Source: Gemmatimonadaceae bacterium
GTDB taxonomy: Bacteria; Gemmatimonadota; Gemmatimonadetes; Gemmatimonadales; Gemmatimonadaceae
Length of the DNA: 64,000 nucleotides
Assembly: GCA_011525845.1 (NCBI GenBank)
Contig: WYBP01000017.1
Location: 62,001-126,000, forward strand
Direction: 5' to 3'
The notes beneath the pieces are model-generated. The model ran no database searches and was not told the origin of the DNA. It saw only the letters and a list, made by a program, of their open reading frames with translations. The translations under genes were made by a program, and so were the position numbers. Shown here piece after piece: positions 1-64,000 of the stretch (position 1 is its first letter; every line of letters begins with the position of its first letter).

Positions 1-452
1 AGAAGACCCCCACGCACACCCCGCACTTCCGCGAACTGACCGACGCGGAGTGCCACGCCCTGCTCGCACGGCACCAGGTGGGGCGCCTCGCCTTCGCCCA
101 CAAGGACCGCGTGGACATCGAGCCGATCCACTTCGTGGCGGACGACGGCTGGCTCTACGGCCGCACCGCGCCCGGCACCAAGCTCGAGGTCGTCTCACGC
201 AACCGCTGGGTGGCGTTCGAGGTGGACGAGATCGCGGGGCTCTTCGACTGGCGCTCGGTGGTGGTGAAGGGCGGCTTCTACTTCCTGCGCAAGGACGGGA
301 GCGAGGCCGAGGCCGCGACGTACGAGAACGCGGTGCGCATCCTGCGGCGACTGATGCCGGAGACGCTCACGCCCGCCGACCCCCTGCCCGACCGCGTGAT
401 CCTCTTCCGGATCCACATCGACGAGATCACGGGGCGCGCGGCGAGCCCCTGA
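1..452 (+). CDS. Pyridoxamine 5'-phosphate oxidase-like flavin-binding protein (5' partial)
   Basis: The reading frame is open from the window edge, so the N-terminus is missing. The visible part reads FRELTDAECHALLARHQVGRLAF followed by IEPIHFVADDGWLYGRT, the pattern of small split-barrel FMN-binding proteins of the PPOX/nitroimidazole-reductase-like group. These bind a flavin and often a reduced cofactor in the cytoplasm; the substrate of this one is unknown. The GTG at 78 lies inside the conserved domain and is not the true start. The 3' end overlaps the convergent P1 peptidase gene by 26 bp. Confidence 0.8.
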   Translation, partial: KTPTHTPHFRELTDAECHALLARHQVGRLAFAHKDRVDIEPIHFVADDGWLYGRTAPGTKLEVVSRNRWVAFEVDEIAGLFDWRSVVVKGGFYFLRKDGSEAEAATYENAVRILRRLMPETLTPADPLPDRVILFRIHIDEITGRAASP

Positions 453-1605
453 TGCCGTGGCGCACGAGGATCTCGCGCACGCGGTCGAGCGGGATCGCCT
501 CCACGGTGCGCCCATTCCCCGTCACCGTCGTGGCCTGGAAGAGCGAGTTGTAGATCGCCTCCTCCACCGCTTCCACCGCGGCCTGGAAGACGGCGCTCAT
601 CTCCTCGTTGGCCAGTTCCGTGGTGGTGAGGCGGGGCGCATCCCAGGCGCGGCGCACCGACGCGGCGGTCGAGAAGGCGAGCGCATAGTCGCCGCTCCCG
701 TTGGAGGCCGAACTCCCCGTGCGCCCGAGCCCCATCATCGCGCGTGAGGCCACGCGACCGAGGTTGCGGTCCCCGAGCGGGGCATCGGTCGCGATCACGA
801 TGATCACCGAGCCGTCCCCCGCGTCCTCGCGCGTGGCGTTCTGGAACGAGTAGCGCCCCAGCTCCCTGCCGACAGGAGCGCCGAGCACCTGGAGCACGCC
901 GCCGAAGTTGCTCTGCACCAGCACGCCGACCGTCCACCCGCCGAGCGAGGCCGGGAGGACGCGCGAGGAGGTGCCGATGCCCCCCTTCCAGCCGAACGCC
1001 GAGGTGCCCGTGCCCGCGCCGACGCTCCCCTCGGCCACGGGACCGCCGGTCGCGCCCTCGAGGGCGCGGCGGACCGCTGCCGCGGTGACGGGACGCGCGC
1101 GGATGTCGTTCAACCCGCCGTCATTCGTCTCCCCGACCACGGGGTTGATCGACCGCACCTGCTCCATCCCCGGCTGCTCGAGGAGCCACTCGGCCATCGC
1201 GTCCGCCGCCTTCCAGACGCAGAGCGTGCAGGTGAGGAGGATCGGCGTCTCGAGCTCGCCCAGCTCGGCGAGCTGCGTGCTCCCCGCGAACTTCCCGAAC
1301 CCGTTCCCCACGTGGAGCGCCGCGGGCACGCGCGAGCGGTAGGCGTTCTCGCCGTGCGCGAGGATCGCGGTCACCCCGGTGCGCACCCGCTCCCCCTCGC
1401 TGAGCGTGACCTGTCCCACGCGCACGCCGGCGACGTCGGTGATGGCGTTGAGCGCGCCGGGCTGGAAGATCCCGGGGGCGACGCCGAGCTCGCGCGCGCG
1501 GGCGCGAGAGTCTTGGGCGGCGAGGTCGGAGGCGACGAGGGAGAGGACGGCGAGGACGCCGGCGGCGGACGCGATGACCGAAAGGCGAGGGCGGAGGGTG
1601 CGCAT
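427..1605 (-). CDS. Secreted P1 family (DmpA-like) peptidase
   Basis: The 392-residue protein begins with a signal peptide ([19 protein letters not shown], cleavage near SDLAAQ). It then carries family features: [11 protein letters not shown] near the start, [13 protein letters not shown], the glycine-rich [14 protein letters not shown], and [14 protein letters not shown]1/DmpA enzymes are Ntn-type aminopeptidases/D-esterases that cleave themselves in front of a nucleophilic serine; the leader implies periplasmic or extracellular action here. The ATG at 1605 was chosen because it opens the signal peptide, although the frame stays open far upstream. There is no Shine-Dalgarno sequence; a TAAGAT box lies 7 nt upstream, so the mRNA may be leaderless. 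It is divergent to holB. Confidence 0.85.
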
Positions 1606-1623
1606 GCGGGATATCTTACGGAC
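1606..1623. promoter_or_regulatory. Overlapping divergent -10 boxes, probable leaderless starts
   Basis: Only 18 bp separate two divergent start codons. On the plus strand TATCTT (1612-1617) sits 6 nt before the holB GTG. On the minus strand TAAGAT (complement of 1613-1618) sits 7 nt before the peptidase ATG. The two hexamers share five base pairs, and neither gene has a Shine-Dalgarno sequence. The geometry places both transcription starts at or next to the start codons. This is a sequence-based inference. Confidence 0.5.
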
Positions 1624-2685
1624 GTGCCGCTCATCCCGCTCTATGGTCACGACGCGCTCCGCGCGCGGCTCGCCGAACAGGCGGACCGCGGTGCATTGCC
1701 CGCGAGCCTCCTGCTCACCGGGCCCGCGGGCGTGGGGAAGCAGCGGCTCGCGCTCTGGCTCGGGGCCCGGCTCCTCTGCGAGGCGGCCGAACGCCCCTGC
1801 GGCACCTGCCAGCACTGCCGCTATGCGGCGGAGCTCCAGCACCCCGACCTGCGCTGGTTCTTCCCGCGCGCACGGATCCCCAACTCCAGCGACATCGCGG
1901 TGGAGGAGGTGCAGCAGGAGTACGACGAGGCCGTGCGCGAGCGGGTGGAGGCGCGCGGGCTCTACGCGCGCCCCGACGGCTCGGCGGGCATCTTCGTCTA
2001 CGTGACGCGCCTCCTGGTGCAGCTCGCTTCGCGCTCCCCGGCCATGGCGCGCCGCAAGGTCTTCGTGGTGGGCGATGCGGAGCGGATGGCGCCGCAGGCT
2101 TCGTCGCAGGAGGCCGCGAATGCCTTCCTCAAGCTGCTCGAGGAGCCGCCCGCGGACACGACGCTCATCCTCACCTCGAGCGAACCCGGCTCTCTCCTGC
2201 CGACCATCCGGTCGCGCGTGGTGACCGTGCGCGTCGCCCCGGTGGCCGAGGCGCCGATGCGCCGGTTCCTCACGGACGAGGCGGGGACGGGCGCGCTCCC
2301 CAACGAACCGGTGGAGGTGCTCCTCGGACTCGCGGGTGGCGCGCCGGGGCTCCTGATCGGCTCCGACGAGCGCGCGGCGGCCGTCGCCCGGGCGCGCCAG
2401 ATGCTCGCCGCGGCGGATGCCGGCCGGGAGCAGGCGCTGCGCGCCGCGTTCACCAGCGGATCGGCGCGGGCGCGCGGCGCGTTCACCGACGTGCTCGACG
2501 CGCTGACCGTGCTCCTGCACGAGCGCGCGCGCGACGCCACCGCGCGCGGGGACGACGCCGCCGCGACGCGCGCCGTGCGCGCGGTGCCGGCTGTCGAGGA
2601 GGCGAAGCGTGCCGCCGAGGGGAACGCCAACCCACAGCTGGTCACGGCACGGCTGCTCGGCGAACTGAGCGGGGTGCACGCATGA
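1624..2685 (+). CDS. holB: DNA polymerase III subunit delta' (clamp loader)
   Basis: A 353-residue AAA+ clamp-loader subunit. Visible features are a Walker A loop (GPAGVGKQ), the four-cysteine zinc module [14 protein letters not shown], the helix with [18 protein letters not shown] typical of delta'/gamma, and IRSRVVTV, where the usual SRC motif has valine in place of cysteine. It loads the sliding clamp during replication. The GTG at 1624 places the protein start at [15 protein letters not shown], as in the family. Its stop codon overlaps the moaC start (ATGA), so the two are probably translationally coupled. Confidence 0.9.
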
Positions 2686-3185
2686 GCGGGCGTGCGCGGA
2701 AGGGGCCGGCGAAGCCCCTCTCGCACCTCGACGCCGCCGGCCGCGCGTCGATGGTGGACGTGAGCGCGAAACCCCCGACGGCGCGTCGCGCGCTGGCCGA
2801 GGGACGGATCGTGATGGGCGCCGCGGCATTCACCGCTGTCCGCAACGCGACCATCGCGAAGGGGGACGTGATCGGCACCGCGCGGATCGCCGGCGTGATG
2901 GCGGCCAAGCGCACCGCAGAGCTGATCCCGCTCTGCCACCCGCTCGCGCTCAGCGACATCCAGGTGCGCTTCTCGCTCGACGAGAAGGCCGGTGCGGTGC
3001 ACTGCGAGGCGGAGGTCCGCACCTCCGGTCCCACCGGCGTCGAGATGGAGGCGCTCACCGCGGTCTCGGTGGCGCTCCTCACCGTCTACGACATGGCGAA
3101 GAGCGCGGACAAGGGGATGCGGATCGAGGGGGTGCGGCTGCTGGAGAAGGAAGGGGGCAAGTCGGGACGCTGGACCGCGCGCTGA
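2682..3185 (+). CDS. moaC: Cyclic pyranopterin monophosphate synthase MoaC
   Basis: A 167-residue protein with the MoaC signatures: MVDVSAK near the N-terminus, [34 protein letters not shown] and ADKGMRI with the conserved Asp and Lys. It converts the MoaA product into cyclic pyranopterin monophosphate in molybdenum cofactor synthesis. About 20 basic residues precede the conserved MVDVS motif; the ATG at 2682 is favoured because it forms an ATGA overlap with holB, but the ATG of MVDVS at 2751 is also possible. No other molybdopterin gene is nearby. Confidence 0.93.
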
Positions 3186-3227
3186 CCCGGCATCACGCCG
3201 GCCGCGGCGCGCGCCCGGGCGGCCGGA

Positions 3228-4715
3228 CTACCGCACCCGCAGCTTCTGCCCGATCCGGATCTTGTCGCTCTTGAGTCCGTTCATCCGCATCAGCTGGGCC
3301 ACGCTGGTCCCGTTCCGCCGCGCGATGACGCTCAGCGACTCCCCGCGCTTCACCACGTGGAGGCCGCTGGAGGAACTCCCGTAGCGCTCGATCGCCGGGT
3401 TCGGCACGTCGCGCGCGGCGCGCACGACGTCCGCGCGGGGCACGAGGATCCGCTGGCCGGCATGCAGGTTCCCGTTCTTGAGGCGGGTCGCCTGCGGGTT
3501 GTACCAGTTGAGCTGCTGCGCGGTGAGCCCGTTCGCCTTGGCGATCTTCGTGATGTAGTCGCCTTCCTTGGTGACGACGGTCTTGACCGCCTTCCGCTCC
3601 TCGGCGCCGAGCGCCGCGAACGCCTCCTCGAAGCCCTCTGCCGCGCCGACGGGCACGCGCAGGTAGCTGGAACGGCCGCTGGGCGGCGTCATCCCGCGCA
3701 GGATCTGCGGGTTGTAGTCGAGGAGCGTGTCGAGCCGGACGTCCGTCGCCCTCGCGACCGCCGCGAGCGGCGTCGCCGGCGGCACCAGCACGGAATCCCA
3801 GGCGAAGGGCTCCACCCGCCGGACCTCGAGCCCGTACTTCGCCGGCTCCTTCCCGACCAGCGCCGCCGCGATCAGCTTCGGCACGTAGTCGCGCGTCTCC
3901 GCGCGGAGCGCCTTGGTGTCCGCGAGCGCGAAGAAGAGGTCGTCCCCCTCGCTCCCCTCGAGGCTGACGCGGTTCGCGGTGAGGCCCCGCGAGACACGGC
4001 CGGGACCGCCGTTGTAGGCCGCGGCCGCGAGGTACATCGATCCGAACCCCTCACGGAGCTCGTTCAGGTACGCCACCGCGGCGTCGGTGGACCGCACCGG
4101 GTCGCGCCGCTCGTCCACCCACCAGTCCACCCGCAGCCCGACGCCCTTTGCGGTGCCGGTCATGAACTGCCACATCCCGACCGCGGCAGCACGCGAGTAG
4201 GCGTGCGGGTCGTACCAGCTCTCGATCAGCGAGAGGTAGATCATGTCCTCGGGGAGCCCGCCCGCGCGCAGCTTGGCGTGGATCATCGGCGCGTAGCGGC
4301 TCTGGCGCTCCAGCGCGGGCTCGAACGACTCCTTGGTGACCTCGCTGAAGCGCTGCACGAAGTACTCCACGCGCGCATGCGATTCATACGGGGCGACAGC
4401 GATGTCCCAGGCCGGCGGCGGATCGACGGGTTCGGGCTCCGGATCCGGCTCGGGGAGCGTCGCCTCAGGCAGCGCGACCGGCGCCGCTGGACCCGACTCG
4501 GGCGCGGCGGGATTCGCAGCCTCGGCGGCGCTGGGCGGCGCCTCGCGTGCAGCGGCGTCCGCCGCCGGGGCGGCGGCGATGGGAGCGGACGCCTGCCGCT
4601 CCGAGCCCTCCGGGGCCTCGGGCACCGGCCCGGTGCGATGAGCACCGAACCCCAGCGGCCCGCAGGCGGCGCAGAGCGACACGAAGATCCCCACCAGGAA
4701 GCGCGATCCCGCCAT
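3228..4715 (-). CDS. MltD-like lytic transglycosylase lipoprotein with LysM repeats
   Basis: A 495-residue lipoprotein: signal sequence with lipobox LCAAC (Cys18), then a Pro/Ala/Glu-rich linker to about residue 110. A soluble lytic transglycosylase domain follows (YLSLIESWYDPHAYSRAAA, catalytic Glu near 164; later AAYNGGPGRVSRG). Two LysM modules end the protein, one around 385-430 and one in the last 45 residues (HVVKRGESLSVIARRNGTS). Such enzymes cleave peptidoglycan glycan strands from the outer-membrane face of the periplasm. The start has a strong ribosome-binding site (GGAGGGGGA directly upstream). It is divergent to the beta-lactamase-like gene. Confidence 0.92.
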   Translation of the reverse strand: MAGSRFLVGIFVSLCAACGPLGFGAHRTGPVPEAPEGSERQASAPIAAAPAADAAAREAPPSAAEAANPAAPESGPAAPVALPEATLPEPDPEPEPVDPPPAWDIAVAPYESHARVEYFVQRFSEVTKESFEPALERQSRYAPMIHAKLRAGGLPEDMIYLSLIESWYDPHAYSRAAAVGMWQFMTGTAKGVGLRVDWWVDERRDPVRSTDAAVAYLNELREGFGSMYLAAAAYNGGPGRVSRGLTANRVSLEGSEGDDLFFALADTKALRAETRDYVPKLIAAALVGKEPAKYGLEVRRVEPFAWDSVLVPPATPLAAVARATDVRLDTLLDYNPQILRGMTPPSGRSSYLRVPVGAAEGFEEAFAALGAEERKAVKTVVTKEGDYITKIAKANGLTAQQLNWYNPQATRLKNGNLHAGQRILVPRADVVRAARDVPNPAIERYGSSSSGLHVVKRGESLSVIARRNGTSVAQLMRMNGLKSDKIRIGQKLRVR

Positions 4716-4776
4716 TCCCCCTCCAAGACGATGGACTGTCCGGCGCGGCGGCCGCGCTCGCGACCCACCTACACCC

Positions 4777-4788
4777 TATATTCGGCTC
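4777..4788 (+). promoter_or_regulatory. -10 box for a probable leaderless transcript
   Basis: TATATT at 4777-4782 matches the sigma-70 -10 consensus at five of six positions and ends 6 nt before the GTG start. The expected transcription start therefore coincides with the start codon, and no Shine-Dalgarno sequence is present. No convincing -35 hexamer was found. Confidence 0.5.
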
Positions 4789-5745
4789 GTGCGTTCCTAC
4801 CCTACGGCCCTCGCCCTTGTTCTGCTGGCGTGGGCACCCACCCATTCTAGCCCGCAAGACACGGGCCCCGCACCCCGCACGGCCCGTGACATTGGTCACA
4901 GCCGCTCACAGCCCGGTTCCCTCGGCGCGGCCCTCAGGCAGCGCATCGCCGCCACCCCCGGGGCCGAGGTGGGGCTCTGGTTCCACGACCTCGCCACCGG
5001 CACCACGCTCGGCATCGGCGACACCGTCCCGTTCCACGCCGCGAGCACCATGAAGGTGCCCGTGATGTTCGAGCTCTTCCGCCGCGCCGACGCCGGCACG
5101 CTCAGCCTCGACGACCGCATCCCGCTCGGGAACCGCTTCGCGTCCATCGTGGACGGTTCCCCCTACGCCCTCTCGGCCTCCGACGATTCCGACCGCGCGC
5201 TCTACGCACGCGTCGGCGCCCCGATCTCGCTGCGCGAGCTGAACGAGCGGATGATCGTGCGCTCCAGCAACCTCGCAACGAACGTGCTGATCGAACGCCT
5301 CGATCCCACGCGCGTGACATCCCTCGCCCGCACCCTGGGGGGCGAGGGCGTGATCGTGCGCCGTGGGGTGGAGGACGGCGTCGCCTTCCGGGCCGGCCTC
5401 AACAACACGACGACCGCGCGCGGCCTCGGGAAACTCCTCGTCGCGCTGGAGCGGGGGGAGGTGGCCTCCGCCTGGGCCACCATTGCGATGCGCGAGACCC
5501 TCATGCGCCAGGAGTTCAACAACGAGATCCCCGCGGGGCTCCCGCCCGGCACGCGCGTTGCGCACAAGACGGGGTGGATCACCGCCACCACGCACGACGC
5601 GGCGATCGTCTACCCGCCGGGCCGCGACCCCTTCGTGCTGGTGATCCTCACGCGGGCCATCCCGGAGCGCCGGGACGCGCAGCGACTCATGGCCGACCTC
5701 GCCCGCATCGTCTGGGACGAGGTCAGCCGGCCGCGTGCACCGTGA
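4789..5745 (+). CDS. Secreted class A beta-lactamase-like serine hydrolase
   Basis: A 318-residue protein with a short signal peptide (MRSYPTALALVLLAWAPTHS). It has the penicilloyl-serine-transferase motifs: S86-T-M-K89, S159-S-N161 (in place of SDN) and K260-T-G262. The omega-loop region reads RRGVEDGVAFRAGLNNTTT, which keeps the TTT landmark but has no clear E166-xx-LN pattern, so deacylation of beta-lactams cannot be assumed. It may be a true class A enzyme or a related periplasmic hydrolase. It overlaps the convergent histidine kinase gene by 23 bp. Confidence 0.82.
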   Translation: MRSYPTALALVLLAWAPTHSSPQDTGPAPRTARDIGHSRSQPGSLGAALRQRIAATPGAEVGLWFHDLATGTTLGIGDTVPFHAASTMKVPVMFELFRRADAGTLSLDDRIPLGNRFASIVDGSPYALSASDDSDRALYARVGAPISLRELNERMIVRSSNLATNVLIERLDPTRVTSLARTLGGEGVIVRRGVEDGVAFRAGLNNTTTARGLGKLLVALERGEVASAWATIAMRETLMRQEFNNEIPAGLPPGTRVAHKTGWITATTHDAAIVYPPGRDPFVLVILTRAIPERRDAQRLMADLARIVWDEVSRPRAP

Positions 5746-7567
5746 AGGAGAAGGTGCTCCCCTTCCCGACCTCGCTCTCCGCCCAGAGCCGGCCGCCGTG
5801 CGCCTCGACGATGCCGCGCGCGATCGCGAGCCCGAGCCCGGTGCCCCCCTTGGGCGCCGTCCCCCGCACCGTCCAGTAGCGCTCGAAGATCAGCGGCATC
5901 GAGGCCGGAGCGATCCCGCTCCCGGTGTCCGCCACCGACACGCGCACCTCGTCCCCCTGCGCTTCGGCCCGCACCGTGATCCGTCCGCCACGCTCCGAGT
6001 AGCGCAGGGCGTTCGACAGGAGGTTCGAGAGCACCTGCACGAGCCGCTCCGCGTCGCCGCTGATCGCTGGGAGCGGCGGGAGGGGATCCAGCGCGAGCAC
6101 CACGCCCCGCTCGGCCGACTCGCGCCGGAAGAGCGCCACCGCGCGCTCCATGATGGGGGGCAGCTCCTCGGGGCGTCGCTCCACCGAGAGCCGCCCCACC
6201 TCGATGTTCGCCACGTCGAGCAGGTCGCGGATCATCCGCTGCGTGAGCTCCTGGCTCGTGACGATGTTCTCCGCCAGCTCCCGGCGCGGCGCGTCCTCCT
6301 CCGGGGTCGCGGCGAGCAGGGCGCGCGCACTCATGCCGATCGCCGAGATGGGGTTCCGCAGGTCATGGGAGACGACGCCGAGCGCGTGGTCCCTCGCCCG
6401 GGTGGCGGCCTGCGCCGTCTCATAGAGCCGCGCGTTGTCGAGCGCGAAGGCCGCGCGCAGCGCGAGCTCCTCGGCGATCGCGCGCTCGAGGTCCGTGAAG
6501 GGTGCCGCGTCGGCCGTACGGAAGATCTGGAGCACGCCCAGCACATGCTCGCGCGCGACGAGCGGGAGGAGGAAGAGCGACCGCATGCCGAGCGCGCGCA
6601 TCCGCGCGAATGCCGCCGCGTCGGCCGTGTGCGCCTCGAGCCACTCGTCGGTCACCTCTTCCACGTGCTCCACTTCCGCATGCCGCAGCACATCCACTAC
6701 GCGCGAGGGCGAGTCCATGTCGAGGGGGATCCCGGCGACGGCTCCGAGGGCCGCGTCGAGCGCGCCGTCCCCCGTCGTGGCCGGCACGCGTCGCAGGAAG
6801 CGCGTCCCCGTCACTACGTCGAGGATCGCGCCGTTCCCCAGCCAGGGGAGCGGGAGCTGCACGATCGACCGCTCGGTCGCCGTGACCTCGAGCGTCTCGC
6901 CGAGCGTCGCGACGGCGGCCGCGAGCCGGCGCTGCGCCTCGTCCCGCTGGCGGCGCTCGGTCACGTCGCGCAGGAGCACAGTGTACACCATCGCCCCGTT
7001 GGCCTGCTGGAGCTTCGAGATCGACGCCTCCGCCGGGAACTCGTCCCCCGACTTCCGCAGGCCGAAGATCTCGCGGCGGTTCGCCATCTGGCGGGCCGAC
7101 TCCGGCGCCTGGCCGAACGCGCGGATGTGCGCCGCGTGCCCCTGCCGGTAGCGGTCGGGCATCAGCGTGCCGAGCGACTTCCCGATCATCTCCTCCGCCG
7201 TGTGGCCGAAGATCCGCTCCGCCCCACGGTTGTAATGGATGATCCGCTGGTGGTCGTCGACGGAGATGACCGCGTCCGCCGCGATGTCGAGGATCCCCGC
7301 GAACTTCGCCTCCGACGCCCGCAGTGCGGCCTCCGCCTCGCCTCGCAGCACGAGGTCGTCCTGCAGGCTCGCATAGGCGAGCCAGCCGAGCACCACCGCG
7401 AGCAGGAGGGTGATGGCGAGGAGGGCCTGCACCACGCGCAGCTCCGTCCCGCCGCCCGCGATCGCCGCCGCACGCTGCGTGGCGGTGAGGGCCACGGTCC
7501 CCACCAGCACGACGGAGAGCACCCCCGCACCTACGGTGAGACGGAGTTTCGACGTTGTGGAGAGCAT
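5723..7567 (-). CDS. PAS/GAF sensor histidine kinase
   Basis: A 614-residue kinase. Two N-terminal transmembrane helices (about 12-33 and 45-66) are followed by a PAS domain (85-205, with HYNRGAERIFGHTAEEMIGKS), a GAF domain (about 215-375) and a HisKA domain with phospho-acceptor His401 (GVVSHDLRNPIS). The HATPase domain has N box NLLSNALRYSE, G1 DTGSGIAP and G2 GGTGLGLAIARG. With almost no periplasmic loop, the signal is probably intracellular or membrane-borne. It lies 36 nt downstream of the NarL-type regulator and most likely phosphorylates it. Pairing a HisKA-type kinase with a LuxR-type regulator is less usual than the HisKA_3 pairing. Confidence 0.9.
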   Translation of the reverse strand: MLSTTSKLRLTVGAGVLSVVLVGTVALTATQRAAAIAGGGTELRVVQALLAITLLLAVVLGWLAYASLQDDLVLRGEAEAALRASEAKFAGILDIAADAVISVDDHQRIIHYNRGAERIFGHTAEEMIGKSLGTLMPDRYRQGHAAHIRAFGQAPESARQMANRREIFGLRKSGDEFPAEASISKLQQANGAMVYTVLLRDVTERRQRDEAQRRLAAAVATLGETLEVTATERSIVQLPLPWLGNGAILDVVTGTRFLRRVPATTGDGALDAALGAVAGIPLDMDSPSRVVDVLRHAEVEHVEEVTDEWLEAHTADAAAFARMRALGMRSLFLLPLVAREHVLGVLQIFRTADAAPFTDLERAIAEELALRAAFALDNARLYETAQAATRARDHALGVVSHDLRNPISAIGMSARALLAATPEEDAPRRELAENIVTSQELTQRMIRDLLDVANIEVGRLSVERRPEELPPIMERAVALFRRESAERGVVLALDPLPPLPAISGDAERLVQVLSNLLSNALRYSERGGRITVRAEAQGDEVRVSVADTGSGIAPASMPLIFERYWTVRGTAPKGGTGLGLAIARGIVEAHGGRLWAESEVGKGSTFSFTVHAAG

Positions 7568-7603
7568 GGTGCTGCGGAAGATGGGCCGCGCGCGCGGCGG
7601 CGG

Positions 7604-8269
7604 CTACTCGCCTTCCTGCAGGAGCCCGAGGCGCAGCGCGAGCTGCACGTACTCGTGGCGGTGCGAGAGCCCGAGCTTGTCCTGGATCCGCGCCTTGTAC
7701 GTGTCGACCGTCTTCGGGGAGATGAAGAGCCGCTCCCCGATCTCCGGCGCCGAGTACCCCTGCGCGACGAGGCGCAGCACGTCGCGCTCGCGGTCGGTCA
7801 GCCGCTCGTACTTCGAGCGGTCCTCTGCCATCGGGTCCTTGCGCTGGTAGCCCTTGGCCAGGATGCGGGCCGCCTCGGGCCGCACGAAGATGTCGCCGCG
7901 CGCCACCGTGCGGACCGCCTCCACCAGCTCGCGGTCGGCCGCGGTCTTGGGGAGGAACCCCGTCGCCCCCGCCTCCAGCATGGGCACGAGGTAGTCCTCC
8001 TCGGGGTGCATCGTGAGGATCAACACGCGCGAGGGGATGCCCTGTTCGATCAGCATCTTGGTGGCCTCGCCGCCGTCCACCTCGCCGATCGAGAGGTCCA
8101 TCACGACGACCTCGGGCTTGAGGCGCGCGGCCATCTCGACGGCCTCGGGTCCGGTGGAGGCCTCGCCCACGACGAGCATGTCCTTCGCGGAGCCGAGCAC
8201 GGCCTTGAGGCCCGCACGCACGACGGCGTGGTCGTCGGCCAGGATGATCCGGATGAGGTCGTCAGCCAT
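7604..8269 (-). CDS. NarL/LuxR-family response regulator
   Basis: A 221-residue regulator. The receiver domain (about 1-125) has the acidic pair in LADDHAVVRAG, phospho-acceptor Asp58 (VVVMDLS) and the conserved Lys in GFLPKTA. The C-terminal LuxR helix-turn-helix covers about 155-212 (LTDRERDVLRLVAQGYSAPEI, then FISPKTVDTYKARI). It is the first gene of a two-gene operon with the PAS/GAF kinase. Upstream are two palindromes that may be autoregulatory sites. The start codon has no clear Shine-Dalgarno sequence. Confidence 0.93.
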   Translation of the reverse strand: MADDLIRIILADDHAVVRAGLKAVLGSAKDMLVVGEASTGPEAVEMAARLKPEVVVMDLSIGEVDGGEATKMLIEQGIPSRVLILTMHPEEDYLVPMLEAGATGFLPKTAADRELVEAVRTVARGDIFVRPEAARILAKGYQRKDPMAEDRSKYERLTDRERDVLRLVAQGYSAPEIGERLFISPKTVDTYKARIQDKLGLSHRHEYVQLALRLGLLQEGE

Positions 8270-8300
8270 GGCCGTAGGCTACGGGCGCGGGGGGGCGCAT

Positions 8301-8339
8301 ACCATAAGGTGGTTTCCCGTATCCTCTCGGGGAATCCCC
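8301..8339. promoter_or_regulatory. Palindromes upstream of the NarL-type regulator gene
   Basis: Two small inverted repeats occupy the regulator's upstream region: ACCA-TAAGG-TGGT (8301-8313) and the perfect GGGGA-A-TCCCC (8329-8339). A longer TTCCC-N11-GGGAA pair (8314-8334) overlaps the second. NarL/DevR-type regulators usually bind short inverted repeats of this size. The function is inferred from position only. Confidence 0.35.
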
Positions 8340-8373
8340 TACAGCCTCGCCAGCGGCGGCGAGAGGTGCGCAG

Positions 8374-8446
8374 TGACCCGGGTGGGGCTCGAACCCACGA
8401 CCTGCGGATTAAAAGTCCGATGCTCTACCAGCTGAGCTACCGGGTC
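8374..8446 (-). tRNA. tRNA-Lys (anticodon TTT)
   Basis: Read on the minus strand, the 73-nt sequence starts with acceptor arm GACCCGG and ends with the matching CCGGGTC plus discriminator A. The D arm (AGCTCAGCTGGTAGAGC), the anticodon loop CTTTTAA and the T arm GTGGGTTCGAGCCCCAC are all intact. The CCA end is not encoded. Confidence 0.96.
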
Positions 8447-8560
8447 GGGAACGCCCCTGAAGATAATCGACGCGGGGCGCGCTGGACGCGCGGACCCATC
8501 GGCCAGAGTTTATCCGCTCCGACCGCGCACCGGTCCGATCAACCCCGACTCCCCCCCTTC

Positions 8561-9586
8561 GTGATCCGCTCGCCCTCGCCTCGGGACCAACGCTCGCCGG
8601 CGGCGGCCGCCCGGCTGACCACCGCACGGGGCACGCTCGCCGGACGGTCCGCGGCGCTTCTGGTGGGCGTCGCGACCCTCGCGCTGCTGGCTCCGGGGTC
8701 CACGTCCGCCCAACCCCCCGCCCCCGCCGCACAGAATCCCTCGCCGATGGTCGAGCGCACCCGCGCGCATGAGCGGCTCGAGCAGCGCGCGCTCCCCGGG
8801 ACCGCGCGCGCGTTCACCGGGCCTGCGGGACGGCCCGTCGATCTCTGGATCCCGGAGGGCGTCGTCGGTCGCGACACCTTCGACCTGGTGGTGCACTTCC
8901 ACGGCGCGTCCTGGCTCCCGACGCAGGCGGTGGCGGGGCTCCCGCGGCCGACCATCGCCGCGGTGGTCAACCTCGGGGCCGGATCGGGCGGCTACCACCG
9001 CGCGTTCGCCGAGCCCGCCGCGTTCGACTCGCTGCTCGCGCGGGCCGCACACGAGACCGCCAGGGCGACCGGGGTGCCCGTGCGCTTCACGCGCGTGACG
9101 CTGGTGGGCTTCTCGGCCGGCCACGGCGCGGTGCGCGCGATCCTCCTCGACCCGCGACACCTCGCACGCGTGGACGCCGTACTGCTGCTCGACGGGATGC
9201 ACACGTCGTACCTTCCCGACCGGCAGGTCCTCGCCGACGGCGGCGCGCTCGACACCACCAACCTCACGGCCCTCACCGACTTCGCGCGCCGCGCCACCCG
9301 CGGCGCCAAGGCGATGCTCATCACGCACTCGGAGATCTTCCCCGGCACCTTCGCCAGCACCACCGAGACCGCGGACTGGATGCTCGCGGCGCTCGACCTG
9401 CGTCGCACGGCGGTCCTCGCGTGGGGCCCGCGCGGGATGCAGCAGACGAGCGAGGCGCGCCGTGGTGGGTTCACCCTGCTCGGCTTCGCCGGCAACTCCG
9501 CGCCCGACCACGTGGACCACCTGCACGCCCTCCCCGAACTGCTCGCCCTCCTATCCAACATCCCTTCGGCACCCCAGCGACCGTGA
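8561..9586 (+). CDS. Secreted alpha/beta-hydrolase-like protein
   Basis: A 341-residue protein. From a GTG start an N-terminal stretch leads into a hydrophobic signal sequence (SAALLVGVATLALLAPGSTSAQ). The mature part shows an alpha/beta-hydrolase layout: beta strand plus oxyanion region DLVVHFHGASW, nucleophile elbow GFSAGHGA (G-x-S-x-G) and a late His near DHVDHLHALPE. An esterase or peptidase acting outside the cytoplasm is plausible; the substrate is unknown. The start is uncertain because the leader is long for a signal peptide. Its stop codon overlaps the GTG of the NagB fusion gene (GTGA), so the two are probably cotranscribed. Confidence 0.72.
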   Translation: MIRSPSPRDQRSPAAAARLTTARGTLAGRSAALLVGVATLALLAPGSTSAQPPAPAAQNPSPMVERTRAHERLEQRALPGTARAFTGPAGRPVDLWIPEGVVGRDTFDLVVHFHGASWLPTQAVAGLPRPTIAAVVNLGAGSGGYHRAFAEPAAFDSLLARAAHETARATGVPVRFTRVTLVGFSAGHGAVRAILLDPRHLARVDAVLLLDGMHTSYLPDRQVLADGGALDTTNLTALTDFARRATRGAKAMLITHSEIFPGTFASTTETADWMLAALDLRRTAVLAWGPRGMQQTSEARRGGFTLLGFAGNSAPDHVDHLHALPELLALLSNIPSAPQRP

Positions 9587-11517
9587 GTACACCCCTGATC
9601 ATCCCGCGCGAACGCATCCCGACGCGCATCCTCCCCGGCGCCCGCGCCGCCGCGCGCGAAGTGGCGGCCGAGATCGCCGCCCTCATCCGCGCGCGTGCCG
9701 CCGAGGGGCGGAACGCCGTGCTCGGCCTCGCCACCGGCTCCACGCCCACCGGCATCTACGCCGAGCTCGTGCGGCTGCACCGCGAGGAGGGGCTCTCGTT
9801 CCGGAACGTGATCACGTTCAACCTGGACGAGTACCATCCGATGCGCCCGGAGGACCTGCAGAGCTACGCGCGCTTCATGCGCGAGCACCTCTTCGACCTC
9901 GTGGACATCGACCCCGCCAACGCCCACGTGCCGGACGGCACGGTCCCGGTGGACGAGGTGGCGGAGTACTGCCGCGCCTATGAGCAGCGGATCGCCGACG
10001 CCGGCGGCATCGACCTCCAGCTGCTCGGCGTCGGCCGCACGGGGCACATCGGCTTCAACGAACCCGGGTCGGACGACGCGACGCGGACCCGGCTCATCAC
10101 GCTCGACCGGGTGACGAGGATCGACGCCGCCAGCGACTTCTTCGGCGCCGAGAACGTGCCGCGCCGCGCGATCACGATGGGGGTCGGCACGATCCTCGAG
10201 GCGCGCCGGATCCTGATGCTCGCGTTCGGCGAGAACAAGGCGTCGATCGTCGCGAAGGTGGTCGAGGGGGAGGCCTCGCCCCTCATCCCCGCGACCTACC
10301 TGCAGCGCCACGCGGACGCCACGCTCCTGCTCGATGCGGCCGCGGCCGCCGACCTCGCCCGCCAGCGCTCCCCCTGGCTCTTCGGGCCGGTGCGGTGGAC
10401 GGAGGATTCGATCCGCCGGGCGGTGATCTGGCTGGCCGAGAAGACGGGGAAGGCGATCCTCAAGCTCACCGACGCGGACTACAACGAGGACGGCCTGCAG
10501 GACCTCCTGGCCGAGCACGGGTCGGCGTACGAGATCAACCTCTTCGTCTTCCGGCACCTGCAGGGGACGATCGTCGGCTGGCCCGCGGGGAAGCCGGCCG
10601 GCATGAAGCAGCCCGGGGACCGGGCCCGTCCGCTCGACCACATCTTCCCCAAGCGCGTGCTGGTCTTCTCGCCGCACCCCGACGACGACGTGATCTCGAT
10701 GGGCGGGACGCTGATCCGGCTCGCCGACCAGGGGCACGACGTGCAGGTGGCGTACCAGACCTCGGGGAACATCGCGGTGTTCGACGAGGATGCGATCCGC
10801 TTCGCCGAGTTCGTGGTGGAGTTCTGCGCGGAGTTCGGCGTGCTCTCCGACCGGATCGTGGAGCTCGAGGCGCACGTGGAGCGCTTCCTGCGGCTCAAGC
10901 GCGCGGGGCAGGTGGACAGCGCCGAGGTGCAGAGGATCAAGGCGATCATCCGCCGGGGCGAGGCGCGCGCGGCGGCCCGCTGCTGCGGCGTGCCGGACAC
11001 GAAGCTCCACTTCCTCGACCTCCCGTTCTACGAGACGGGCCGCGTCAAGAAGAAGGCGCTCGGGCCCGAGGACATCCGGATCGTGCTGGAGCTCCTGCGC
11101 GCGGTGCGGCCGCACCAGGTCTACGCGGCGGGGGATCTCTCGGACCCGCACGGCACGCACCGCACCTGCCTCGCGGCGATCATCGAGGCGTACCGCCGGT
11201 GCCGGGAGGACGACTGGTTTACGGACTCCGAGCTCTGGCTCTACCGCGGCGCATGGCAGGAGTGGTCGCCGCACCAGATCGAGATGGCCGCGCCCCTCAG
11301 CCCGGACGAGGTGCGGCGCAAGCGGACGGCGATCTTCAAGCACCAGTCGCAGAAGGACCGCGCGCTCTTCCCCGGCCCGGACGCGCGCGAGTTCTGGCAG
11401 CGCGCCGAGGCGCGGAACAGCGAGACCGCGCGCCGCTACGACCGCCTCGGGCTCGCGGAGTACGAGGCGATGGAGGGGTTCGTGCAGTGGGACGGCGTCT
11501 GGGATCCCACCGGGTGA
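9583..11517 (+). CDS. nagB: NagB-like deaminase fused to a PIG-L-type deacetylase domain
   Basis: A 644-residue two-domain protein. Residues about 1-270 resemble glucosamine-6-phosphate deaminase (AVLGLATGSTPTGIY, ITFNLDEYHPM, GVGRTGHIGFNEPGS). The E. coli catalytic Asp141 position (GNDGH) is Thr here (GRTGH); from memory the same change occurs in Bacteroidota-type NagB proteins. Residues about 340-600 are a PIG-L/LmbE zinc deacetylase domain (FSPHPDDDVISMGGTL and SDPHGTHRTC). The combination suggests deacetylation of an N-acetyl amino sugar followed by deamination into glycolysis. It sits directly upstream of the SusC/SusD unit, which fits amino-sugar uptake. Confidence 0.88.
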   Translation: MSTPLIIPRERIPTRILPGARAAAREVAAEIAALIRARAAEGRNAVLGLATGSTPTGIYAELVRLHREEGLSFRNVITFNLDEYHPMRPEDLQSYARFMREHLFDLVDIDPANAHVPDGTVPVDEVAEYCRAYEQRIADAGGIDLQLLGVGRTGHIGFNEPGSDDATRTRLITLDRVTRIDAASDFFGAENVPRRAITMGVGTILEARRILMLAFGENKASIVAKVVEGEASPLIPATYLQRHADATLLLDAAAAADLARQRSPWLFGPVRWTEDSIRRAVIWLAEKTGKAILKLTDADYNEDGLQDLLAEHGSAYEINLFVFRHLQGTIVGWPAGKPAGMKQPGDRARPLDHIFPKRVLVFSPHPDDDVISMGGTLIRLADQGHDVQVAYQTSGNIAVFDEDAIRFAEFVVEFCAEFGVLSDRIVELEAHVERFLRLKRAGQVDSAEVQRIKAIIRRGEARAAARCCGVPDTKLHFLDLPFYETGRVKKKALGPEDIRIVLELLRAVRPHQVYAAGDLSDPHGTHRTCLAAIIEAYRRCREDDWFTDSELWLYRGAWQEWSPHQIEMAAPLSPDEVRRKRTAIFKHQSQKDRALFPGPDAREFWQRAEARNSETARRYDRLGLAEYEAMEGFVQWDGVWDPTG

Positions 11518-11563
11518 GCGGGGGGGAGCGGCGAAGCCCCGCACGTCCTTTTCCGCATCTCCG

Positions 11564-11592
11564 TTGACAGCCGACCCGGTCACGCGCATCAT
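11564..11592 (+). promoter_or_regulatory. Candidate sigma-70 promoter for the SusC operon
   Basis: A perfect TTGACA (11564-11569) is separated by 17 bp from CATCAT (11587-11592, four of six matches to TATAAT). A transcript from here would have a leader of about 100 nt before the SusC-like ATG. It is the best -35 hexamer seen in this stretch. Confidence 0.5.
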
Positions 11593-11701
11593 TGCTGCCC
11601 GCGCCATAGCTGACCCGTCACCGGGTCCCCCGCAGGGCCGGTCGCAGCTCACCGCAGTTCCCGTTCGCCCTGCCGTCCCACACTAGCCGGAAGACCACAT
11701 C

Positions 11702-14700
11702 ATGAAGCTTCGAGCACTCGCCTTCCTGCTGGGAACGCTCCTGCTGGCGGCGCCTGCGTTCGCGCAGGTGAAGACCGTCACCGGCCGCGTGACCAGCCTC
11801 CAGGGCGCGTCGATGCGCGACGTCCAGGTCGCCGTGAAGGGCACCACCCTGGGCACCGCGACGGACGGTGCGGGGCGTTACAGCATCCGCGTGGCCGCGG
11901 GCCAGGTGCTGATGTTCCGCATCATCGGGCACGCGCCCGAGGAGCGGACCGTCGGGGCCGAGGACGTGATCGACGTGCAGATGCGCCCCGTGGCGACCAA
12001 CCTGAACGAGGTGGTCGTGACGGCGCTCGGCCAGACCACCACGCAGCGCGCGCTGGGCACGTCGCAGCAGAGCGTGCAGGGTGCGGACATCGCCTCCACG
12101 CAGCGCGAGAACTTCGTGAACGCGCTGCAGGGACGCGTGGCGGGGGTCGAGGTGACGAGCAGCTCCGGCGTGCCGGGCGCCTCCGCCTCCATCACCATCC
12201 GCGGCGTGAGCTCGATCAGCAGCAGCAACCAGCCGCTCATGATCGTGGACGGCCTCCCGCTCGACAACAAGACCTTCAACACGGGCGCCCTCGCGTCGGA
12301 CGCGCCGGGCTCGCTGACCGCGTTCTCCAACCGCGGCCTCGACTTCACGAACCGCGCGGCGGACCTCAACCCCGAGGACATCGAGACGCTGGTGGTGCTC
12401 AAGGGCCCCGAGGCCTCGGCGCTCTACGGGATCGACGCGGCGAACGGCGCGATCGTGATCACCACCAAGCGCGGCCGCGCGGGGACCGGCGGGTTCGAGT
12501 ACAGCAACAGCTTCCGGATCGACCAGACGCGCGACCAGCCCTCGCTGCAGCGCACCTACGGGCCCACCAGCATCGCGGGTGCGGTGCTCTCGACCTTCCA
12601 GTACTTCGGCGCCCCGTACGCGGACACCACGCGCTTCTATGACAACGTGGGCGGGTTCTTCCGCACCGCGGTCACGGCGCGGCACAACATCAACTTCAGC
12701 GGCGCCGCCCCGGACAACCGGATCAACTACCGGCTCGCCGCCACGTCGAGCAAGCAGGAGGGCGTGGTCCCGAACTCGCAGCTCCGCTCCACCAACCTCA
12801 CGGGCGCCTCGCAGGCGCAGGTGAACGACTGGCTGCGGGCCGACCTCTCCATGGCCTACTCGTTCTCCAACAACGACCAGCCCTGGAAGGGGGCGGACGG
12901 GCCGCTGATCGGCCTCCTGCTCTGGCCGGCGAACGACAACGCCCGCGACTGGCTCTCCCCGGCCGGCACCCGCCGCCGCCTCACCGCCCTCTCGGCGACC
13001 GCCGAGACGGACAACCCGTACTTCAACGTCAACCGCAACCAGAGCAAGTCCGACAACAGCCGCCTGATGGCGAACGTCGGGCTCGTGATCACCCCGTTCT
13101 CCTGGGGCGGCCTCAAGACCAACATCGGGTCGGACAGCTACACCAACTCCCTCCAGATCCTCCGCCACCCCGAGAGCGCGTTCGGGAGCACCTACAACGG
13201 CGTGCTCGACCTCGCGAACGACGTCACGCGCAACGTGAACGCGCAGACGGTCCTCACCTTCAATCCGTATGAGCTCCGGTCCGACCTGAAGGTCAGCGGC
13301 CTCGTCGGGAACCAGATCTCGGACTTCAAGTCCACCACCTCGGCGCTCAAGGGGCAGGACTTCCTCGACCCGAACTTCGTCTCGGTGAACAACACGGTGC
13401 TCCGCACCAACCGGACGATCATCAGCCAGCGCCGCCTGATGAGCCTCTTCGGCAGCGCGACGCTCGACTACCGCGACTACCTCTACCTCACGGTCACCGG
13501 CCGCAACGACTGGACCTCGACCATCCCGCAGGACCGCAACTCGTTCTTCTATCCCTCGATCTCCACGAGCTTCATCTTCTCGGACGCCTTCCCCGAGGTG
13601 GCGAAGTACGTGACCGGCAAGCTGCGCGCCGGCTACGCCCGCGTCGGCAAGGACGCGCGGCCCTACGCCTACCGTCCGTCGCTCGAGTACAAGACCACCT
13701 CCAACGGCGGCTACGGCTACGGCTTCACGGGCCCGAACATCGGCCTCAAGCCCGAGTTCGCGCGCTCGTACGAGGTCGGCACGGAGCTCGGGTTCCTCGA
13801 CAACCGCCTCGGCGTCGACATCACCTGGTACCACAAGCAGACCAAGGACCAGATCGTCAACGACATCCGCGGCAGCTACGCCACCGGGTTCATCCTCTTC
13901 AACCTGAACGGCGCGAGCACCCGCAACGCCGGCCTCGAGGTCACCCTCCGCGGCACCCCGGTCTCGAACCCGACCTTCTCGTGGGACGTGATCGCCAACA
14001 TCGAGCGGGCGCGCAGCAAGGTGCTCTCGCTGCCGAACGACCTCCCCGAGTCGTACGTGTCGGACACCTGGCTCTACGGCAACGTGCGCAACGGCACCAA
14101 GCCCGGGCTCTCCACGCGCTCGCTCACCGGCCTCTTCTACCTGCGCAACAACGCCGGCGACCTCCTGATCGACCCGACCACCGGGCTGCCCCTCCGGTCG
14201 TCGACGTTCATCGACGGCGGCTACGACCGGCAGCCGGACTACTCGATCGGCCTCACGAACACCTTCAACTACAACCGCTTCTCCCTCTCCTTCCTGATCG
14301 ACATCCGGAAGGGAGGCGACGTGCTCAATGCCACCGAGCACCTGCTCACCGCGCGCGGGCTGAGCAAGCGCACGCTCGACCGTGAGGAGCCGCGCGTGAT
14401 CGCGGGCGTCCTCCGCGACGGCAAGGAGAACAGCGCCACGCCCACCCGGAACACGATCGTCGTGATCCCCGCGGTGCAGCCGGCGTACTACACGTCGATC
14501 AGTGAGGAGCTCTTCATCGAGAAGGACATCAACTGGGTGCGCCTGAAGGACGTCACCCTCCGCTACGAGCTCCCCGGCACGCTCTTCCGGGCCCAGCACG
14601 CCAGCGTCTTCCTCACCGCGACGGACCTCTTCCTCTTCACCAACTACTCCGGGCTCGACCCGATCGTGAACGGGAACTCCGCCGCGGTCGGCGGCTCCGG

Positions 14701-14773
14701 GGCATCGGGGATCGACTACGGCAACTTCCCCGTCCCGCGCGGCATCAGCTTCGGCCTCAAGGTGGGTTTCTGA
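11702..14773 (+). CDS. SusC/RagA-family TonB-linked outer-membrane transporter
   Basis: A 1023-residue protein with a signal peptide (MKLRALAFLLGTLLLAAPAFAQ). A carboxypeptidase-regulatory-like domain follows (about 25-100, TGRVTSLQGASMRDVQVAVKG), then the TonB plug (LQGRVAGVEVTSSSGVPGAS, IRGVSSISSSNQPLMIVDG, LKGPEASALYGIDAANGAIV) and a long beta-barrel ending in aromatic residues (GISFGLKVGF). It forms the barrel under a SusD lid and imports oligomers with TonB energy. The SusD gene starts 2 nt after its stop, giving an operon of at least three genes. The ligand is not evident; the amino-sugar enzyme next door is the only hint. Confidence 0.95.
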   Translation: MKLRALAFLLGTLLLAAPAFAQVKTVTGRVTSLQGASMRDVQVAVKGTTLGTATDGAGRYSIRVAAGQVLMFRIIGHAPEERTVGAEDVIDVQMRPVATNLNEVVVTALGQTTTQRALGTSQQSVQGADIASTQRENFVNALQGRVAGVEVTSSSGVPGASASITIRGVSSISSSNQPLMIVDGLPLDNKTFNTGALASDAPGSLTAFSNRGLDFTNRAADLNPEDIETLVVLKGPEASALYGIDAANGAIVITTKRGRAGTGGFEYSNSFRIDQTRDQPSLQRTYGPTSIAGAVLSTFQYFGAPYADTTRFYDNVGGFFRTAVTARHNINFSGAAPDNRINYRLAATSSKQEGVVPNSQLRSTNLTGASQAQVNDWLRADLSMAYSFSNNDQPWKGADGPLIGLLLWPANDNARDWLSPAGTRRRLTALSATAETDNPYFNVNRNQSKSDNSRLMANVGLVITPFSWGGLKTNIGSDSYTNSLQILRHPESAFGSTYNGVLDLANDVTRNVNAQTVLTFNPYELRSDLKVSGLVGNQISDFKSTTSALKGQDFLDPNFVSVNNTVLRTNRTIISQRRLMSLFGSATLDYRDYLYLTVTGRNDWTSTIPQDRNSFFYPSISTSFIFSDAFPEVAKYVTGKLRAGYARVGKDARPYAYRPSLEYKTTSNGGYGYGFTGPNIGLKPEFARSYEVGTELGFLDNRLGVDITWYHKQTKDQIVNDIRGSYATGFILFNLNGASTRNAGLEVTLRGTPVSNPTFSWDVIANIERARSKVLSLPNDLPESYVSDTWLYGNVRNGTKPGLSTRSLTGLFYLRNNAGDLLIDPTTGLPLRSSTFIDGGYDRQPDYSIGLTNTFNYNRFSLSFLIDIRKGGDVLNATEHLLTARGLSKRTLDREEPRVIAGVLRDGKENSATPTRNTIVVIPAVQPAYYTSISEELFIEKDINWVRLKDVTLRYELPGTLFRAQHASVFLTATDLFLFTNYSGLDPIVNGNSAAVGGSGASGIDYGNFPVPRGISFGLKVGF

Positions 14774-14775
14774 CC

Positions 14776-16407
14776 ATGACCAACTCCAACGCCACCACGC
14801 GGCGCGCGGCCGCGACCACCCCGTCCTCCCGGAAGCCGATGCGAGCCCTCAAGGGATTGCTGCTGGCCGGCGCGCTCACCGCGTCCACCAGCTGCCAGGA
14901 TTTCCTCGACGTCAACACCAACCCCAACGGCCCCCAGGTCGTCTCGGCCAACCTGTACCTCGCGCCGATGCTGCACTGGATGGTCACCTCGCCACAGTTC
15001 GACGGCCGCTTCGTGGGCCGGTACACGCAGCAATGGACCCTGCCCGGCACGAGTCTCAGCACCTGGGACCGGATGGGGTACGATCCCTCCAGCGACAACG
15101 GTGCCCAGCAGTGGCGTGACGTGTACTGGAACTTCGGCCAGAACCTCGTCGACATGATGCAGAAGGCCGAGGCCGAGCAACGCTGGGACCTCCTCGGCGT
15201 GGGCTACGTGCTCAAGGCCTGGGGATGGCAGGTGCTCGTGGACCTGCACGGGCCGCTGATCATCCGCGAGGCGTTCAACCAGTCCACCTTCTCCTTCGGA
15301 TACGATACGGAGGAGTTCGCGTACGGCGAGGTCCGCCGGCTGCTAGACGAGGCGATCACCCTCCTCAAGCGCACCGACGGCGCGGTGGACGCGACCTACC
15401 TCGGGCGCACGGACAAGATGTACAACGGCGACCGGACCAAGTGGCTCAAGTTCGCCTACGGCCTGCGGGCGCTCCACCTGAACCACTACACCAATAAGTC
15501 CACCTACGACGCGGCGGCGGTCATCGCCAACGTCGACAGCTCGTTCGTGGGCAACGCGGACGACGCCCTGCTGACCTACCCGGCCACGCAGAACGACGAC
15601 ATCAACTTCTGGGGGCGTACGCGCGGCAACATCCATGTGTACCGCCAGACGCAATTCGTGCTCGGCCTGATGAACGGCACCGTGTTCGGGGGCGTCGTGG
15701 ATCCCCGGTTGACGCGGATGCTCTCCCCCGCGCCCGACGGCGTCTACCGCGGGCTCAACCCGAACGTAGTCGGCTTCGGCGGGCTCGCCGCCGCCCAGCA
15801 GCCGAACAACTTCCACGGCTACGCCGGCACCGGTGGCCAGCAGCTCCCCGGCCGCTACCTCTTCGACGACAAGGCGAAGATGCCGGTGATGACCTATTCG
15901 CAGTTGCAGTTCATCAAGGCGGAAGCCGCGTACCGGAGTGGCAACCTCCCGCTTGCACTCACGGCGTACACGGCCGGGATCTCGTCCCACATCGACTGGG
16001 TGAACGCCCGCAACCTCGACAACGCCCAGACCCCGACGCAGATCAGCGCGACGGAGAAGTCGACCTTCCTCGCGAACACCGCGATCGTCCCGGCCACCCC
16101 GGCGGGTCTCACGCTCACGCGGATCATGTCGCAGAAGTACATCGCGCAGTGGGGATGGGGGCACAACGAGCTCTGGATGGACATGCGCCGCTACCACTAC
16201 ACCGACATCGACCCGGCGAGCGGGGTGCAGGTCTACCCCGGGTTCACACCGCCGACGACGCTGTACCCGGACAATGGGGGCTTCGTCGTGCAGCGCATCC
16301 GTCCGCGCTACAACTCGGAGTACGTGTGGAACCGGCCCGGCCTCGACGCCATCGGCGGCCTGGCGCTGGACTACCACACGAAGCCCCTCTGGATCACCCT
16401 CCCGTAA
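14776..16407 (+). CDS. SusD/RagB-family nutrient-binding outer-membrane lipoprotein
   Basis: A 543-residue protein of the SusD-like type that partners SusC. The lipobox is TSTSC before QDFLDVNTNPNGPQ, a typical SusD N-terminus. TPR-like helical motifs and FPDN-type C-terminal features follow (RIRPRYNSEYVWNRP near the end). The longest reading starts at 14776, but the ATG at 14839 (MRALKGLLLAGALTAS) makes a more ordinary lipoprotein signal and may be the real start. It would be anchored on the outer leaflet and hand ligand to the SusC barrel. Confidence 0.93.
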   Translation: MTNSNATTRRAAATTPSSRKPMRALKGLLLAGALTASTSCQDFLDVNTNPNGPQVVSANLYLAPMLHWMVTSPQFDGRFVGRYTQQWTLPGTSLSTWDRMGYDPSSDNGAQQWRDVYWNFGQNLVDMMQKAEAEQRWDLLGVGYVLKAWGWQVLVDLHGPLIIREAFNQSTFSFGYDTEEFAYGEVRRLLDEAITLLKRTDGAVDATYLGRTDKMYNGDRTKWLKFAYGLRALHLNHYTNKSTYDAAAVIANVDSSFVGNADDALLTYPATQNDDINFWGRTRGNIHVYRQTQFVLGLMNGTVFGGVVDPRLTRMLSPAPDGVYRGLNPNVVGFGGLAAAQQPNNFHGYAGTGGQQLPGRYLFDDKAKMPVMTYSQLQFIKAEAAYRSGNLPLALTAYTAGISSHIDWVNARNLDNAQTPTQISATEKSTFLANTAIVPATPAGLTLTRIMSQKYIAQWGWGHNELWMDMRRYHYTDIDPASGVQVYPGFTPPTTLYPDNGGFVVQRIRPRYNSEYVWNRPGLDAIGGLALDYHTKPLWITLP

Positions 16408-16414
16408 CCGAGCC

Positions 16415-17185
16415 ATGACCAGACACCGATACCTCATCGCGCTGTTCGCGGCCCTCGCGCTCGGCGCCTGCAGCGAGAACGCGGTCCAGGACATCACGGG
16501 ACCGATCCCCTCCGCCCGCGTCAAGTTCTTCAACTTCGGCGTCAACGCGCCGGCGGTGAACTTCTACGCGAACGACACCAAGATGACGGCGATCAGCTCC
16601 ACCACCGGCATCGAGTCCACCAACGGCGTCTCGTACGGCGCCGTGGGCTCGGGCGGCTTCTACGCGGCCGTGGAGCCGGGCGCCTACACGCTCACCGGCC
16701 GCATCTCCGCCACGGTCGACAAGGACCTGATCATCGCCTCGGTCCCCGCGACCATCGCCGACGGCGCGTCCTATTCGCTCTACCTGAGCGGGTTCTACAA
16801 CACCACCACCAAGACCGTGGACGGGTTCGTCGTCCAGGACGACTACCCGGCCGCGATCGACTTCTCCGTGGCGTACGTGCGCTTCGTGCACGCGATCGCG
16901 AACGCCAACCCGCTCACGCTCTACGCACGCAACACGCTCACGCTCACCGAGGTGCCGGTGGGGGCGGAGATCGCGTATCGCGGTGCGGGCGCGTTCGTGG
17001 CGATCCCCTCGGGCGTCTACGACCTGGGCGCGCGCTACGCCGGCGTCACCACCAACGCCTTCGGCCGCACCGCCGTCTCCTTCGCGGCGGGGCGCGTCTA
17101 CACCATCGGCGCGCGCGGCGACATCACCGTCACCTCCACCACCGCGACCAATCGGCCCTTCCTGGACAACACCGCGAACCGCTGA
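16415..17185 (+). CDS. DUF4397 lipoprotein, third gene of the SusCD unit
   Basis: A 256-residue lipoprotein with signal and lipobox (MTRHRYLIALFAALALGAC). The rest shows two similar beta-rich halves (ARVKFFNFGVNAPAVNFYAN near 30 and AYVRFVHAIANANPLTLYAR near 155), matching tandem DUF4397 units. The function of the domain is unknown; surface display next to SusD suggests binding or attachment. It begins 7 nt after the SusD stop and is followed by a strong terminator, so it closes the operon. Confidence 0.85.
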   Translation: MTRHRYLIALFAALALGACSENAVQDITGPIPSARVKFFNFGVNAPAVNFYANDTKMTAISSTTGIESTNGVSYGAVGSGGFYAAVEPGAYTLTGRISATVDKDLIIASVPATIADGASYSLYLSGFYNTTTKTVDGFVVQDDYPAAIDFSVAYVRFVHAIANANPLTLYARNTLTLTEVPVGAEIAYRGAGAFVAIPSGVYDLGARYAGVTTNAFGRTAVSFAAGRVYTIGARGDITVTSTTATNRPFLDNTANR

Positions 17186-17206
17186 CGCACCACGCCCCGA
17201 ACGGAG

Positions 17207-17245
17207 AACGCGACCCCGGCACCCGCCGGGGTCGCGTTCCTGTTT
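17207..17245. terminator. Rho-independent-type hairpin between convergent genes
   Basis: A perfect 14-bp stem (17207-17220 with 17225-17238) closes a 4-nt loop and is followed by a T-rich stretch (TTCCTGTTT). The arms carry AA/TT at their base, so the hairpin can work in both directions. It probably ends both the SusCD operon and the convergent transporter gene at 17301. Confidence 0.85.
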
Positions 17246-17300
17246 GCGGCGACGACGCAGCGGGGCATTCCCCTGGGTCGCGTGGGCTCCCCACCCCGCG

Positions 17301-18788
17301 TCAGCGCGCTCGGGCCGCCACCTCGTACCGCCAGAGCCCCACGAGCGCCACCGCCAGCACGCCCCCGCCCACCCACGCCACCTCGCTCGATCCGAGCGCC
17401 ACATAGCCGGTGAGGAAGGCCGACGAGACGAGGAGCGTGAACACCATCACCGGGATGCCGGTCCCCATGAACTCCCGGAAGGTGATCCGGATCCCCGCGC
17501 GCTCGGCCAGCCCGAGCGTGGTCACGTTCGCCGAGGCCCCGATCGGCGTGCCATTCCCGCCGAGGCAGGCCCCCAGCGAGAGCGCCCACCAGAGCACGCG
17601 CCCGTCCCCCGGCAGCGCCACGCCGAGCGCCCCGACGATCGGGATGCTCACGGCCACGAACGGGATGTTGTCCATCACCGCGGAGAGCACCCCCGCCACC
17701 CAGAGCACCAGGAAGGCGGCGAAGAGCATCGTCCCCTGGTCGCTGAGCCCGAAGAGGTCGCGGCCGCGCAGGATCGCGCCCTCCAGCGCGCCGGCGAGGG
17801 TCGCGATGAGCCCCGTGTCCACGGCGGCACCGACCAGGATGAAGAGGAAGACGAAGAAGGTCAGCGTCGGCCACTCGATCTCGGTCTCGAGCACGTGCAG
17901 GATCCCGTGCGTCCGCTCCTCGTGCGACGGGTGGTGCGTGCGCAGGTAGCGCACGTCCTGCACGATGAGCGCCACGGCGGCGCCGAGCACCGCCGGCACC
18001 GCCGCCGGCATCCCCGTGACCCCATGGGTGACGAACCCGAGCAGCACCACCACGCTGATCGCGACCATCCACCGCAGGAGTCCGGGATCCGTGATCCGGA
18101 CCTCGTCCACGTTCATCGTCGCGGCGGCGAGCGGACGCCCGGCGAGCGCGCGTCGCAGCCGCCCGGCCCCCCACCAGTGGAGCGCGCACATCATCACCAT
18201 CGTCGGGATCGTCAGCTCCTTGAGGAAGTCGAGGAAGCTGAGTCCGGCCCCGGAGCCGATCATGATGTTCGGCGGGTCCCCGATGAGCGTGGCCGTGCCC
18301 CCGATGTTCGCCGCCATCACCATCGGGAGCAGCACCGGCAGCGCCGGCAGCTCCAGCCGCTTGATGATCGCCAGCACGATCGGCGTCACGAAGATCACCG
18401 TGGTGACGTTGTCCGCGAAGGCCGAGGCGATCGCGGTGAACCACCAGAGGGCCGCGATCGCGCGCACCGGCTGCCCGTCGAAGCGATCCACGATGCCGTC
18501 CACCGCCCACGCGAACACACCGGTCGACTTGAGCACGCCGACCAGCGCCATCATCGCCGCCAGCAGCAGGAGCACGTTCACATCCAGCGCCCGCTGCGCG
18601 CCCTCCAGCGTCAGCAGCCGGTAGGGCGTGAGGTAGCTGATGCCCCAGGTGGCCGCGACCGCACCGAGCGCGACCAGCACCCGGTGCGCCTTCTCGAGCG
18701 CCAGGACCGTGAAGAGGGCGAAGAGGAGTCCCGCGACGAGCAGCTGCGAGACGGCGTCGGTGGTGCTGGCGAGCGCGGTGTCGTGCAT
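17301..18788 (-). CDS. ArsB/NhaD-type (SLC13-like) membrane transporter
   Basis: A 495-residue polytopic membrane protein with about 11-12 hydrophobic segments. It has the duplicated ion-transporter layout: DNVTTVIFVTPIVLAIIK plus NIGGTATLIGDPPNIMIG in the first half, and VMDNIPFVAVSIPIV plus GGNGTPIGASANVT in the second half. These motifs are those of NhaD Na+/H+ antiporters and P-protein/ArsB relatives. The substrate cannot be decided from sequence; sodium/proton exchange is the best guess. The ATG at 18788 opens a periplasmic leader before the first helix. Confidence 0.88.
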   Translation of the reverse strand: MHDTALASTTDAVSQLLVAGLLFALFTVLALEKAHRVLVALGAVAATWGISYLTPYRLLTLEGAQRALDVNVLLLLAAMMALVGVLKSTGVFAWAVDGIVDRFDGQPVRAIAALWWFTAIASAFADNVTTVIFVTPIVLAIIKRLELPALPVLLPMVMAANIGGTATLIGDPPNIMIGSGAGLSFLDFLKELTIPTMVMMCALHWWGAGRLRRALAGRPLAAATMNVDEVRITDPGLLRWMVAISVVVLLGFVTHGVTGMPAAVPAVLGAAVALIVQDVRYLRTHHPSHEERTHGILHVLETEIEWPTLTFFVFLFILVGAAVDTGLIATLAGALEGAILRGRDLFGLSDQGTMLFAAFLVLWVAGVLSAVMDNIPFVAVSIPIVGALGVALPGDGRVLWWALSLGACLGGNGTPIGASANVTTLGLAERAGIRITFREFMGTGIPVMVFTLLVSSAFLTGYVALGSSEVAWVGGGVLAVALVGLWRYEVAARAR

Positions 18789-18845
18789 GGCGGCGGAGGG
18801 GGTGGACCGCGAAAGGTGCGCTCCGGCGGTCGGTGGCGTCAGGGT

Positions 18846-18860
18846 CCCCCGGGGGGGGGG
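18846..18860. repeat. C5G10 homopolymer in a divergent promoter region
   Basis: Five C residues followed by ten G residues lie between the divergent transporter and secreted-protein genes, about 47 bp before the latter's ATG. A TAGACT box (18885-18890) lies further downstream. A tract of this length can change by slippage, which could alter promoter spacing. Confidence 0.6.
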
Positions 18861-18906
18861 AACCCCGTGCACCAGGGGGGTAGGTAGACTACATGGCGTC
18901 CCACTC

Positions 18907-19959
18907 ATGACCCCACCCCCGCTTCGGACCCGATCCCGCCCTGGCGCGCGGACGCGCCTCCTGCGCGTCCTCCTCTGCGCGGCCGTCCTCGCGGACCCGG
19001 CCCTCGCGCAGCAGGGGCGTCCCGGGCTCTTCGCCGGCCGACTCCGGGCCCCGGACGGCGCGGCCGTCGACGCCGCCGCGCTGCGCGCCACCCGGGGACC
19101 TCGCACGGTCATCGCCTACAGCGAGCGCGACGGCGACTTCCGCCTCGGAGGCCTCGGCGCCGGCCGCTGGACCATCGCCGTGCGGAAGCTCGGGTTCCGG
19201 CCCCTCGTCTTCGAGATCGAGATGCCCGAGGAGGGGCTGCGGCGCGACCTGACGCTGGAGCGCACCGTTCCGGAGGACGTCGCCGCGCTGGCCGCCGCGA
19301 ACTGGGTGGGCGTCCGGGGCATCGTCGGCGACGCACGCCGGGAGTCCCCGCTCTCGGGCGCCAGCGTCCTCCTGCTCGGCTCCGACGTGAGCACCACGAC
19401 GGACTCGGCGGGGATGTTCGCGATCCCCCTCGCGCGGGGCCGCGAACTCGCGCTGCGCGTCGAGCGGGGCGGATACGTCACGCGCGTCGTGAGCGCCGTC
19501 GTGCCGGACGGCGGCTACACCGCGCTCGAGATCCCGCTCGACACGAGCCTCTCGCCGAGCCTCGATGGGTGGATGCTGCGCGACCTGAACGCGCGGCTCA
19601 AGTATGCCACGCCCCGCGCGGCGCTCGTCGGATCCCGCGAGCTCCAGGCCACGAACGAGCCGAACCTCTGGGCCGCCCTCGAGCGCGCCCCGACCGTCAT
19701 CCGGCAGCGCGTCGTCATCACCCGTGCGGCCTGCATCTTCGTCGACGGGATCCCCCGCCCCGGCATCCCGGTGGATGCGCTCTTCACCTCCGACGCCGAG
19801 TTCGTCGAGGTCTATCCCCCGGGGTCGGAGCTGACGATGACTCTGCAGCGCGCCTGGCCACAGGGCGCGCCGTGCGGCGTGCGGGACAACAGCGCGCTCC
19901 GCTACGGGAACAGTCGCCAGGTCGCGCAGTTCATCGCGGTCTGGAGCCGGGTGCCCTGA
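18907..19959 (+). CDS. Secreted carboxypeptidase-regulatory-like domain protein
   Basis: A 350-residue protein with a signal peptide ending at ALAQQ. Two carboxypeptidase-regulatory-like beta-sandwich units are visible (about 40-120 and 130-215; the second contains GIVGDARRESPLSGASVLLL and TTDSAGMFAIP). The C-terminal part (LLGS-like RELQATNEPNLWAALERAP, then CIFVDGIPRPG) resembles the start of a TonB plug, but no barrel follows. Such plug-only proteins are common in SusC-rich genomes and their role is unknown. Two cysteines in the C-terminal part could form a disulphide. Confidence 0.75.
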   Translation: MTPPPLRTRSRPGARTRLLRVLLCAAVLADPALAQQGRPGLFAGRLRAPDGAAVDAAALRATRGPRTVIAYSERDGDFRLGGLGAGRWTIAVRKLGFRPLVFEIEMPEEGLRRDLTLERTVPEDVAALAAANWVGVRGIVGDARRESPLSGASVLLLGSDVSTTTDSAGMFAIPLARGRELALRVERGGYVTRVVSAVVPDGGYTALEIPLDTSLSPSLDGWMLRDLNARLKYATPRAALVGSRELQATNEPNLWAALERAPTVIRQRVVITRAACIFVDGIPRPGIPVDALFTSDAEFVEVYPPGSELTMTLQRAWPQGAPCGVRDNSALRYGNSRQVAQFIAVWSRVP

Positions 19960-19980
19960 ACGGGAGCGCCCGGACGGCGC

Positions 19981-20604
19981 TCAGGACCGCGAGTCGCCCC
20001 CGAGTGCGGTCTCGCAGAACGCGCGCCGGTGGTGGGGCGTGAGGCCCGCCTCGCGCAGGCCCTGCAGGTGCTGCGGCGTGCCGTACCCCGCGTTCGCCTC
20101 CCACCCGTACGCCGGGTGCCGGCGCGAGAGGCGCGCCATGAGCCGGTCGCGCACCACCTTCGCCACGATGCTCGCGCACCCGATGCTGTAGCAGCTGGCG
20201 TCGCCACCGACGATGGCCCGGTGGGGCACCGCCAGGGTGCGGATCGGCTTGCCGTCCACCAGCACCTGGTCGGGCCGGAACGGGAGCCGCGCGCGGGCGC
20301 GCGCCATCGCGCGCGCGGTGGCCTGGTAGACGTTGTGCCGAGCGATCTCGGCGACGGAGGCCGCCGCGAGGGCGACCGCGGTGGCCTCCTCGCGGATCCT
20401 GGAGGCGAGCCGCTCCCGTTCGGCGCGCGTGAGCGCCTTGGAGTCCGTCACGCCACGGATGGCGCGGCGCTCGCCGGGCATCACGATGGCACAAACGACG
20501 ACGGGACCCGCCAGGGGGCCCCGTCCGACCTCATCCACTCCTGCGATGTACCGCGCGCCCTCGGCGCGCAGGGACTTCTCGAGCGAGCTCCAGCCGCCAG
20601 CCAT
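19981..20604 (-). CDS. rnhB: Ribonuclease HII
   Basis: A 207-residue enzyme with the RNase HII signature YIAGVDEVGRGPLAGPVV (catalytic Asp-Glu), TDSKALT, and the third acidic position in KVVRDRLM-type helices (IVAKVVRD). It removes RNA from RNA-DNA hybrids, including single ribonucleotides. It lies 18 nt downstream of rplS and is the last gene of the trmD-rplS-rnhB unit. Confidence 0.94.
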   Translation of the reverse strand: MAGGWSSLEKSLRAEGARYIAGVDEVGRGPLAGPVVVCAIVMPGERRAIRGVTDSKALTRAERERLASRIREEATAVALAAASVAEIARHNVYQATARAMARARARLPFRPDQVLVDGKPIRTLAVPHRAIVGGDASCYSIGCASIVAKVVRDRLMARLSRRHPAYGWEANAGYGTPQHLQGLREAGLTPHHRRAFCETALGGDSRS

Positions 20605-20622
20605 CGCCTGCGGCGGGGAGGC

Positions 20623-21000
20623 TTACGCCTCGGCTTCGCCCGTGACCGGCACCTGCACGCGGGTCCGCTTCTCGGCGATGCGCGCGGCCTTGCCGGTCAC
20701 ATTGCGGAGGTAGAAGAGCTTGGCGCGGCGCACGCGGCCCCGGCGCACGACCTTGATGTCGGCGAGCATCGGGGAGTGGAGCGGGAAGATGCGCTCGACG
20801 CCGACGCCGTTCGAGATCTTGCGGACGGCGAAGGTGGCACCGACACCGGCACCGCGACGGGCGATGCAGACCCCCTCGAACGCCTGGAGGCGCTCCTTCT
20901 CGCCTTCCTTGACGCGGACGTTCACGCGGAGCGTGTCGCCGGCGCGGAAGGCCGGCACGTCCTTCATGTATTCCTTCTGGGTCTCGATGAACGGATGCAT
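20623..21000 (-). CDS. rplS: 50S ribosomal protein L19
   Basis: A 125-residue protein with clear L19 sequence: [51 protein letters not shown] and [15 protein letters not shown]. It sits at the 30S-50S interface. The C-terminus carries a short acidic extension (TGEAEA). It follows trmD by 57 nt, the standard gene order. Confidence 0.97.
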
Positions 21001-21057
21001 ATGGGGCTCCGGGCGGCGAACGGCCCGTTTTGAGGGTCTGGTGTTGAGCCTTGCAAG

Positions 21058-21744
21058 CTACTGGGACTGTGGGCCTTGCGCAACCGGTGCCCCACCCCGT
21101 TCCCGCGTCAGCCGCTCCCCCTCCTCCCGCCGCCACTTCTCGATGGCGGCATGGTTCCCGCTGAGCAGGACCTCCGGCACCTTGTGCCCCCGGAACTCGG
21201 CGGGCCGCGTGTAGCTCGGGGCCGAGAGGCCCCGGTCGAAGAAGGAGTCCGTCCGGGCGCTCTCGATGTCGCTCATCGCGCCCGGGAGGAGCCGCACCAC
21301 GGCATCCACCACCGCCAGGGCGGCCGGTTCCCCACCGGAGAGCACGAAGTCGCCGAGCGAGAGTTCCTCGGTGGCGAGATGGTCCGCGACGCGCTGGTCC
21401 ACGTCCTTGTAGTGCCCGCAGAGCAGGGTGAGCTCCGCGCCCGCGGCGAAGCGCTCGGCGTCCGCGTGCGTGAACACCTTCCCGCGCGGCGAGAGGAGCA
21501 CGATCGGCGCCTTCGCCTCCAGGGCCTCGACGGCCTCGAAGAAGGGCTGTGGCTTCATCACCATCCCCGGGCCGCCGCCGAAGGGCGCGTCGTCCACGGT
21601 GTTGTGCTTGTCGTGCGTATGGGCCCGAAGGTCCACGCACCGATAGCGCACCAGCCCCGCCTCGGCCGCACGCTTGGGGATGCTCAGGCCGAGCGGACCG
21701 GTGAAGAAGTCCGGGAAGATCGAGACGATGTTGATGGTCAGCAC
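21058..21744 (-). CDS. trmD: tRNA (guanine-N1-)-methyltransferase
   Basis: A 228-residue SPOUT enzyme with TrmD hallmarks: INIVSIFPDFF at the start, DDAPFGGGPGMVMKP, LLSPRGKVF, LCGHYKDVDQRV and the knot region ELSLGDFVLSGGEPAALAVV followed by DSFFDRGL. It methylates G37 of tRNAs to prevent frameshifting. It starts only 9 nt after the TetR-type regulator gene, which separates it from its usual upstream neighbour rimM. Confidence 0.96.
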   Translation of the reverse strand: MLTINIVSIFPDFFTGPLGLSIPKRAAEAGLVRYRCVDLRAHTHDKHNTVDDAPFGGGPGMVMKPQPFFEAVEALEAKAPIVLLSPRGKVFTHADAERFAAGAELTLLCGHYKDVDQRVADHLATEELSLGDFVLSGGEPAALAVVDAVVRLLPGAMSDIESARTDSFFDRGLSAPSYTRPAEFRGHKVPEVLLSGNHAAIEKWRREEGERLTRERGGAPVAQGPQSQ

Positions 21745-21753
21745 GCAGGGAAG

Positions 21754-22440
21754 TTAGCGCGCGTCGGGGAGGTAGGGCCGCAGCGCCAGCTCGAGGTCCG
21801 CCCGGAGCCAGGCGACGGGGGCGCCCTCGCGGAAGAAGGGGTACGTCATCATCGAGCCGTTGACCGCCGTGTGGATCGCGCGCGCGAGGGCGGCGGCGGA
21901 GCCGAAGGATGCGCTCGATTCCCCCACGGCTCCGGCGGCTCCCGCAGTTCCTGCGGCTTCCGCGGCTCCCGCCGCTCCCGTTCCGCCGTCGGGAACGAGC
22001 CGGAGTTCGCCGGCGGCGACGGCCTCCTCGACCCAGCGCGTGAGCGTCGCGCGGGTGGTGCGGGTGTGGCGCTGGACGTGCCGGAAGGTGACCGGGTCCT
22101 GGAGGTCGAGCTGGAGGTAGCCGAGGTGGTGCGCGAGGGTCTCGCGCGACGCGATCATCCCGGCGAAGCACTCGGCGTAGGCCCGGATGGCCGCGAGCGG
22201 GGTGGGTGCGGCCTGCCGGATCCCGGCCAGCATGGGCTCCGTGCCCTTCGCGAAGCGCGCGTTCAGCGCGCGCAGCAGCCCCTGCTTCGACCCGAAGCGC
22301 TGGACCACGGCGCTGGCCGTGATCCCCGCCTCCCGCCCCACCTCGGCGAGGGTGAGCTCGGCCGCGGGCACGCGTTGCATCGTACGGTACACCGCCTCGA
22401 AGATCTGGTCGTCGCTCACCTTCCGGGGGCGTGGGCTCAT
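21754..22440 (-). CDS. TetR-family transcriptional regulator
   Basis: A 228-residue regulator. The N-terminal helix-turn-helix (about 10-55) reads IFEAVYRTMQRVPAAELTLA then GITASAVVQRFGSKQGLL, a normal TetR DNA-binding domain. The C-terminal ligand domain is all-helical and is interrupted by an Ala/Gly tripeptide repeat (about 154-172). The ATG at 22440 (MSPRPRKVSD) is preferred over an upstream ATG because it begins just before the domain. It is divergent to the SDR gene, with an inverted repeat between them, so it most likely represses that gene and itself. Confidence 0.88.
   Translation of the reverse strand: MSPRPRKVSDDQIFEAVYRTMQRVPAAELTLAEVGREAGITASAVVQRFGSKQGLLRALNARFAKGTEPMLAGIRQAAPTPLAAIRAYAECFAGMIASRETLAHHLGYLQLDLQDPVTFRHVQRHTRTTRATLTRWVEEAVAAGELRLVPDGGTGAAGAAEAAGTAGAAGAVGESSASFGSAAALARAIHTAVNGSMMTYPFFREGAPVAWLRADLELALRPYLPDAR
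21928..21981. repeat. Six imperfect 9-bp tandem repeats inside the TetR gene
   Basis: Six units of the type GGCTCCCGC run without gaps and encode an (Ala/Gly-rich) GAA-like tripeptide repeat in the regulator's ligand-binding half. The array keeps the reading frame whatever its copy number, so length variants would be tolerated. Confidence 0.75.
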
Positions 22441-22458
22441 GGCTGCGGATCGAGGGGC

Positions 22459-22489
22459 TTGACGGTTTCTAAACGGACATTTAGATAAT
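22459..22489 (+). promoter_or_regulatory. TetR-type operator overlapping the SDR promoter
   Basis: A perfect inverted repeat TCTAAA-CGGACA-TTTAGA (22468-22485) lies between the divergent TetR and SDR genes. It is embedded in a candidate promoter: TTGACG (22459-22464) and GATAAT (22484-22489), 19 bp apart. A bound repressor would block this promoter. The stretch is markedly more AT-rich than its surroundings. Confidence 0.6.
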
Positions 22490-22537
22490 AACTGCATTCA
22501 CGTTCAGAATCTAGACCGGCCGTTCCGGGAGGGAAGC

Positions 22538-23512
22538 ATGGGTGTTCGAAAGCGGAAGGATCAGGGGGATCGATCGGTGCTCGAGGGGTCGCTCAACGGG
22601 AAGGTGGCAGTGGTCGCCGGCGGCAGTCGTGGCGCCGGCCGCGGGATCGCCCTCGCCCTCGGCGAGGCGGGGGCGACCGTCTACGTGGCGGGCCGCACGA
22701 CCCGGGGCGGGCCGCCGCCGAGCGATGGTGCGCCCGGCACGATCGACGACACTGCGGACGAGGTGACGAAGCGGGGCGGCCGGGGGATCGCGGTCCGCAC
22801 CGATTGCACGGACGAGGCCTCCGTGGAGTCGCTCTTCGCGCGCGTCGCCTCGGACGGCGCGGGCGTGGACGTCCTGGCCAACGCGGTGTGGGGCGCCGCC
22901 GATGGCATGGCCACGGTCGATGAGGCCCTTGCCGGCTGGGGCACGCCCTTCTGGGAGCGCTCCACCTCCGAATGGCGCCGCCTGATGGATGGCGGCGCGC
23001 GCGCCTACTATCTGATGTCCTTCCACGCCGCCCGGCTGATGGCGCCCCGCAAGCGCGGCCTGATCGTCGGCGTGACCGACGGATTCATGGAGGGCACGCC
23101 GGAGTCGGTGCTCGACGGCACCGCCTTCGGCGACTACAACGGGATGCTCCTCTGGGACCTCTCGCACGTCACCATCAACCGCCTGCTGGCCGGGATCGCC
23201 GCGGACGGGCGGAAGCATGGGATCGCCGCGATCACGCTCATGCCGGGGTTCATGCGCACCGAGCGCGTGGAGTCGTCGATGACGAGCGAGGCGGCGCGCC
23301 AGCAGTTCCGCTACGACCTCAGCGAGACCACGGAGTACGTCGGCAGAGCCGTCGCGGCGCTCGCCGGGGATGCGAAGGTGCTGGCCAAGTCCGGGCGGAT
23401 CCACTTCGTGGCGGACCTCGCCGCGGAGTACGGCTTCACGGACGTGGACGGCCGGGTGATCCCGCGCTTCGATCCCTTCGGCGTGCGGGCCAAGGCGAAG
23501 AAGCACCGGTGA
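22538..23512 (+). CDS. SDR-family oxidoreductase-like protein, atypical active site
   Basis: A 324-residue Rossmann-fold protein. The cofactor loop is intact (VVAGGSRGAGRGIALAL), followed by YVAGRTTRGG, which suggests NADP(H), and by DVLANAVWG in place of the usual NAG. The catalytic region is odd: where classical SDRs have Tyr-x-x-x-Lys, the best-aligned helix reads WDLSHVTINRLL, giving Trp and His; the only nearby Tyr (DYNGML) is followed by Leu at +4. The catalytic Ser position reads GVTDG. The start has a good ribosome-binding site (GGGAGGGAAG). It is inserted between rimM and trmD and is divergent to the TetR gene. Confidence 0.8.
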   Translation: MGVRKRKDQGDRSVLEGSLNGKVAVVAGGSRGAGRGIALALGEAGATVYVAGRTTRGGPPPSDGAPGTIDDTADEVTKRGGRGIAVRTDCTDEASVESLFARVASDGAGVDVLANAVWGAADGMATVDEALAGWGTPFWERSTSEWRRLMDGGARAYYLMSFHAARLMAPRKRGLIVGVTDGFMEGTPESVLDGTAFGDYNGMLLWDLSHVTINRLLAGIAADGRKHGIAAITLMPGFMRTERVESSMTSEAARQQFRYDLSETTEYVGRAVAALAGDAKVLAKSGRIHFVADLAAEYGFTDVDGRVIPRFDPFGVRAKAKKHR

Positions 23513-23518
23513 CCGGCC

Positions 23519-24067
23519 TCAGGCGTCGAGCAGCCCCTCGGGGAGCCGCACGGTGATCCGGCGCTGCTCGGCGTCCACCGCGAGCACGAACTCCTCGACG
23601 AAGGGGAGGCTCGCGAGTCCGGTGGCCGTCCTGAACTCCAGCAGGAGGCCCTGCGGAAGCTCGTAGTAGGCGACCACGGGGCCGAGCTCGGCGCCGGACT
23701 CGTCCACCAGCATCATCCCTTCGAGGTCGTGCGCGTAGACCTCGCCCTCGCCGGGCTCGGAGAGCTCTTCCACCGGCACCATGAGGTGCCGCCCGTTCCA
23801 GCGCTCCGCCTCGGTGCGGTCGGTGACCTCGGCGAAGGTGACGAGCCAGCCTTCCATCTTCTGGCGGAGGGCGGTCACGTGCAGCTCGCGTGGCGCACGG
23901 GTGCGTGGATCCACCCAGAGCGCACCCTCGTGGGTGCCCTGGAAAAGACGACGGCCGGGCGCGAAGATCGCGTCCGGCTCGTCGGTCAATGCTTCCACCA
24001 CCAGTTCCCCACGCACGCCGTGCGGGCGGCGGACCCGCCCCACGCTCGCGCAGTCGGGGAGGCTCAC
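23519..24067 (-). CDS. rimM: 16S rRNA processing protein RimM
   Basis: A 182-residue protein with the RimM start VGRVRRPHGVRGELVVEALTD and the PRC-barrel half (VYAHDLEGMMLVDESGAELGPV). It helps assemble the 30S head domain. It lies 8 nt downstream of rpsP in the usual order. The convergent SDR gene ends 6 nt from its stop. Confidence 0.94.
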   Translation of the reverse strand: MSLPDCASVGRVRRPHGVRGELVVEALTDEPDAIFAPGRRLFQGTHEGALWVDPRTRAPRELHVTALRQKMEGWLVTFAEVTDRTEAERWNGRHLMVPVEELSEPGEGEVYAHDLEGMMLVDESGAELGPVVAYYELPQGLLLEFRTATGLASLPFVEEFVLAVDAEQRRITVRLPEGLLDA

Positions 24068-24075
24068 GCCCCGGA

Positions 24076-24381
24076 CTACTCCTTCACCGGGACGGCCTTC
24101 GACGCGAGCTTCGCGGCGAGGCGGGTCTCGTGGCGGGCCTTGAGGACGCCGGCCTTGCGGAGCAGCGAGCGGACGGTGTCGGAGGGCTGCGCGCCGTTGT
24201 CGAGCCAGTAGTTGGCGCGCTCGGCGTTCAGCTGGAGGGCCTGCTCACCCGAACGCGGCGCGTACTGGCCGAGGATCTCGAGGAACTTGCCGTCGCGGGG
24301 CGAGCGGCCGTCTGCGACGACGATGCGGTACGTGGGGGCCTTCTTGCGGCCCTGGCGGCGGAGGCGGATACGGACTGCCAT
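24076..24381 (-). CDS. rpsP: 30S ribosomal protein S16
   Basis: A 101-residue protein with the S16 pattern MAVRIRLRRQGRKKAPTYRI, ADGRSPRDGKFLE, GQYAPRS and LDNGAQPSDTVRSLLRKAGV. It is cotranscribed with rimM and has an upstream GGAG ribosome-binding site. Confidence 0.97.
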   Translation of the reverse strand: MAVRIRLRRQGRKKAPTYRIVVADGRSPRDGKFLEILGQYAPRSGEQALQLNAERANYWLDNGAQPSDTVRSLLRKAGVLKARHETRLAAKLASKAVPVKE

Positions 24382-24468
24382 GGTCTCTACTCCTTCTTCG
24401 TTCGGGTTCGTTCAACTACCACTGGCTCATCGCGCTGTCCGGCATCTCCGGTGCGCACCAGTTTGACT

Positions 24469-24574
24469 GCAGATGTGAGATGGGAGAGGTGAGGGGGCCG
24501 CCCGTTCGGGCGGCCCTACTTCGCTCGGCGGCGAAGTCGTTCCTCACATCTCACATCTCCCATCTCCTATCTGC
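24469..24574. repeat. Palindromic intergenic element between ffh and rpsP
   Basis: Outer purine-rich arms (24469-24494 and the complement of 24542-24574) are similar over most of their length, with a 7-nt insertion in one arm. Inside are two perfect hairpins: a 9-bp stem at 24495-24503/24508-24516 and a 6-bp stem at 24519-24524/24531-24536. The right arm runs across the ffh stop codon. It may be a REP- or MITE-like element, or a structured transcript between the two genes. Confidence 0.6.
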
Positions 24575-25868
24575 CCTTCTGTGCCATTCGCTTCATCATC
24601 TTGGACATCTCGCGGAACTGCTCCAGCAGGCGATTGACCTCGCTCACCGGCCGTCCCGAGCCCTTCGCGACCCGGGCCCGGCGCGAGCCGTTGATCAGCC
24701 CGGGGTTCTTCCGTTCCTCGGCGGTCATCGAGAGCACGATCGCCTCGGCGTGCTTGAGGCGCTTCGGGTCGGCCTCGCTGGCCTGCTTCATCATCTTCGC
24801 GTTCACGCCGGGGAGCATCTTCAGCACGTTCTGGAGCGGCCCCAGCTTCTGCATCTGCTTCATCGCGCTCAGGAAGTCCTGCAGGTCCATCCCTTCCTTG
24901 CGCACCTTCTTCTCGAGGCGCTTCGACTCGTCGGCGTCGAAGGTCTCCTGCGCCTTCTCCACCAGCGTGAGCACGTCGCCCTGCTGGAGGATCCGTCCCG
25001 CCATGCGGTCGGGGTGGAACTCCTCCAGCGCGTCCGTCTTCTCGCCCACGCCGATGAACTTGATCGGCTTCTTCGTGACCCCGTAGATCGAGAGCGCCGC
25101 GCCGCCGCGCGCGTCGCCATCCATCTTGGTGAGCACCACGCCGGTGACGCCCAACGCGTCGTTGAACCCCTGCGCGATCCGCACCGCGTCCTGGCCGGTC
25201 ATGCCGTCGGCCACGAGCAGGATCTCATCGGGCTGCACCGCCTCCTTCACGCGGCGCAGCTCCTCCATCATCGCTTCGTCGATCTGGAGCCGGCCCGCGG
25301 TGTCGAGGATGACCACCCGGTCCCGCTCCTTCCGCGCCTGTTCCACGCCGGCGCGGACGATCCTCACCACATCCTGCGTCGCGCGGTCGGCGTAGACCGG
25401 GATGCCGAGCTCCTTCCCCAGCGTCTCGAGCTGATCGATGGCCGCGGGGCGATACACGTCCGCCGCCACCATCCGCACCGCGCGTCCCTCACCCTTCAGC
25501 CGCCGAGCGAGCTTGGCGGCGGTCGTCGTCTTACCGGATCCCTGGAGCCCGACCATCATCACGACGGTCGGCGGCAGGGTGGACATCTTGAGGCCTTCCT
25601 TCCGCTCGCCGAGCATCACCGTCAGCTCGTCGTAGACGACCTTCACCAGCTGCTGCGCCGGCTGGACCGTCTTGAGCTGCGCGATGCCCACGGCGCGCTT
25701 CTCCACACGCTCCAGGAACTCGCGGGTGAGCTGGAAGCTGACGTCGGCCTCGAGGAGCACCCGGCGCACTTCGCGCAGGCCGTCCTTGATATCGGCTTCG
25801 GTGAGCACGCCGCGTCCGCGCAGGCGCGCGAAGGTGGCTTCCAGCTTCTCGGATAGTTCCGTGAACAT
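24567..25868 (-). CDS. ffh: Signal recognition particle protein Ffh
   Basis: A 433-residue SRP54 GTPase. The N domain (FTELSEKLEATFARLRGRG) is followed by the G domain with GLQGSGKTTTAAKLARR, DTAGRLQIDEAMM and KMDGDARGGAAL, and by a methionine-rich M domain from about residue 300 (FLSAMKQMQKLGPLQ, MAQKGR at the end). It targets nascent membrane proteins to the translocon. The ATG at 25868 matches the family N-terminus. A TATCCT box lies 10 nt upstream and there is no Shine-Dalgarno sequence. Confidence 0.96.
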   Translation of the reverse strand: MFTELSEKLEATFARLRGRGVLTEADIKDGLREVRRVLLEADVSFQLTREFLERVEKRAVGIAQLKTVQPAQQLVKVVYDELTVMLGERKEGLKMSTLPPTVVMMVGLQGSGKTTTAAKLARRLKGEGRAVRMVAADVYRPAAIDQLETLGKELGIPVYADRATQDVVRIVRAGVEQARKERDRVVILDTAGRLQIDEAMMEELRRVKEAVQPDEILLVADGMTGQDAVRIAQGFNDALGVTGVVLTKMDGDARGGAALSIYGVTKKPIKFIGVGEKTDALEEFHPDRMAGRILQQGDVLTLVEKAQETFDADESKRLEKKVRKEGMDLQDFLSAMKQMQKLGPLQNVLKMLPGVNAKMMKQASEADPKRLKHAEAIVLSMTAEERKNPGLINGSRRARVAKGSGRPVSEVNRLLEQFREMSKMMKRMAQKGR

Positions 25869-26178
25869 AGAGCCTTGAAGGATAAGCAGTTCGGGGCCCG
25901 CGACCAAGGGGCGGGGGGTAGGCGCCCGGGGGGTGGCCGGGAGGTGCGCGAGCGTGGTCGAGCCGCCGGCAGGTCATCGCCGGGCGGTGACCGGGCCACC
26001 CTCGTGGTGTTGCGCGGGGAGCGGGGGATGGCACATCGTGGGGGCAGGCGCGCAGGGCGCCCCCCGTCCGCGGGAAGGACCGAGTCCACCTGAGAGGCCT
26101 TCGACGCGTCAGCTGGGTGTGTCCGACCCTCCTTTCGCCCGACACCAGCGGACTCCGGGCGTCTCCGGGAGGTTCGTC
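25869..26178. other. Intergenic stretch without a recognisable gene
   Basis: These 310 bases separate the divergent ffh and ankyrin-protein genes. Apart from the TATCCT box near ffh (complement of 25879-25884) and a GGGAGG ribosome-binding site at 26167-26172 for the ankyrin gene, no repeat, RNA gene or coding frame with plausible start and codon use was seen. Confidence 0.5.
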
Positions 26179-27459
26179 ATGCCCGTCCGTCGCTTGCCCG
26201 TCCGTCCGAACCCGGACCAGCTCCGCCATCAAGCCAAGGACCTGCTGCGCGCGGCGCGCGCCGGGGATCCGGAGGCGGTGGCCGAGTTCCGCGCCCACCA
26301 CCCCGACCTCGCCGGAGGGTCCGACCTCGAGCGCGTGCGGCTCGCCGACGCGCAGCTCGTGCTCGCGCGCGCCTACCAGGCCAGCAGTTGGAACCGGCTC
26401 GTGCAGGCCGTCGAGATGGTGGAGGCGATCTGGACCGATGACCTCGACTCCCTGCGACGGCTCCTGCGGCTGAACCCCGCGCTCCTGCGCGAGGAGGTGC
26501 TGATCCGCGCCGACAGCAACTGGGGTCCGCCCCTGACCTACGCCGCCAACCTCGGACGTGACCGGCTGATCCGGTTCCTGTACGATGCGGGTGCGCGCGA
26601 CCTGGAGTCCGCCGCCGGCCGGGCCGCGCTGCAGGGACACGTCGAGACCGCACGGATGATCCACGACCTGGCTGGGCGTCCGGCCCTCAAGCCGGGGGCG
26701 CTCGGCGGTCCGGCGTACACGCTCAGCGCGTCCGGCACCGAACTCCTCCTCTCGCTCGGTGCGCGCGTGGTGGACGAGCGGGGCGCACGGCTCGCGCCGG
26801 TGGACGTCGTGCTCCAGACCGACAGCCGGCACCCCGAGCGCAAGCACGCGATCCTCGAGATGTACGCGAAGGCCGGACTCGCACTCCCAGACACGCCGGT
26901 GATGGCGCTGCACCGAGGGCGGATCGACCTGCTGGAGGCTCACCTCCGCCGCGACCCGGCTCTGCTCACGCGGACCTTCTCGCACCGCGAGATCTACCCG
27001 GCGGAGATGGGGTGCGGCGACCCGCTCGACGCGACGACCGGCACCCCGCTGGGGGGATCGACGCTGCTCCACATGTGCGTGGAGTTCGACGAGATGGAGA
27101 TCGGGCGGTGGCTGCTCGATCGGGGGATGGACCCGAACGTCCGGTCGCGCGTCGGGCGCTCGGGGTTCGGCGGGCACACGCCGCTCTTCAACACGGTGGT
27201 GTCGCAGCCGAACTTCTGGATGAACTACCGCGAGCGGGGACCGTTCGTCGCGCCATTCGCCGAGTTGCTGCTCGAGCGGGGCGCGGATCCGAGCGTCCGC
27301 GCCTCGCTCTGGAAGCGGCTGCATCCGGGGCACGGAGATCCGCAGCGCCGTGACTTCCGCGACGTCACCGCGCTCTCCTGGGGCGAGCGCTTCGTCGACC
27401 CGGTCTTCGTGAGCCGGCCGGCGATGCAGCGCATCGAGGAGGCTGGAGGCGTGCGCTGA
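26179..27459 (+). CDS. Ankyrin-repeat protein
   Basis: A 426-residue cytoplasmic protein without a signal peptide. The N-terminal part (PDQLRHQAKDLLRAARAGDPEAVAEF) is the helical cap seen in a family of bacterial ankyrin proteins. Ankyrin-like units follow, for example PPLTYAANLGRDRLIRFLYDAGA, then RAALQGHVETARMI, and near 300 GGSTLLHMCVEFDEMEIGRWLLDRGMDPNVRS and AELLLERGADPSVRA. Such repeats bind other proteins; the partner is unknown. The start has a clear ribosome-binding site 6 nt upstream. It precedes lon by 85 nt on the same strand. Confidence 0.85.
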   Translation: MPVRRLPVRPNPDQLRHQAKDLLRAARAGDPEAVAEFRAHHPDLAGGSDLERVRLADAQLVLARAYQASSWNRLVQAVEMVEAIWTDDLDSLRRLLRLNPALLREEVLIRADSNWGPPLTYAANLGRDRLIRFLYDAGARDLESAAGRAALQGHVETARMIHDLAGRPALKPGALGGPAYTLSASGTELLLSLGARVVDERGARLAPVDVVLQTDSRHPERKHAILEMYAKAGLALPDTPVMALHRGRIDLLEAHLRRDPALLTRTFSHREIYPAEMGCGDPLDATTGTPLGGSTLLHMCVEFDEMEIGRWLLDRGMDPNVRSRVGRSGFGGHTPLFNTVVSQPNFWMNYRERGPFVAPFAELLLERGADPSVRASLWKRLHPGHGDPQRRDFRDVTALSWGERFVDPVFVSRPAMQRIEEAGGVR

Positions 27460-27531
27460 ACCCTGCGCGCCCTCGCGGGTCACGGCCATCCGGCGTGCGC
27501 CCGACCGATGCGCGAAAGCGAGCAAGCGTCT

Positions 27532-27544
27532 TACATTTGGGATC
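27532..27544 (+). promoter_or_regulatory. -10 box for a probable leaderless lon transcript
   Basis: TACATT at 27532-27537 (four of six consensus positions) ends 7 nt before the lon GTG, and no Shine-Dalgarno sequence lies at useful distance. The transcription start would fall on or beside the start codon. No good -35 hexamer was seen. Confidence 0.4.
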
Positions 27545-29968
27545 GTGAGAGAGCCCTCGGACGTCGCGCTCCCCGCGGACCTGCCCCTCCTGGCGCTCCG
27601 CTCGACGATCGTCTTCCCCGGCGGTCGGATCGCCGTGCAGGTGGCGAGCGCGGAGAACCTCGCGCTGCTCGCCGCGCATCCGGACGAGGGCACGCCCGTC
27701 ATCTGCGTGCTCGAGCCGGAGGAGCGTGACGGGGCCCCGCGGCGCGCCGAGGGGCGGATCGGCGTGATCGCGCGGCTGACGGACCGGCGGGAGCCCGCCG
27801 GCGGCACCGCCCAGGTCACACTGGTCGGACTCGCCCGCGCGCGCGCGGTGACCACCACCCGTGACGCGATCGCCGGCTACGCCTTCGCCCGGGTGGAGGC
27901 GGTGGAGGAGCTGCTCCGCGACGACGCGGCGGCGCGGGCGTTCATGCATCGCGTGGCGCTGGCCGCGGACGCGCGCGTCGAGCTCGACACGAGCTTCCCC
28001 GCGGAGCTCCCCGCCCTGCTGCGGCGCGAGGCGCAGCGCCCCTCGCGCTTCGCCGACCTCGCCGCCGCGCGGGGGGCGATGCGCGCTGCGGAGAAGGACG
28101 AGGTGGTGCAGCGGCTCGACGTGGTCGCGCGGCTGGAGTTCCTCGCCGAGCGCTGGGAGCGCGAGGCCGCCAAGGCGAAGGTCCACGAGGAGGTGCGGCA
28201 GGAGACCGAGCGCCGGATCGACCGGCACCACCGCGAGTTCTTCCTCCGCCAGCAGCTCCAGGCGATCAAGTCGGAGCTGGGGGAGGCGGAGCTCGGCGAG
28301 GGGGAGACGGTCGAGCTGCTGCGCCGCGTGGAGGAGTCCGCGCTCCCTGAGTCGGTCGCGGCGGAGGCGCGGCGCGAGATCGAGCGGCTGCGCGCGCTCT
28401 CCACGGCGTCGAGCGAGCACCAGGTGCTGCGGAACTACGTCGAGTGGGTGCTCACGCTCCCGTGGCAGAAGCGCACCGGCGTGCCGGGGATCGCGCTCGA
28501 GCAGGTGGAGCGCGCGCTCGACGGGCGGCACTACGGGCTGCACGAGGCCAAGGAGCGCATCCTCGAGTACCTCGCGGTGCGGCAGCTGCGCGGCGACCGC
28601 GGGCGCGACCCGCACGGGCCGATCCTCTGCTTCGTCGGGCCACCGGGCACGGGCAAGACCTCGCTCGGCGAGGCGATCGCGGCGAGCATCGGGAGAGCGT
28701 TCTACCGCATCTCCGTGGGCGGCGTGCGTGACGAGGCGGAGATCCGCGGGCACCGCCGCACCTACGTCGGCTCCCTGCCGGGGCTGATCGTGCAGGCGAT
28801 GCGGCGCGTGCAGGCGAACGACCCCGTGCTGATGATCGACGAGATCGACAAGATGACGGCCGGGGGCCCCAGCGGCGACCCGACCGCCGCGATGCTCGAG
28901 GTGCTCGACCCGGCGCAGAACGCGACGTTCACGGACCACTACCTGAACCTCCCGTTCGACCTCTCGTCGGTGCTCTTCATCTGCACCGCGAACAACCTCT
29001 TCGACATCCCCCACGCGCTCCGCGACCGGCTCGAGGTGATCCGCATCGCCGGGTACACGGTGGAGGAGAAGGTCGAGATCGCCTGGCGCTACCTCCTCCC
29101 CCGGCTCTTCGACGACCACGGGATCAGCGACCACGACCTGCAGTTCACGGACGAGTCGCTCTCGCTGATCGCCAACCGGTACGCGCGCGAGGCGGGACTC
29201 CGCACCTTCGAGCGCCAGATCGCGGCGCTGATGCGGAAGCGCGCCAAGCGGAAGGCGGAGGGGGAGACCGGCGCCTGGATCGTGGACGCGGCGCGGATCG
29301 AGGACACGCTGGGCCCGCCACGCTTCGCGCCCGAGGCCGCGGAGCAGGCGCCCGAGGTGGGCACGGTGACCGGGCTCGCCTGGACGGCGAACGGCGGCGA
29401 GCTGATGACGATCGAGGCGCTGCTGATGCCCGGCACGGGGAAGCTGACCGTGACCGGCCAGCTCGGCGACGTGATGCGCGAGTCGGTGGACGCGGCCTGC
29501 TCCTACGTGCGCTCGCGCGGCCGGGTGCTCCGCGTGGCCGACGCGGAGATGAAGGCGAGCGACCTGCACGTGCACTTCCCCGCCGGGTCGGTGCCGAAGG
29601 ACGGGCCGAGCGCCGGGGTGGCGGTGACGCTCGCGATCGCGAGCGTGATGAGCCGGCGCGCGGTGCGGCGCGACGTGGCGGTCACCGGCGAGGTGACGCT
29701 GCGCGGCATGGTGCTCGAGATCGGGGGCGTGAAGGAGAAGGTGCTGGCGGCGTACCGGGCCGGCCTCCGCTCGATCGTGATGCCGAGGGCGAACGAGAAG
29801 GACCTGCGCGAGATCCCGCCGGAGGTGCGGCAGGCCATCACCTTCCGCTGCGTGGGCACGATGGACGAGGTGATCGAGGCGATGCTCCTCCCGCCGACGC
29901 GCAACGGGTTCGCGGACGACCTCCCGCTGTTCGACGAGGTGGCGCGCGCGGTGGCCGACGGGCCCTGA
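27545..29968 (+). CDS. lon: ATP-dependent protease Lon
   Basis: An 807-residue LonA. The N-terminal substrate domain starts LPLLALRSTIVFPGG. The AAA+ domain carries FVGPPGTGKTSLGEAIA and VLMIDEIDKMTAG. The protease domain has the catalytic dyad Ser689 (KDGPSAGVAVT) and Lys732 (GGVKEKVLAA), with the 43-residue spacing of E. coli Lon. It degrades misfolded and regulatory proteins. The SET-domain gene starts one base after its stop codon, so the two are almost certainly cotranscribed. Confidence 0.96.
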   Translation: MREPSDVALPADLPLLALRSTIVFPGGRIAVQVASAENLALLAAHPDEGTPVICVLEPEERDGAPRRAEGRIGVIARLTDRREPAGGTAQVTLVGLARARAVTTTRDAIAGYAFARVEAVEELLRDDAAARAFMHRVALAADARVELDTSFPAELPALLRREAQRPSRFADLAAARGAMRAAEKDEVVQRLDVVARLEFLAERWEREAAKAKVHEEVRQETERRIDRHHREFFLRQQLQAIKSELGEAELGEGETVELLRRVEESALPESVAAEARREIERLRALSTASSEHQVLRNYVEWVLTLPWQKRTGVPGIALEQVERALDGRHYGLHEAKERILEYLAVRQLRGDRGRDPHGPILCFVGPPGTGKTSLGEAIAASIGRAFYRISVGGVRDEAEIRGHRRTYVGSLPGLIVQAMRRVQANDPVLMIDEIDKMTAGGPSGDPTAAMLEVLDPAQNATFTDHYLNLPFDLSSVLFICTANNLFDIPHALRDRLEVIRIAGYTVEEKVEIAWRYLLPRLFDDHGISDHDLQFTDESLSLIANRYAREAGLRTFERQIAALMRKRAKRKAEGETGAWIVDAARIEDTLGPPRFAPEAAEQAPEVGTVTGLAWTANGGELMTIEALLMPGTGKLTVTGQLGDVMRESVDAACSYVRSRGRVLRVADAEMKASDLHVHFPAGSVPKDGPSAGVAVTLAIASVMSRRAVRRDVAVTGEVTLRGMVLEIGGVKEKVLAAYRAGLRSIVMPRANEKDLREIPPEVRQAITFRCVGTMDEVIEAMLLPPTRNGFADDLPLFDEVARAVADGP

Positions 29969-29969
29969 G

Positions 29970-30506
29970 GTGGCACGCCCCTGGGAGGTCCGGCGGTCGC
30001 CGCGCCACGGCCGCGGCGTCTTCGCCACCGCGCCGATCCCCGCCGGCACGCGGATCATCGAGTACACCGGCGAGCTGATCAGCGAGGCGGAGGGGGAGCG
30101 CCGCTACCCCTCCACGCCGGACGGGCAGGAGGAGCCGGAGCACACCTACCTCCTCACGCTCGACGAGACCCGCGTGATCGACGCGAACGTGGGGGGGAAC
30201 GCCGCGCGGTTCATCAACCACTCCTGTGAACCGAATTGCGAACCGATCGCGTATGGCGACCACATGTGGATCGTCGCCGTGCGGGGGATCAGGCCGGGGG
30301 AGGAGCTCGCGTACGACTACGCGATCGAGCTCGACGAGCCGCACACGCCCGCGCGCAAGCGGCGCTTCCCCTGCGCGTGCGAGGCACCGGGCTGCCGGGG
30401 CTCGATCCTCAAGCCCAAGCGCCAGCCGCTGCACCCGCTCGTGCGGCGCGCCATCGCGCGGTGGGGGCCCGGGGCCGAGGCGCGGCGCGCGGGGAGCGCG
30501 CGATGA
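29970..30506 (+). CDS. SET-domain protein-lysine methyltransferase
   Basis: A 178-residue protein that is essentially one complete SET domain. Visible motifs are SPRHGRGVFATAPI, IIEYTGELIS, ARFINHSCEPNC (cofactor knot) and ELAYDYAIE. A post-SET zinc cluster follows (CACEAPGC then RGSI) that can combine with the knot cysteine. All key residues of an active AdoMet-dependent lysine methyltransferase are present. A basic tail follows. The substrate is unknown. It is wedged between lon and the DUF445 gene: the GTG start follows the lon stop by one base and its own stop overlaps the next ATG. Confidence 0.9.
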   Translation: MARPWEVRRSPRHGRGVFATAPIPAGTRIIEYTGELISEAEGERRYPSTPDGQEEPEHTYLLTLDETRVIDANVGGNAARFINHSCEPNCEPIAYGDHMWIVAVRGIRPGEELAYDYAIELDEPHTPARKRRFPCACEAPGCRGSILKPKRQPLHPLVRRAIARWGPGAEARRAGSAR

Positions 30507-31612
30507 GCCCCGTGCTCCAGGAGCTGCTCCTCAACATCCTCGTCGGCACCATCGCGGGCGGCATCACCAACGCCGTCGCGGTCTGGATGCTCTTCCATCC
30601 GTACGAGCGGCGCTACGGGTTCCAGGGCGCGATCCCCAAGAACAAGGCGCGGCTCGCGAAGAGCATCGGGCGCACGGTGGGGGAGAAGCTGCTCACCCCG
30701 GCCGACCTGCTCGAGGAGCTCTCGCGCGCCGGGATCCGCGAGACGCTCGACAAGCTCCTCGCGGACTTCATCGGCCGCACGCTCGAGGTGGAGCGCGGTC
30801 CCCTGCGCTCCCTGCTCCCGCTGCCCGTCCTCGCGGAGGTGGAGCGCGCGCTCATGTCGCTCGCACCGGCCGTGGCCGCACGCGTGGAGCAGCACGCGAC
30901 CACGCCGGCGTTCGAGGAGCAGGTGCGTGCCGCGGTGCGCCGGCTGCGGACGGAGGTCGGCGCGCGCTCGGTGGGCGAGGTGCTCACGCCGGCGCGGCGC
31001 GCCGAGCTCGCCGCGCAGGCCGCGGTGCTCGCCACCGAGCTGATCGAGGAGGGGCGCAAGGCGGACGACCGCTCGGCCACCGCGCGCATCGGCGACCTCC
31101 TGCTCCGGATGGCTGGCACCGACCGCACGCGCGGGTTCGTCGAACGGACGGTGGCCGAGGCGCTGGGGCGCGCGGAGCGCCGGAGCTGGGGAGAGGTGCT
31201 CGACGCGATCGGCGAGGAGACGGTGGTGCGCTGGCTGATCGAGGCGGCGCGTTCGCCGCGCGCGCACACCCTCGTCGCGGAGGGCGCCGCGACGGGCGCC
31301 GTCGCGCTGCTCGACCGCCCGATCGGGCGGCCGGCGCGCTTCCTCCCGCCGGATGCGGTCACGCGCCTCGCCGCCGCCGCGGGCCCGGCCCTCTGGGGCT
31401 GGATCGAGGAGCAGCTCCCGCGCCTCGTCGAGCAGCTCAACATCCAGGCGATGGTCGAGCGGAAGGTGCTCGGGTTCAGCACGGCGCGGATCGAGGAGAT
31501 CATCCGCGGCGTGACCGAGCGGGAGCTCAAGATGATCGTCCGCCTGGGCTACGTGCTGGGCGCGATCATCGGCCTCGTCACCTTCTCGGTGGGGCAGCTG
31601 CTCGACCGCTGA
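30503..31612 (+). CDS. DUF445 family membrane-associated protein
   Basis: A 369-residue protein with a hydrophobic N-terminal segment carrying the DUF445 signature (LVGTIAGGITNAVAVWMLFHPYERRY then FQGAIPKNKARLAKSIG). A long helical middle follows, and a C-terminal membrane helix (LGYVLGAIIGLVTFSVGQLL). The function of the family is unknown. The ATG overlaps the SET gene stop (ATGA), so lon, SET and DUF445 form one unit. It is the last gene of the run. Confidence 0.85.
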   Translation: MSPVLQELLLNILVGTIAGGITNAVAVWMLFHPYERRYGFQGAIPKNKARLAKSIGRTVGEKLLTPADLLEELSRAGIRETLDKLLADFIGRTLEVERGPLRSLLPLPVLAEVERALMSLAPAVAARVEQHATTPAFEEQVRAAVRRLRTEVGARSVGEVLTPARRAELAAQAAVLATELIEEGRKADDRSATARIGDLLLRMAGTDRTRGFVERTVAEALGRAERRSWGEVLDAIGEETVVRWLIEAARSPRAHTLVAEGAATGAVALLDRPIGRPARFLPPDAVTRLAAAAGPALWGWIEEQLPRLVEQLNIQAMVERKVLGFSTARIEEIIRGVTERELKMIVRLGYVLGAIIGLVTFSVGQLLDR

Positions 31613-31651
31613 CCCCGCGGCGCGGCCGTCGGCCGCCGCGCCGGCAGGTCG

Positions 31652-32632
31652 TCAGCGTGCGGCCTCGCTCCGGAGCGCATCCACCTCGGCCTTCAGCGCG
31701 GCCAGCTCGGCCCCGAACTCCGCCACGCTCGCCTTGGGGACGATCGCGACCGGCGCGGCCTTGATCACCGCGGAGAACTCCGGCACGTCCGTGAACGGCT
31801 CATCGTCCGCCAGCGCGAAGAGCCCGATGAGGGCGAGCACCACCGCGCTCGTCGTCGCCCCGGCGCGCCAGCGGCGCCTGGCGGAGAGCGAGGACGCGTT
31901 GGCGAGGTGCCACGCGATCGCGACCGCGAGGAGTGCCAGGTTCGCCGCGACCTCGATCCCGCCGAGGATGCCGAGCGAGGGCAGCAGGAACTCGGCCCAT
32001 CCGGAGAGGGAGGTGTACGCCATCGCCGCGACGGCGATGACGAGCGTGATGAAGAGGTGGGTGACGAAGCGGAACTGGCCGATCACCGCCCGGGCCACCG
32101 CGGCCCAGACGCCCGCCCAGCCGAGGGAGAGCACGGTGACGCCGAGCGCGAGGAGGAGCGCCTGTGTCGCCCCCGCGCGCTCGTAGTTGTCGAGCCACCC
32201 GTGGAGGGCGATGAGCGCGAGCGCCGCCGCCGAGAGCGCGAGCCGGACCGTCGTGCGCTGGTGCCAGCGCTGCGGACCGGCGGCGTCGGCCGCGCTGCGA
32301 TGCAGGGGGATCGCCGGCGGCACCGCCTCGGAGTCGTCGCGGAAGCGGAGTGTCGTGCGGCCGACCGTGATCTCGGTGCCCGGCCGGACCCGGATGCGCT
32401 CGGCCAGCGGATGGGTGGCCGTCGCGAGCTTGTTCACGCTCCCGAGGTCCTCGACCACGAGCGCACCGTCCTCCTCCTGCACGAGGCGGGCGTGCCGGGC
32501 GTCGACATGGGGATCGTCGAGCACGAGCGCGTTGTCGAGTGCGCGGCCGATGGCGAACGGGAACGCCTCCACGCGGACGCGCTGGCGGACCTCCCCGCTC
32601 CGTCCGTGCACGACCTCGACGATCATCGCCAT
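31652..32632 (-). CDS. FHA-domain membrane protein
   Basis: A 326-residue protein. An FHA domain occupies about 1-105 (FAIGRALDNALVLDDPHVDARHARL and VEDLGSVNKL), which binds phosphothreonine peptides. Four or five hydrophobic segments follow (about 130-270), then a C-terminal helix likely to form a coiled coil (AEFGAELAALKAEVDALRSE). The ATG at 32632 has GGAG 8 nt upstream; the next ATG at 32626 forms an ATGA overlap with the preceding gene and is the alternative. It is the last gene of a five-gene chain; no Ser/Thr kinase is seen in the window. Confidence 0.85.
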   Translation of the reverse strand: MAMIVEVVHGRSGEVRQRVRVEAFPFAIGRALDNALVLDDPHVDARHARLVQEEDGALVVEDLGSVNKLATATHPLAERIRVRPGTEITVGRTTLRFRDDSEAVPPAIPLHRSAADAAGPQRWHQRTTVRLALSAAALALIALHGWLDNYERAGATQALLLALGVTVLSLGWAGVWAAVARAVIGQFRFVTHLFITLVIAVAAMAYTSLSGWAEFLLPSLGILGGIEVAANLALLAVAIAWHLANASSLSARRRWRAGATTSAVVLALIGLFALADDEPFTDVPEFSAVIKAAPVAIVPKASVAEFGAELAALKAEVDALRSEAAR

Positions 32633-33912
32633 GAGACGCGCTCCAGGTAGCGGGCGGTGAGCCGCTCGATGTTGTCGAAGCTGGCCCCCGCCAGGGTGAG
32701 GGTCGAGACGAGACCGTTCCCGCCGTTGCCGAGCACGGCCACCTTGAGCACGGCGTCGTAGAGGCCCTCGAGCTTCTTGAGCGCCCGCAGGCAGAGCACC
32801 GCGCGCATCGGCGTGCCGCCGGCCGCCGCCACGTTGCGCGTGCTGCACTTCCAGGGGGTGACGTGCTTCTCGTCGCCCGAGGGCGTGTTGTCGTTGGCGA
32901 ACCGGTCCGAGTAGAGCTTCGCGAAGCGGATGGCGTTCAGCCCCTTGCTCTCGAGCGCCTCGTGGACGATGGAGACCACGCCGGAGCTCTGGTCGCCCGC
33001 GATGAAGACCTCGTCGTCGGTGGCGCAGCGATGCCAGAGCTGCTCGTAGCGCAGGTCCTCGCCCCGCTCGGCGCCACCCCAGCAGCGGAAGACCGCCGCC
33101 GGCTCCGTGACCACGCGGAAGGCGCCGACCTCCACCATCTTGTCCTCCCCCTCGAACAGGGCGTTGAGGTACTCCCGCTGGTAGTCGGTCAGCTGCGCCG
33201 TCATCTCGGCGAGGAAGTCCGACGGCGGCGTGAAGCCGGGCGCGCGGACGCTGGCGACGAGCGCCGAGACCTGCGCCTCGGGCACGAGGAAGGAGCGTTG
33301 CTCGCCCATGGTGGAGACGTTCACGCCCACCACCCGTCCGCCCTCGGTGATGGTGGGACCGCCGCTCATCCCCGGGTTGATCGAGCCGGTGAAGTGGATC
33401 TTCGGGTAGAGCGTGTGCCGCAGGTTGCCGTTGTAGGTGCCCTCGACGATGCTCAGCCCGAGGTCGCTCGGGTGGCCCAGGGAGTAGAGCCGGTCGCCCT
33501 GCCGCGGCGCGGTGCTCCCGAGCGTGAAGAAGCGTGGCGAGGCCATCCCCGTGCGCAGCACCGCCAGGTCGTGCACCACGTCGAGCGCGACCACCTCGGC
33601 CGCGTGCGCCGTGCCGTCCCGGTCCACGACCTCCACCCGGTAGTTGTCGGGCTCGTGGATGCGCTCGGCGATCACGTGGAAGTTCGTGACCATCAGGCCG
33701 TCGGCGCTCACGAAGAATCCGGTGCCGATGGAGGCCTTGGCGTTGGAGGCGGTCTCCATCACCTGGATCTTGAGGATGTGGTCGCTGTAGCGCGCGAAGA
33801 CGGTCGAGGTGGCGATCTTCGGGAGCGCTCCCTCCGCCTCCGGCTGCTGCGCCATGAGCCCGGGCGACGCGAGGAGCATCAGCGCGCCGACGGCGCCGAC
33901 CGCACGCCTCAT
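32623..33912 (-). CDS. Secreted trypsin-like serine protease (S1C type) with a cysteine-containing C-terminal domain
   Basis: A 429-residue protein with a signal peptide (MRRAVGAVGALMLLASPGLMAQ). The protease domain has the full triad: His79 (VTNFHVIAE), Asp115 (VVHDLAVLR) and Ser183 (NPGMSGGPT). There is no PDZ domain. Residues about 240-429 form an unrecognised domain with several cysteines (CWGG, WHRCAT, WKCST, LCLR), probably disulphide-bonded in the periplasm. Both flanking junctions overlap, tying it to the HExxH lipoprotein and the FHA protein. Confidence 0.87.
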   Translation of the reverse strand: MRRAVGAVGALMLLASPGLMAQQPEAEGALPKIATSTVFARYSDHILKIQVMETASNAKASIGTGFFVSADGLMVTNFHVIAERIHEPDNYRVEVVDRDGTAHAAEVVALDVVHDLAVLRTGMASPRFFTLGSTAPRQGDRLYSLGHPSDLGLSIVEGTYNGNLRHTLYPKIHFTGSINPGMSGGPTITEGGRVVGVNVSTMGEQRSFLVPEAQVSALVASVRAPGFTPPSDFLAEMTAQLTDYQREYLNALFEGEDKMVEVGAFRVVTEPAAVFRCWGGAERGEDLRYEQLWHRCATDDEVFIAGDQSSGVVSIVHEALESKGLNAIRFAKLYSDRFANDNTPSGDEKHVTPWKCSTRNVAAAGGTPMRAVLCLRALKKLEGLYDAVLKVAVLGNGGNGLVSTLTLAGASFDNIERLTARYLERVSWR

Positions 33913-35180
33913 CGTCCCCCCTCCAGCACCACGCGGTCCATCGCGATCACGCGACCGGTGACGCCCGCGGGGAGGTCCTCGAACACGACGGCCGGCCGAC
34001 CATCGATGCTCTCGGCCGAGAGCAGGAGCTGCCGGCCGCGTGCGGTCCAGCGCCGGAGGTTGCCGCCCCCCCCGCTCCCCGCCTCGACACGGAAGCGCCG
34101 CTCCACGAGGCGCTGCATCGCGTCGAGGAACTGCGCGGCTTCGACGGACGAATCCCAGATGGTGACCCATCCGATGCCCGACCCGCGCGGCGTGTCGACG
34201 ACCTGGTAGCGGTCGCCGTCCCATCCGTCGGCCCCCTGCGTGGCAAGCCCCAGGTCCTGCAGGTGCTCGAAGAGGAAGAGCCGCGTCTCGAACTCCCCGA
34301 GGTTCTCCTCGCGCACGAGCGACCCCGTGCGCGGCGCCCCGAGGGTGATGCGCGTGGGGAGGTCGGGCACCGAGTCGAGGTAGCGCTCCGGGTGCAGGAT
34401 CTGCTCCGTGGAGCTCGCGAAGGGCGCGAAGGGCTGCTCGCCGGGCCGCAGGCGCTTGAACTGCCGGTTGAACTCCGCGCCGCTCAGGTACGGGAAGAGG
34501 AGCGTCTCCTGGATGATCGTCGGCGCATTCGCGAAGACCGGCATCGAGGCCTGCGCGGAGCGGATCATCTCGCGCACGCGGTCCCAGCCGCCGGGGATCC
34601 GCATGCCGAAGTCGGCGCCGCCGAGCATCGTCGCCATCTGCTCGTAGACCGCCTGCCCCTCGACCACGGCCTGCATCGCCACCTGCCGGTCGTTGTCCCC
34701 CTTGAGCGACTGCACCGAATCGAGCCGCACGTACTGGTCCTGCAGCGCGTGCACGAGCTCGTGGGAGATCGTCACGCCGCGGATCCCGGGGTCCGCGTCC
34801 ACCACCACGTAGAGCACCTTCGTGGCCGGGTCGTAGTAGCCGGCGACCTGCTCCGTGAGGAGGTCGAGCAGGAACGCGCGCAGGTCGAGCGTGTCGGGCA
34901 GGAGTCCGAGCAGCCGGTAGGCCTCCTGCGTGCCGGAGAGCTCGAGCGGCGTGAGCTGCTCGTTGAACTGCTTCTCGAGGAAGGTGCGCACCTCGTCGCG
35001 GGTGCGCTCCTCCAGCTTCGGTGGCGTCTTGAAGCGGAGGCCAGTCGACTCCTCGATCTGCGGGATCGCGCGGCGGACCTCGGAGCGGAAGGGGCCGTCG
35101 TATCCGGTCTGGTCGCCGGCACAGGCGAGCGCGGCGGCGGCGACGGCGAGGAGGGGAAGCCTGGAACGGAGGGGCATCAT
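33909..35180 (-). CDS. HExxH zinc-peptidase-like lipoprotein
   Basis: A 423-residue protein with a lipoprotein signal (lipobox ALAC, Cys20). The metal site is H140-E-L-V-H144 in VTISHELVHALQDQY, with a glutamate-rich helix downstream (VVEGQAVYEQM) as the likely third ligand. The family is not one I can name; it resembles secreted minigluzincin-like or DUF-type peptidases. The N-terminal part (EVRTFLEKQFNEQLTPLEL) looks helical. It starts in an ATGA overlap with the prepilin peptidase gene and ends in an ATGA overlap with the serine protease gene. Confidence 0.75.
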   Translation of the reverse strand: MMPLRSRLPLLAVAAAALACAGDQTGYDGPFRSEVRRAIPQIEESTGLRFKTPPKLEERTRDEVRTFLEKQFNEQLTPLELSGTQEAYRLLGLLPDTLDLRAFLLDLLTEQVAGYYDPATKVLYVVVDADPGIRGVTISHELVHALQDQYVRLDSVQSLKGDNDRQVAMQAVVEGQAVYEQMATMLGGADFGMRIPGGWDRVREMIRSAQASMPVFANAPTIIQETLLFPYLSGAEFNRQFKRLRPGEQPFAPFASSTEQILHPERYLDSVPDLPTRITLGAPRTGSLVREENLGEFETRLFLFEHLQDLGLATQGADGWDGDRYQVVDTPRGSGIGWVTIWDSSVEAAQFLDAMQRLVERRFRVEAGSGGGGNLRRWTARGRQLLLSAESIDGRPAVVFEDLPAGVTGRVIAMDRVVLEGGR

Positions 35181-35995
35181 GAGGTCAGTGTGGCGAGGTA
35201 CCAGTCGATGAGCGGGTCACCCCAGAGCAGGGTGAGCGCGCCGGCGGGTGCGAGGAAGACGCCGAACGGGACGAGGGGTGCCTCGAACGGCACACCCTTC
35301 GCGCGGGCGCGCAGCATCCCGATGGGGAGCACCAGGGCGAGGAACACCACCGTGCCGATCAGCGCGGCGACGAACACGGTGAGCAGCGCGCGTCCGGGGC
35401 CGACCATCGCGCCGACGAACGCCATGAGCGTCACATCCCCCTGCCCCATCGCCTCCTTCCCGAGCGCGACCTCGCCCAGCCACCCCACGATCGCGATGAT
35501 GCCGGCGCCGACGCAGGCGCCGATCAGCGCGTCCCAGGGCCCGGCGAAGGGCCCCTGCTCGCCGACGAAGACGGCCACGATCGGCATCGCCATCGCGAAG
35601 AGGAAGCCGGTCACCGTGAACCCGTCCGGGATCACGTAGTGCTGGAGGTCGGTGGCGGCGATGCCGAGGAGGATGGTCGTGCCGACCGCGACGCGGAGCA
35701 TCGTGAGGGTCGGCCCGAAGGCGAGCATCGCCGCCAGCCAGAGCAGCGCCACGAGGAGTTCGACGAACGGATACTGCGCGCTGATCGGGAGTCCGCAGCC
35801 GCGGCACTTGGCGCGCAGGATCACCCAGCTCAGGAGCGGGATGTTGTCGTACCAGGCGATGGCGCGCTCGCAGCGCGGGCAGCGCGAGCGGGGGCGCACC
35901 ACCGAGAGCTCGGCCGGCCAGCGCGAGATGCAGACGTTCAGGAACGAGCCGACGCTCGCGCCCACGAGGAAGGCGAAGGTGCCGAGGAAGGTCAC
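35177..35995 (-). CDS. Prepilin peptidase (A24 family)
   Basis: A 272-residue membrane protein that opens with GSFLNVCISRWPAELSVVRPR. Two CxxC pairs follow (CPRCERA and CRGCGLP), then the two catalytic aspartates (ATDLQHYVIPDGFT and the GQGD of KEAMGQGDVTLM). About eight hydrophobic segments are visible. It cleaves and usually N-methylates type IV pilin-like prepilins at the inner membrane. No pilin or secretion genes lie nearby. It overlaps the SpoU gene upstream and the lipoprotein gene downstream by 4 nt each. Confidence 0.94.
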   Translation of the reverse strand: MTFLGTFAFLVGASVGSFLNVCISRWPAELSVVRPRSRCPRCERAIAWYDNIPLLSWVILRAKCRGCGLPISAQYPFVELLVALLWLAAMLAFGPTLTMLRVAVGTTILLGIAATDLQHYVIPDGFTVTGFLFAMAMPIVAVFVGEQGPFAGPWDALIGACVGAGIIAIVGWLGEVALGKEAMGQGDVTLMAFVGAMVGPGRALLTVFVAALIGTVVFLALVLPIGMLRARAKGVPFEAPLVPFGVFLAPAGALTLLWGDPLIDWYLATLTS

Positions 35996-36756
35996 GGGCG
36001 AGGTCTCGACGCGTAGAGGATGATGCCCGCCGCGACGGCGACGTTGAGGGACTCCACGCCGGGGGCCATGGGAAGGGCGACCAGCCCCGTGCAGGCGTCA
36101 CGCACCGACGGCTTGAGCCCCGCGCCCTCGTTCCCCACCACGATGGCGACCCGCTCGGGTGGCGTGAGGGTGTCCACCGGGGCGCCAGCCGCGTCCGCGC
36201 CCCAGAGCGCCACGTGGTGCCGGCCGAGGAACGACGAGAGCTCGGCCTCGGTACAACTGCTGGTATGATGCCGGAACTGGATACCCACCGCGCTGCGCAC
36301 GACCTTCGCGTTCCACGGATCGACCGTGCCGGGCAGCACGAGCGTCGCGTCCACGCCGAGGGCGGCGGCCGTGCGCAGGAGCGTGCCCACGTTCCCGGGG
36401 TCCTGCACGCCGTCGAGCACGAGGTAGCGCGCCACGCGGCCGGGCGCGAGCTGGTCCAGCGAGACCTTCGGGCATTCCGCGACCGCGAGGACCCCCTGGG
36501 GGTGCTCCGTGTCCGACGCCGAGAAGAACTCGCGCTCGCTCACCCGCACCACCTCGATCCCGCGCGCGAGGAGCTGCGCGGCGAGCGCCGCGCCCCGCGG
36601 CGTCCGGTCGAGGAGGTCGCAGGTGAGCACGCCGGTGATCGCCAGCGGCGACGCCAGCAATTCCTCGACGGTGCGGACCCCTTCGGCGACGAAGAGTCCG
36701 CTCCGCTCCCTCGCCTTGCGGCGTGTCAGGTCCCTCGCTAGGGTCAATATCCTCAT
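35992..36756 (-). CDS. SpoU/TrmH-family RNA 2'-O-methyltransferase
   Basis: A 254-residue SPOUT methyltransferase. A substrate-binding N-terminal domain (LTRRKARERSGLFVAEGVRTVEE) is followed by motif 1 (QDPGNVGTLLRTAAALG), motif 2 (AIVVGNEGAGL) and motif 3 (ALPMAPGVESLNVAVAAGI). It methylates 2'-OH groups of rRNA or tRNA; the site is unknown. The ATG at 36756 was chosen because the family N-terminus begins here (MRILTLARDL). This ATG overlaps the start codon of the divergent M48 gene. It heads the five-gene minus-strand chain. Confidence 0.88.
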   Translation of the reverse strand: MRILTLARDLTRRKARERSGLFVAEGVRTVEELLASPLAITGVLTCDLLDRTPRGAALAAQLLARGIEVVRVSEREFFSASDTEHPQGVLAVAECPKVSLDQLAPGRVARYLVLDGVQDPGNVGTLLRTAAALGVDATLVLPGTVDPWNAKVVRSAVGIQFRHHTSSCTEAELSSFLGRHHVALWGADAAGAPVDTLTPPERVAIVVGNEGAGLKPSVRDACTGLVALPMAPGVESLNVAVAAGIILYASRPRP

Positions 36757-37564
36757 GCGCTCTCTGACCGTTCTCGTCCTCGCCGCCCTCGTGGGCCCAC
36801 TCGTGGGCGGATGCGCCGTCTCCACCCAGCAGGAGGTGGAGATGGGCGCCGGCTATGCCCAGCAGATCAACCGCGAGCTCCCGCTCGTGCAGGATGCGGA
36901 GCTCAATCGGTACATCAACGTACTCGGCGACTCCATCGCCCGCATCGCGGACTCGCGGAACCTCGACTGGCACTTCTACATCGTCGACAGCAAGGACGTG
37001 AACGCGTTCGCGGTGCCCGGCGGCTTCATCTACATGAACCGCGGCCTGATCGAGCGGGCGACGAACATGGCGCAGGTGGCGGGCGTGCTCGGCCACGAGG
37101 TGGGGCACGTGACCATGCGGCACTCCATCCAGCAGATGCAGAAGGCGCAGGGCGCGAACATCGGCGTCACCGCCGTCTGCGTCCTCACCAGCATCTGCAA
37201 CAACGAGGCGAGCCAGGCGGCCATCGGGCTCGGGGCGAACGCGGCGTTCGCCAGCTTCTCGCGCGCGGACGAGGACGAGGCGGACCGCGAGGGCGTGAAG
37301 TACATGGTGCGGGCCGGCATCGACCCGACGGGGATCCCCGAGATGTTCGAGATCCTGCTGGCCGAGCGCGAGGCGAAGCCGGGCACGCTCGACACCTGGT
37401 TCCGGTCGCACCCGCTGGAGGAGTCGCGGATCGCGGCGGCGCGGAACCGGATCGCCTCGTATCCGCCCGAGTCGCTCCGCGGACTCACCAAGGACTCGCC
37501 GAACTTCCAGGCGTTCAAGGCGCGCCTCGCGGCACTCCCCCCGTCGCCGCCCGCCAAGCGCTGA
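36755..37564 (+). CDS. M48-family metalloprotease lipoprotein
   Basis: A 269-residue lipoprotein (lipobox VGGC, Cys20) with H114-E-V-G-H118 (VLGHEVGHVTMRHS), third zinc ligand in SRADEDEADREGVKYM, and VNAFAVPGGFIYMNRGLI upstream. It is close to BepA/LoiP-type periplasmic peptidases that act in outer-membrane quality control, but lacks the C-terminal TPR domain of BepA. There is no strong ribosome-binding site; its start codon overlaps that of the divergent SpoU gene by two bases. Confidence 0.9.
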   Translation: MRSLTVLVLAALVGPLVGGCAVSTQQEVEMGAGYAQQINRELPLVQDAELNRYINVLGDSIARIADSRNLDWHFYIVDSKDVNAFAVPGGFIYMNRGLIERATNMAQVAGVLGHEVGHVTMRHSIQQMQKAQGANIGVTAVCVLTSICNNEASQAAIGLGANAAFASFSRADEDEADREGVKYMVRAGIDPTGIPEMFEILLAEREAKPGTLDTWFRSHPLEESRIAAARNRIASYPPESLRGLTKDSPNFQAFKARLAALPPSPPAKR

Positions 37565-37601
37565 ACCCGGGCGCGGCGCCGCGCTCCCGCCCTGGGAGCG
37601 C

Positions 37602-39311
37602 TCAGGGCAGCACCTCGCGTCGCCCCGTGATCCGGGCGCGCACGGCCCGGCGGTGGAGGGCCACATCGCCGTCGAGGGCCTGGAGCACCACCTCCGCCAG
37701 CTGTTCCACCCCCATCAGCCGCGGGACGAAGACGAACGCCGCGCCGTCGCGGTCGCACCGGCGCGCGAGCGCCCAGGTGTCGGCCGTCACGATCACGCGC
37801 GCCTTCGGCTGCATCGCGCGCACCGTCCGCAGGATGCGGTGGTTGTCCGTCCCCCGCAGCATCGCGTCCGGCACCGTCGAGATCACCACCTCCGCCTGGT
37901 CCACCTGCGCGTGCTGGAGCGAGTCGAGGTGGCTCACGTCGCCGTAGATCGAGGCCACGCCGCGCGCCTCGAGTCCCTCCCGCGTCTCGGGGTTGAGGTC
38001 GATCACCGCGATCCGTTCGGCGAGCCCCGGCTGCCGCAGCAGGATCTCGTGCAGGAGCGAACTCGCCTGGCGGTGGAACCCGAGGAACATGATCTCGCGG
38101 CCGTGGCGCTTCGGCGCGTCCTCGTCCACCCGCGCGTCGGTGAGCCCCAGGCGGCGCAGCGTGGGCGCCACGGCGAGGTAGACGCGGTGGTTGTGCATGA
38201 TCCCGTAGGTCGAGAGCACCGAGGTGATCACCAGCGTCCAGACCACCACCGCCAGCACCGGCGGGCCGATCTGGCCCAGGCCGACGCCGATGGTGCAGAT
38301 CACGAGCGAGAACTCGGAGATCTGCGAGAGGTTCACCGCGGGCACCACCGAGCCGCGGATCCCCATCTTCTGCCAGAGCAGGATGGGGGTGATGGTCGCG
38401 AGGCGTGAGACCACCACGAAGAGCGCGAGCGCGCCGGCCGTGAGCACGGTCGCGAGGTCGGGCCGCGGGATCTGGCTCCCGAGCGCCACGAAGAAGAGCG
38501 TGATGAAGAAGTCGCGCAGGCTCACGACCTTCGCGGTGACGTCGAGGCTGTACGGGAAGGTGGAGAGCGCGACCCCCGCCACGAGCGCCCCCATCTCCTT
38601 CGAGATGCCCACGGCGGACGAGAGCAGCACGACCGCGAAGCACCAGGCGAGCGCGCCGAGCACGAGCAGCTCCGGCCGCGTGCTCATCTGCCGGAAGAGC
38701 GGCCGGAGGGCGAAGCGCGTCGCCCCCAGCGCGAAGAGCACCACCGCCACGCCCTTCGCGAGCTGCCAGGCGAGCGCGCCGACGTCCGGCGAGCCGAGTT
38801 CGGACTGGAGCGCGAGGAAGAGGATCGCCCAGATGTCCTGGAACACCAGGATGCCGAGCGTGAGCCGCCCCGGCAGTCCGTCCAGCTCCGACTTGTCCGC
38901 GAGCAGCTTGACCACGATCATCGTGCTCGCGATCGCGCACGCGACGGAGAGGTAGAGCGCACCGTAGCCGTCCGCGAGCCCGGGCGCGAGCACGGGCATC
39001 ACCGCGAGGCCGAGCGCGACCGAGAGCGTGAACTGCCCGATCCCGGCGGCGGCCACCGCCAGTCCCGAGTCGCGCAGCTTCTTCAGGTCGATCTCGAGCC
39101 CGACCATGAAGAGGAGCAGGATCAGCCCCAGCTCCGAGATCGGCTCGATGTTCTCCGGCGCGATCCACCCGAACCCCTGCGCCGGCCCGACGATGATGCC
39201 GGCGACGATGTAGCCGAGGAGGAGCGGCTGGCGGAGCGCGCGGGCGACGAGGGCGAGGAGGGTCGCCGCGACGACCGCGACCGCGATGTCCGTCAGCAGG
39301 TGCCCGTGCAT
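37602..39311 (-). CDS. KefB/YbaL-type cation:proton antiporter with TrkA-N domain
   Basis: A 569-residue protein. About twelve membrane segments make up a CPA2 transporter (LLGYIVAGIIVGPAQGFGW, LLLFMVGLEIDL, FQDIWAILFLAL). From about residue 390 a cytoplasmic Rossmann-type RCK/TrkA-N domain follows (REIMFLGFHRQASSLLHEIL, ASIYGDVSHLDSL), likely binding a nucleotide. Potassium or sodium exchange for protons is the usual activity. It follows the purine nucleoside phosphorylase gene by 15 nt, so it may be the last gene of that operon. Confidence 0.92.
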   Translation of the reverse strand: MHGHLLTDIAVAVVAATLLALVARALRQPLLLGYIVAGIIVGPAQGFGWIAPENIEPISELGLILLLFMVGLEIDLKKLRDSGLAVAAAGIGQFTLSVALGLAVMPVLAPGLADGYGALYLSVACAIASTMIVVKLLADKSELDGLPGRLTLGILVFQDIWAILFLALQSELGSPDVGALAWQLAKGVAVVLFALGATRFALRPLFRQMSTRPELLVLGALAWCFAVVLLSSAVGISKEMGALVAGVALSTFPYSLDVTAKVVSLRDFFITLFFVALGSQIPRPDLATVLTAGALALFVVVSRLATITPILLWQKMGIRGSVVPAVNLSQISEFSLVICTIGVGLGQIGPPVLAVVVWTLVITSVLSTYGIMHNHRVYLAVAPTLRRLGLTDARVDEDAPKRHGREIMFLGFHRQASSLLHEILLRQPGLAERIAVIDLNPETREGLEARGVASIYGDVSHLDSLQHAQVDQAEVVISTVPDAMLRGTDNHRILRTVRAMQPKARVIVTADTWALARRCDRDGAAFVFVPRLMGVEQLAEVVLQALDGDVALHRRAVRARITGRREVLP

Positions 39312-39326
39312 GCGGCTACCGGCGCG

Positions 39327-40145
39327 TCAGAGGCGCGCGACCCAGCGTTCGACCAGCGCGCAGAAGGCGTCCGCGGCGCGCGCGCCCACCTCGATGACCT
39401 CCGCGTGGTCGAGCGGTGCGGCGGTGATCCCAGCGGCGTGGTTCGTGATGCAGGAGATGCCCGCGGCCTCCATCCGCAGCGCGGCGGCGACGATCACCTC
39501 GGGCACGGTGCTCATCCCCACGGCGTCCGCGCCGAGCCGTTCCAGCACGCGCACCTCGGCCGGCGTCTCGTACGAGGGGCCGAGGAGCCCGGCGTAGACG
39601 CCGCGCTGGAGCACCACGCCGGACTCACGAGCGGCCTCCTCGAGGAGCGCGGCCAGCCGCGGGCTCCACGGGGCGCTCATGTCCGGGAAGCGCGGCTCGC
39701 CCGGCTGCTGCGGGCCGATCAGCGGGTTCCGGAACATCAGGTTCAGGTGGTCGGCGATCAGCATCAGGTCGCCGGGCCGGAAGGTGCGCCGCACACCCCC
39801 CGCCGCGTTCGACACGAAGAGCACACGTGCGCCGAGGGCGTGCACCACGCGCACCGGGAACGCCGCCGCCTGCGCGCTGTGACCCTCGTACATGTGGAAG
39901 CGGCCGGCGAGGAGGAGCACCTCGCGTCCGCCGAGGGTCCCGCAGAGCAGCTCCCCGCGGTGCCCCACCACCTGCGTCGCGTGGAACCCGGGGATCTCGG
40001 CGTACGGCACGCGCCTCGCGTCCGTGAGCCGGTCCGCGAGGGCACCCAGCCCCGAGCCGAGGACGATCGCCGCCGCGGGGGAGCACACGCCGAGACGCGC
40101 ACGCACCGCGTCCGCGGCGAGCCTCGCCTCGGCGGCGCCGCTCAC
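39327..40145 (-). CDS. punA: Purine nucleoside phosphorylase
   Basis: A 272-residue trimeric-type PNP. Hallmarks are IVLGSGLGALADRL, GRFHMYEGHS, FVSNAAGGVRRTFRPGDLMLI, GLLGPSYETPAEVR and GADAVGMSTVPEVI, then ITNHAAGI. It splits inosine and guanosine with phosphate into base plus ribose 1-phosphate. The GTG start overlaps the adenosine deaminase stop (GTGA), placing it directly after the enzyme that supplies inosine. Confidence 0.95.
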   Translation of the reverse strand: MSGAAEARLAADAVRARLGVCSPAAAIVLGSGLGALADRLTDARRVPYAEIPGFHATQVVGHRGELLCGTLGGREVLLLAGRFHMYEGHSAQAAAFPVRVVHALGARVLFVSNAAGGVRRTFRPGDLMLIADHLNLMFRNPLIGPQQPGEPRFPDMSAPWSPRLAALLEEAARESGVVLQRGVYAGLLGPSYETPAEVRVLERLGADAVGMSTVPEVIVAAALRMEAAGISCITNHAAGITAAPLDHAEVIEVGARAADAFCALVERWVARL

Positions 40146-41185
40146 GCGACCACCGCGCCCAACGCCTCGAACTCGGCGTCCACCCGCTCCAGCAACGCGT
40201 CGCGCTCCCGCTCCGGGAGGAACGATCCCACGAACCCATTACGCGCCACGCGCGCCAGCTCGTCCAGCGTGAAGTCGAGGTGCTTCGCCGCGAGTCCGTA
40301 CTCCGTGACGAGGTCGGTGCCGCTCATCAGACGGTTGTCCGTGTTCAACGAGACCTGCACCCCGGCGTCGAAGTACCGCCGCAGCGGATGCGTGTCGAAC
40401 GAGGCCGCGGCGTGCGTCTGGATGTTGCTCGTGAGGCAGCATTCGATGCCGACGCCGCGGTCGCGCACCTCGGCCAGGAGCGCCGGATCCTCCCCGAGCC
40501 GGGTGCCATGGCCGATGCGGTGCACCCGGCAGCTGTGGAGGGCGTCCGCCACGGAGTCGGCCCCCGCGCCCTCGCCCGCGTGGCAGGTGCAGGCCAGCCC
40601 GTGCTCGAGCGCATGGGCGAACGCGGCCTGATGCTCCGAGGCCGGATGGCCCGCCTCGCCGCCGGCGAGGTCGAAGCCGACGACGCCCGAGTCCTTGAAG
40701 TCCACGGCGAGCCGCGCGAGCTCCATCGAGGTGGACGGTGGCAGGTGGCGCAGCGCGCAGATGATCACGCGGGCCGTGATGTCGTGCTCCCGCTCGGCGC
40801 GCGCGAGCCCGCGCAGCGGGAACTCGACCGCCTGCGGGAGGGTCAGGCCGCCCCGCACGTTCAGCACGGGCGCGTAGCGCACCTCGACGTACCGGATGCC
40901 CTCGCGTGCGCAGTCCTCGGCGAGCTCGTACGCCGTCCGTTCCATCGCCTCCGCGGTCTGCATCACGGAGAGCGTCACGTCGAAGCGCGCGAGGTAGTCC
41001 TCGAGCGTCCGTGCGTCATCCACGCGCATGTACTCCGCCAGCGCCTCGGCGTCGTCGCGCGGCATCCTGGCGCGCTGGTCGCGGGCGAGCTCCAGCAGCG
41101 TCGCCGGCCGGACGGAGCCGTCGAGGTGACAGTGCAGCTCCGCCTTGGGCAGGCGTCGCAGCAGGTCGCTCGTGATCATCGCCAC
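40142..41185 (-). CDS. add: Adenosine deaminase
   Basis: A 347-residue zinc deaminase: LPKAELHCHLDGSVRP (metal His18 and His20), VGFDLAGGE, CHAGEG, VHRIGHGTRL and the late motif SLNTDNRLMSGTDL with the catalytic Asp pair. It converts adenosine to inosine. A GTG at 41185 and an ATG at 41179 are both possible starts; the GTG is kept because a GGGGGA purine run lies about 9 nt upstream. It follows the small beta-grasp-like gene without a gap. Confidence 0.95.
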   Translation of the reverse strand: MAMITSDLLRRLPKAELHCHLDGSVRPATLLELARDQRARMPRDDAEALAEYMRVDDARTLEDYLARFDVTLSVMQTAEAMERTAYELAEDCAREGIRYVEVRYAPVLNVRGGLTLPQAVEFPLRGLARAEREHDITARVIICALRHLPPSTSMELARLAVDFKDSGVVGFDLAGGEAGHPASEHQAAFAHALEHGLACTCHAGEGAGADSVADALHSCRVHRIGHGTRLGEDPALLAEVRDRGVGIECCLTSNIQTHAAASFDTHPLRRYFDAGVQVSLNTDNRLMSGTDLVTEYGLAAKHLDFTLDELARVARNGFVGSFLPERERDALLERVDAEFEALGAVVA

Positions 41186-41416
41186 CTAGGCGTCCCCCGC
41201 CGCGGCCCGGGCCGAGACCACGCGCATCACGAACCCGCCGCTCAAGGGGGAGCCCGGCGCGACCGGAAGCCCGCGCGAGTCGACCACACCGCGCGTCCCG
41301 TCACGCACCGCGGCAGCGGCAGCGGCGTCCGCCGCCTCGAGCGCGTCGATCACCGTGCTCCCCGGCGCGACGCTCACGCCCGCACCATTCACGAACACCC
41401 GTATCGGTTCGGTCAT
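41186..41416 (-). CDS. Small MoaD/ThiS-like (beta-grasp) protein
   Basis: A 76-residue protein. The N-terminus IRVFVNGAGVSVAPGSTVIDAL has the strand-strand-helix spacing of ubiquitin-like beta-grasp sulfur carriers, and the C-terminal part (SPLSGGFVMRVV) could supply the last strand. The terminal Gly-Gly needed for sulfur transfer is missing (it ends AAAGDA). It may therefore be a binding subunit rather than a carrier. It is coupled to both neighbours: its ATG overlaps the nucleotidase stop (ATGA) and its TAG abuts the adenosine deaminase start. Confidence 0.6.
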   Translation of the reverse strand: MTEPIRVFVNGAGVSVAPGSTVIDALEAADAAAAAAVRDGTRGVVDSRGLPVAPGSPLSGGFVMRVVSARAAAGDA

Positions 41417-44400
41417 CGTACCCTGGTGATGCGCGGTGCCTTGAGCGCGTCGTCGACCACCAGTCGACCGCCCGGCAGGGCCCGCAGGTATTCCACGAGG
41501 ACGTCGAGGTCCACGCGATTCAGCTCCTCGCGCGTCGCGTCGGCCGCGAGCGAGACGCCATCGCCGCCGGCGGCGAGGAAGTCGCTCATCACCACGCGGT
41601 AGCGGCGCCGGTCATCGAGGCGCGAGCCGTCGGCCATGGTGACGCGGCGGAGCCGCGCGCCGGCGGGGGCGGCGGGATCGTACTCCAGGCGCACGCCGCT
41701 CAGGTGGTAGCGCACGGAGTTCCCGTCCACGAGCCCCTCGAGGTAGCGCCGCAGCGCGTCCCCGCGCACGGTCATCACCACGAGCCGGTTCTCGAAGGGC
41801 TGCACCTCGTGGAGGTCGCCCCAGCGCACGGGCCCCGCGCGGAGCTCGGTGCGGATGCCGCCGTTGTTCGTCACGGCGAGGTCGCCGCGTCCGGCCGAAC
41901 GCTGGGCGTCGGCGATGAGGTTGCCGAGCGCGTACTGGTCGCCGTCGCGCGGCATGCGCTCGGAGAGCTCGACCACCACCGCGCTCACGCGCGGCGCCAC
42001 CGCGTCCCACGCGCGCTGCACGATGGGGACGATCTCGGGGTCGGGGGTCACGCTGTCGCTCACCACCGCGCGCACCGTCGGGCGCGCCGGCGCGTCAGGC
42101 GCCCCGTCCATCGCCGGGTCGAGCGGGAGGTCGATGATGCCCACGGCGCGACCGCTCACCCGCGCCTGCACGATCGGCACGCCGTTGACCACGGTCGCGA
42201 CCTGCGAGTGCGTGTGCCCGCTCACGATCGCGTCGAGCACGCCGGGGCCGGTGGCCTGTGCGAGCGCGAAGATCGCCCCGTCGCAGCGGTCGGCGTCGTT
42301 CCGGTCGCAGAACCCGCCGAGGTGCGCCACCAGCACGACCTTCTGCGCTCCCCGCGCGCGGAGGGCGCGCGAGCGCGCGGTGACCACAGGCGCCGGGGGC
42401 GCGAAGCGGAGGTCCCAGACGTGCTTCGGCATGGTGGTCGTCGGCGTGGCGGGGTCCGCGATGCCGATGATCCCGACCTTCACGCCGCGCACCTCGAGCA
42501 GGGTGTCGTCGGGGATCCAGGGGACGTCCGACCCGTCCGCGTAGGTGACGTTGGCGCCGAGGATCGGCGACCGCAGCTCCGCCATCCGCGCGCGGAGCGT
42601 GTCCTGGCCCCAGTCGAACTCGTGGTTCCCCAGCGCGCCGGCGGTGAAGCCGAGGGTGTTGAGGATCTCCACCACCGGACGTCCGAACGCGAAGTTCGAG
42701 GCGGGGGTGCCCTGGAAGAGGTCGCCGCCGTGGAGCAGGAGGGGGATGCAGCCGGGCGCGCACTCCCGCTGCGCGCCGCGGATCATCGCCGCGAGCTCCG
42801 CCGCGCCGCCGCGGTTCCCGGCGTTGCCGTCCGGGCGCTTCACGAGCGCGCCGTGGAAGTCGTTGATGCCGATCAGCCGGAGCGTGCGCCGCGGCGGCAG
42901 CAGGCGCCAGTTCTCCGTGAAGTAGTCCCGGGGCTGGAGCACGCCGCGCCGGCGCACCTCCTCGACCATCAGGTCCCGGATCTCGGTGGTGGACTCGAAC
43001 ACCACGGGGGCGCCCCGCAGCATGTCGTAGCCACCGCCGCCGCTCGCGCGGTAGTTGTTGACCGCGACCGTGAAGCTGTCCGTCGAAGCGATCGGCCGGC
43101 CGCGGTAGGTCAGCGACGTGATCCGGCCGCCGATCGGGCGGGAGAGGTCGATCGTGTAGTCGGCCCCGGCGAGCACGTCGTAGTTGTAGCCCGCCACGCG
43201 GCGGTCCGGCGCGAAGGTCGGGGCGCCCGCGCTGTCGAACCGCACCGCGAAGTAGCGCGCGCTGTACTCGATGAAGGCGCGGATCTGCGCCCCCGAGAGT
43301 CGGAGGGCGCGGAGGGTGTTGTCGTACGGGTAGAGCTGCGCGATCTGCGCGACCGTGACGGATCCCGGCGGGAGCTCGGCGTCGAGCGTGAAGGCGGACG
43401 CGACGCTCAGCTCCGCGCCGGTCGCGCGCATCTGCACCTCCTGGATCAGGTCGATCAGGGGCATGTCGCGGAGCCGCGCCGAATCCGTGCGCCAGGTGGT
43501 GTCCGTGCGGCCGATGACGGCCGTGGCGTAGCGCACGGCGCCGCGATGCGCACGCTCCACGGCGGCGACGAGCGCGCGCGACTCCGCGCGTCCGGCGACG
43601 GGCACCGTGACGCCCCACTTCCGTTCCACGCGCCACCGCGGGCCGCCCGCGGCGGGGGCATCCACGCGGCGCAGGGCCAGCGTCGCGACGGCGACGCTCG
43701 TGGCCCAGTTGCGCGGCTGGACGAGGAGCACGCCGTTGATGGTCGAGTCCGCGAGCTCGCGGTGCGAGTGGCCGAACACGATGACGTCGATCCCCGGGAC
43801 CTCGTGCGCGACACGCGCCATCGGGTTCTCGCTCGCGCGCGGCGCCGAGACGGTGTCGTACGACGACTCCCCGCTCAGCCCGGCGTGCGCGACCACCACG
43901 ACGACATCCGCCCCGCGCCGCCGCACGTCGGCGACCTGCGAGGGCAGGCTCTCGACGATGTCGGTGACCGTCAGGCGGTTCGCGAGGTGGTCGCGGTCCC
44001 AGACCTCGGCGCCCGGGTTCGTGACCCCGATGATCCCCACCCGCACGCCACCGCGCTCCACGATGGTGCTGGCCGGGAACGCCGGGCCGCCATCGAGGCG
44101 CCGCGTGTTCGCCGCGAGGAAGGGGAAGCGGGCCTGGGCGCGCGCCCGGTCGAAGGTGGGGAGCCCGTAGTTGAACTCGTGGTTCCCGACCGCGGCCGCG
44201 TCGTAGCGCATCAGGTTCATCGCCGCGACCACCGGGCTCGGCGCGAGCGAGTCGATCCGCGCCGCGACGAAGGTCATCGCGTTCCCCTGCAGCAGGTCCC
44301 CGGCATCGACCAGCACGACGCGTCCGGGCGCGGCACGGCGGAGGGAGTCCACCACCGTCGCGGCCCGCGCGAGGCCGCGCGCGGGGTCCGGCGCGTTCAC

Positions 44401-44535
44401 GAAGTAGTCCCAGCCGCGGAGCCGGCCGTGGACGTCCGTGGTGGCCGCGACCGTGAGCTCGACGGTCTGCTGGGCGCCCAGCGCGGCGGCGGAACAGAGC
44501 GCGAGCCCGAGCGCCCCAAGGGTCTGGCGTACCAT
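41413..44535 (-). CDS. Secreted double nucleotidase: CpdB-like plus UshA-like halves
   Basis: A 1040-residue protein with a signal peptide (MVRQTLGALGLALCSAAALGAQ). It contains two complete metallophosphatase/5'-nucleotidase units. Unit 1 (about 25-545) has TTDVHGRLRG, DAGDLLQG, GNHEFNYG, VFGHSHRE and a CpdB-like C-domain (LYPYDNTLRAL). Unit 2 (about 550-1040) has INDFHGALV, GGDLFQGTP, GNHEFDWG, VSGHTHSQ and a UshA-like C-domain (NNGGIRTEL). The arrangement recalls B. subtilis YfkN. Outside the cytoplasm it would turn cyclic and 5'-nucleotides into nucleosides and phosphate. It heads the purine salvage operon. Confidence 0.92.
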   Translation of the reverse strand: MVRQTLGALGLALCSAAALGAQQTVELTVAATTDVHGRLRGWDYFVNAPDPARGLARAATVVDSLRRAAPGRVVLVDAGDLLQGNAMTFVAARIDSLAPSPVVAAMNLMRYDAAAVGNHEFNYGLPTFDRARAQARFPFLAANTRRLDGGPAFPASTIVERGGVRVGIIGVTNPGAEVWDRDHLANRLTVTDIVESLPSQVADVRRRGADVVVVVAHAGLSGESSYDTVSAPRASENPMARVAHEVPGIDVIVFGHSHRELADSTINGVLLVQPRNWATSVAVATLALRRVDAPAAGGPRWRVERKWGVTVPVAGRAESRALVAAVERAHRGAVRYATAVIGRTDTTWRTDSARLRDMPLIDLIQEVQMRATGAELSVASAFTLDAELPPGSVTVAQIAQLYPYDNTLRALRLSGAQIRAFIEYSARYFAVRFDSAGAPTFAPDRRVAGYNYDVLAGADYTIDLSRPIGGRITSLTYRGRPIASTDSFTVAVNNYRASGGGGYDMLRGAPVVFESTTEIRDLMVEEVRRRGVLQPRDYFTENWRLLPPRRTLRLIGINDFHGALVKRPDGNAGNRGGAAELAAMIRGAQRECAPGCIPLLLHGGDLFQGTPASNFAFGRPVVEILNTLGFTAGALGNHEFDWGQDTLRARMAELRSPILGANVTYADGSDVPWIPDDTLLEVRGVKVGIIGIADPATPTTTMPKHVWDLRFAPPAPVVTARSRALRARGAQKVVLVAHLGGFCDRNDADRCDGAIFALAQATGPGVLDAIVSGHTHSQVATVVNGVPIVQARVSGRAVGIIDLPLDPAMDGAPDAPARPTVRAVVSDSVTPDPEIVPIVQRAWDAVAPRVSAVVVELSERMPRDGDQYALGNLIADAQRSAGRGDLAVTNNGGIRTELRAGPVRWGDLHEVQPFENRLVVMTVRGDALRRYLEGLVDGNSVRYHLSGVRLEYDPAAPAGARLRRVTMADGSRLDDRRRYRVVMSDFLAAGGDGVSLAADATREELNRVDLDVLVEYLRALPGGRLVVDDALKAPRITRVR

Positions 44536-44579
44536 GACGAAAGCTAGCCACGGCACGCGGTTAGGCGGGAGGGCGCGCG

Positions 44580-44608
44580 TCGATACGAGTCCGTGACGTG
44601 GCCGAGGC
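44580..44608. promoter_or_regulatory. Weak 11-bp-spaced CCGT-type repeat between divergent operons
   Basis: TCGATAC (44580-44586), CCGTGAC (44591-44597) and CCGAGGC (44602-44608) are spaced exactly 11 bp apart. They lie in the shared upstream region of the nucleotidase operon and the udk-phoB-phoR genes. Only the middle unit matches well the repeats found at 47786 and 50674, so the site is tentative. Confidence 0.25.
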
Positions 44609-44679
44609 TTTGCCGCGCGCGCCCGCCGCCGCATCTTCAGGGGCATGCGCCCCATTCCACGCCCCACGGCCCCTCCCTC

Positions 44680-45306
44680 GTGAAGCCCCTCATCATCGGC
44701 ATCGCCGGCGGGACGGGGTCCGGGAAGTCCACGGTCGCGCGCAGCATCGCCGACTCGCTGGTCGACGCGCAGGTCGCCTTCCTCGACATGGACGCGTACT
44801 ACCGCGACCACCGGCACCTCTCGATGGAGGAGCGCCGGCGCGTGAACTGGGACCACCCCGACGCCTTCGACCTGGCGCTGCTCGCGAGTCACCTCGAGGC
44901 GCTCGCGCGCGGCGAGGCCGTGGACAAGCCGGTCTATGACTTCGTCTCGCACCTCCGGGCGCCGGAGACGGTGCGCGTCGAGCCCGCGGACGTGATCGTC
45001 CTCGACGGGATCCTGCTCCTCGTGGACGCGCGCGTGCGGCTGGCGTGCGACGTGAAGGTGTTCGTGGACACCGACGCCGACATCCGGCTCATCCGCCGCA
45101 TCCGGCGGGACATGATGGTGCGCGGGCGGCCCCTCGAGGAGATCCTCGACCAGTACCTCCATACGGTGCAGCCGATGCACCTGCAGTTCGTCGAGCCGAG
45201 CAAGCGGTACGCGGACCTCGTCATCCCCCGCGGGGGAGAGAACACGGTCGCGATCGACCTCCTCTTGGCGTCGATCGCGCGGCGGCTGCACGTCGGCGCG
45301 CCATGA
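44680..45306 (+). CDS. udk: Uridine kinase
   Basis: A 208-residue P-loop kinase with Walker A GIAGGTGSGKST, the substrate region FLDMDAYYRDHRHLSMEERRR then NWDHPDAFDLALL, VLDGILLLVDARVR and the lid arginines RRIRRDMMVRGR. It phosphorylates uridine and cytidine in salvage. The GTG at 44680 gives the family length. The phoB-like gene begins 10 nt after its stop. Confidence 0.94.
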   Translation: MKPLIIGIAGGTGSGKSTVARSIADSLVDAQVAFLDMDAYYRDHRHLSMEERRRVNWDHPDAFDLALLASHLEALARGEAVDKPVYDFVSHLRAPETVRVEPADVIVLDGILLLVDARVRLACDVKVFVDTDADIRLIRRIRRDMMVRGRPLEEILDQYLHTVQPMHLQFVEPSKRYADLVIPRGGENTVAIDLLLASIARRLHVGAP

Positions 45307-45316
45307 GGGGCCCGCG

Positions 45317-46027
45317 ATGAGCGCGGCGGAGGGCGCGCGGATCCTCGTCGTGGACGACGAGCCGGACATCGTCGCGCTCGTGGTCTACCACCTCGCGAAG
45401 GCGGGCTACCGCGTCGCGACCGCGACGTCGGGTCCCGACGCGATCCAGCTGGCCAGGCGCGACCGGCCCGCGCTCATCGTGCTCGACCTGATGCTCCCCG
45501 GCCTCTCGGGGTTCGACGTCCTCGCCCAGCTGCGCGAGGACGCGCGGACCGCCCACGTGGCGGTGCTGATGCTCACCGCCCGCAAGGACGAGCCGGACCG
45601 CATCAAGGGGCTCCAGCTCGGCGCGGACGACTACCTCACCAAGCCATTCAGCCCGCAGGAGCTCGTGCTGCGCGTCGGCGCCATCCTCCGGCGCGTCGCG
45701 AGCGCGGACCAGACCTCCGACGTGCTGCGCGTCGGGCCGCTCGAGATCGACCGCACCGCGCACCAGGTGACGGTGAACGACCACGAGGTGGAGCTCACGC
45801 CCACCGAGTTCAAGCTGCTGCTCATCCTCGCCGAGCGGCGCGGGCGCGTGCAGGCCCGGGCCCACCTGCTCGAGACGGTGTGGGAGGCGGCCCCCGACAT
45901 CCAGACGCGCACGGTGGACATGCACATCCAGCGCCTGCGCACCAAGCTCCATCCGGCGGGCGACCTGATCGAGACGGTGCGCGGCTTCGGCTACCGCCTG
46001 AAGGCCGCGGACGCCGGAGCCGCGTGA
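45317..46027 (+). CDS. phoB: OmpR/PhoB-family response regulator
   Basis: A 236-residue regulator. The receiver domain has ILVVDDEPDIVAL, phospho-acceptor Asp57 (LIVLDLMLPGLSGFDVL) and Lys in YLTKPFSP. The winged-helix domain covers about 130-230 (HEVELTPTEFKLLLILAERRGR and TRTVDMHIQRLRTKL). The PhoB assignment rests on its PhoR-like partner and on the phosphate genes around it, not on sequence alone. Its stop overlaps the kinase GTG (GTGA). Confidence 0.88.
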   Translation: MSAAEGARILVVDDEPDIVALVVYHLAKAGYRVATATSGPDAIQLARRDRPALIVLDLMLPGLSGFDVLAQLREDARTAHVAVLMLTARKDEPDRIKGLQLGADDYLTKPFSPQELVLRVGAILRRVASADQTSDVLRVGPLEIDRTAHQVTVNDHEVELTPTEFKLLLILAERRGRVQARAHLLETVWEAAPDIQTRTVDMHIQRLRTKLHPAGDLIETVRGFGYRLKAADAGAA

Positions 46028-47736
46028 GACTCACGCAGCGGCTGCTGCTCGGCGCGTTCCTCGTCGTCGGGTTCCTGGCCGTCTTCATCGTCGCGCTCGT
46101 GGACCGGCAGCTCGGCACGCGGCTCCGCGAGGACGCGGTCACCTTCCTCGAGCGCGAGGCCGTGCTGGTCGGCGTCTCCTGGGCGCGCGAGACCCTGCAC
46201 CCGGATTCCCTGGCGGACCGCGCCGGTGAGGCGCTGGGGCGACGCGTGACGCTCATCCGCACGGACGGGGTCGTCGTGGGTGACGCGGCGTTCGACGGCG
46301 ATGCGCTCGCGGCCCTGCAGAACCACGCCGCGCGACCGGAGGTCGTCGCCGCGCTCGCCGGGGAGGTCGGGACGGCGCGACGCGCGTCGATCTCGACGGG
46401 CGCCACGGAACTCTACGTGGCGGTCCCCGTCCGCGGCCTCGGCGTCGCCCGCGTCTCCCTGCCGACGGCGGGCCTCGACGGGACCATCCGCAGCGCGCGG
46501 CAGGAGGTGCTCCTGGGCGTCCTCGTGGCCCTCGCCCTCGCGCTCCTGCTCGCGCTGCTCTTCTCCCGCGCCGTCTCGCGCCCCGTCGAGGAGTTGCGGG
46601 ACGTCGCGCAGGCGCTGGCCGACGGCGACCTCACGCGCCGGCCGGTGCTCCACGCCCCCGGCGAGGTCGGGGAGCTCGCCGCGGCCCTGCGCTCGCTCGC
46701 CGAGCAGCTCTCGGCCCGCCTCCGCGCGCTCGAGGCGGAGGAGGCGCTGCTCTCCCAGCTGATCGAGTCGCGCAACGAGGCCGTCATCGCGGTGGACACC
46801 GCGCAACGCGTGGTGCGCATGAACGAGACGGCGCGGCGCCTGCTCGACGTCCGCGAGCCCCTTCCCTTCCCGGTGGACCTCCTCCCGCGCGACGTCGCCC
46901 TCCGCGACGCACTCCTCACCGCGTTCGCGGGCGGCCTCACCGAGAGCGCCGAGGTGGAGATCGGCGGGCGCACCCTGACGGTGACGGCCCGGCCCCTCGC
47001 CGACGGCGGCGCGGTGCTCGCGCTCTTCGACCTCACCACCGTGCGGCGCCTCGAGGCGGTGCGGCGCGACTTCGTCGCCAACGTCTCGCACGAGCTGCGC
47101 ACCCCCCTCACCGTCATCGGCGGGTTCGCGGAGACGCTGCAGGCCGACGACATCCCGCCGACCGACCGCCGGGAGTTCGCGAGCCGGATCCTCGGGAACA
47201 CCCAGCGCATGCAGCGGATCGTGGACGACCTCCTCGACCTCTCCCGCATCGAGTCGGGGGGGTGGGTCCCGAACCCGGGGATGGTCGACCTCGGCGCCGT
47301 CGCGGCCGACGTGCTCGCCGCGGCGCGCGACGCGGCGGGCGCGAAGGGACTCACGCTCGCGGCGGAGATCGCGCGCGACGCGGGGACGGTCTACGCGGAC
47401 GCGACCGCGCTGCGGCAGGTGCTCGGCAACCTCGTGGACAACGGCGTGCGGCACACGCCGAGCGGGAGCGTGACGCTCTTCTCGGAGCGCGATCCGCGCG
47501 GCGTCCGGATCGGTGTTCGGGACACCGGCGTGGGCATCGCGCCGGCGCACCTCTCGCGCATCTTCGAGCGCTTCTACCGCGTGGATCCGGGGCGGTCGCG
47601 CGAACAGGGGGGCACGGGACTCGGGCTCGCGATCGTGCGCCACCTGGTGGAGGCGCACGGCGGCCGTGTCACGGCCGAGAGCGCGCTCGGAAGGGGCACG
47701 ACGATCACCGTGTTCTTCCCCTCGCGGAAGGCCTGA
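46024..47736 (+). CDS. phoR: PhoR-like membrane sensor histidine kinase
   Basis: A 570-residue kinase with transmembrane helix 1 (about 7-26), a periplasmic sensor of about 130 residues, helix 2 (161-182), HAMP (182-234) and PAS (about 240-335). The HisKA domain carries His356 (VANVSHELRTPLTVIGG), and the HATPase domain has VLGNLVDNGVRHT, DTGVGIAP and GGTGLGLAIV. The sizeable periplasmic domain resembles gram-positive PhoR rather than the minimal E. coli protein. It forms a GTGA overlap with the regulator gene. A PhoR role is inferred from context. Confidence 0.88.
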   Translation: MRLTQRLLLGAFLVVGFLAVFIVALVDRQLGTRLREDAVTFLEREAVLVGVSWARETLHPDSLADRAGEALGRRVTLIRTDGVVVGDAAFDGDALAALQNHAARPEVVAALAGEVGTARRASISTGATELYVAVPVRGLGVARVSLPTAGLDGTIRSARQEVLLGVLVALALALLLALLFSRAVSRPVEELRDVAQALADGDLTRRPVLHAPGEVGELAAALRSLAEQLSARLRALEAEEALLSQLIESRNEAVIAVDTAQRVVRMNETARRLLDVREPLPFPVDLLPRDVALRDALLTAFAGGLTESAEVEIGGRTLTVTARPLADGGAVLALFDLTTVRRLEAVRRDFVANVSHELRTPLTVIGGFAETLQADDIPPTDRREFASRILGNTQRMQRIVDDLLDLSRIESGGWVPNPGMVDLGAVAADVLAAARDAAGAKGLTLAAEIARDAGTVYADATALRQVLGNLVDNGVRHTPSGSVTLFSERDPRGVRIGVRDTGVGIAPAHLSRIFERFYRVDPGRSREQGGTGLGLAIVRHLVEAHGGRVTAESALGRGTTITVFFPSRKA

Positions 47737-47785
47737 GCGCACGATCGACGGCCCTCGCACATGCGAGCGGCGCGCGCGGCCCATC

Positions 47786-47825
47786 CCGTTACATCGCCGT
47801 TGCACGTCCGTCGCCGGGCCGGTAC
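47786..47825 (+). promoter_or_regulatory. Four 11-bp-spaced direct repeats (Pho-box-like)
   Basis: CCGTTAC (47786), CCGTTGC (47797), CCGTCGC (47808) and CCGGTAC (47819) are each separated by exactly 4 bp, a period of 11. OmpR/PhoB regulators bind tandem direct repeats with this period (E. coli Pho box: CTGTCAT repeats 11 bp apart). The array lies between phoR and the TonB receptor gene. The last unit is also part of the palindrome CCGGTACCGG. No convincing -10 box was found downstream. Confidence 0.55.
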
Positions 47826-47906
47826 CGGACGGACGGAAGTTCGTGGGTGTTCGCCGCACGCTCCGGGGCGGACCCGACCCTTGAGACTTCCGCTGCCGAG
47901 GTACCC

Positions 47907-50669
47907 ATGAGACTCCACCTGCTCGCCGCGCTCGTCCTCCTCTCCGCGCCTCTGGCCGCTCAGGAGCCACCCCAGACCGGCCGCATCACCGGCCGCATCA
48001 TCGATGCCGCGACGGGCGCGGGACTCCCCGATGCCGGCATCCAGGTCGTCGGCACCGCGCTCGGTGCGAGTGCGGGAGTGGACGGCCGGTACACCCTGGT
48101 CGGCGTCGCCGCAGGGCAGGTCACCGTGCTGGTACGCCGACTCGGCTACGCTCCCAAGACCGTGACCGGCGTGACCGTCTCGTCCGGTCAGTCGGTCGCG
48201 ATGGACGTCGCGCTCTCGAGTGCGGAGGTGCGCCTGAGCGCACAGGTCGTGACCGCCGAGGCCGAGCGCGGGTCGGTGAGCTCGGCACTCGACCGGCAGC
48301 GGACGTCGGTGAACGTCGTGAGCGGGATCACCGCGGAGCAGATCTCACGCAGCCCGGACGGCGACGCCGCCCAGGCGGTCGGACGGGTCGCAGGGGTGAG
48401 CGTGCAGGACGGCAAGTACGTGTTCGTCCGCGGGCTCGGGGACCGCTACACCCAGACCTCGCTCGACGGGGCGCGCATCCCGAGCCCGGAGCCCGAGAAG
48501 AAGGTCGTGCCTCTCGATCTCTTCCCGACCGGGCTCCTGCAGTCCATCACCACGGTGAAGACCTTCACCCCCGATCAGCCGGGGGACTTCTCCGGCGCGC
48601 AGGTCGAGATCCAGACCAAGGAGTTCCCCGCCCAGCGCGCGTGGACGATGAGCACCAGCACGGGGACGTCCGAGCACGCGTTCGGCACGCGCGTCCCGAT
48701 GCCGCGCCGCGTCTCGGGCGACCTGCTCGCCGCCGGGGCCGGGGCGCGCTCGCTCCCCGGGATCGTGCACCAGTTCGGCAACTTCTCGACCTCGCTGCCG
48801 GGGCAGTCCGACTACAACCGGATGGTCGCGTCGTTCCGCAACTCCTGGACCCCGCGTGACGAGTCTGGGGGCGTGAACGGCTCCACGTCGTTCTCGGTGG
48901 GCGGGAACGACCCCGTGCGCGGGCACCGCATCGGCTACCTGGTGTCGGGCACGTACGCCTTCACGCAGGAGGCACGCCTCGACCAGGTGCGCGCCCTCGC
49001 GCTCGCGCAGGGGGGCGCCACGGCCTCGGAGGTGGATCGGTTCGAGGGCACCACCGGGAAGGAGAGCGTCCTCTGGGGCGGGCTGGCGAACCTCAGCACG
49101 CTCGTCGGCACGCGTACGCGCCTCGCGCTCAACACCACCTACAACCGCACCATGGACTCCGAGGCCCGCTCCGAGCGCGGCCTCTCGGAGAACCTCGGGA
49201 TCCCCCTCCAGCTCTCCCGCCAGCGCTACGTCGAACGGAGTGTGCGCTCCTCGCAGTTGATCCTCGAGAGCAGCCTGAGCGGCTCCCAGGACCTCGAGCT
49301 GGCCATCAGCGCCTCGGGCGTCTCGCGCCTCGAGCCCGACCGTTCGGAGTTCGTGCAGGCGATCTTCACCGACCCCTCCACGGGCGCCGAGCTGGCGCCG
49401 CAGTGGTTCTCCTCGTCCAACGAGGGCGCCGTGCGCAGCTTCGGCGAGCTTCGTGAGGACGCCTACGAGGCGCGCGGCCACTACCGCATCCGGTTCGGCG
49501 ACGCCGGCCGCACGATCGCGCTCAAGCTCGGCGGCCTCGGCCGCCGCGGCCACCGCAACGCGACCAGCACCTCGTACAGCATCAGCGCAGCGGGACTCGG
49601 ACAGTCCGAACGCGAGCTCGACGCCGAGTCCATCTTCGACGGCCGCTACACGGCACCGGGCGACGCGGTATGGAACGTGACACCGCTGGGCGCGGGCGGC
49701 TCGTACACGGCGACGGAGTACCTCGTCGCCGGGTTCACGATGCTCCAGGCCGACTTCGGTGCGCGCTGGCAACTGATCGGTGGGGCCCGCGCCGAGTACT
49801 CGGACGTGCTCGTGCGCGCGCAGCCGACGATCGGTGCGCTCTCCACGACCAATCCGACCTATACGGACGTCCTGCCGGCGCTGGCGCTCACCTTCCGGCC
49901 CTCCCCGGACGTGGCGATCCGGCTCTCCGCGTCGCAGACGCTCTCCCGCCCGGAGTACCGCGAGCTCGCGCCGATCCAGTACCGCGAGGTGCTCGGCTTC
50001 GACAACGTGCTCGGCAACCCGGACCTCCGGCGCGCCCTCGTGCAGAACTACGACGCGCGGTGGGAGTGGTACCCGCGGATGGGTGAGGTCTTCAGCGTGG
50101 CCGCGTTCGTGAAGCGCTTCTCGGATCCCATCGAGCGCGTCTACCGCGGCTCGTCCGGCACGCGGATCATCACCTTCGTGAACGCACTGGGCGCCGACAA
50201 CGTCGGCGTCGAGGTGGAGGGGCGGAAGTCCCTCGGCTTCCTCGGCGACCGCCTCGAGAACCTGACGCTCTCCGCGAACGCGACCGTGATGCGGAGCGAG
50301 ATCCGGATCGCCGGGAGCTCGCTCGCCGTGACGAACGGCCAGCGGCGGATGGTGGGCCAGGCGCCGTACGTCGTCAACACCGGGCTCACCTGGACCTCGT
50401 TCACGGGCGCCGGGTCCGCGACCCTGCTGTACAACGTGGTCGGGCCCCGGATCACCGACGCGGGTGAGGTCCCGCTCCCGGACGTGATCGAGCGGGAGCG
50501 GCACGTGGTGGACCTCTCGTTCCGCTTCCCCGTTGCGAGCTGGCTCTCCGCCCGCGTGGACGCGAAGAACCTGCTGGACGCACCGTACCGGCTGGAGCAG
50601 GGCCCGGTGACACGGGAGCGCTATCGCGTGGGACGCGGCTTCACCGTGGGACTCAGCTGGCAGCCCTGA
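47907..50669 (+). CDS. TonB-dependent receptor with carboxypeptidase-like N-terminal domain
   Basis: A 920-residue outer-membrane receptor with a signal peptide (MRLHLLAALVLLSAPLAAQ). A carboxypeptidase-regulatory-like domain (about 25-105, TGRIIDAATGAGLPDAGIQV) precedes the plug (AQAVGRVAGVSVQDGKYVFV, then RGLGDRYTQTSLDGARIP) and a barrel ending in RVGRGFTVGLSWQP. It belongs to the non-SusC receptor type without a SusD partner. The ligand is unknown. Position after phoBR, behind a Pho-box-like array and before phosphate genes suggests uptake of a phosphorus compound. Confidence 0.93.
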   Translation: MRLHLLAALVLLSAPLAAQEPPQTGRITGRIIDAATGAGLPDAGIQVVGTALGASAGVDGRYTLVGVAAGQVTVLVRRLGYAPKTVTGVTVSSGQSVAMDVALSSAEVRLSAQVVTAEAERGSVSSALDRQRTSVNVVSGITAEQISRSPDGDAAQAVGRVAGVSVQDGKYVFVRGLGDRYTQTSLDGARIPSPEPEKKVVPLDLFPTGLLQSITTVKTFTPDQPGDFSGAQVEIQTKEFPAQRAWTMSTSTGTSEHAFGTRVPMPRRVSGDLLAAGAGARSLPGIVHQFGNFSTSLPGQSDYNRMVASFRNSWTPRDESGGVNGSTSFSVGGNDPVRGHRIGYLVSGTYAFTQEARLDQVRALALAQGGATASEVDRFEGTTGKESVLWGGLANLSTLVGTRTRLALNTTYNRTMDSEARSERGLSENLGIPLQLSRQRYVERSVRSSQLILESSLSGSQDLELAISASGVSRLEPDRSEFVQAIFTDPSTGAELAPQWFSSSNEGAVRSFGELREDAYEARGHYRIRFGDAGRTIALKLGGLGRRGHRNATSTSYSISAAGLGQSERELDAESIFDGRYTAPGDAVWNVTPLGAGGSYTATEYLVAGFTMLQADFGARWQLIGGARAEYSDVLVRAQPTIGALSTTNPTYTDVLPALALTFRPSPDVAIRLSASQTLSRPEYRELAPIQYREVLGFDNVLGNPDLRRALVQNYDARWEWYPRMGEVFSVAAFVKRFSDPIERVYRGSSGTRIITFVNALGADNVGVEVEGRKSLGFLGDRLENLTLSANATVMRSEIRIAGSSLAVTNGQRRMVGQAPYVVNTGLTWTSFTGAGSATLLYNVVGPRITDAGEVPLPDVIERERHVVDLSFRFPVASWLSARVDAKNLLDAPYRLEQGPVTRERYRVGRGFTVGLSWQP

Positions 50670-50673
50670 GCAC

Positions 50674-50691
50674 CCGTGACCCTTCCGTGAC
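50674..50691 (+). promoter_or_regulatory. Two identical 11-bp-spaced repeats (Pho-box-like)
   Basis: CCGTGAC occurs at 50674-50680 and again at 50685-50691, separated by CCTT, the same 7+4 layout as the array at 47786. It follows the receptor stop and precedes a hairpin and the lipoprotein gene at 50781. Confidence 0.45.
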
Positions 50692-50696
50692 CGGAA

Positions 50697-50730
50697 CGCC
50701 GCCGTGTGGAGACACGGCGGCGCTTTCGTT
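50697..50730 (+). terminator. Hairpin terminator or attenuator after the receptor gene
   Basis: A perfect 11-bp stem (50697-50707 with 50712-50722) closes a GGAG loop and is followed by CTTTCGTT. It probably ends or attenuates the receptor transcript before the lipoprotein gene. Confidence 0.7.
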
Positions 50731-50780
50731 CGGGGGTGGCAACGAGACGACAGTCCTTCTCTCATCACGAGGTCCATTCC

Positions 50781-52196
50781 ATGTTCGCTTCCTTCCGCGC
50801 ACGCGCCATCGGCGCCGGCGCCCTCGCCCTCACCGCCCTGACGGGATGCAATGACGTGGGCGGCACCACCGGCGTGATCCCGCCGGGCGACGCGGTGATC
50901 GCGAGCAACATCACCGCGAACCGCACCCTTTTCCGAGACACGGTCTACACGATCCGCGGCTTCATCCAGGTCACCAACGGCGCGGTGCTGACGATCCAGT
51001 CGGGCACCGTGATCCAGGGCGACTTCGCCACGGTCGGCTCGTCACTCTTCATCACGCGCGGCGCGCGGATCGAGGCGCTGGGCACTGCCGCCGCCCCGAT
51101 CGTCTTCACCTCGTCACGCCCCGCCGGCCAGCGCCAGGCGGGGGACTGGGGCGGGCTCATCATCATCGGGAACGGGATCATCAACCGCGCGGCGCCGGTG
51201 GTGCTCGAGGGCACGGGCACCGGGCCGGACAACCCGACGCAGGAGTACAGCGGCGGCACCAACAACGCCGACAACAGCGGCACCCTGCGCTACGTGCGGA
51301 TCGAGTTCGCGGGCTACGCGACGGCGGCCGACCAGGAGCTCAACTCGCTCACGCTCGCCGCGGTCGGCAGCGGCACGACGATGGAGTACGTCCAGACGAT
51401 GTACGGACTCGACGACAGCTTCGAGTTCTTCGGCGGCGCGGTGGACGGGAAGTACCTCGTCTCGTACGAGTCCGGCGACGACCACTTCGACATGTCCGAG
51501 GGGTACGTCGGGCGCCTCCAGTACCTCATCGCGTATCAGAGCGCGAAGGTGACGGTGCGCCCGGGCGCGGGCAACGCCTCGAACGACCCGCAGGGGATCG
51601 AGAACGACGGCTGCGCGGGGACCGGCTGCGCCCTCGGACAGAACTCCACGCCGTTCACCACGCCGGTGGTCGCGAACTTCACGCTCGTCGGCACCGGCCC
51701 CGGCACCGACGTCGACCCCACCTCCGGCGGCTACGGCGCCGTCCTCCGGCGCGGCACCGGCGGCTACTACGTGAACGGCGTGATCGCACGCTGGCCAAAG
51801 GGCGCGTTCGGACTCCGTGACGCCGCCACGCAGACGCGCATCACCGACGGGGTCTTCGACGCCCGGAACATCCTCGCGGTGGAGACGCCCGCCCTCTTCA
51901 CCACCGCGTCGAGCGGCTTCGTGCTCGCCGACTCCGCAGCGCGGAACATCATCCGGGACGGGGCCGCCACCACGGCGTCGCTCTTCACGACCTTCACGAT
52001 GCCGGCCACCACGGCCGCCTCGTTCGACTGGACCCCGACCGCCGGTTCGCTCGCGGCGTCGGGCGGCTTGGCCACCTTCACGGGGAACATGGCCACCGCG
52101 GCCGGTACCTTCGTGAGCGGCACGGCGTACCGCGGCGCGGCCGCGCCCGGCGGCACCAAGTGGTGGCTCGGGTGGACCAGCTACGCCAAGAGCTGA
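50781..52196 (+). CDS. Beta-rich lipoprotein downstream of the TonB receptor
   Basis: A 471-residue lipoprotein (lipobox LTGC). The sequence is rich in Gly, Thr, Asn and short beta strands: SNITANRTLFRDTVYTIRG, GAVLTIQSGTVIQG, DWGGLIIIGNGIIN and YVRIEFAGYA. This is the look of a right-handed parallel beta-helix. A Cys pair sits in ENDGCAGTGCALG. I cannot name a family; similar proteins accompany TonB receptors in Bacteroidota-like genomes. It would sit on the cell surface and might bind or process the receptor's ligand. The next gene overlaps its stop codon. Confidence 0.72.
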   Translation: MFASFRARAIGAGALALTALTGCNDVGGTTGVIPPGDAVIASNITANRTLFRDTVYTIRGFIQVTNGAVLTIQSGTVIQGDFATVGSSLFITRGARIEALGTAAAPIVFTSSRPAGQRQAGDWGGLIIIGNGIINRAAPVVLEGTGTGPDNPTQEYSGGTNNADNSGTLRYVRIEFAGYATAADQELNSLTLAAVGSGTTMEYVQTMYGLDDSFEFFGGAVDGKYLVSYESGDDHFDMSEGYVGRLQYLIAYQSAKVTVRPGAGNASNDPQGIENDGCAGTGCALGQNSTPFTTPVVANFTLVGTGPGTDVDPTSGGYGAVLRRGTGGYYVNGVIARWPKGAFGLRDAATQTRITDGVFDARNILAVETPALFTTASSGFVLADSAARNIIRDGAATTASLFTTFTMPATTAASFDWTPTAGSLAASGGLATFTGNMATAAGTFVSGTAYRGAAAPGGTKWWLGWTSYAKS

Positions 52197-52843
52197 TGAC
52201 CCGCCGATGGTCCCCTCCGCGCGCGGTGCGCCGGGGGGCGCTCGCGGTGTCGCTGGGCCTCCTCGTCACGGTGCTCACCACGATCCCCGACGCCTGCGCG
52301 GCAGGGGATCGCGGTGCAGCGGCGCCCGCCGCGGGCGGCGTGGTGGACAGCGCCCTCCCGATCGCCGTTCTCCTCGAACGCTTCCGCCGCGCCACGCCGG
52401 AGACGCTCACCACGCTCACCGGGGGCGCCGACACCCCGGAGCGCCTCGCCCGCACGCTCCTCTCCGCAGTCGCCGCGCACGACACCGCCGGTGTGCGCGC
52501 GCTGGTGCTCTCGCGCGCCGAGTTCGCCTGGCTCTACTATCCGCACACGCGGTTCGTGGCACCGCCCTACGAGCTGGGGCCGGAGCTCGCCTGGCTCACG
52601 CACGCGGCGGAGAGCGGGAAGGGGGAGCGACGCCTGCTCGCGCGGTTCGGCGGACACGCCCTCGGCTTCGTCGCACTCGACTGTCCCGGGTCGATCACCG
52701 ACGAGGGACCGAACCGCGTGATCGGCGGCTGCGAGATGCGGTTCACCGATGGGGCCGAGTCGCCGCGCCCGCTGCGCCTCTTCGGTGCGTTGCTCTATCG
52801 GGACGGGCGGTACAAGTTCCTGAGCTACGTCAACGACTTGTGA
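52196..52843 (+). CDS. Secreted protein of unknown function
   Basis: A 215-residue protein with a basic N-terminus and hydrophobic signal (GALAVSLGLLVTVLTTIPDACA). The mature part has a helix-turn pattern (TPERLARTLLSAVAAHDTAGVRALVLSRAEFAWLYYP) reminiscent of NTF2-like or DUF4440-type folds, and two cysteines (ALDCPG and IGGCEM). No enzyme motif is visible. The ATG shares a base with the lipoprotein stop (TGATG), and the exopolyphosphatase gene follows closely, so it belongs to the same operon. Confidence 0.65.
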   Translation: MTRRWSPPRAVRRGALAVSLGLLVTVLTTIPDACAAGDRGAAAPAAGGVVDSALPIAVLLERFRRATPETLTTLTGGADTPERLARTLLSAVAAHDTAGVRALVLSRAEFAWLYYPHTRFVAPPYELGPELAWLTHAAESGKGERRLLARFGGHALGFVALDCPGSITDEGPNRVIGGCEMRFTDGAESPRPLRLFGALLYRDGRYKFLSYVNDL

Positions 52844-52862
52844 CCGCATGGAGGTGGACGCG

Positions 52863-54470
52863 ATGGGGGCGATGCGCGCGAGCGAGGGACCGTACCGCCC
52901 CGCGCGTGACGATCGCGACCTCCGCATCGCGGCCGTGGACATCGGCTCCAACTCCATCCGCCAGATCGTCGCCGACGTCTTCCCCGACGGCGAGATCCGG
53001 ATCGTGGACGAGATGAAGGCCGCCCCGCGCCTCGGGGCCGGCGTCACCGAGACCGGGGCGCTCGGCGAGAGGCACATGGACGAGGCCGTCGCCGCCCTCA
53101 CGCGCATGGCCACGCTCGCCCGGCAGATCGGCGCCAAGCGGATCGAGGTCGTGGCCACCAGCGCCGTGCGCGACGCATCGAACGGAAGCGCCTTCCTCAC
53201 CCGCGTGCGGAAGGAGACGGGCCTCAAGGCCCGCGTGCTCGTGGGGCAGGAGGAGGCGCGCCTCGCGTTCCGCTCCGCGCTGGCGCACTTCGAGCTCGGC
53301 CGCGGCCGCTCGGTCGTGATGGACATCGGCGGCGGGTCGCTCGAGCTGGCGCTCGCCGCCGAGGGGCTGGTCGAGCGCCTGATGACCTTCCCGTTCGGGG
53401 CCATCCGCATGACCGAGCGCTTCCTCACCGACCGGCCCGCCGAGAAGGGGGTGCGGAAGCTCCGCAAGCACGTGCGCGCCGCGCTCACCAAGGCGATCCC
53501 CGTGCGCGACTGGCGCGGTGCGGAGGTCATCGGCTCGGGCGGCACCTTCACGAACCTCGCGGGGATGTACCTCGAGCGGCAGGGGATCAAGGTGCGCAGC
53601 GTGCACGGCACGCGCATCCCGCGCGCCGACGTGGAGCACATCCTCGAGCAGCTCACGTCCATGACGGTCGAGGAGCGCCTCGGCGTGCCGGGGCTCAACG
53701 CGGGGCGCGCGGACATCATCGTCGCCGGCCTCGCCGTGGCCGCGGAGGTGCTCGCGCGCGTGGAACCGCGCGAGCTCGCGGCCTCCGCGTTCGGCATCCG
53801 CGAGGGGATGCTGCTGGAATCCGCCCGGGTGATGCCGGTGATCGCCGACCCCGGCGAGGCGCGCGCGCGTTCGGTGCTCGCCTTCGCCGAGCGCTGCCAC
53901 TTCGAGGCCCCGCACGCCCGCCAGGTGCAGACGCTGGCGCTCCAGCTCTTCGACTCGCTCGGGGCACGGCTGGGGTGCGACCCCGCCGACCGCCAGACCC
54001 TCTCGGACGCGGCGCTGCTGCACGACGTGGGCTACCACATCAACTACGAGCGCCACCACAAGCACTCGTTCCACCTCATCCAGCACGCCGACCTGCTCGG
54101 CATCGCGCCGGACGAGCAGATCGTCATCGCGCACGTGGCACGCTACCACCGGGGGCGGGAGCCGCGCCGCAAGCACGAGCTCTGGTGGGCGCTCGACCGC
54201 GACGCGCGGGAGCGCATCCGCCGGCTCAGCGCGATCCTCCGCGTGGCCGACGGCTTCGACCGCGGGCACGCGAGCGCGGTGGAGCGCCTCAAGGTGCGGT
54301 GGCTCAAGCGCGCGCTCCGCATCACGCCGGAGCCGCGGCGCGCGAACGGCAACCTGCGCCTCGAGCTCTGGGGGGCCAACCGCAAGGCCGCCCTCCTCGC
54401 CGAGATGGCGGGCACGCCGGTGGAGATCGTGGGACCCGACGGGAAGCCCGTGAGCGAGGACGAGACATGA
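52863..54470 (+). CDS. ppx: Ppx/GppA exopolyphosphatase with HD domain
   Basis: A 535-residue enzyme. The actin-like Ppx/GppA domain (about 20-320) has AAVDIGSNSIRQIVADV, VVATSAVRDASNG, VLVGQEEARLAF and VMDIGGGSLELALA. A C-terminal HD domain follows (ALLHDVGYHINYERHHKHS, then RVADGFDRGHA). It removes phosphate from polyphosphate ends or pppGpp. The ATG at 52863 has GGAGG 8 nt upstream; an in-frame ATG at 52848 is possible but lacks a ribosome-binding site. Together with ppk1 nearby it completes a polyphosphate cycle. Confidence 0.93.
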   Translation: MGAMRASEGPYRPARDDRDLRIAAVDIGSNSIRQIVADVFPDGEIRIVDEMKAAPRLGAGVTETGALGERHMDEAVAALTRMATLARQIGAKRIEVVATSAVRDASNGSAFLTRVRKETGLKARVLVGQEEARLAFRSALAHFELGRGRSVVMDIGGGSLELALAAEGLVERLMTFPFGAIRMTERFLTDRPAEKGVRKLRKHVRAALTKAIPVRDWRGAEVIGSGGTFTNLAGMYLERQGIKVRSVHGTRIPRADVEHILEQLTSMTVEERLGVPGLNAGRADIIVAGLAVAAEVLARVEPRELAASAFGIREGMLLESARVMPVIADPGEARARSVLAFAERCHFEAPHARQVQTLALQLFDSLGARLGCDPADRQTLSDAALLHDVGYHINYERHHKHSFHLIQHADLLGIAPDEQIVIAHVARYHRGREPRRKHELWWALDRDARERIRRLSAILRVADGFDRGHASAVERLKVRWLKRALRITPEPRRANGNLRLELWGANRKAALLAEMAGTPVEIVGPDGKPVSEDET

Positions 54471-54483
54471 GGACGCACCCCTG

Positions 54484-55251
54484 ATGGCGAACGACCACCC
54501 GGCGATCCGCTTCGCCCTCCTCTCCGACGTGCACGCCAACCTGCACGCCCTCGACGCCGTCCTCGCCCACATCACGGCGCGCGGCGACATCGACGCGCGC
54601 TACCACCTGGGCGACCTCGTCGGGTACTCGGCCTTCCCCAACGAGGTGGTCGCGCGCCTCGCCGAGGAGGGGATCGCCGGGGTCTCGGGGAACTACGACA
54701 CCACGGTCGCGCATGGGTACAAGCACTGCGGGTGCCGGTCGGAGAACCCCGAGCAGGAGGCGCTGGCCCACATCAGCTTCGAGTGGACCTGCCGCGCCGT
54801 CACCACCGCGACGCGGCGCGCACTCGCCTCACTCCCCTTCCGGCTCGACCTCCGGCCCCTCGGCGGGCATGTCGCGGGACCGACTCTGGTGCTCCTCCAC
54901 GCGACGCCGGCGAGCAACCTCGTCTACGTGACCGAGGACCGGAGCGACGACTTCCTGCGGAAGATGGCGGCGCAGGCCGGGGTGCGCGCGGGGGACGTGA
55001 TCGCGTTCGGCCACACGCACAAGCCCTGGTCGCGCACCGTGGACGGCGTGCTCTTCGTGAACACCGGCTCGGTGGGCCGCCCCAAGGATGGCGACCCGCG
55101 GGCCGCCTACGTCGTGCTCGACTTCTCGGCCGCGCCGCCCACGGCGACGATCGTGCGCGTGCCCTACGACGTGATGGCGGCGAAGGCGGCGCTGGAGGAG
55201 GGGGGCCTGCCCGGCGCCTTCGGGTTGGTGTTGGAGAGCGGGCTGGCCTGA
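54484..55251 (+). CDS. Metallophosphoesterase
   Basis: A 255-residue calcineurin-like phosphoesterase with all metal motifs: LLSDVHANLHAL, HLGDLVGYSAFPNEVV, GVSGNYDTTVA, LVLLHATPAS and VIAFGHTHKPW followed by NTGSVGRPKDG. Family members hydrolyse nucleotides, phosphodiesters or phosphoproteins; the substrate is unknown. It lies 13 nt after ppx. A four-Cys stretch (KHCGCR, EWTCR) is unusual for the family. The last 88 bp overlap the 3' end of the convergent ppk1 gene. Confidence 0.9.
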   Translation: MANDHPAIRFALLSDVHANLHALDAVLAHITARGDIDARYHLGDLVGYSAFPNEVVARLAEEGIAGVSGNYDTTVAHGYKHCGCRSENPEQEALAHISFEWTCRAVTTATRRALASLPFRLDLRPLGGHVAGPTLVLLHATPASNLVYVTEDRSDDFLRKMAAQAGVRAGDVIAFGHTHKPWSRTVDGVLFVNTGSVGRPKDGDPRAAYVVLDFSAAPPTATIVRVPYDVMAAKAALEEGGLPGAFGLVLESGLA

Positions 55252-57353
55252 ACCGGGAAGATCCCGCTCTCGCGGCTCGCGCCCCACGAGTCGCGGAGCA
55301 GCATCCGGTGCGTGGCCCGCTCCCCATGCTCCCCGGGGTGGCGCTGCACGTAGCTCCCGTCGGGCTGGAGGTCCCACGCCTGGCGGTTGTCCTGCAGGCA
55401 GACCTCGAGGATCCCCTGCAGCCGCGCCTGGAGCTCGGGCTTGTCCACCGGCGCGACGACCTCCACGCGGCGGTCGAAGTTGCGCGGCATCCAGTCGGCG
55501 GAGCCGAAGTAGTACTCCGGCGCGCCGTCGTTCCCGAACATCCAGATCCGCGAGTGCTCGAGGAAGCGCCCGATGATGCTGATCACCCGGATCTTGTCCG
55601 AGAGCCCCCAGACGCCGGGGCGCAGGCAGCAGACCCCGCGGACGATGAGATCCACCTCGACGCCGGCCGTGGAGGCGCGGTAGAGCGCGTCGATGCACTC
55701 GGAGTCGACGAGCGAGTTCATCTTCGCGATGATCCGACCGGGGCGGCCCGCCACCGCGTGCGTCGTCTCGCGGTCGATCAGGGCGAGCACCCGCTCGCGC
55801 ATGTTGACCGGGGCGACGAGGAGGCGGCGGTAGTCGGCGCGACGGGAGTAGCCCGTGAGCGAGTTGAAGAGGTCGCTGATGTCGGCGCCGATCGCCTCGT
55901 CGCAGGTGAGGAGCCCGATGTCCGTGTAGATGCGCGCGGTGCGCGTGTTGTAGTTCCCGGTCCCCACATGCACGTAGCGCCGGATCCCCTCCGGCTCCTT
56001 GCGCACCACGAGCGCGGTCTTGGTGTGCGTCTTGAGCCCCGGCAGCCCGTACACGACATGCACGCCGAACGACTCGAGCGTGCGCGCCCAGGCGATGTTG
56101 TTCACCTCGTCGAAGCGCGCCTGCAGCTCCACCAGCACCGCCACCTGCTTCCCGCGCTGCGCGGCCTGGGTGAGCGCCTGCACGATCGCGCCGTCGCCCG
56201 AGGTGCGGTAGAGCGTCATCTTGATCGCGAGCACGTGCTCGTCGCGCGCCGCGCTCTCGATGAAGGTCTCCACCGAGGCGCCGAAGGAGTCGAAGGGGTG
56301 GTGCACGAGCACGTCCTTCTCCCGGATCACCTCGAAGATCGAGCGGTTGGCGTCGCGGAGCTCGGCCGGCACCACGGCGATCAGCGGCGGGTCCCGGTGC
56401 TCGGGGATGTCGATCGCGCTGAGCGAGAGGAGGTCGCCCACGTCGAGCAGCGGGCCCGGCTCGAGGATCTCGCGGTCGGTCAGCGGCGCCATCTCCGGCG
56501 CCTCGCTCGCCCGCAGCTCCTCGAGCAGCAGCTCGCGCAGGTGCGCCGGCATCCCGCTCTGCACCTCCACCCGCACCACCTCGCCGAAGCGCCGCTGGAA
56601 GAGCTGCTCCTCGATGGTCGCGAGCAGGTCCTCCGGCTCCTCCGTGTGCGAGATCTCGAGGTCCGAGTAGCGCGTGAGCCGGAAGAGGTGGCTGCCGAGG
56701 ATCTCCATCCCCGGGAAGAGCGCATCCAGCCGCTCGGCGATGAGCGCCTCGAGCGGCACGTACGAGTGCGGACGGCCGGTCGGCACCCAGCGCGGCAGGC
56801 TCTTCGGCACCTTCACCCGCGCGAAGCGCACGTCCCCGCGCTCCGGGTCCCGCAGCTCCACCGCGAGCGAGAGCGAGAGGTTGGAGATGTACGGGAAGGG
56901 GTGCCCGGGATCCACCGCGAGCGGGGTGAGCACGGGGTACACCTGCCCCTCGAAGAAGGCGTCGAGGCGCGTGCGCTCGTCCTCCTCCAGCTCGTGCACG
57001 CCCAGGAGGCGGACCCCGATCCCGCGCAGTTCGGGGAGGAGCACCTCGTGCAGGCAGTGCCGCGCGCGTTCCAGCAGGGCGCGCACCCGCTCGTCGATCA
57101 GCGCCAGCTGCTCGGCCGGCGTGAGCCCGTCCGGCGGCGCCTGCAGCACCCCCGCCGAGAGCTGCCGCCGGAGGCCGGCCACGCGCACCATGTAGAACTC
57201 GTCCAGGTTCGACGCGAAGATCGCCAGGAACTTGAGCCGCTCCAGGAGGGGCGTCCGCTCGTCCTCCGCCTCGTGCAGCACGCGCGAGTCGAACTCGAGC
57301 CAGGAGAGCTCGCGGTTCAGGAACGCCGGGTTCTTCGAGACGAGCGGGTTCAC
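55164..57353 (-). CDS. ppk1: Polyphosphate kinase 1
   Basis: A 729-residue PPK1 beginning NPAFLNRELSWLEFDSRVL, FLAIFASNLDEFYMVRV. The core has LVHHPFDSFGASVETFIESA, MTLYRTSGDGAIVQALTQAA, VELQARFDEVNNI and the phospho-histidine region YGLPGLKTHTKTALV. The second phospholipase-D-like half has FLEHSRIWMFGN and YYFGSADWMPRN. It makes polyphosphate from ATP at the membrane. About 35 C-terminal residues beyond the usual end are encoded opposite the metallophosphoesterase gene. The GTG start lies 4 nt after the PiT stop. Confidence 0.95.
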   Translation of the reverse strand: MNPLVSKNPAFLNRELSWLEFDSRVLHEAEDERTPLLERLKFLAIFASNLDEFYMVRVAGLRRQLSAGVLQAPPDGLTPAEQLALIDERVRALLERARHCLHEVLLPELRGIGVRLLGVHELEEDERTRLDAFFEGQVYPVLTPLAVDPGHPFPYISNLSLSLAVELRDPERGDVRFARVKVPKSLPRWVPTGRPHSYVPLEALIAERLDALFPGMEILGSHLFRLTRYSDLEISHTEEPEDLLATIEEQLFQRRFGEVVRVEVQSGMPAHLRELLLEELRASEAPEMAPLTDREILEPGPLLDVGDLLSLSAIDIPEHRDPPLIAVVPAELRDANRSIFEVIREKDVLVHHPFDSFGASVETFIESAARDEHVLAIKMTLYRTSGDGAIVQALTQAAQRGKQVAVLVELQARFDEVNNIAWARTLESFGVHVVYGLPGLKTHTKTALVVRKEPEGIRRYVHVGTGNYNTRTARIYTDIGLLTCDEAIGADISDLFNSLTGYSRRADYRRLLVAPVNMRERVLALIDRETTHAVAGRPGRIIAKMNSLVDSECIDALYRASTAGVEVDLIVRGVCCLRPGVWGLSDKIRVISIIGRFLEHSRIWMFGNDGAPEYYFGSADWMPRNFDRRVEVVAPVDKPELQARLQGILEVCLQDNRQAWDLQPDGSYVQRHPGEHGERATHRMLLRDSWGASRESGIFPVQASPLSNTNPKAPGRPPSSSAAFAAITS

Positions 57354-57357
57354 GGGC

Positions 57358-58389
57358 TCAGCCCTGCACCGCGGCGATGACCCAGTACGACACCCCGGCC
57401 ACGGCCGCCGCCGCCGGGATGGTGATGACCCAGGCCCAGATCATCCGCGTGGCCACGCCCCAGCGCACCGCGGAGAGGCGGTGCGTGGCGCCCACGCCGA
57501 CGATGGCGCCCGAGATCGTGTGCGTGGTGCTGACGGGGATCCCCAGCCAGGTGGCGAGGAAGATCGCCGACGCGCCCCCCGTCTCCGCGCAGAACCCGCC
57601 GATCGGCTTGAGCTTGGTGACGCGGGAGCCGAGCGTGTGCACGATCCGCCACCCGCCCATGAGCGTGCCCATCGCGATCGCGAAGTGCGCGCCGAACTTG
57701 ATCCAGAAGGGGATGGTATCGCCGCTCGGCAGGTAGAAGTGCCGCAGGAACCCCGTCTCGTTCACGAAGTACGCCTGCCCCGCCACCAGGAGGGAGACGA
57801 TGATGCCCATCGTCTTCTGCGCGTCGTTGGCACCATGCGAGAGCGAGAAGAGCGCGGAGCTCGCGATCTGCATCCCGCGGAAGAGCGGCTCCACGGCCGC
57901 GCGGCGCGCCTTCCGGAAGGCCCAGGTGCTCGCGACCATCAGCGACCACCCCGCGGCCATGCCGATCATCGGCGAGAGCACGATGAAGAGGAGGGTCTTC
58001 GTCCACCCCGCGGCGATGATGGCGCCGAACCCCGCCTTGGTGACGGCCGCCCCGGCGTACCCGCCGATCAGCGCGTGCGAGGAGCTCGAGGGGATCCCGT
58101 ACCACCAGGTGATCAGGTTCCAGACGATGGCGCCGATGAGCCCGGCGAGGATCACGTCGGGGTTCACGATCGCGATGTCGATCATCCCCTTCCCGATGGT
58201 CTTCGCGACGTTCGTCTCGAAGATGAAGAGGGCGAGGAAGTTGAACGACGCCGCCCAGGCCACGGCCGTGAAGGGACTCAGCACCCGCGTCCCCACGATC
58301 GTCGCGATGGAGTTCGCGCTGTCGTGGAAGCCGTTGATGTAGTCGAAGACGAACGCGACCCCGACGATCGCGAGGATGTACCAGACCAC
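57358..58389 (-). CDS. PiT-family inorganic phosphate transporter
   Basis: A 343-residue membrane protein with the two inverted PiT signatures: YINGFHDSANSIATIVGTR near the N-terminus and LSHGANDAQKTMGIIV in the middle, plus PVSTTHTISGAIVGVG and IPSSSSHALIGGYAG. It imports phosphate driven by protons or sodium. The GTG at 58389 begins 2 nt after the PhoU-like stop and gives a normal N-terminus (MVWYILAIVG), so translation is probably coupled. It sits between its accessory protein and ppk1, linking uptake with storage. Confidence 0.95.
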   Translation of the reverse strand: MVWYILAIVGVAFVFDYINGFHDSANSIATIVGTRVLSPFTAVAWAASFNFLALFIFETNVAKTIGKGMIDIAIVNPDVILAGLIGAIVWNLITWWYGIPSSSSHALIGGYAGAAVTKAGFGAIIAAGWTKTLLFIVLSPMIGMAAGWSLMVASTWAFRKARRAAVEPLFRGMQIASSALFSLSHGANDAQKTMGIIVSLLVAGQAYFVNETGFLRHFYLPSGDTIPFWIKFGAHFAIAMGTLMGGWRIVHTLGSRVTKLKPIGGFCAETGGASAIFLATWLGIPVSTTHTISGAIVGVGATHRLSAVRWGVATRMIWAWVITIPAAAAVAGVSYWVIAAVQG

Positions 58390-58391
58390 GG

Positions 58392-59039
58392 TCAGGAGTT
58401 CTTGAGGGAGATGCTCTCGAGCACGTTCGCGACATCCTCGCACTCATCCACCGCGTGCTCCAGGTTGTCGTAGATCTCCTTCCACTTGATGACCTCGATC
58501 GGGTCCGGCGAACCCGCGAAGAGCGCGGCGATCGCCTTGGAGTAGATCGCGTCCGCCTTCTCCTCCAGCTCCTTCACCTGCCGCGAGGACTTGTGCACCG
58601 CGGTCGGCGTCCGCACGTCCTTCACGCCGAGGCGGATCGCCTCGGCGCAGTCCACGAGCACCTGGGTGAGCTCGTTCGCGGCCTCGCGCCGCTCCTTGAT
58701 CTGGAACATCGAGGCACGGCGCGCCGTCCCGTCCATCAGGTCCACCACGTTGTCCAGCCGGTTGGCCAGGAGATGGATGTCCTCGCGGTCGAGCGGCGTC
58801 ACGAACGAGCGGTCGATCCGCTGCATGATGTCATACGTGAGCGCGTCGGCGGCGTGCTCCTCCGCCTTGATCTTCGTCGTCAGTTCCTCCAGGCGCTTCG
58901 GCTCGTTGAAGAGCTCCTTGAGCAGGGCCGCCGAGTTCTTGAGGCGGGCGCTGAGCTGGTCGAACAGGTCGAAGAAGCCTTCGTCCTTGGGCAGGAATCG
59001 CACGGGAGGGTGGGGCCGAAGTGGGGGAGGCGCGCTCAT
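58392..59039 (-). CDS. PhoU-like (DUF47) Pit accessory protein
   Basis: A 215-residue all-helical protein of the DUF47/PhoU-like group that typically precedes pit genes. Landmarks are FFDLFDQLSARLKNSAALLKEL, IKAEEHAADALTYDIM, IDRSFVTPLDREDIHLLANRLDNVVDLM and KWKEIYDNLEHAVDECEDVANVLE with metal-binding Asp/Glu. It is thought to control phosphate flux through the transporter. It is the first gene of the PhoU-like/PiT/ppk1 operon. Confidence 0.92.
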   Translation of the reverse strand: MSAPPPLRPHPPVRFLPKDEGFFDLFDQLSARLKNSAALLKELFNEPKRLEELTTKIKAEEHAADALTYDIMQRIDRSFVTPLDREDIHLLANRLDNVVDLMDGTARRASMFQIKERREAANELTQVLVDCAEAIRLGVKDVRTPTAVHKSSRQVKELEEKADAIYSKAIAALFAGSPDPIEVIKWKEIYDNLEHAVDECEDVANVLESISLKNS

Positions 59040-59149
59040 GATGACCCGCCGGGCGGGGAGACGCGGCTCGAGGCCTGCGCCTAAACATACCGAACGGCGG
59101 ATGACCCCCGCAAACGCGGCGCCCCCGCGCCCGCCGCCACCTCCGCACC

Positions 59150-59926
59150 CTAGTCCACGAGCCGCAAGAGCCCGCGCTGCAACAGGATGGCCCGCCGGCG
59201 CTCGACGAGCTCCGGACGGATGAACACCCGCACCAGGAGCACCCCCGCGAGGAACCCGCCGATGTGGGCCCACACCGCCACGCCCCCCTTCACGCCACCC
59301 ACGAGCCCGATCTGCGGGATCCCTTCGAGGACCTGCAGCGCGAACCACCAGAGCAGCACGGCCCAGGCCGGGACGGGGATGACCTTGAAGAAGATGATGA
59401 AGATGAAGAGCATCCGGACGCGCACGGCCGGGAAGAGCACCAGGTAGGCGCCCATGATCCCCGAGATCGCCCCCGAGGCGCCGACCGTCGGGATCGGCGA
59501 CGCGGGATCGACCGCCACGTGAGCGGCCGCCGCCGCGAGTCCGCACACCAGGTAGAACACGAGGAACCGGCCCCGCCCCATCACATCCTCGATGTTGTTC
59601 CCGAACACCCAGAGGAAGAGCGCGTTCCCGATCAGGTGCATCCAGCCGCCGTGCAGGAACATCGAGAGGATCGGCGTGGCCCAGTTGATCGGCTGCGCAT
59701 CCACCACGCAGGAGAGGCCCGGGGCGATCGGCACGCCGAACCCCACCGAGGCGCGTCCCGAGATCTCCCCGGGCACCATCCCGAGGTTGCAGACGCTCAT
59801 CGCGAGGAGGTCCCGGTCGAATCCCGCCCCCTGCACCACCACCCAGACGCTCGCGAGTGCCGCGAGCAGCAGGATGGTCATCACCGGCGGCCGTACCGTC
59901 GGATTGTCGTCGCTCAGCGGGATCAT
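59150..59926 (-). CDS. Rhomboid-family intramembrane serine protease
   Basis: A 258-residue membrane protein. The catalytic dyad is Ser151 ([17 protein letters not shown]) and His221 ([15 protein letters not shown]). The N-terminal rhomboid region has [20 protein letters not shown], the conserved HxxxN. About seven hydrophobic segments are present. Rhomboids cut transmembrane segments of other proteins. A large loop (about 45-78, with CNLG and GLSCV) precedes the core and may form a disulphide. The ATG at 59926 is the most downstream plausible start; it is divergent to dnaK. Confidence 0.92.
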
Positions 59927-60117
59927 CTGTCTCGGTGTCCGGGGTTCGTGCGGCAGATCGCCATCTTGGGTGCCATTTTGGCGTGAATCTCTGGCCCCAC
60001 CCTTGCCGTTGCAGTACTTACAGATGGCACGACTCGCGCCCTGAGCGCCCGCTGGCTGGTCCAGCAGCCCTTCGGATCGCGACTTTCCAGCGGACAAGAT
60101 ACCCCTTCGAGGACCCA

Positions 60118-62052
60118 ATGGCAGACAAAGTGATCGGCATCGATCTGGGCACGACCAACTCGGTCGTTGCGGTGATGGAGGGCGGGGACCCCGTCGTCAT
60201 CCCCAACGCCGAGGGGGGGCGCACCACGCCTTCCGTGGTCGGCTTCAGCAAGGACGGCGAGCGCCTCGTGGGGCAGATCGCCAAGCGGCAGGCGGTGACC
60301 AACCCGACGAACACCGTCTTCTCCATCAAGCGCTTCATGGGCGGCAAGATGTCCGAGGTGCAGACCGAGACGGCGCGCGTGCCGTACAAGGTCGTGCGCG
60401 GGCAGAACGACCTCGCCGCCGTCGAGGTCCAGGGCAAGACCTACACGCCCCCCGAGATCTCGGCGATGATCCTCCAGAAGATGAAGCAGACGGCGGAGGA
60501 CTACCTCGGGCACGCGGTGACCAAGGCGGTCGTCACGGTGCCGGCCTACTTCAACGACTCGCAGCGCCAGGCCACCAAGGACGCCGGCAAGATCGCCGGC
60601 CTCGAGGTGCTGCGCATCGTGAACGAGCCGACGGCGGCCGCGCTCGCCTACGGCCTCGACAAGGACAAGAAGAAGGACGAGAAGGTCGCCGTCTTCGACC
60701 TGGGCGGCGGCACCTACGACATCTCGGTGCTCGAGCTCTACGAGGTGGACGGCACCCGCCAGTTCGAGGTGAAGTCCACGAACGGCGACACGCACTTGGG
60801 CGGCGACGACTTCGACCAGAAGGTGATCGACTGGCTCGTGGCCGAGTTCAAGAAGGACCAGGGGATCGACCTCTCCAAGGACCCGATGGCGCTCCAGCGC
60901 CTGAAGGAAGGGGCCGAGAAGGCGAAGATCGAGCTCTCCGGCACGATGACCACGGACATCAACCTCCCGTTCATCACCGCCGACCAGTCGGGGCCGAAGC
61001 ACCTCAACTACCAGCTCAGCCGCGCCAAGTTCGAGCAGCTGGTGGACGACCTCGTCCAGCGCACGATCCCGCCGATGCAGAAGGCGCTCAAGGACGCCGG
61101 GCTCGACCCGAGCACGGTGGACGAGGTGATCCTCGTCGGCGGCTCGACGCGCATCCCGAAGATCCAGGAGATCGTCAAGGACTTCTTCAAGAAGGAACCC
61201 CACAAGGGCGTGAACCCCGACGAGGTCGTCGCGGTCGGCGCCGCCATCCAGGGCGCCGTGCTCACCGGCGAGCAGAAGGACGTGCTCCTGCTCGACGTGA
61301 CCCCGCTCTCCCTCGGCATCGAGACGCTGGGCGGCGTGACCACCGTGCTGATCCCGCGGAACACGACGATCCCCACGAAGAAGTCGGAGACCTTCTCCAC
61401 CGCCGATGACAACCAGACGACGGTCGAGATCCACGTGCTGCAGGGGGAGCGCGAGCTCGCGCTGCACAACAAGACGATCGGCAAGTTCCAGCTGACGGGG
61501 ATCCCGCCCGCCCCGCGCGGCATGCCGCAGGTCGAGGTGACCTTCGACATCGACGCGAACGGCATCCTGCACGTGGCCGCGCGCGACAAGGCGACCGGCA
61601 AGGAGCAGAAGATCCGCATCGAGGCCTCGAGCGGGCTCTCCGACGCCGAAGTCGACCGCATGGTGAAGGACGCCGAGAAGAATGCGGCCGAGGACAAGCG
61701 GAAGCGCGAGGAGATCGACACGCGCAACCGGCTCGACACGCTCGCCTACCAGGTGGAGAAGGAGTCCAAGGAGTGGGCGGACAAGGTCCCGGCCGACGTG
61801 AAGACCCGCCTCGACGCGGCGGTGGAGCGCGCCCGCAAGGCGCACCGCGGCGAGGACATGACCGAGATCAAGAACGCGCTCGAGGAGCTGAACGCCGCCT
61901 TCCAGGCCGCGGGACAGGCCGTCTACGCCGCGCAGTCCGCGGCGCCGGCCGACGCGGCCGCGGACAACGGCACGGCGCCCGAGGGCGACGCCAAGAAGGA
62001 AGAGGTCGTCGAGGAAGCGGACTTCGAGATCGTCGACGACAAGAAGGCATAG
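60118..62052 (+). CDS. dnaK: Chaperone DnaK (Hsp70)
   Basis: A 644-residue Hsp70 with [51 protein letters not shown] and [13 protein letters not shown] in the ATPase domain. The substrate domain has [17 protein letters not shown], and the tail is acidic ([13 protein letters not shown]). It folds and protects proteins with DnaJ and GrpE, which are not adjacent here. No CIRCE element or clear heat-shock promoter was found in the 191-bp upstream region. The protease gene follows 115 bp downstream on the same strand. Confidence 0.98.
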
Positions 62053-62075
62053 CTTCAGGAGTGACGGGAAACCTT

Positions 62076-62110
62076 CGGCCGCCCGGATGGTACTGAATTC
62101 CGGGTGGCCG
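62076..62110 (+). other. Hairpin between dnaK and the HtrA gene
   Basis: Twelve base pairs, one of them a G-U wobble, can form between 62076-62087 and 62099-62110 around an 11-nt loop. There is no T run after it, so it is more likely an RNA processing or stability structure, or a weak attenuator, than a terminator. Confidence 0.45.
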
Positions 62111-62167
62111 TCGGCTCCCGCCGACCGCCGCAGACGGATGCACCGACTCGAACCAGATTCGGAGACC

Positions 62168-63718
62168 ATGCGCTTCTCACTCAGCAGGACCAGGATCGTC
62201 GTCTTCGCCGGGCTCGCCTTCGCGCTCGGCGTGCTCTTCGCCTCCTCGATGGACTGGACCAGCAGCGTCTTCGCGCAGCAGCAGACGGCGCCCAAGCCGC
62301 GCACGGAGGAAGTGAAGACCCTGGCGGACGCGAGCAACGCGTTCGTCTCCATCTCCGAGCACATCACGCCGGCCGTCGTCTCCGTGCAGGCGGAGCGCGA
62401 CGCGCGCGCGCGCACCACGCGCCCGCGCAGCCAGCAGCAGATCGTGCCCCCGGGCTTCGAGGAGTTCTTCCGGCAGTTCGAGGGGCCCCAGCAGCAGCCG
62501 CGCACCCAGCAGTCGTCGGGCTCGGGCTTCATCGTCTCGCGCGACGGCTACATCCTCACGAACAACCACGTCGTCGAGGACGCGGACCGCGTGCAGGTCG
62601 CGATGCAGGACCGCCGGGTCTACGACGCGAAGGTCGTCGGCCGCGACCCGACCACGGACGTCGCCGTCCTGAAGATCGAGGGGAAGAACTTCACCGCGGT
62701 CTCCTTCGGCGATGACGAGAGCCTCCGCATCGGCGAATGGGTGCTCGCGATCGGCAACCCGCTCGGCCTCGACTTCACCGTCACGGCCGGCATCGTGAGC
62801 GCCAAGGGGCGCGGCCTCCCGGGGCTCCAGCGCACCCAGTACGACATCTCCGACTTCATCCAGACCGACGCGGCCATCAATCCCGGCAATTCGGGGGGTC
62901 CGCTCGTGAACGCCCGCGGCGAGGTCGTCGGCATCAACTCCGCCATCGCCTCGCAGACCGGCTTCTACTCGGGATACGGCTTCGCCATCCCCATCTCGCT
63001 CGCCAAGCAGGTGATGGACGACCTGATCCAGCACGGCGAGGTGCGCCGCGCGGTGATCGGCGTCGGCATCAACGAGGTGACGCCGGAGGACGCGGCGGTC
63101 GCGGGGCTCAAGCAGATCGCCGGCGTGAAGGTCGGCAGCTACTCCGGCGACGACTCCCCGGCGCTCAAGGCGGGGATCGAGCCGGGGGACATCATCACCA
63201 AGGCCGACGGCAAGGCCGTGGACCGGGTGAGCGCGCTGCAGCGCGTGATCCGCGCCAAGAAGCCGGGCGACACCGTCGAGATCGAGGCGATGCGCTACGG
63301 CACCAGGAAGACCTTCCGCGTGAAGCTCACCTCGGCCCCGAAGGAGGGCGCGGTGGTGGCGGCCGCCGGCGAGCAGCCGCTGGAGTCGGCCTCTCCGACC
63401 AACTCGCGGCTCGGCATCAGCGTGGAGCCGCTCACCGCGGAGATCATCCAGGCCGCGCGCGTGCCCGACCAGTACCGGGGACTCCGGGTCGCCGAGATCG
63501 AGCCGGGGAGCCCCGCCGAGGGGCGGCTCCTGGTGAATGACGTGATCGTGCAGATCCTCCCCGAGAAGAAGAAGATCTCGAGCCACGCGGACCTCACGCG
63601 CGCGCTCGAGGCCGTGAAGCGCGGCGACTACGTGAGCCTCCTCGTCTACCGGCCGGTGCGCGGTGGGGGTGGCACGACGGCGGTGGTGAACCTGAAGACC
63701 GCTGACGACGCCCGCTGA
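62168..63718 (+). CDS. DegP/HtrA-type periplasmic serine protease
   Basis: A 516-residue protease with an N-terminal signal or anchor (RIVVFAGLAFALGVLFA, then SSVFAQQQ). The trypsin-like domain has His134 (TNNHVVEDA), Asp164 (TTDVAVLKI) and Ser242 (NPGNSGGPL). Two PDZ domains follow (about 290-385, KVGSYSGDDSPALKAGIEPGD; about 410-500, LRVAEIEPGSPAEGRLL). It degrades or refolds damaged envelope proteins. A Gln/Arg-rich stretch (about 90-112) corresponds to the LA loop region. The ATG at 62168 is the best start; GGAGA lies very close to it, so an upstream start at 62138 is not excluded. Confidence 0.95.
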   Translation: MRFSLSRTRIVVFAGLAFALGVLFASSMDWTSSVFAQQQTAPKPRTEEVKTLADASNAFVSISEHITPAVVSVQAERDARARTTRPRSQQQIVPPGFEEFFRQFEGPQQQPRTQQSSGSGFIVSRDGYILTNNHVVEDADRVQVAMQDRRVYDAKVVGRDPTTDVAVLKIEGKNFTAVSFGDDESLRIGEWVLAIGNPLGLDFTVTAGIVSAKGRGLPGLQRTQYDISDFIQTDAAINPGNSGGPLVNARGEVVGINSAIASQTGFYSGYGFAIPISLAKQVMDDLIQHGEVRRAVIGVGINEVTPEDAAVAGLKQIAGVKVGSYSGDDSPALKAGIEPGDIITKADGKAVDRVSALQRVIRAKKPGDTVEIEAMRYGTRKTFRVKLTSAPKEGAVVAAAGEQPLESASPTNSRLGISVEPLTAEIIQAARVPDQYRGLRVAEIEPGSPAEGRLLVNDVIVQILPEKKKISSHADLTRALEAVKRGDYVSLLVYRPVRGGGGTTAVVNLKTADDAR

Positions 63719-63741
63719 GCGGGGTACTCCTGCCGGTACGC

Positions 63742-63778
63742 AACGGGGCCCTCTCGCGGGGGCCCCGTTTCGTATTAT
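63742..63778 (+). terminator. Rho-independent terminator after the HtrA gene
   Basis: A perfect 10-bp GC-rich stem (63742-63751 with 63760-63769) is followed by a T-rich tail (TTTCGTATTATT). It separates the protease gene from tRNA-Leu. Confidence 0.85.
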
Positions 63779-63803
63779 TCATGCTTGAAGGCCCGCAGGA
63801 CAC

Positions 63804-63885
63804 GCGAAAGTGGCGGAACTGGCAGACGCGCAGGACTTAGGATCCTGTGCCGCAAGGCGTGTGGGTTCGAGTCCCACCTTTCGCA
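63804..63885 (+). tRNA. tRNA-Leu (anticodon TAG)
   Basis: An 82-nt class II tRNA. Acceptor GCGAAAG pairs with CTTTCGC followed by discriminator A. The anticodon loop CTTAGGA, the long variable arm (TGCCGCAAGGCGT) and the T arm GTGGGTTCGAGTCCCAC are intact. CCA is not encoded. Confidence 0.96.
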
Positions 63886-63896
63886 TCCGATCCCTC

Positions 63897-63973
63897 CCCT
63901 CGCGGGAACCGCGAGGGTCCTGCGCGGGACCGATGACACGTGCGGCCGGTCATCCGGCCCCGGCCCGCGGGCC
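63897..63973. other. Hairpin-rich end of the window after tRNA-Leu
   Basis: Three perfect inverted repeats follow the tRNA: a 9-bp stem at 63897-63905/63909-63917, a 6-bp stem at 63944-63949/63954-63959 and the self-complementary 12-mer at 63962-63973. The first may end the tRNA transcript, although no T run follows. No complete gene was recognised from 63886 to the window end. Confidence 0.5.
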
Positions 63974-64000
63974 GCGCCAGCCGAGCGCGATGGAGAGGAG

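Follow-up and report, generated by a model that had tools for sequence, protein, structure and literature searches.

Arrays of 7-bp direct repeats in 11-bp phase accompany a phoBR gene cluster in a Gemmatimonadaceae bacterium and are, with a probability that we put at roughly 0.92, Pho boxes, head-to-tail repeats to which dimers of the neighbouring PhoB would bind. The window, the whole 64,000-nucleotide stretch of DNA that was analysed (C12:62001-126000), comes from a 3.58-Mb genome that is 99.8% complete and has a G+C content of 71%. From position 44680 it encodes udk, phoB, phoR, a TonB-dependent receptor, a lipoprotein, the gene at 52160, ppx and a metallophosphoesterase in this order, with ppk1 on the other strand (Table 1). 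The array upstream of the receptor gene reads CCGTTAC-atcg-CCGTTGC-acgt-CCGTCGC-cggg-CCGGTAC and is in exact 11-bp phase. The array before udk reads TCGATAC-gagt-CCGTGAC-gtgg-CCGAGGC and consists of a pair (44580-44597) and a third unit (44602-44608). The first-pass annotation had described both of these, the latter as a weaker version, together with two CCGTGAC units of 7+4 spacing at 50674-50691, and all three are present in that form. Its remark that the core differs from CTGTCAT also holds, the unit being YCGTKAC / YCGTTRC and not the E. coli core.

Table 1. Operators, promoter elements and genes of the phoBR region, in window coordinates.
Feature	Position	Strand	Basis
Pho-box-like array before udk-phoBR	44580..44608	+	Third-best window site, score 15.1; pair kept in relatives
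udk, uridine kinase, first gene of phoBR operon	44680..45306	+	NF004018 above cut-off; PF00485
PhoB-like response regulator, OmpR/PhoB family	45317..46027	+	Top NCBIfam model TIGR02154 PhoB; recognition helix
PhoR/PnpS-like sensor histidine kinase	46024..47736	+	HAMP, HisKA, HATPase_c domains
Four-unit putative Pho box array	47786..47825	+	Best window site, score 22.2; footprint kept in 46 loci; period-11 test
Units of the four-unit array	47786-47792, 47797-47803, 47808-47814, 47819-47825	+	
-10-like element GAAGTT, 10 bp past unit 4	47836..47841	+	Conservation of A at +51 and T at +55, 46 loci
TonB-dependent receptor, carboxypeptidase-like N-terminal domain	47907..50669	+	PF00593, PF07715, PF13620; TIGR01782 under cut-off
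Putative Pho box of lipoprotein gene, CCGTGAC-cctt-CCGTGAC	50674..50691	+	Second-best window site, score 21.3
Receptor-gene terminator hairpin, 11-bp stem, 4-nt loop	50697..50722	+	Terminator scan; fold z -2.5
Expected -10 position of lipoprotein promoter, TTTCGT; also terminator T tract	50724..50729	+	Phase +50 to +55; inferred
Lipoprotein, lipobox LTGC, right-handed beta-helix, receptor partner	50781..52196	+	Synteny in three phyla; structure model
Protein without known family	52160..52843	+	Follows lipoprotein in Gemmatimonadota (synteny)
Ppx/GppA exopolyphosphatase	52848..54470	+	PF02541
Polyphosphate kinase 1 (ppk1)	55164..57353	-	TIGR03705 above cut-off

The window contains two matches to CCGTKRC-N4-CCGTKRC, compared to a mean of 0.03 in 100 dinucleotide-preserving shuffles, none of which has two, and the four-unit array, found once in the window, appears in none of the 100. 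Four bare CCG triplets in phase occur once in the window and 0.58 times in shuffles, a difference that is not significant, and the signal therefore resides in the full 7-bp unit. In-phase CCG triplets, equally common in shuffles, were discarded as a signal; the shuffle comparison proposed in the first-pass annotation thus upholds the complete unit and not the phase of CCG alone. Across the 3.58-Mb genome the pattern has four matches, and the two beyond the window both lie within coding frames. A scoring matrix built from 77 sites of relatives, with the window excluded and no udk site included, ranks the receptor array first, the lipoprotein pair second and the udk array third among window sites. 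Matrix peaks in shuffled windows range from 10 to 19, and because its score falls within this range the udk array is not significant alone.

The 11-bp period is recovered at the receptor gene when no motif is assumed. From 80 loci encoding a relative of the window receptor, we counted 7-bp direct repeats with at most one mismatch, period by period, in the 280 bp upstream of the receptor gene. Of 55 Gemmatimonadota regions, 41 contain such a repeat at period 11, compared to a mean of 17.9 and a maximum of 26 in shuffles. None of the periods 7-10 and 12-21 rises above the largest shuffle, period 23 does so by one, and periods 22 and 33 do so as expected for an array of up to four units. A non-redundant set gives the same picture, with period 11 in 31 of 42 regions against 13.1 in shuffles (maximum of 100 sets: 20); periods 8-10 and 12-14 stay within the shuffle maximum. 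In the 160 bp downstream of the receptor gene, 34 of 59 loci contain period-11 repeats (9.8 when shuffled); a few other periods slightly top the largest of 20 shuffles there, far less than period 11 does. The words underlying the signal are CCGTTAC, CCGTGAC, CCGTTGC and TCGTGAC, and the best pair consensus from relatives is YCGTKAC-N4-YCGTTRC. The window arrays likewise comprise at least two 7-bp units separated by 4-bp spacers at a period of 11 bp. Upstream of six Acidobacteriota homologues, period-11 repeats are not above chance. A separate observation concerns the loci L066-L084 from Mucilaginibacter, Pedobacter and one Rhodothermales, where 12 of 14 loci show receptor-upstream period-11 repeats (shuffles 6.3, maximum 9), often with words of the NTGTTAA or CTAACAT type; these may represent the Pho box of the Bacteroidota concerned.

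The receptor promoters share an extended architecture in which the box is followed by a -10-like element. When aligned on the box, 46 of them yield YCGTKAC-N4-YCGTTRC-N4-CCGTNGG-N4-CCGRNAC-N10-GANNNT. Counting the first base of the box as 0, position +51 is A in 93% and position +55 is T in 89% of loci. In both receptor and pst promoters the proximal unit pair ends at +39 and the -10-like element spans +50 to +55. When 18 pst promoters are aligned by the box only, 16 have T at +55, a phase shared with the receptor promoters (binomial p of 5e-11 at a background of 0.17, an optimistic value as some sequences are related). The proximal unit and the -10-like element are thus separated by 10 bp, the spacing to the -10 element reported for the E. 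coli Pho box (PMC1906773). Because their conservation differs, units 1 and 2 would represent a stronger distal box and units 3 and 4 a weaker proximal one. A search for sigma-70 consensus promoters found none, as would follow if PhoB takes the place of the -35 element.

Boxes of this type are also located at pst genes. In the source genome the pst operon, found on another contig, carries CCGTGAC-N4-CCGTCAC-N4-CCGTTAC upstream of its first, porin-like gene, and the pstS-pstC gap contains TCGTGAC-N4-CCGTTAC with a score of 22.9. The letter class CCGTKRC of the first-pass annotation finds the window arrays and is slightly narrow, K omitting the CCGTCAC of this promoter. Relaxed to YCGTNRC-N4-YCGTNRC, the pattern has 37 matches in the genome versus 9 for the reversed control; among the 30 of 37 inspected, those that clearly lie between genes, ahead of a gene and on its strand, are the pst and window sites, and three further matches were labelled intergenic by a simple gene finder. 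A near-palindromic pair, GTCACGGCGACGTGACGG, lies just before a putative lipoprotein gene elsewhere in the same genome (L088:1501-1518, C3:360828) with the box on the opposite strand, and is probably due to chance.

With a box defined by a score of at least 15 within 380 bp upstream, the family's 27 pstS loci include 18 that possess one on the same strand and 4 with one on the opposite strand, compared to 2 of 108 gene-body control windows. In the order-level sister family another gene precedes pstS, and a box is located before the porin-pstS operon, 1.2-1.5 kb ahead of PstS, in 9 of the 11 loci whose flank is complete. The enrichment at phosphate genes that had been suggested as a check is therefore observed in the genome's own pst sites, in the family and in the sister family. 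Box cases were also found in the class-level families f4, f5 and f6 and weakly in f7; several pst loci among those scanned have no box, and none is present in the loci of f9, the deepest family sampled. The period test on outgroup pst regions gave an excess at multiples of three, arising from coding sequence in the stretches. Taken together, the sites appear to reach across at least the class Gemmatimonadetes; the family and order show them clearly, and they are present in some class-level families. The earlier proposal of a Pho box for the phylum stands to this extent, the box not being seen in the few deepest genomes sampled.

As a genome-wide detector, the bare two-unit pattern was too noisy and was dropped: over 59 genomes it has 183 matches against 92 for the reversed control, an only about twofold excess, and many single matches are therefore chance. 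We followed 20 strong matches in other genomes, picked by site score before their neighbours were read, to the gene behind them. Where this gene could be assigned, it is mainly a pstC-like permease (three), a receptor (two), the lipoprotein (two) or ppx (one), and several of the 20 are not explained by the next gene. The box precedes a ppx gene in one relative. In two genomes of one genus (L256 and L257) the gene behind a strong box encodes a lipoprotein that combines SdrD B-like and DUF5689 domains, a candidate new regulon member.

The regulator encoded in the window resembles PhoB where DNA would be contacted. It scores 247.7 bits against TIGR02154, under the cut-off of 296.2, and the best models of the adjacent kinase, PnpS, WalK and PhoR, all score under their cut-offs as well. 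The regulator is 42% identical to E. coli PhoB, with the recognition helix RTVDMHIQRLRTKL compared to RTVDVHIRRLRKAL in E. coli, and conserves helix and wing residues in R193, T194, D196, H198, R201, R203, T217 and R219. The helix changes are V197M and R200Q, the latter residue being Q in nearly all close relatives. A different core despite a near-identical helix fits the report that Pho box cores differ between species and that CTGTCAT is not defining (PMC4415409). Upstream of udk, a pair, mostly YCGATAC-N4-YCGTGAC, is conserved in 17 of 17 syntenic relatives at 78 to 130 bp from the start of the udk match, and is the second-best site in one of them (L062). This conservation indicates that the weak array before udk is real, and autoregulation of phoBR through this putative box is the natural reading.

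Three other explanations have to be weighed against Pho boxes. The repeats could be a product of chance in a genome this rich in G+C, as the frequency of in-phase CCG in shuffles might suggest, but shuffles do not match the full units, and dozens of divergent loci keep the footprint at a period of 11 and at multiples of it, a conservation that refutes chance and leaves it a negligible probability. The arrays could also be operators of another OmpR/PhoB-family regulator, for example of a second phosphate or envelope-stress system, with the neighbouring PhoB reading a different site. Regulators of this family are known to bind direct repeats of similar spacing (PMC4832192), the unit differs from that of E. 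coli and the regulator falls under the PhoB equivalog cut-off; however, the box precedes phoBR itself and pst, the core of every Pho regulon, and the neighbouring regulator retains the PhoB recognition helix, which makes a different reader improbable.

The remaining alternative concerns only the lipoprotein pair, which could be a piece of the receptor terminator and no promoter element. A strong hairpin followed by a T tract begins 5 bp after the box and sits in the lipoprotein promoter's spacer; close relatives have the same hairpin. Relatives without a hairpin at this place nevertheless still have the pair, and the genome-wide pattern finds the pair ahead of lipoprotein genes in other genomes, so that we consider this explanation slightly less probable even than a different reader. 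If the pair is a Pho box, the T tract falls where the -10 element is expected; T is found at +55 in 78% of lipoprotein promoters (45 loci), and a transcript starting past 50729 would omit the hairpin.

The receptor and lipoprotein genes adjoin in relatives from Gemmatimonadota, Acidobacteriota and Bacteroidota. The structure model of the lipoprotein (pLDDT 86.5) matches pectate-lyase-type right-handed beta-helices, including the pectate lyase Pel9A (1ru4) with a probability of 0.98 and low TM-scores. No Rfam family was found in the receptor-lipoprotein region. The long gap between the two genes in distant relatives was considered as a small gene or RNA, which was ruled out in two loci where the lipoprotein starts earlier. 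In distant relatives (L014:7877-9613, L018:7764-9602) the lipoprotein carries an extra N-terminal domain of fibronectin-like look that is absent from the window protein. Close relatives encode a PstS (PF12849) between the homologue of the 52160 gene and ppx (L005:10025-11128, L006:10054-11154); in the window these two genes abut (52843-52848) with no pstS between them, and the sole pstS found is on another contig. A wider and tentative reading, to which we give somewhat less than even odds, is that the receptor-lipoprotein pair represents a PhoB-controlled outer-membrane phosphorus uptake system common to the three phyla, with the operator re-coded in each. The lipoprotein promoter of Gemmatimonadota would then be folded around the receptor terminator, a single stretch ending one transcript and starting the next only under phosphate limitation.

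From these sequence features we infer PhoB binding, activation and a phosphate response of the arrays. Under phosphate limitation, PhoR would phosphorylate PhoB. The latter would have strong occupancy of the distal pair (YCGTKAC-N4-YCGTTRC) and weaker occupancy of the proximal pair, whose end lies 10 bp before the -10 element. Bound PhoB would substitute for the -35 element and recruit RNA polymerase as in E. coli. The three window operators would serve udk-phoB-phoR, the receptor gene and the downstream lipoprotein gene, and would constitute the Pho regulon together with the boxes at the pst genes outside the window.

Gemmatimonadota are widespread in soil and freshwater and are represented by very few cultures, and their type species is a polyphosphate accumulator. 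The kind of site is well known, and what is apparently new is the operator sequence and its reach in this phylum. Our literature search, conducted mostly without subscription journals, found no paper naming Gemmatimonadetes with a Pho box, and the consulted passages of an ecogenomic survey of the phylum mention PhoR-PhoB and pstSCAB and no operator (PMC10581226). The operator matrix makes the Pho regulon readable from many Gemmatimonadota metagenome-assembled genomes and already connects phosphate acquisition with a TonB receptor and a beta-helix surface lipoprotein. With its differences at R200 and V197, the PhoB helix also offers a clean way to test how a G+C-rich core is read.

The closest known counterpart of the arrays is the E. 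coli PhoB box (CTGTCAT-N4-CTGTCAT), which shares the 7+4 direct repeats, the 11-bp period, the 10 bp to the -10 element, the location before pst and phoB and a near-identical PhoB recognition helix. In contrast, the Gemmatimonadota unit matches CTGTCAT at C1, G3, T4 and A6 only, arrays often contain four units with the better-conserved pair in the distal position, and PhoB possesses Q at R200 and M at V197. The boxes of Streptomyces coelicolor PhoP (GTTCACC) and cyanobacterial SphR (CTTAACCT) have different cores, and similarly combine a lineage-specific core with an 11-bp repeat and often more than two units.

The receptor-lipoprotein pair has counterparts in two other systems. In PUSIV of Flavobacterium johnsoniae (receptor Fjoh_0545, lipoprotein FII Fjoh_0546), phoBR likewise lies beside a receptor and a pectin-lyase-type lipoprotein, and phosphate depletion strongly raises the expression of these two genes of the cluster, by log2 fold changes of 8.0 and 9.9 (PMC8115612). 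PUSIV belongs to another phylum, that report names no Pho box, and the window links udk, ppx and ppk as well. Our homology comparison of the window pair covered the Bacteroidota pairs related to Fjoh_0546. The Caulobacter lipoprotein ElpS (CC0170) is made under phosphate starvation and adjoins the TonB receptor CC0171 (PMC2996285); unlike the window lipoprotein, it is encoded beside a type II secretion operon and not beside phoBR, and its receptor was reported to be constitutive. The window genes are adjacent and the predicted model of the lipoprotein adopts a pectin-lyase-type fold, and by analogy the pair is most likely the Gemmatimonadota form of the PUSIV and ElpS pairs.
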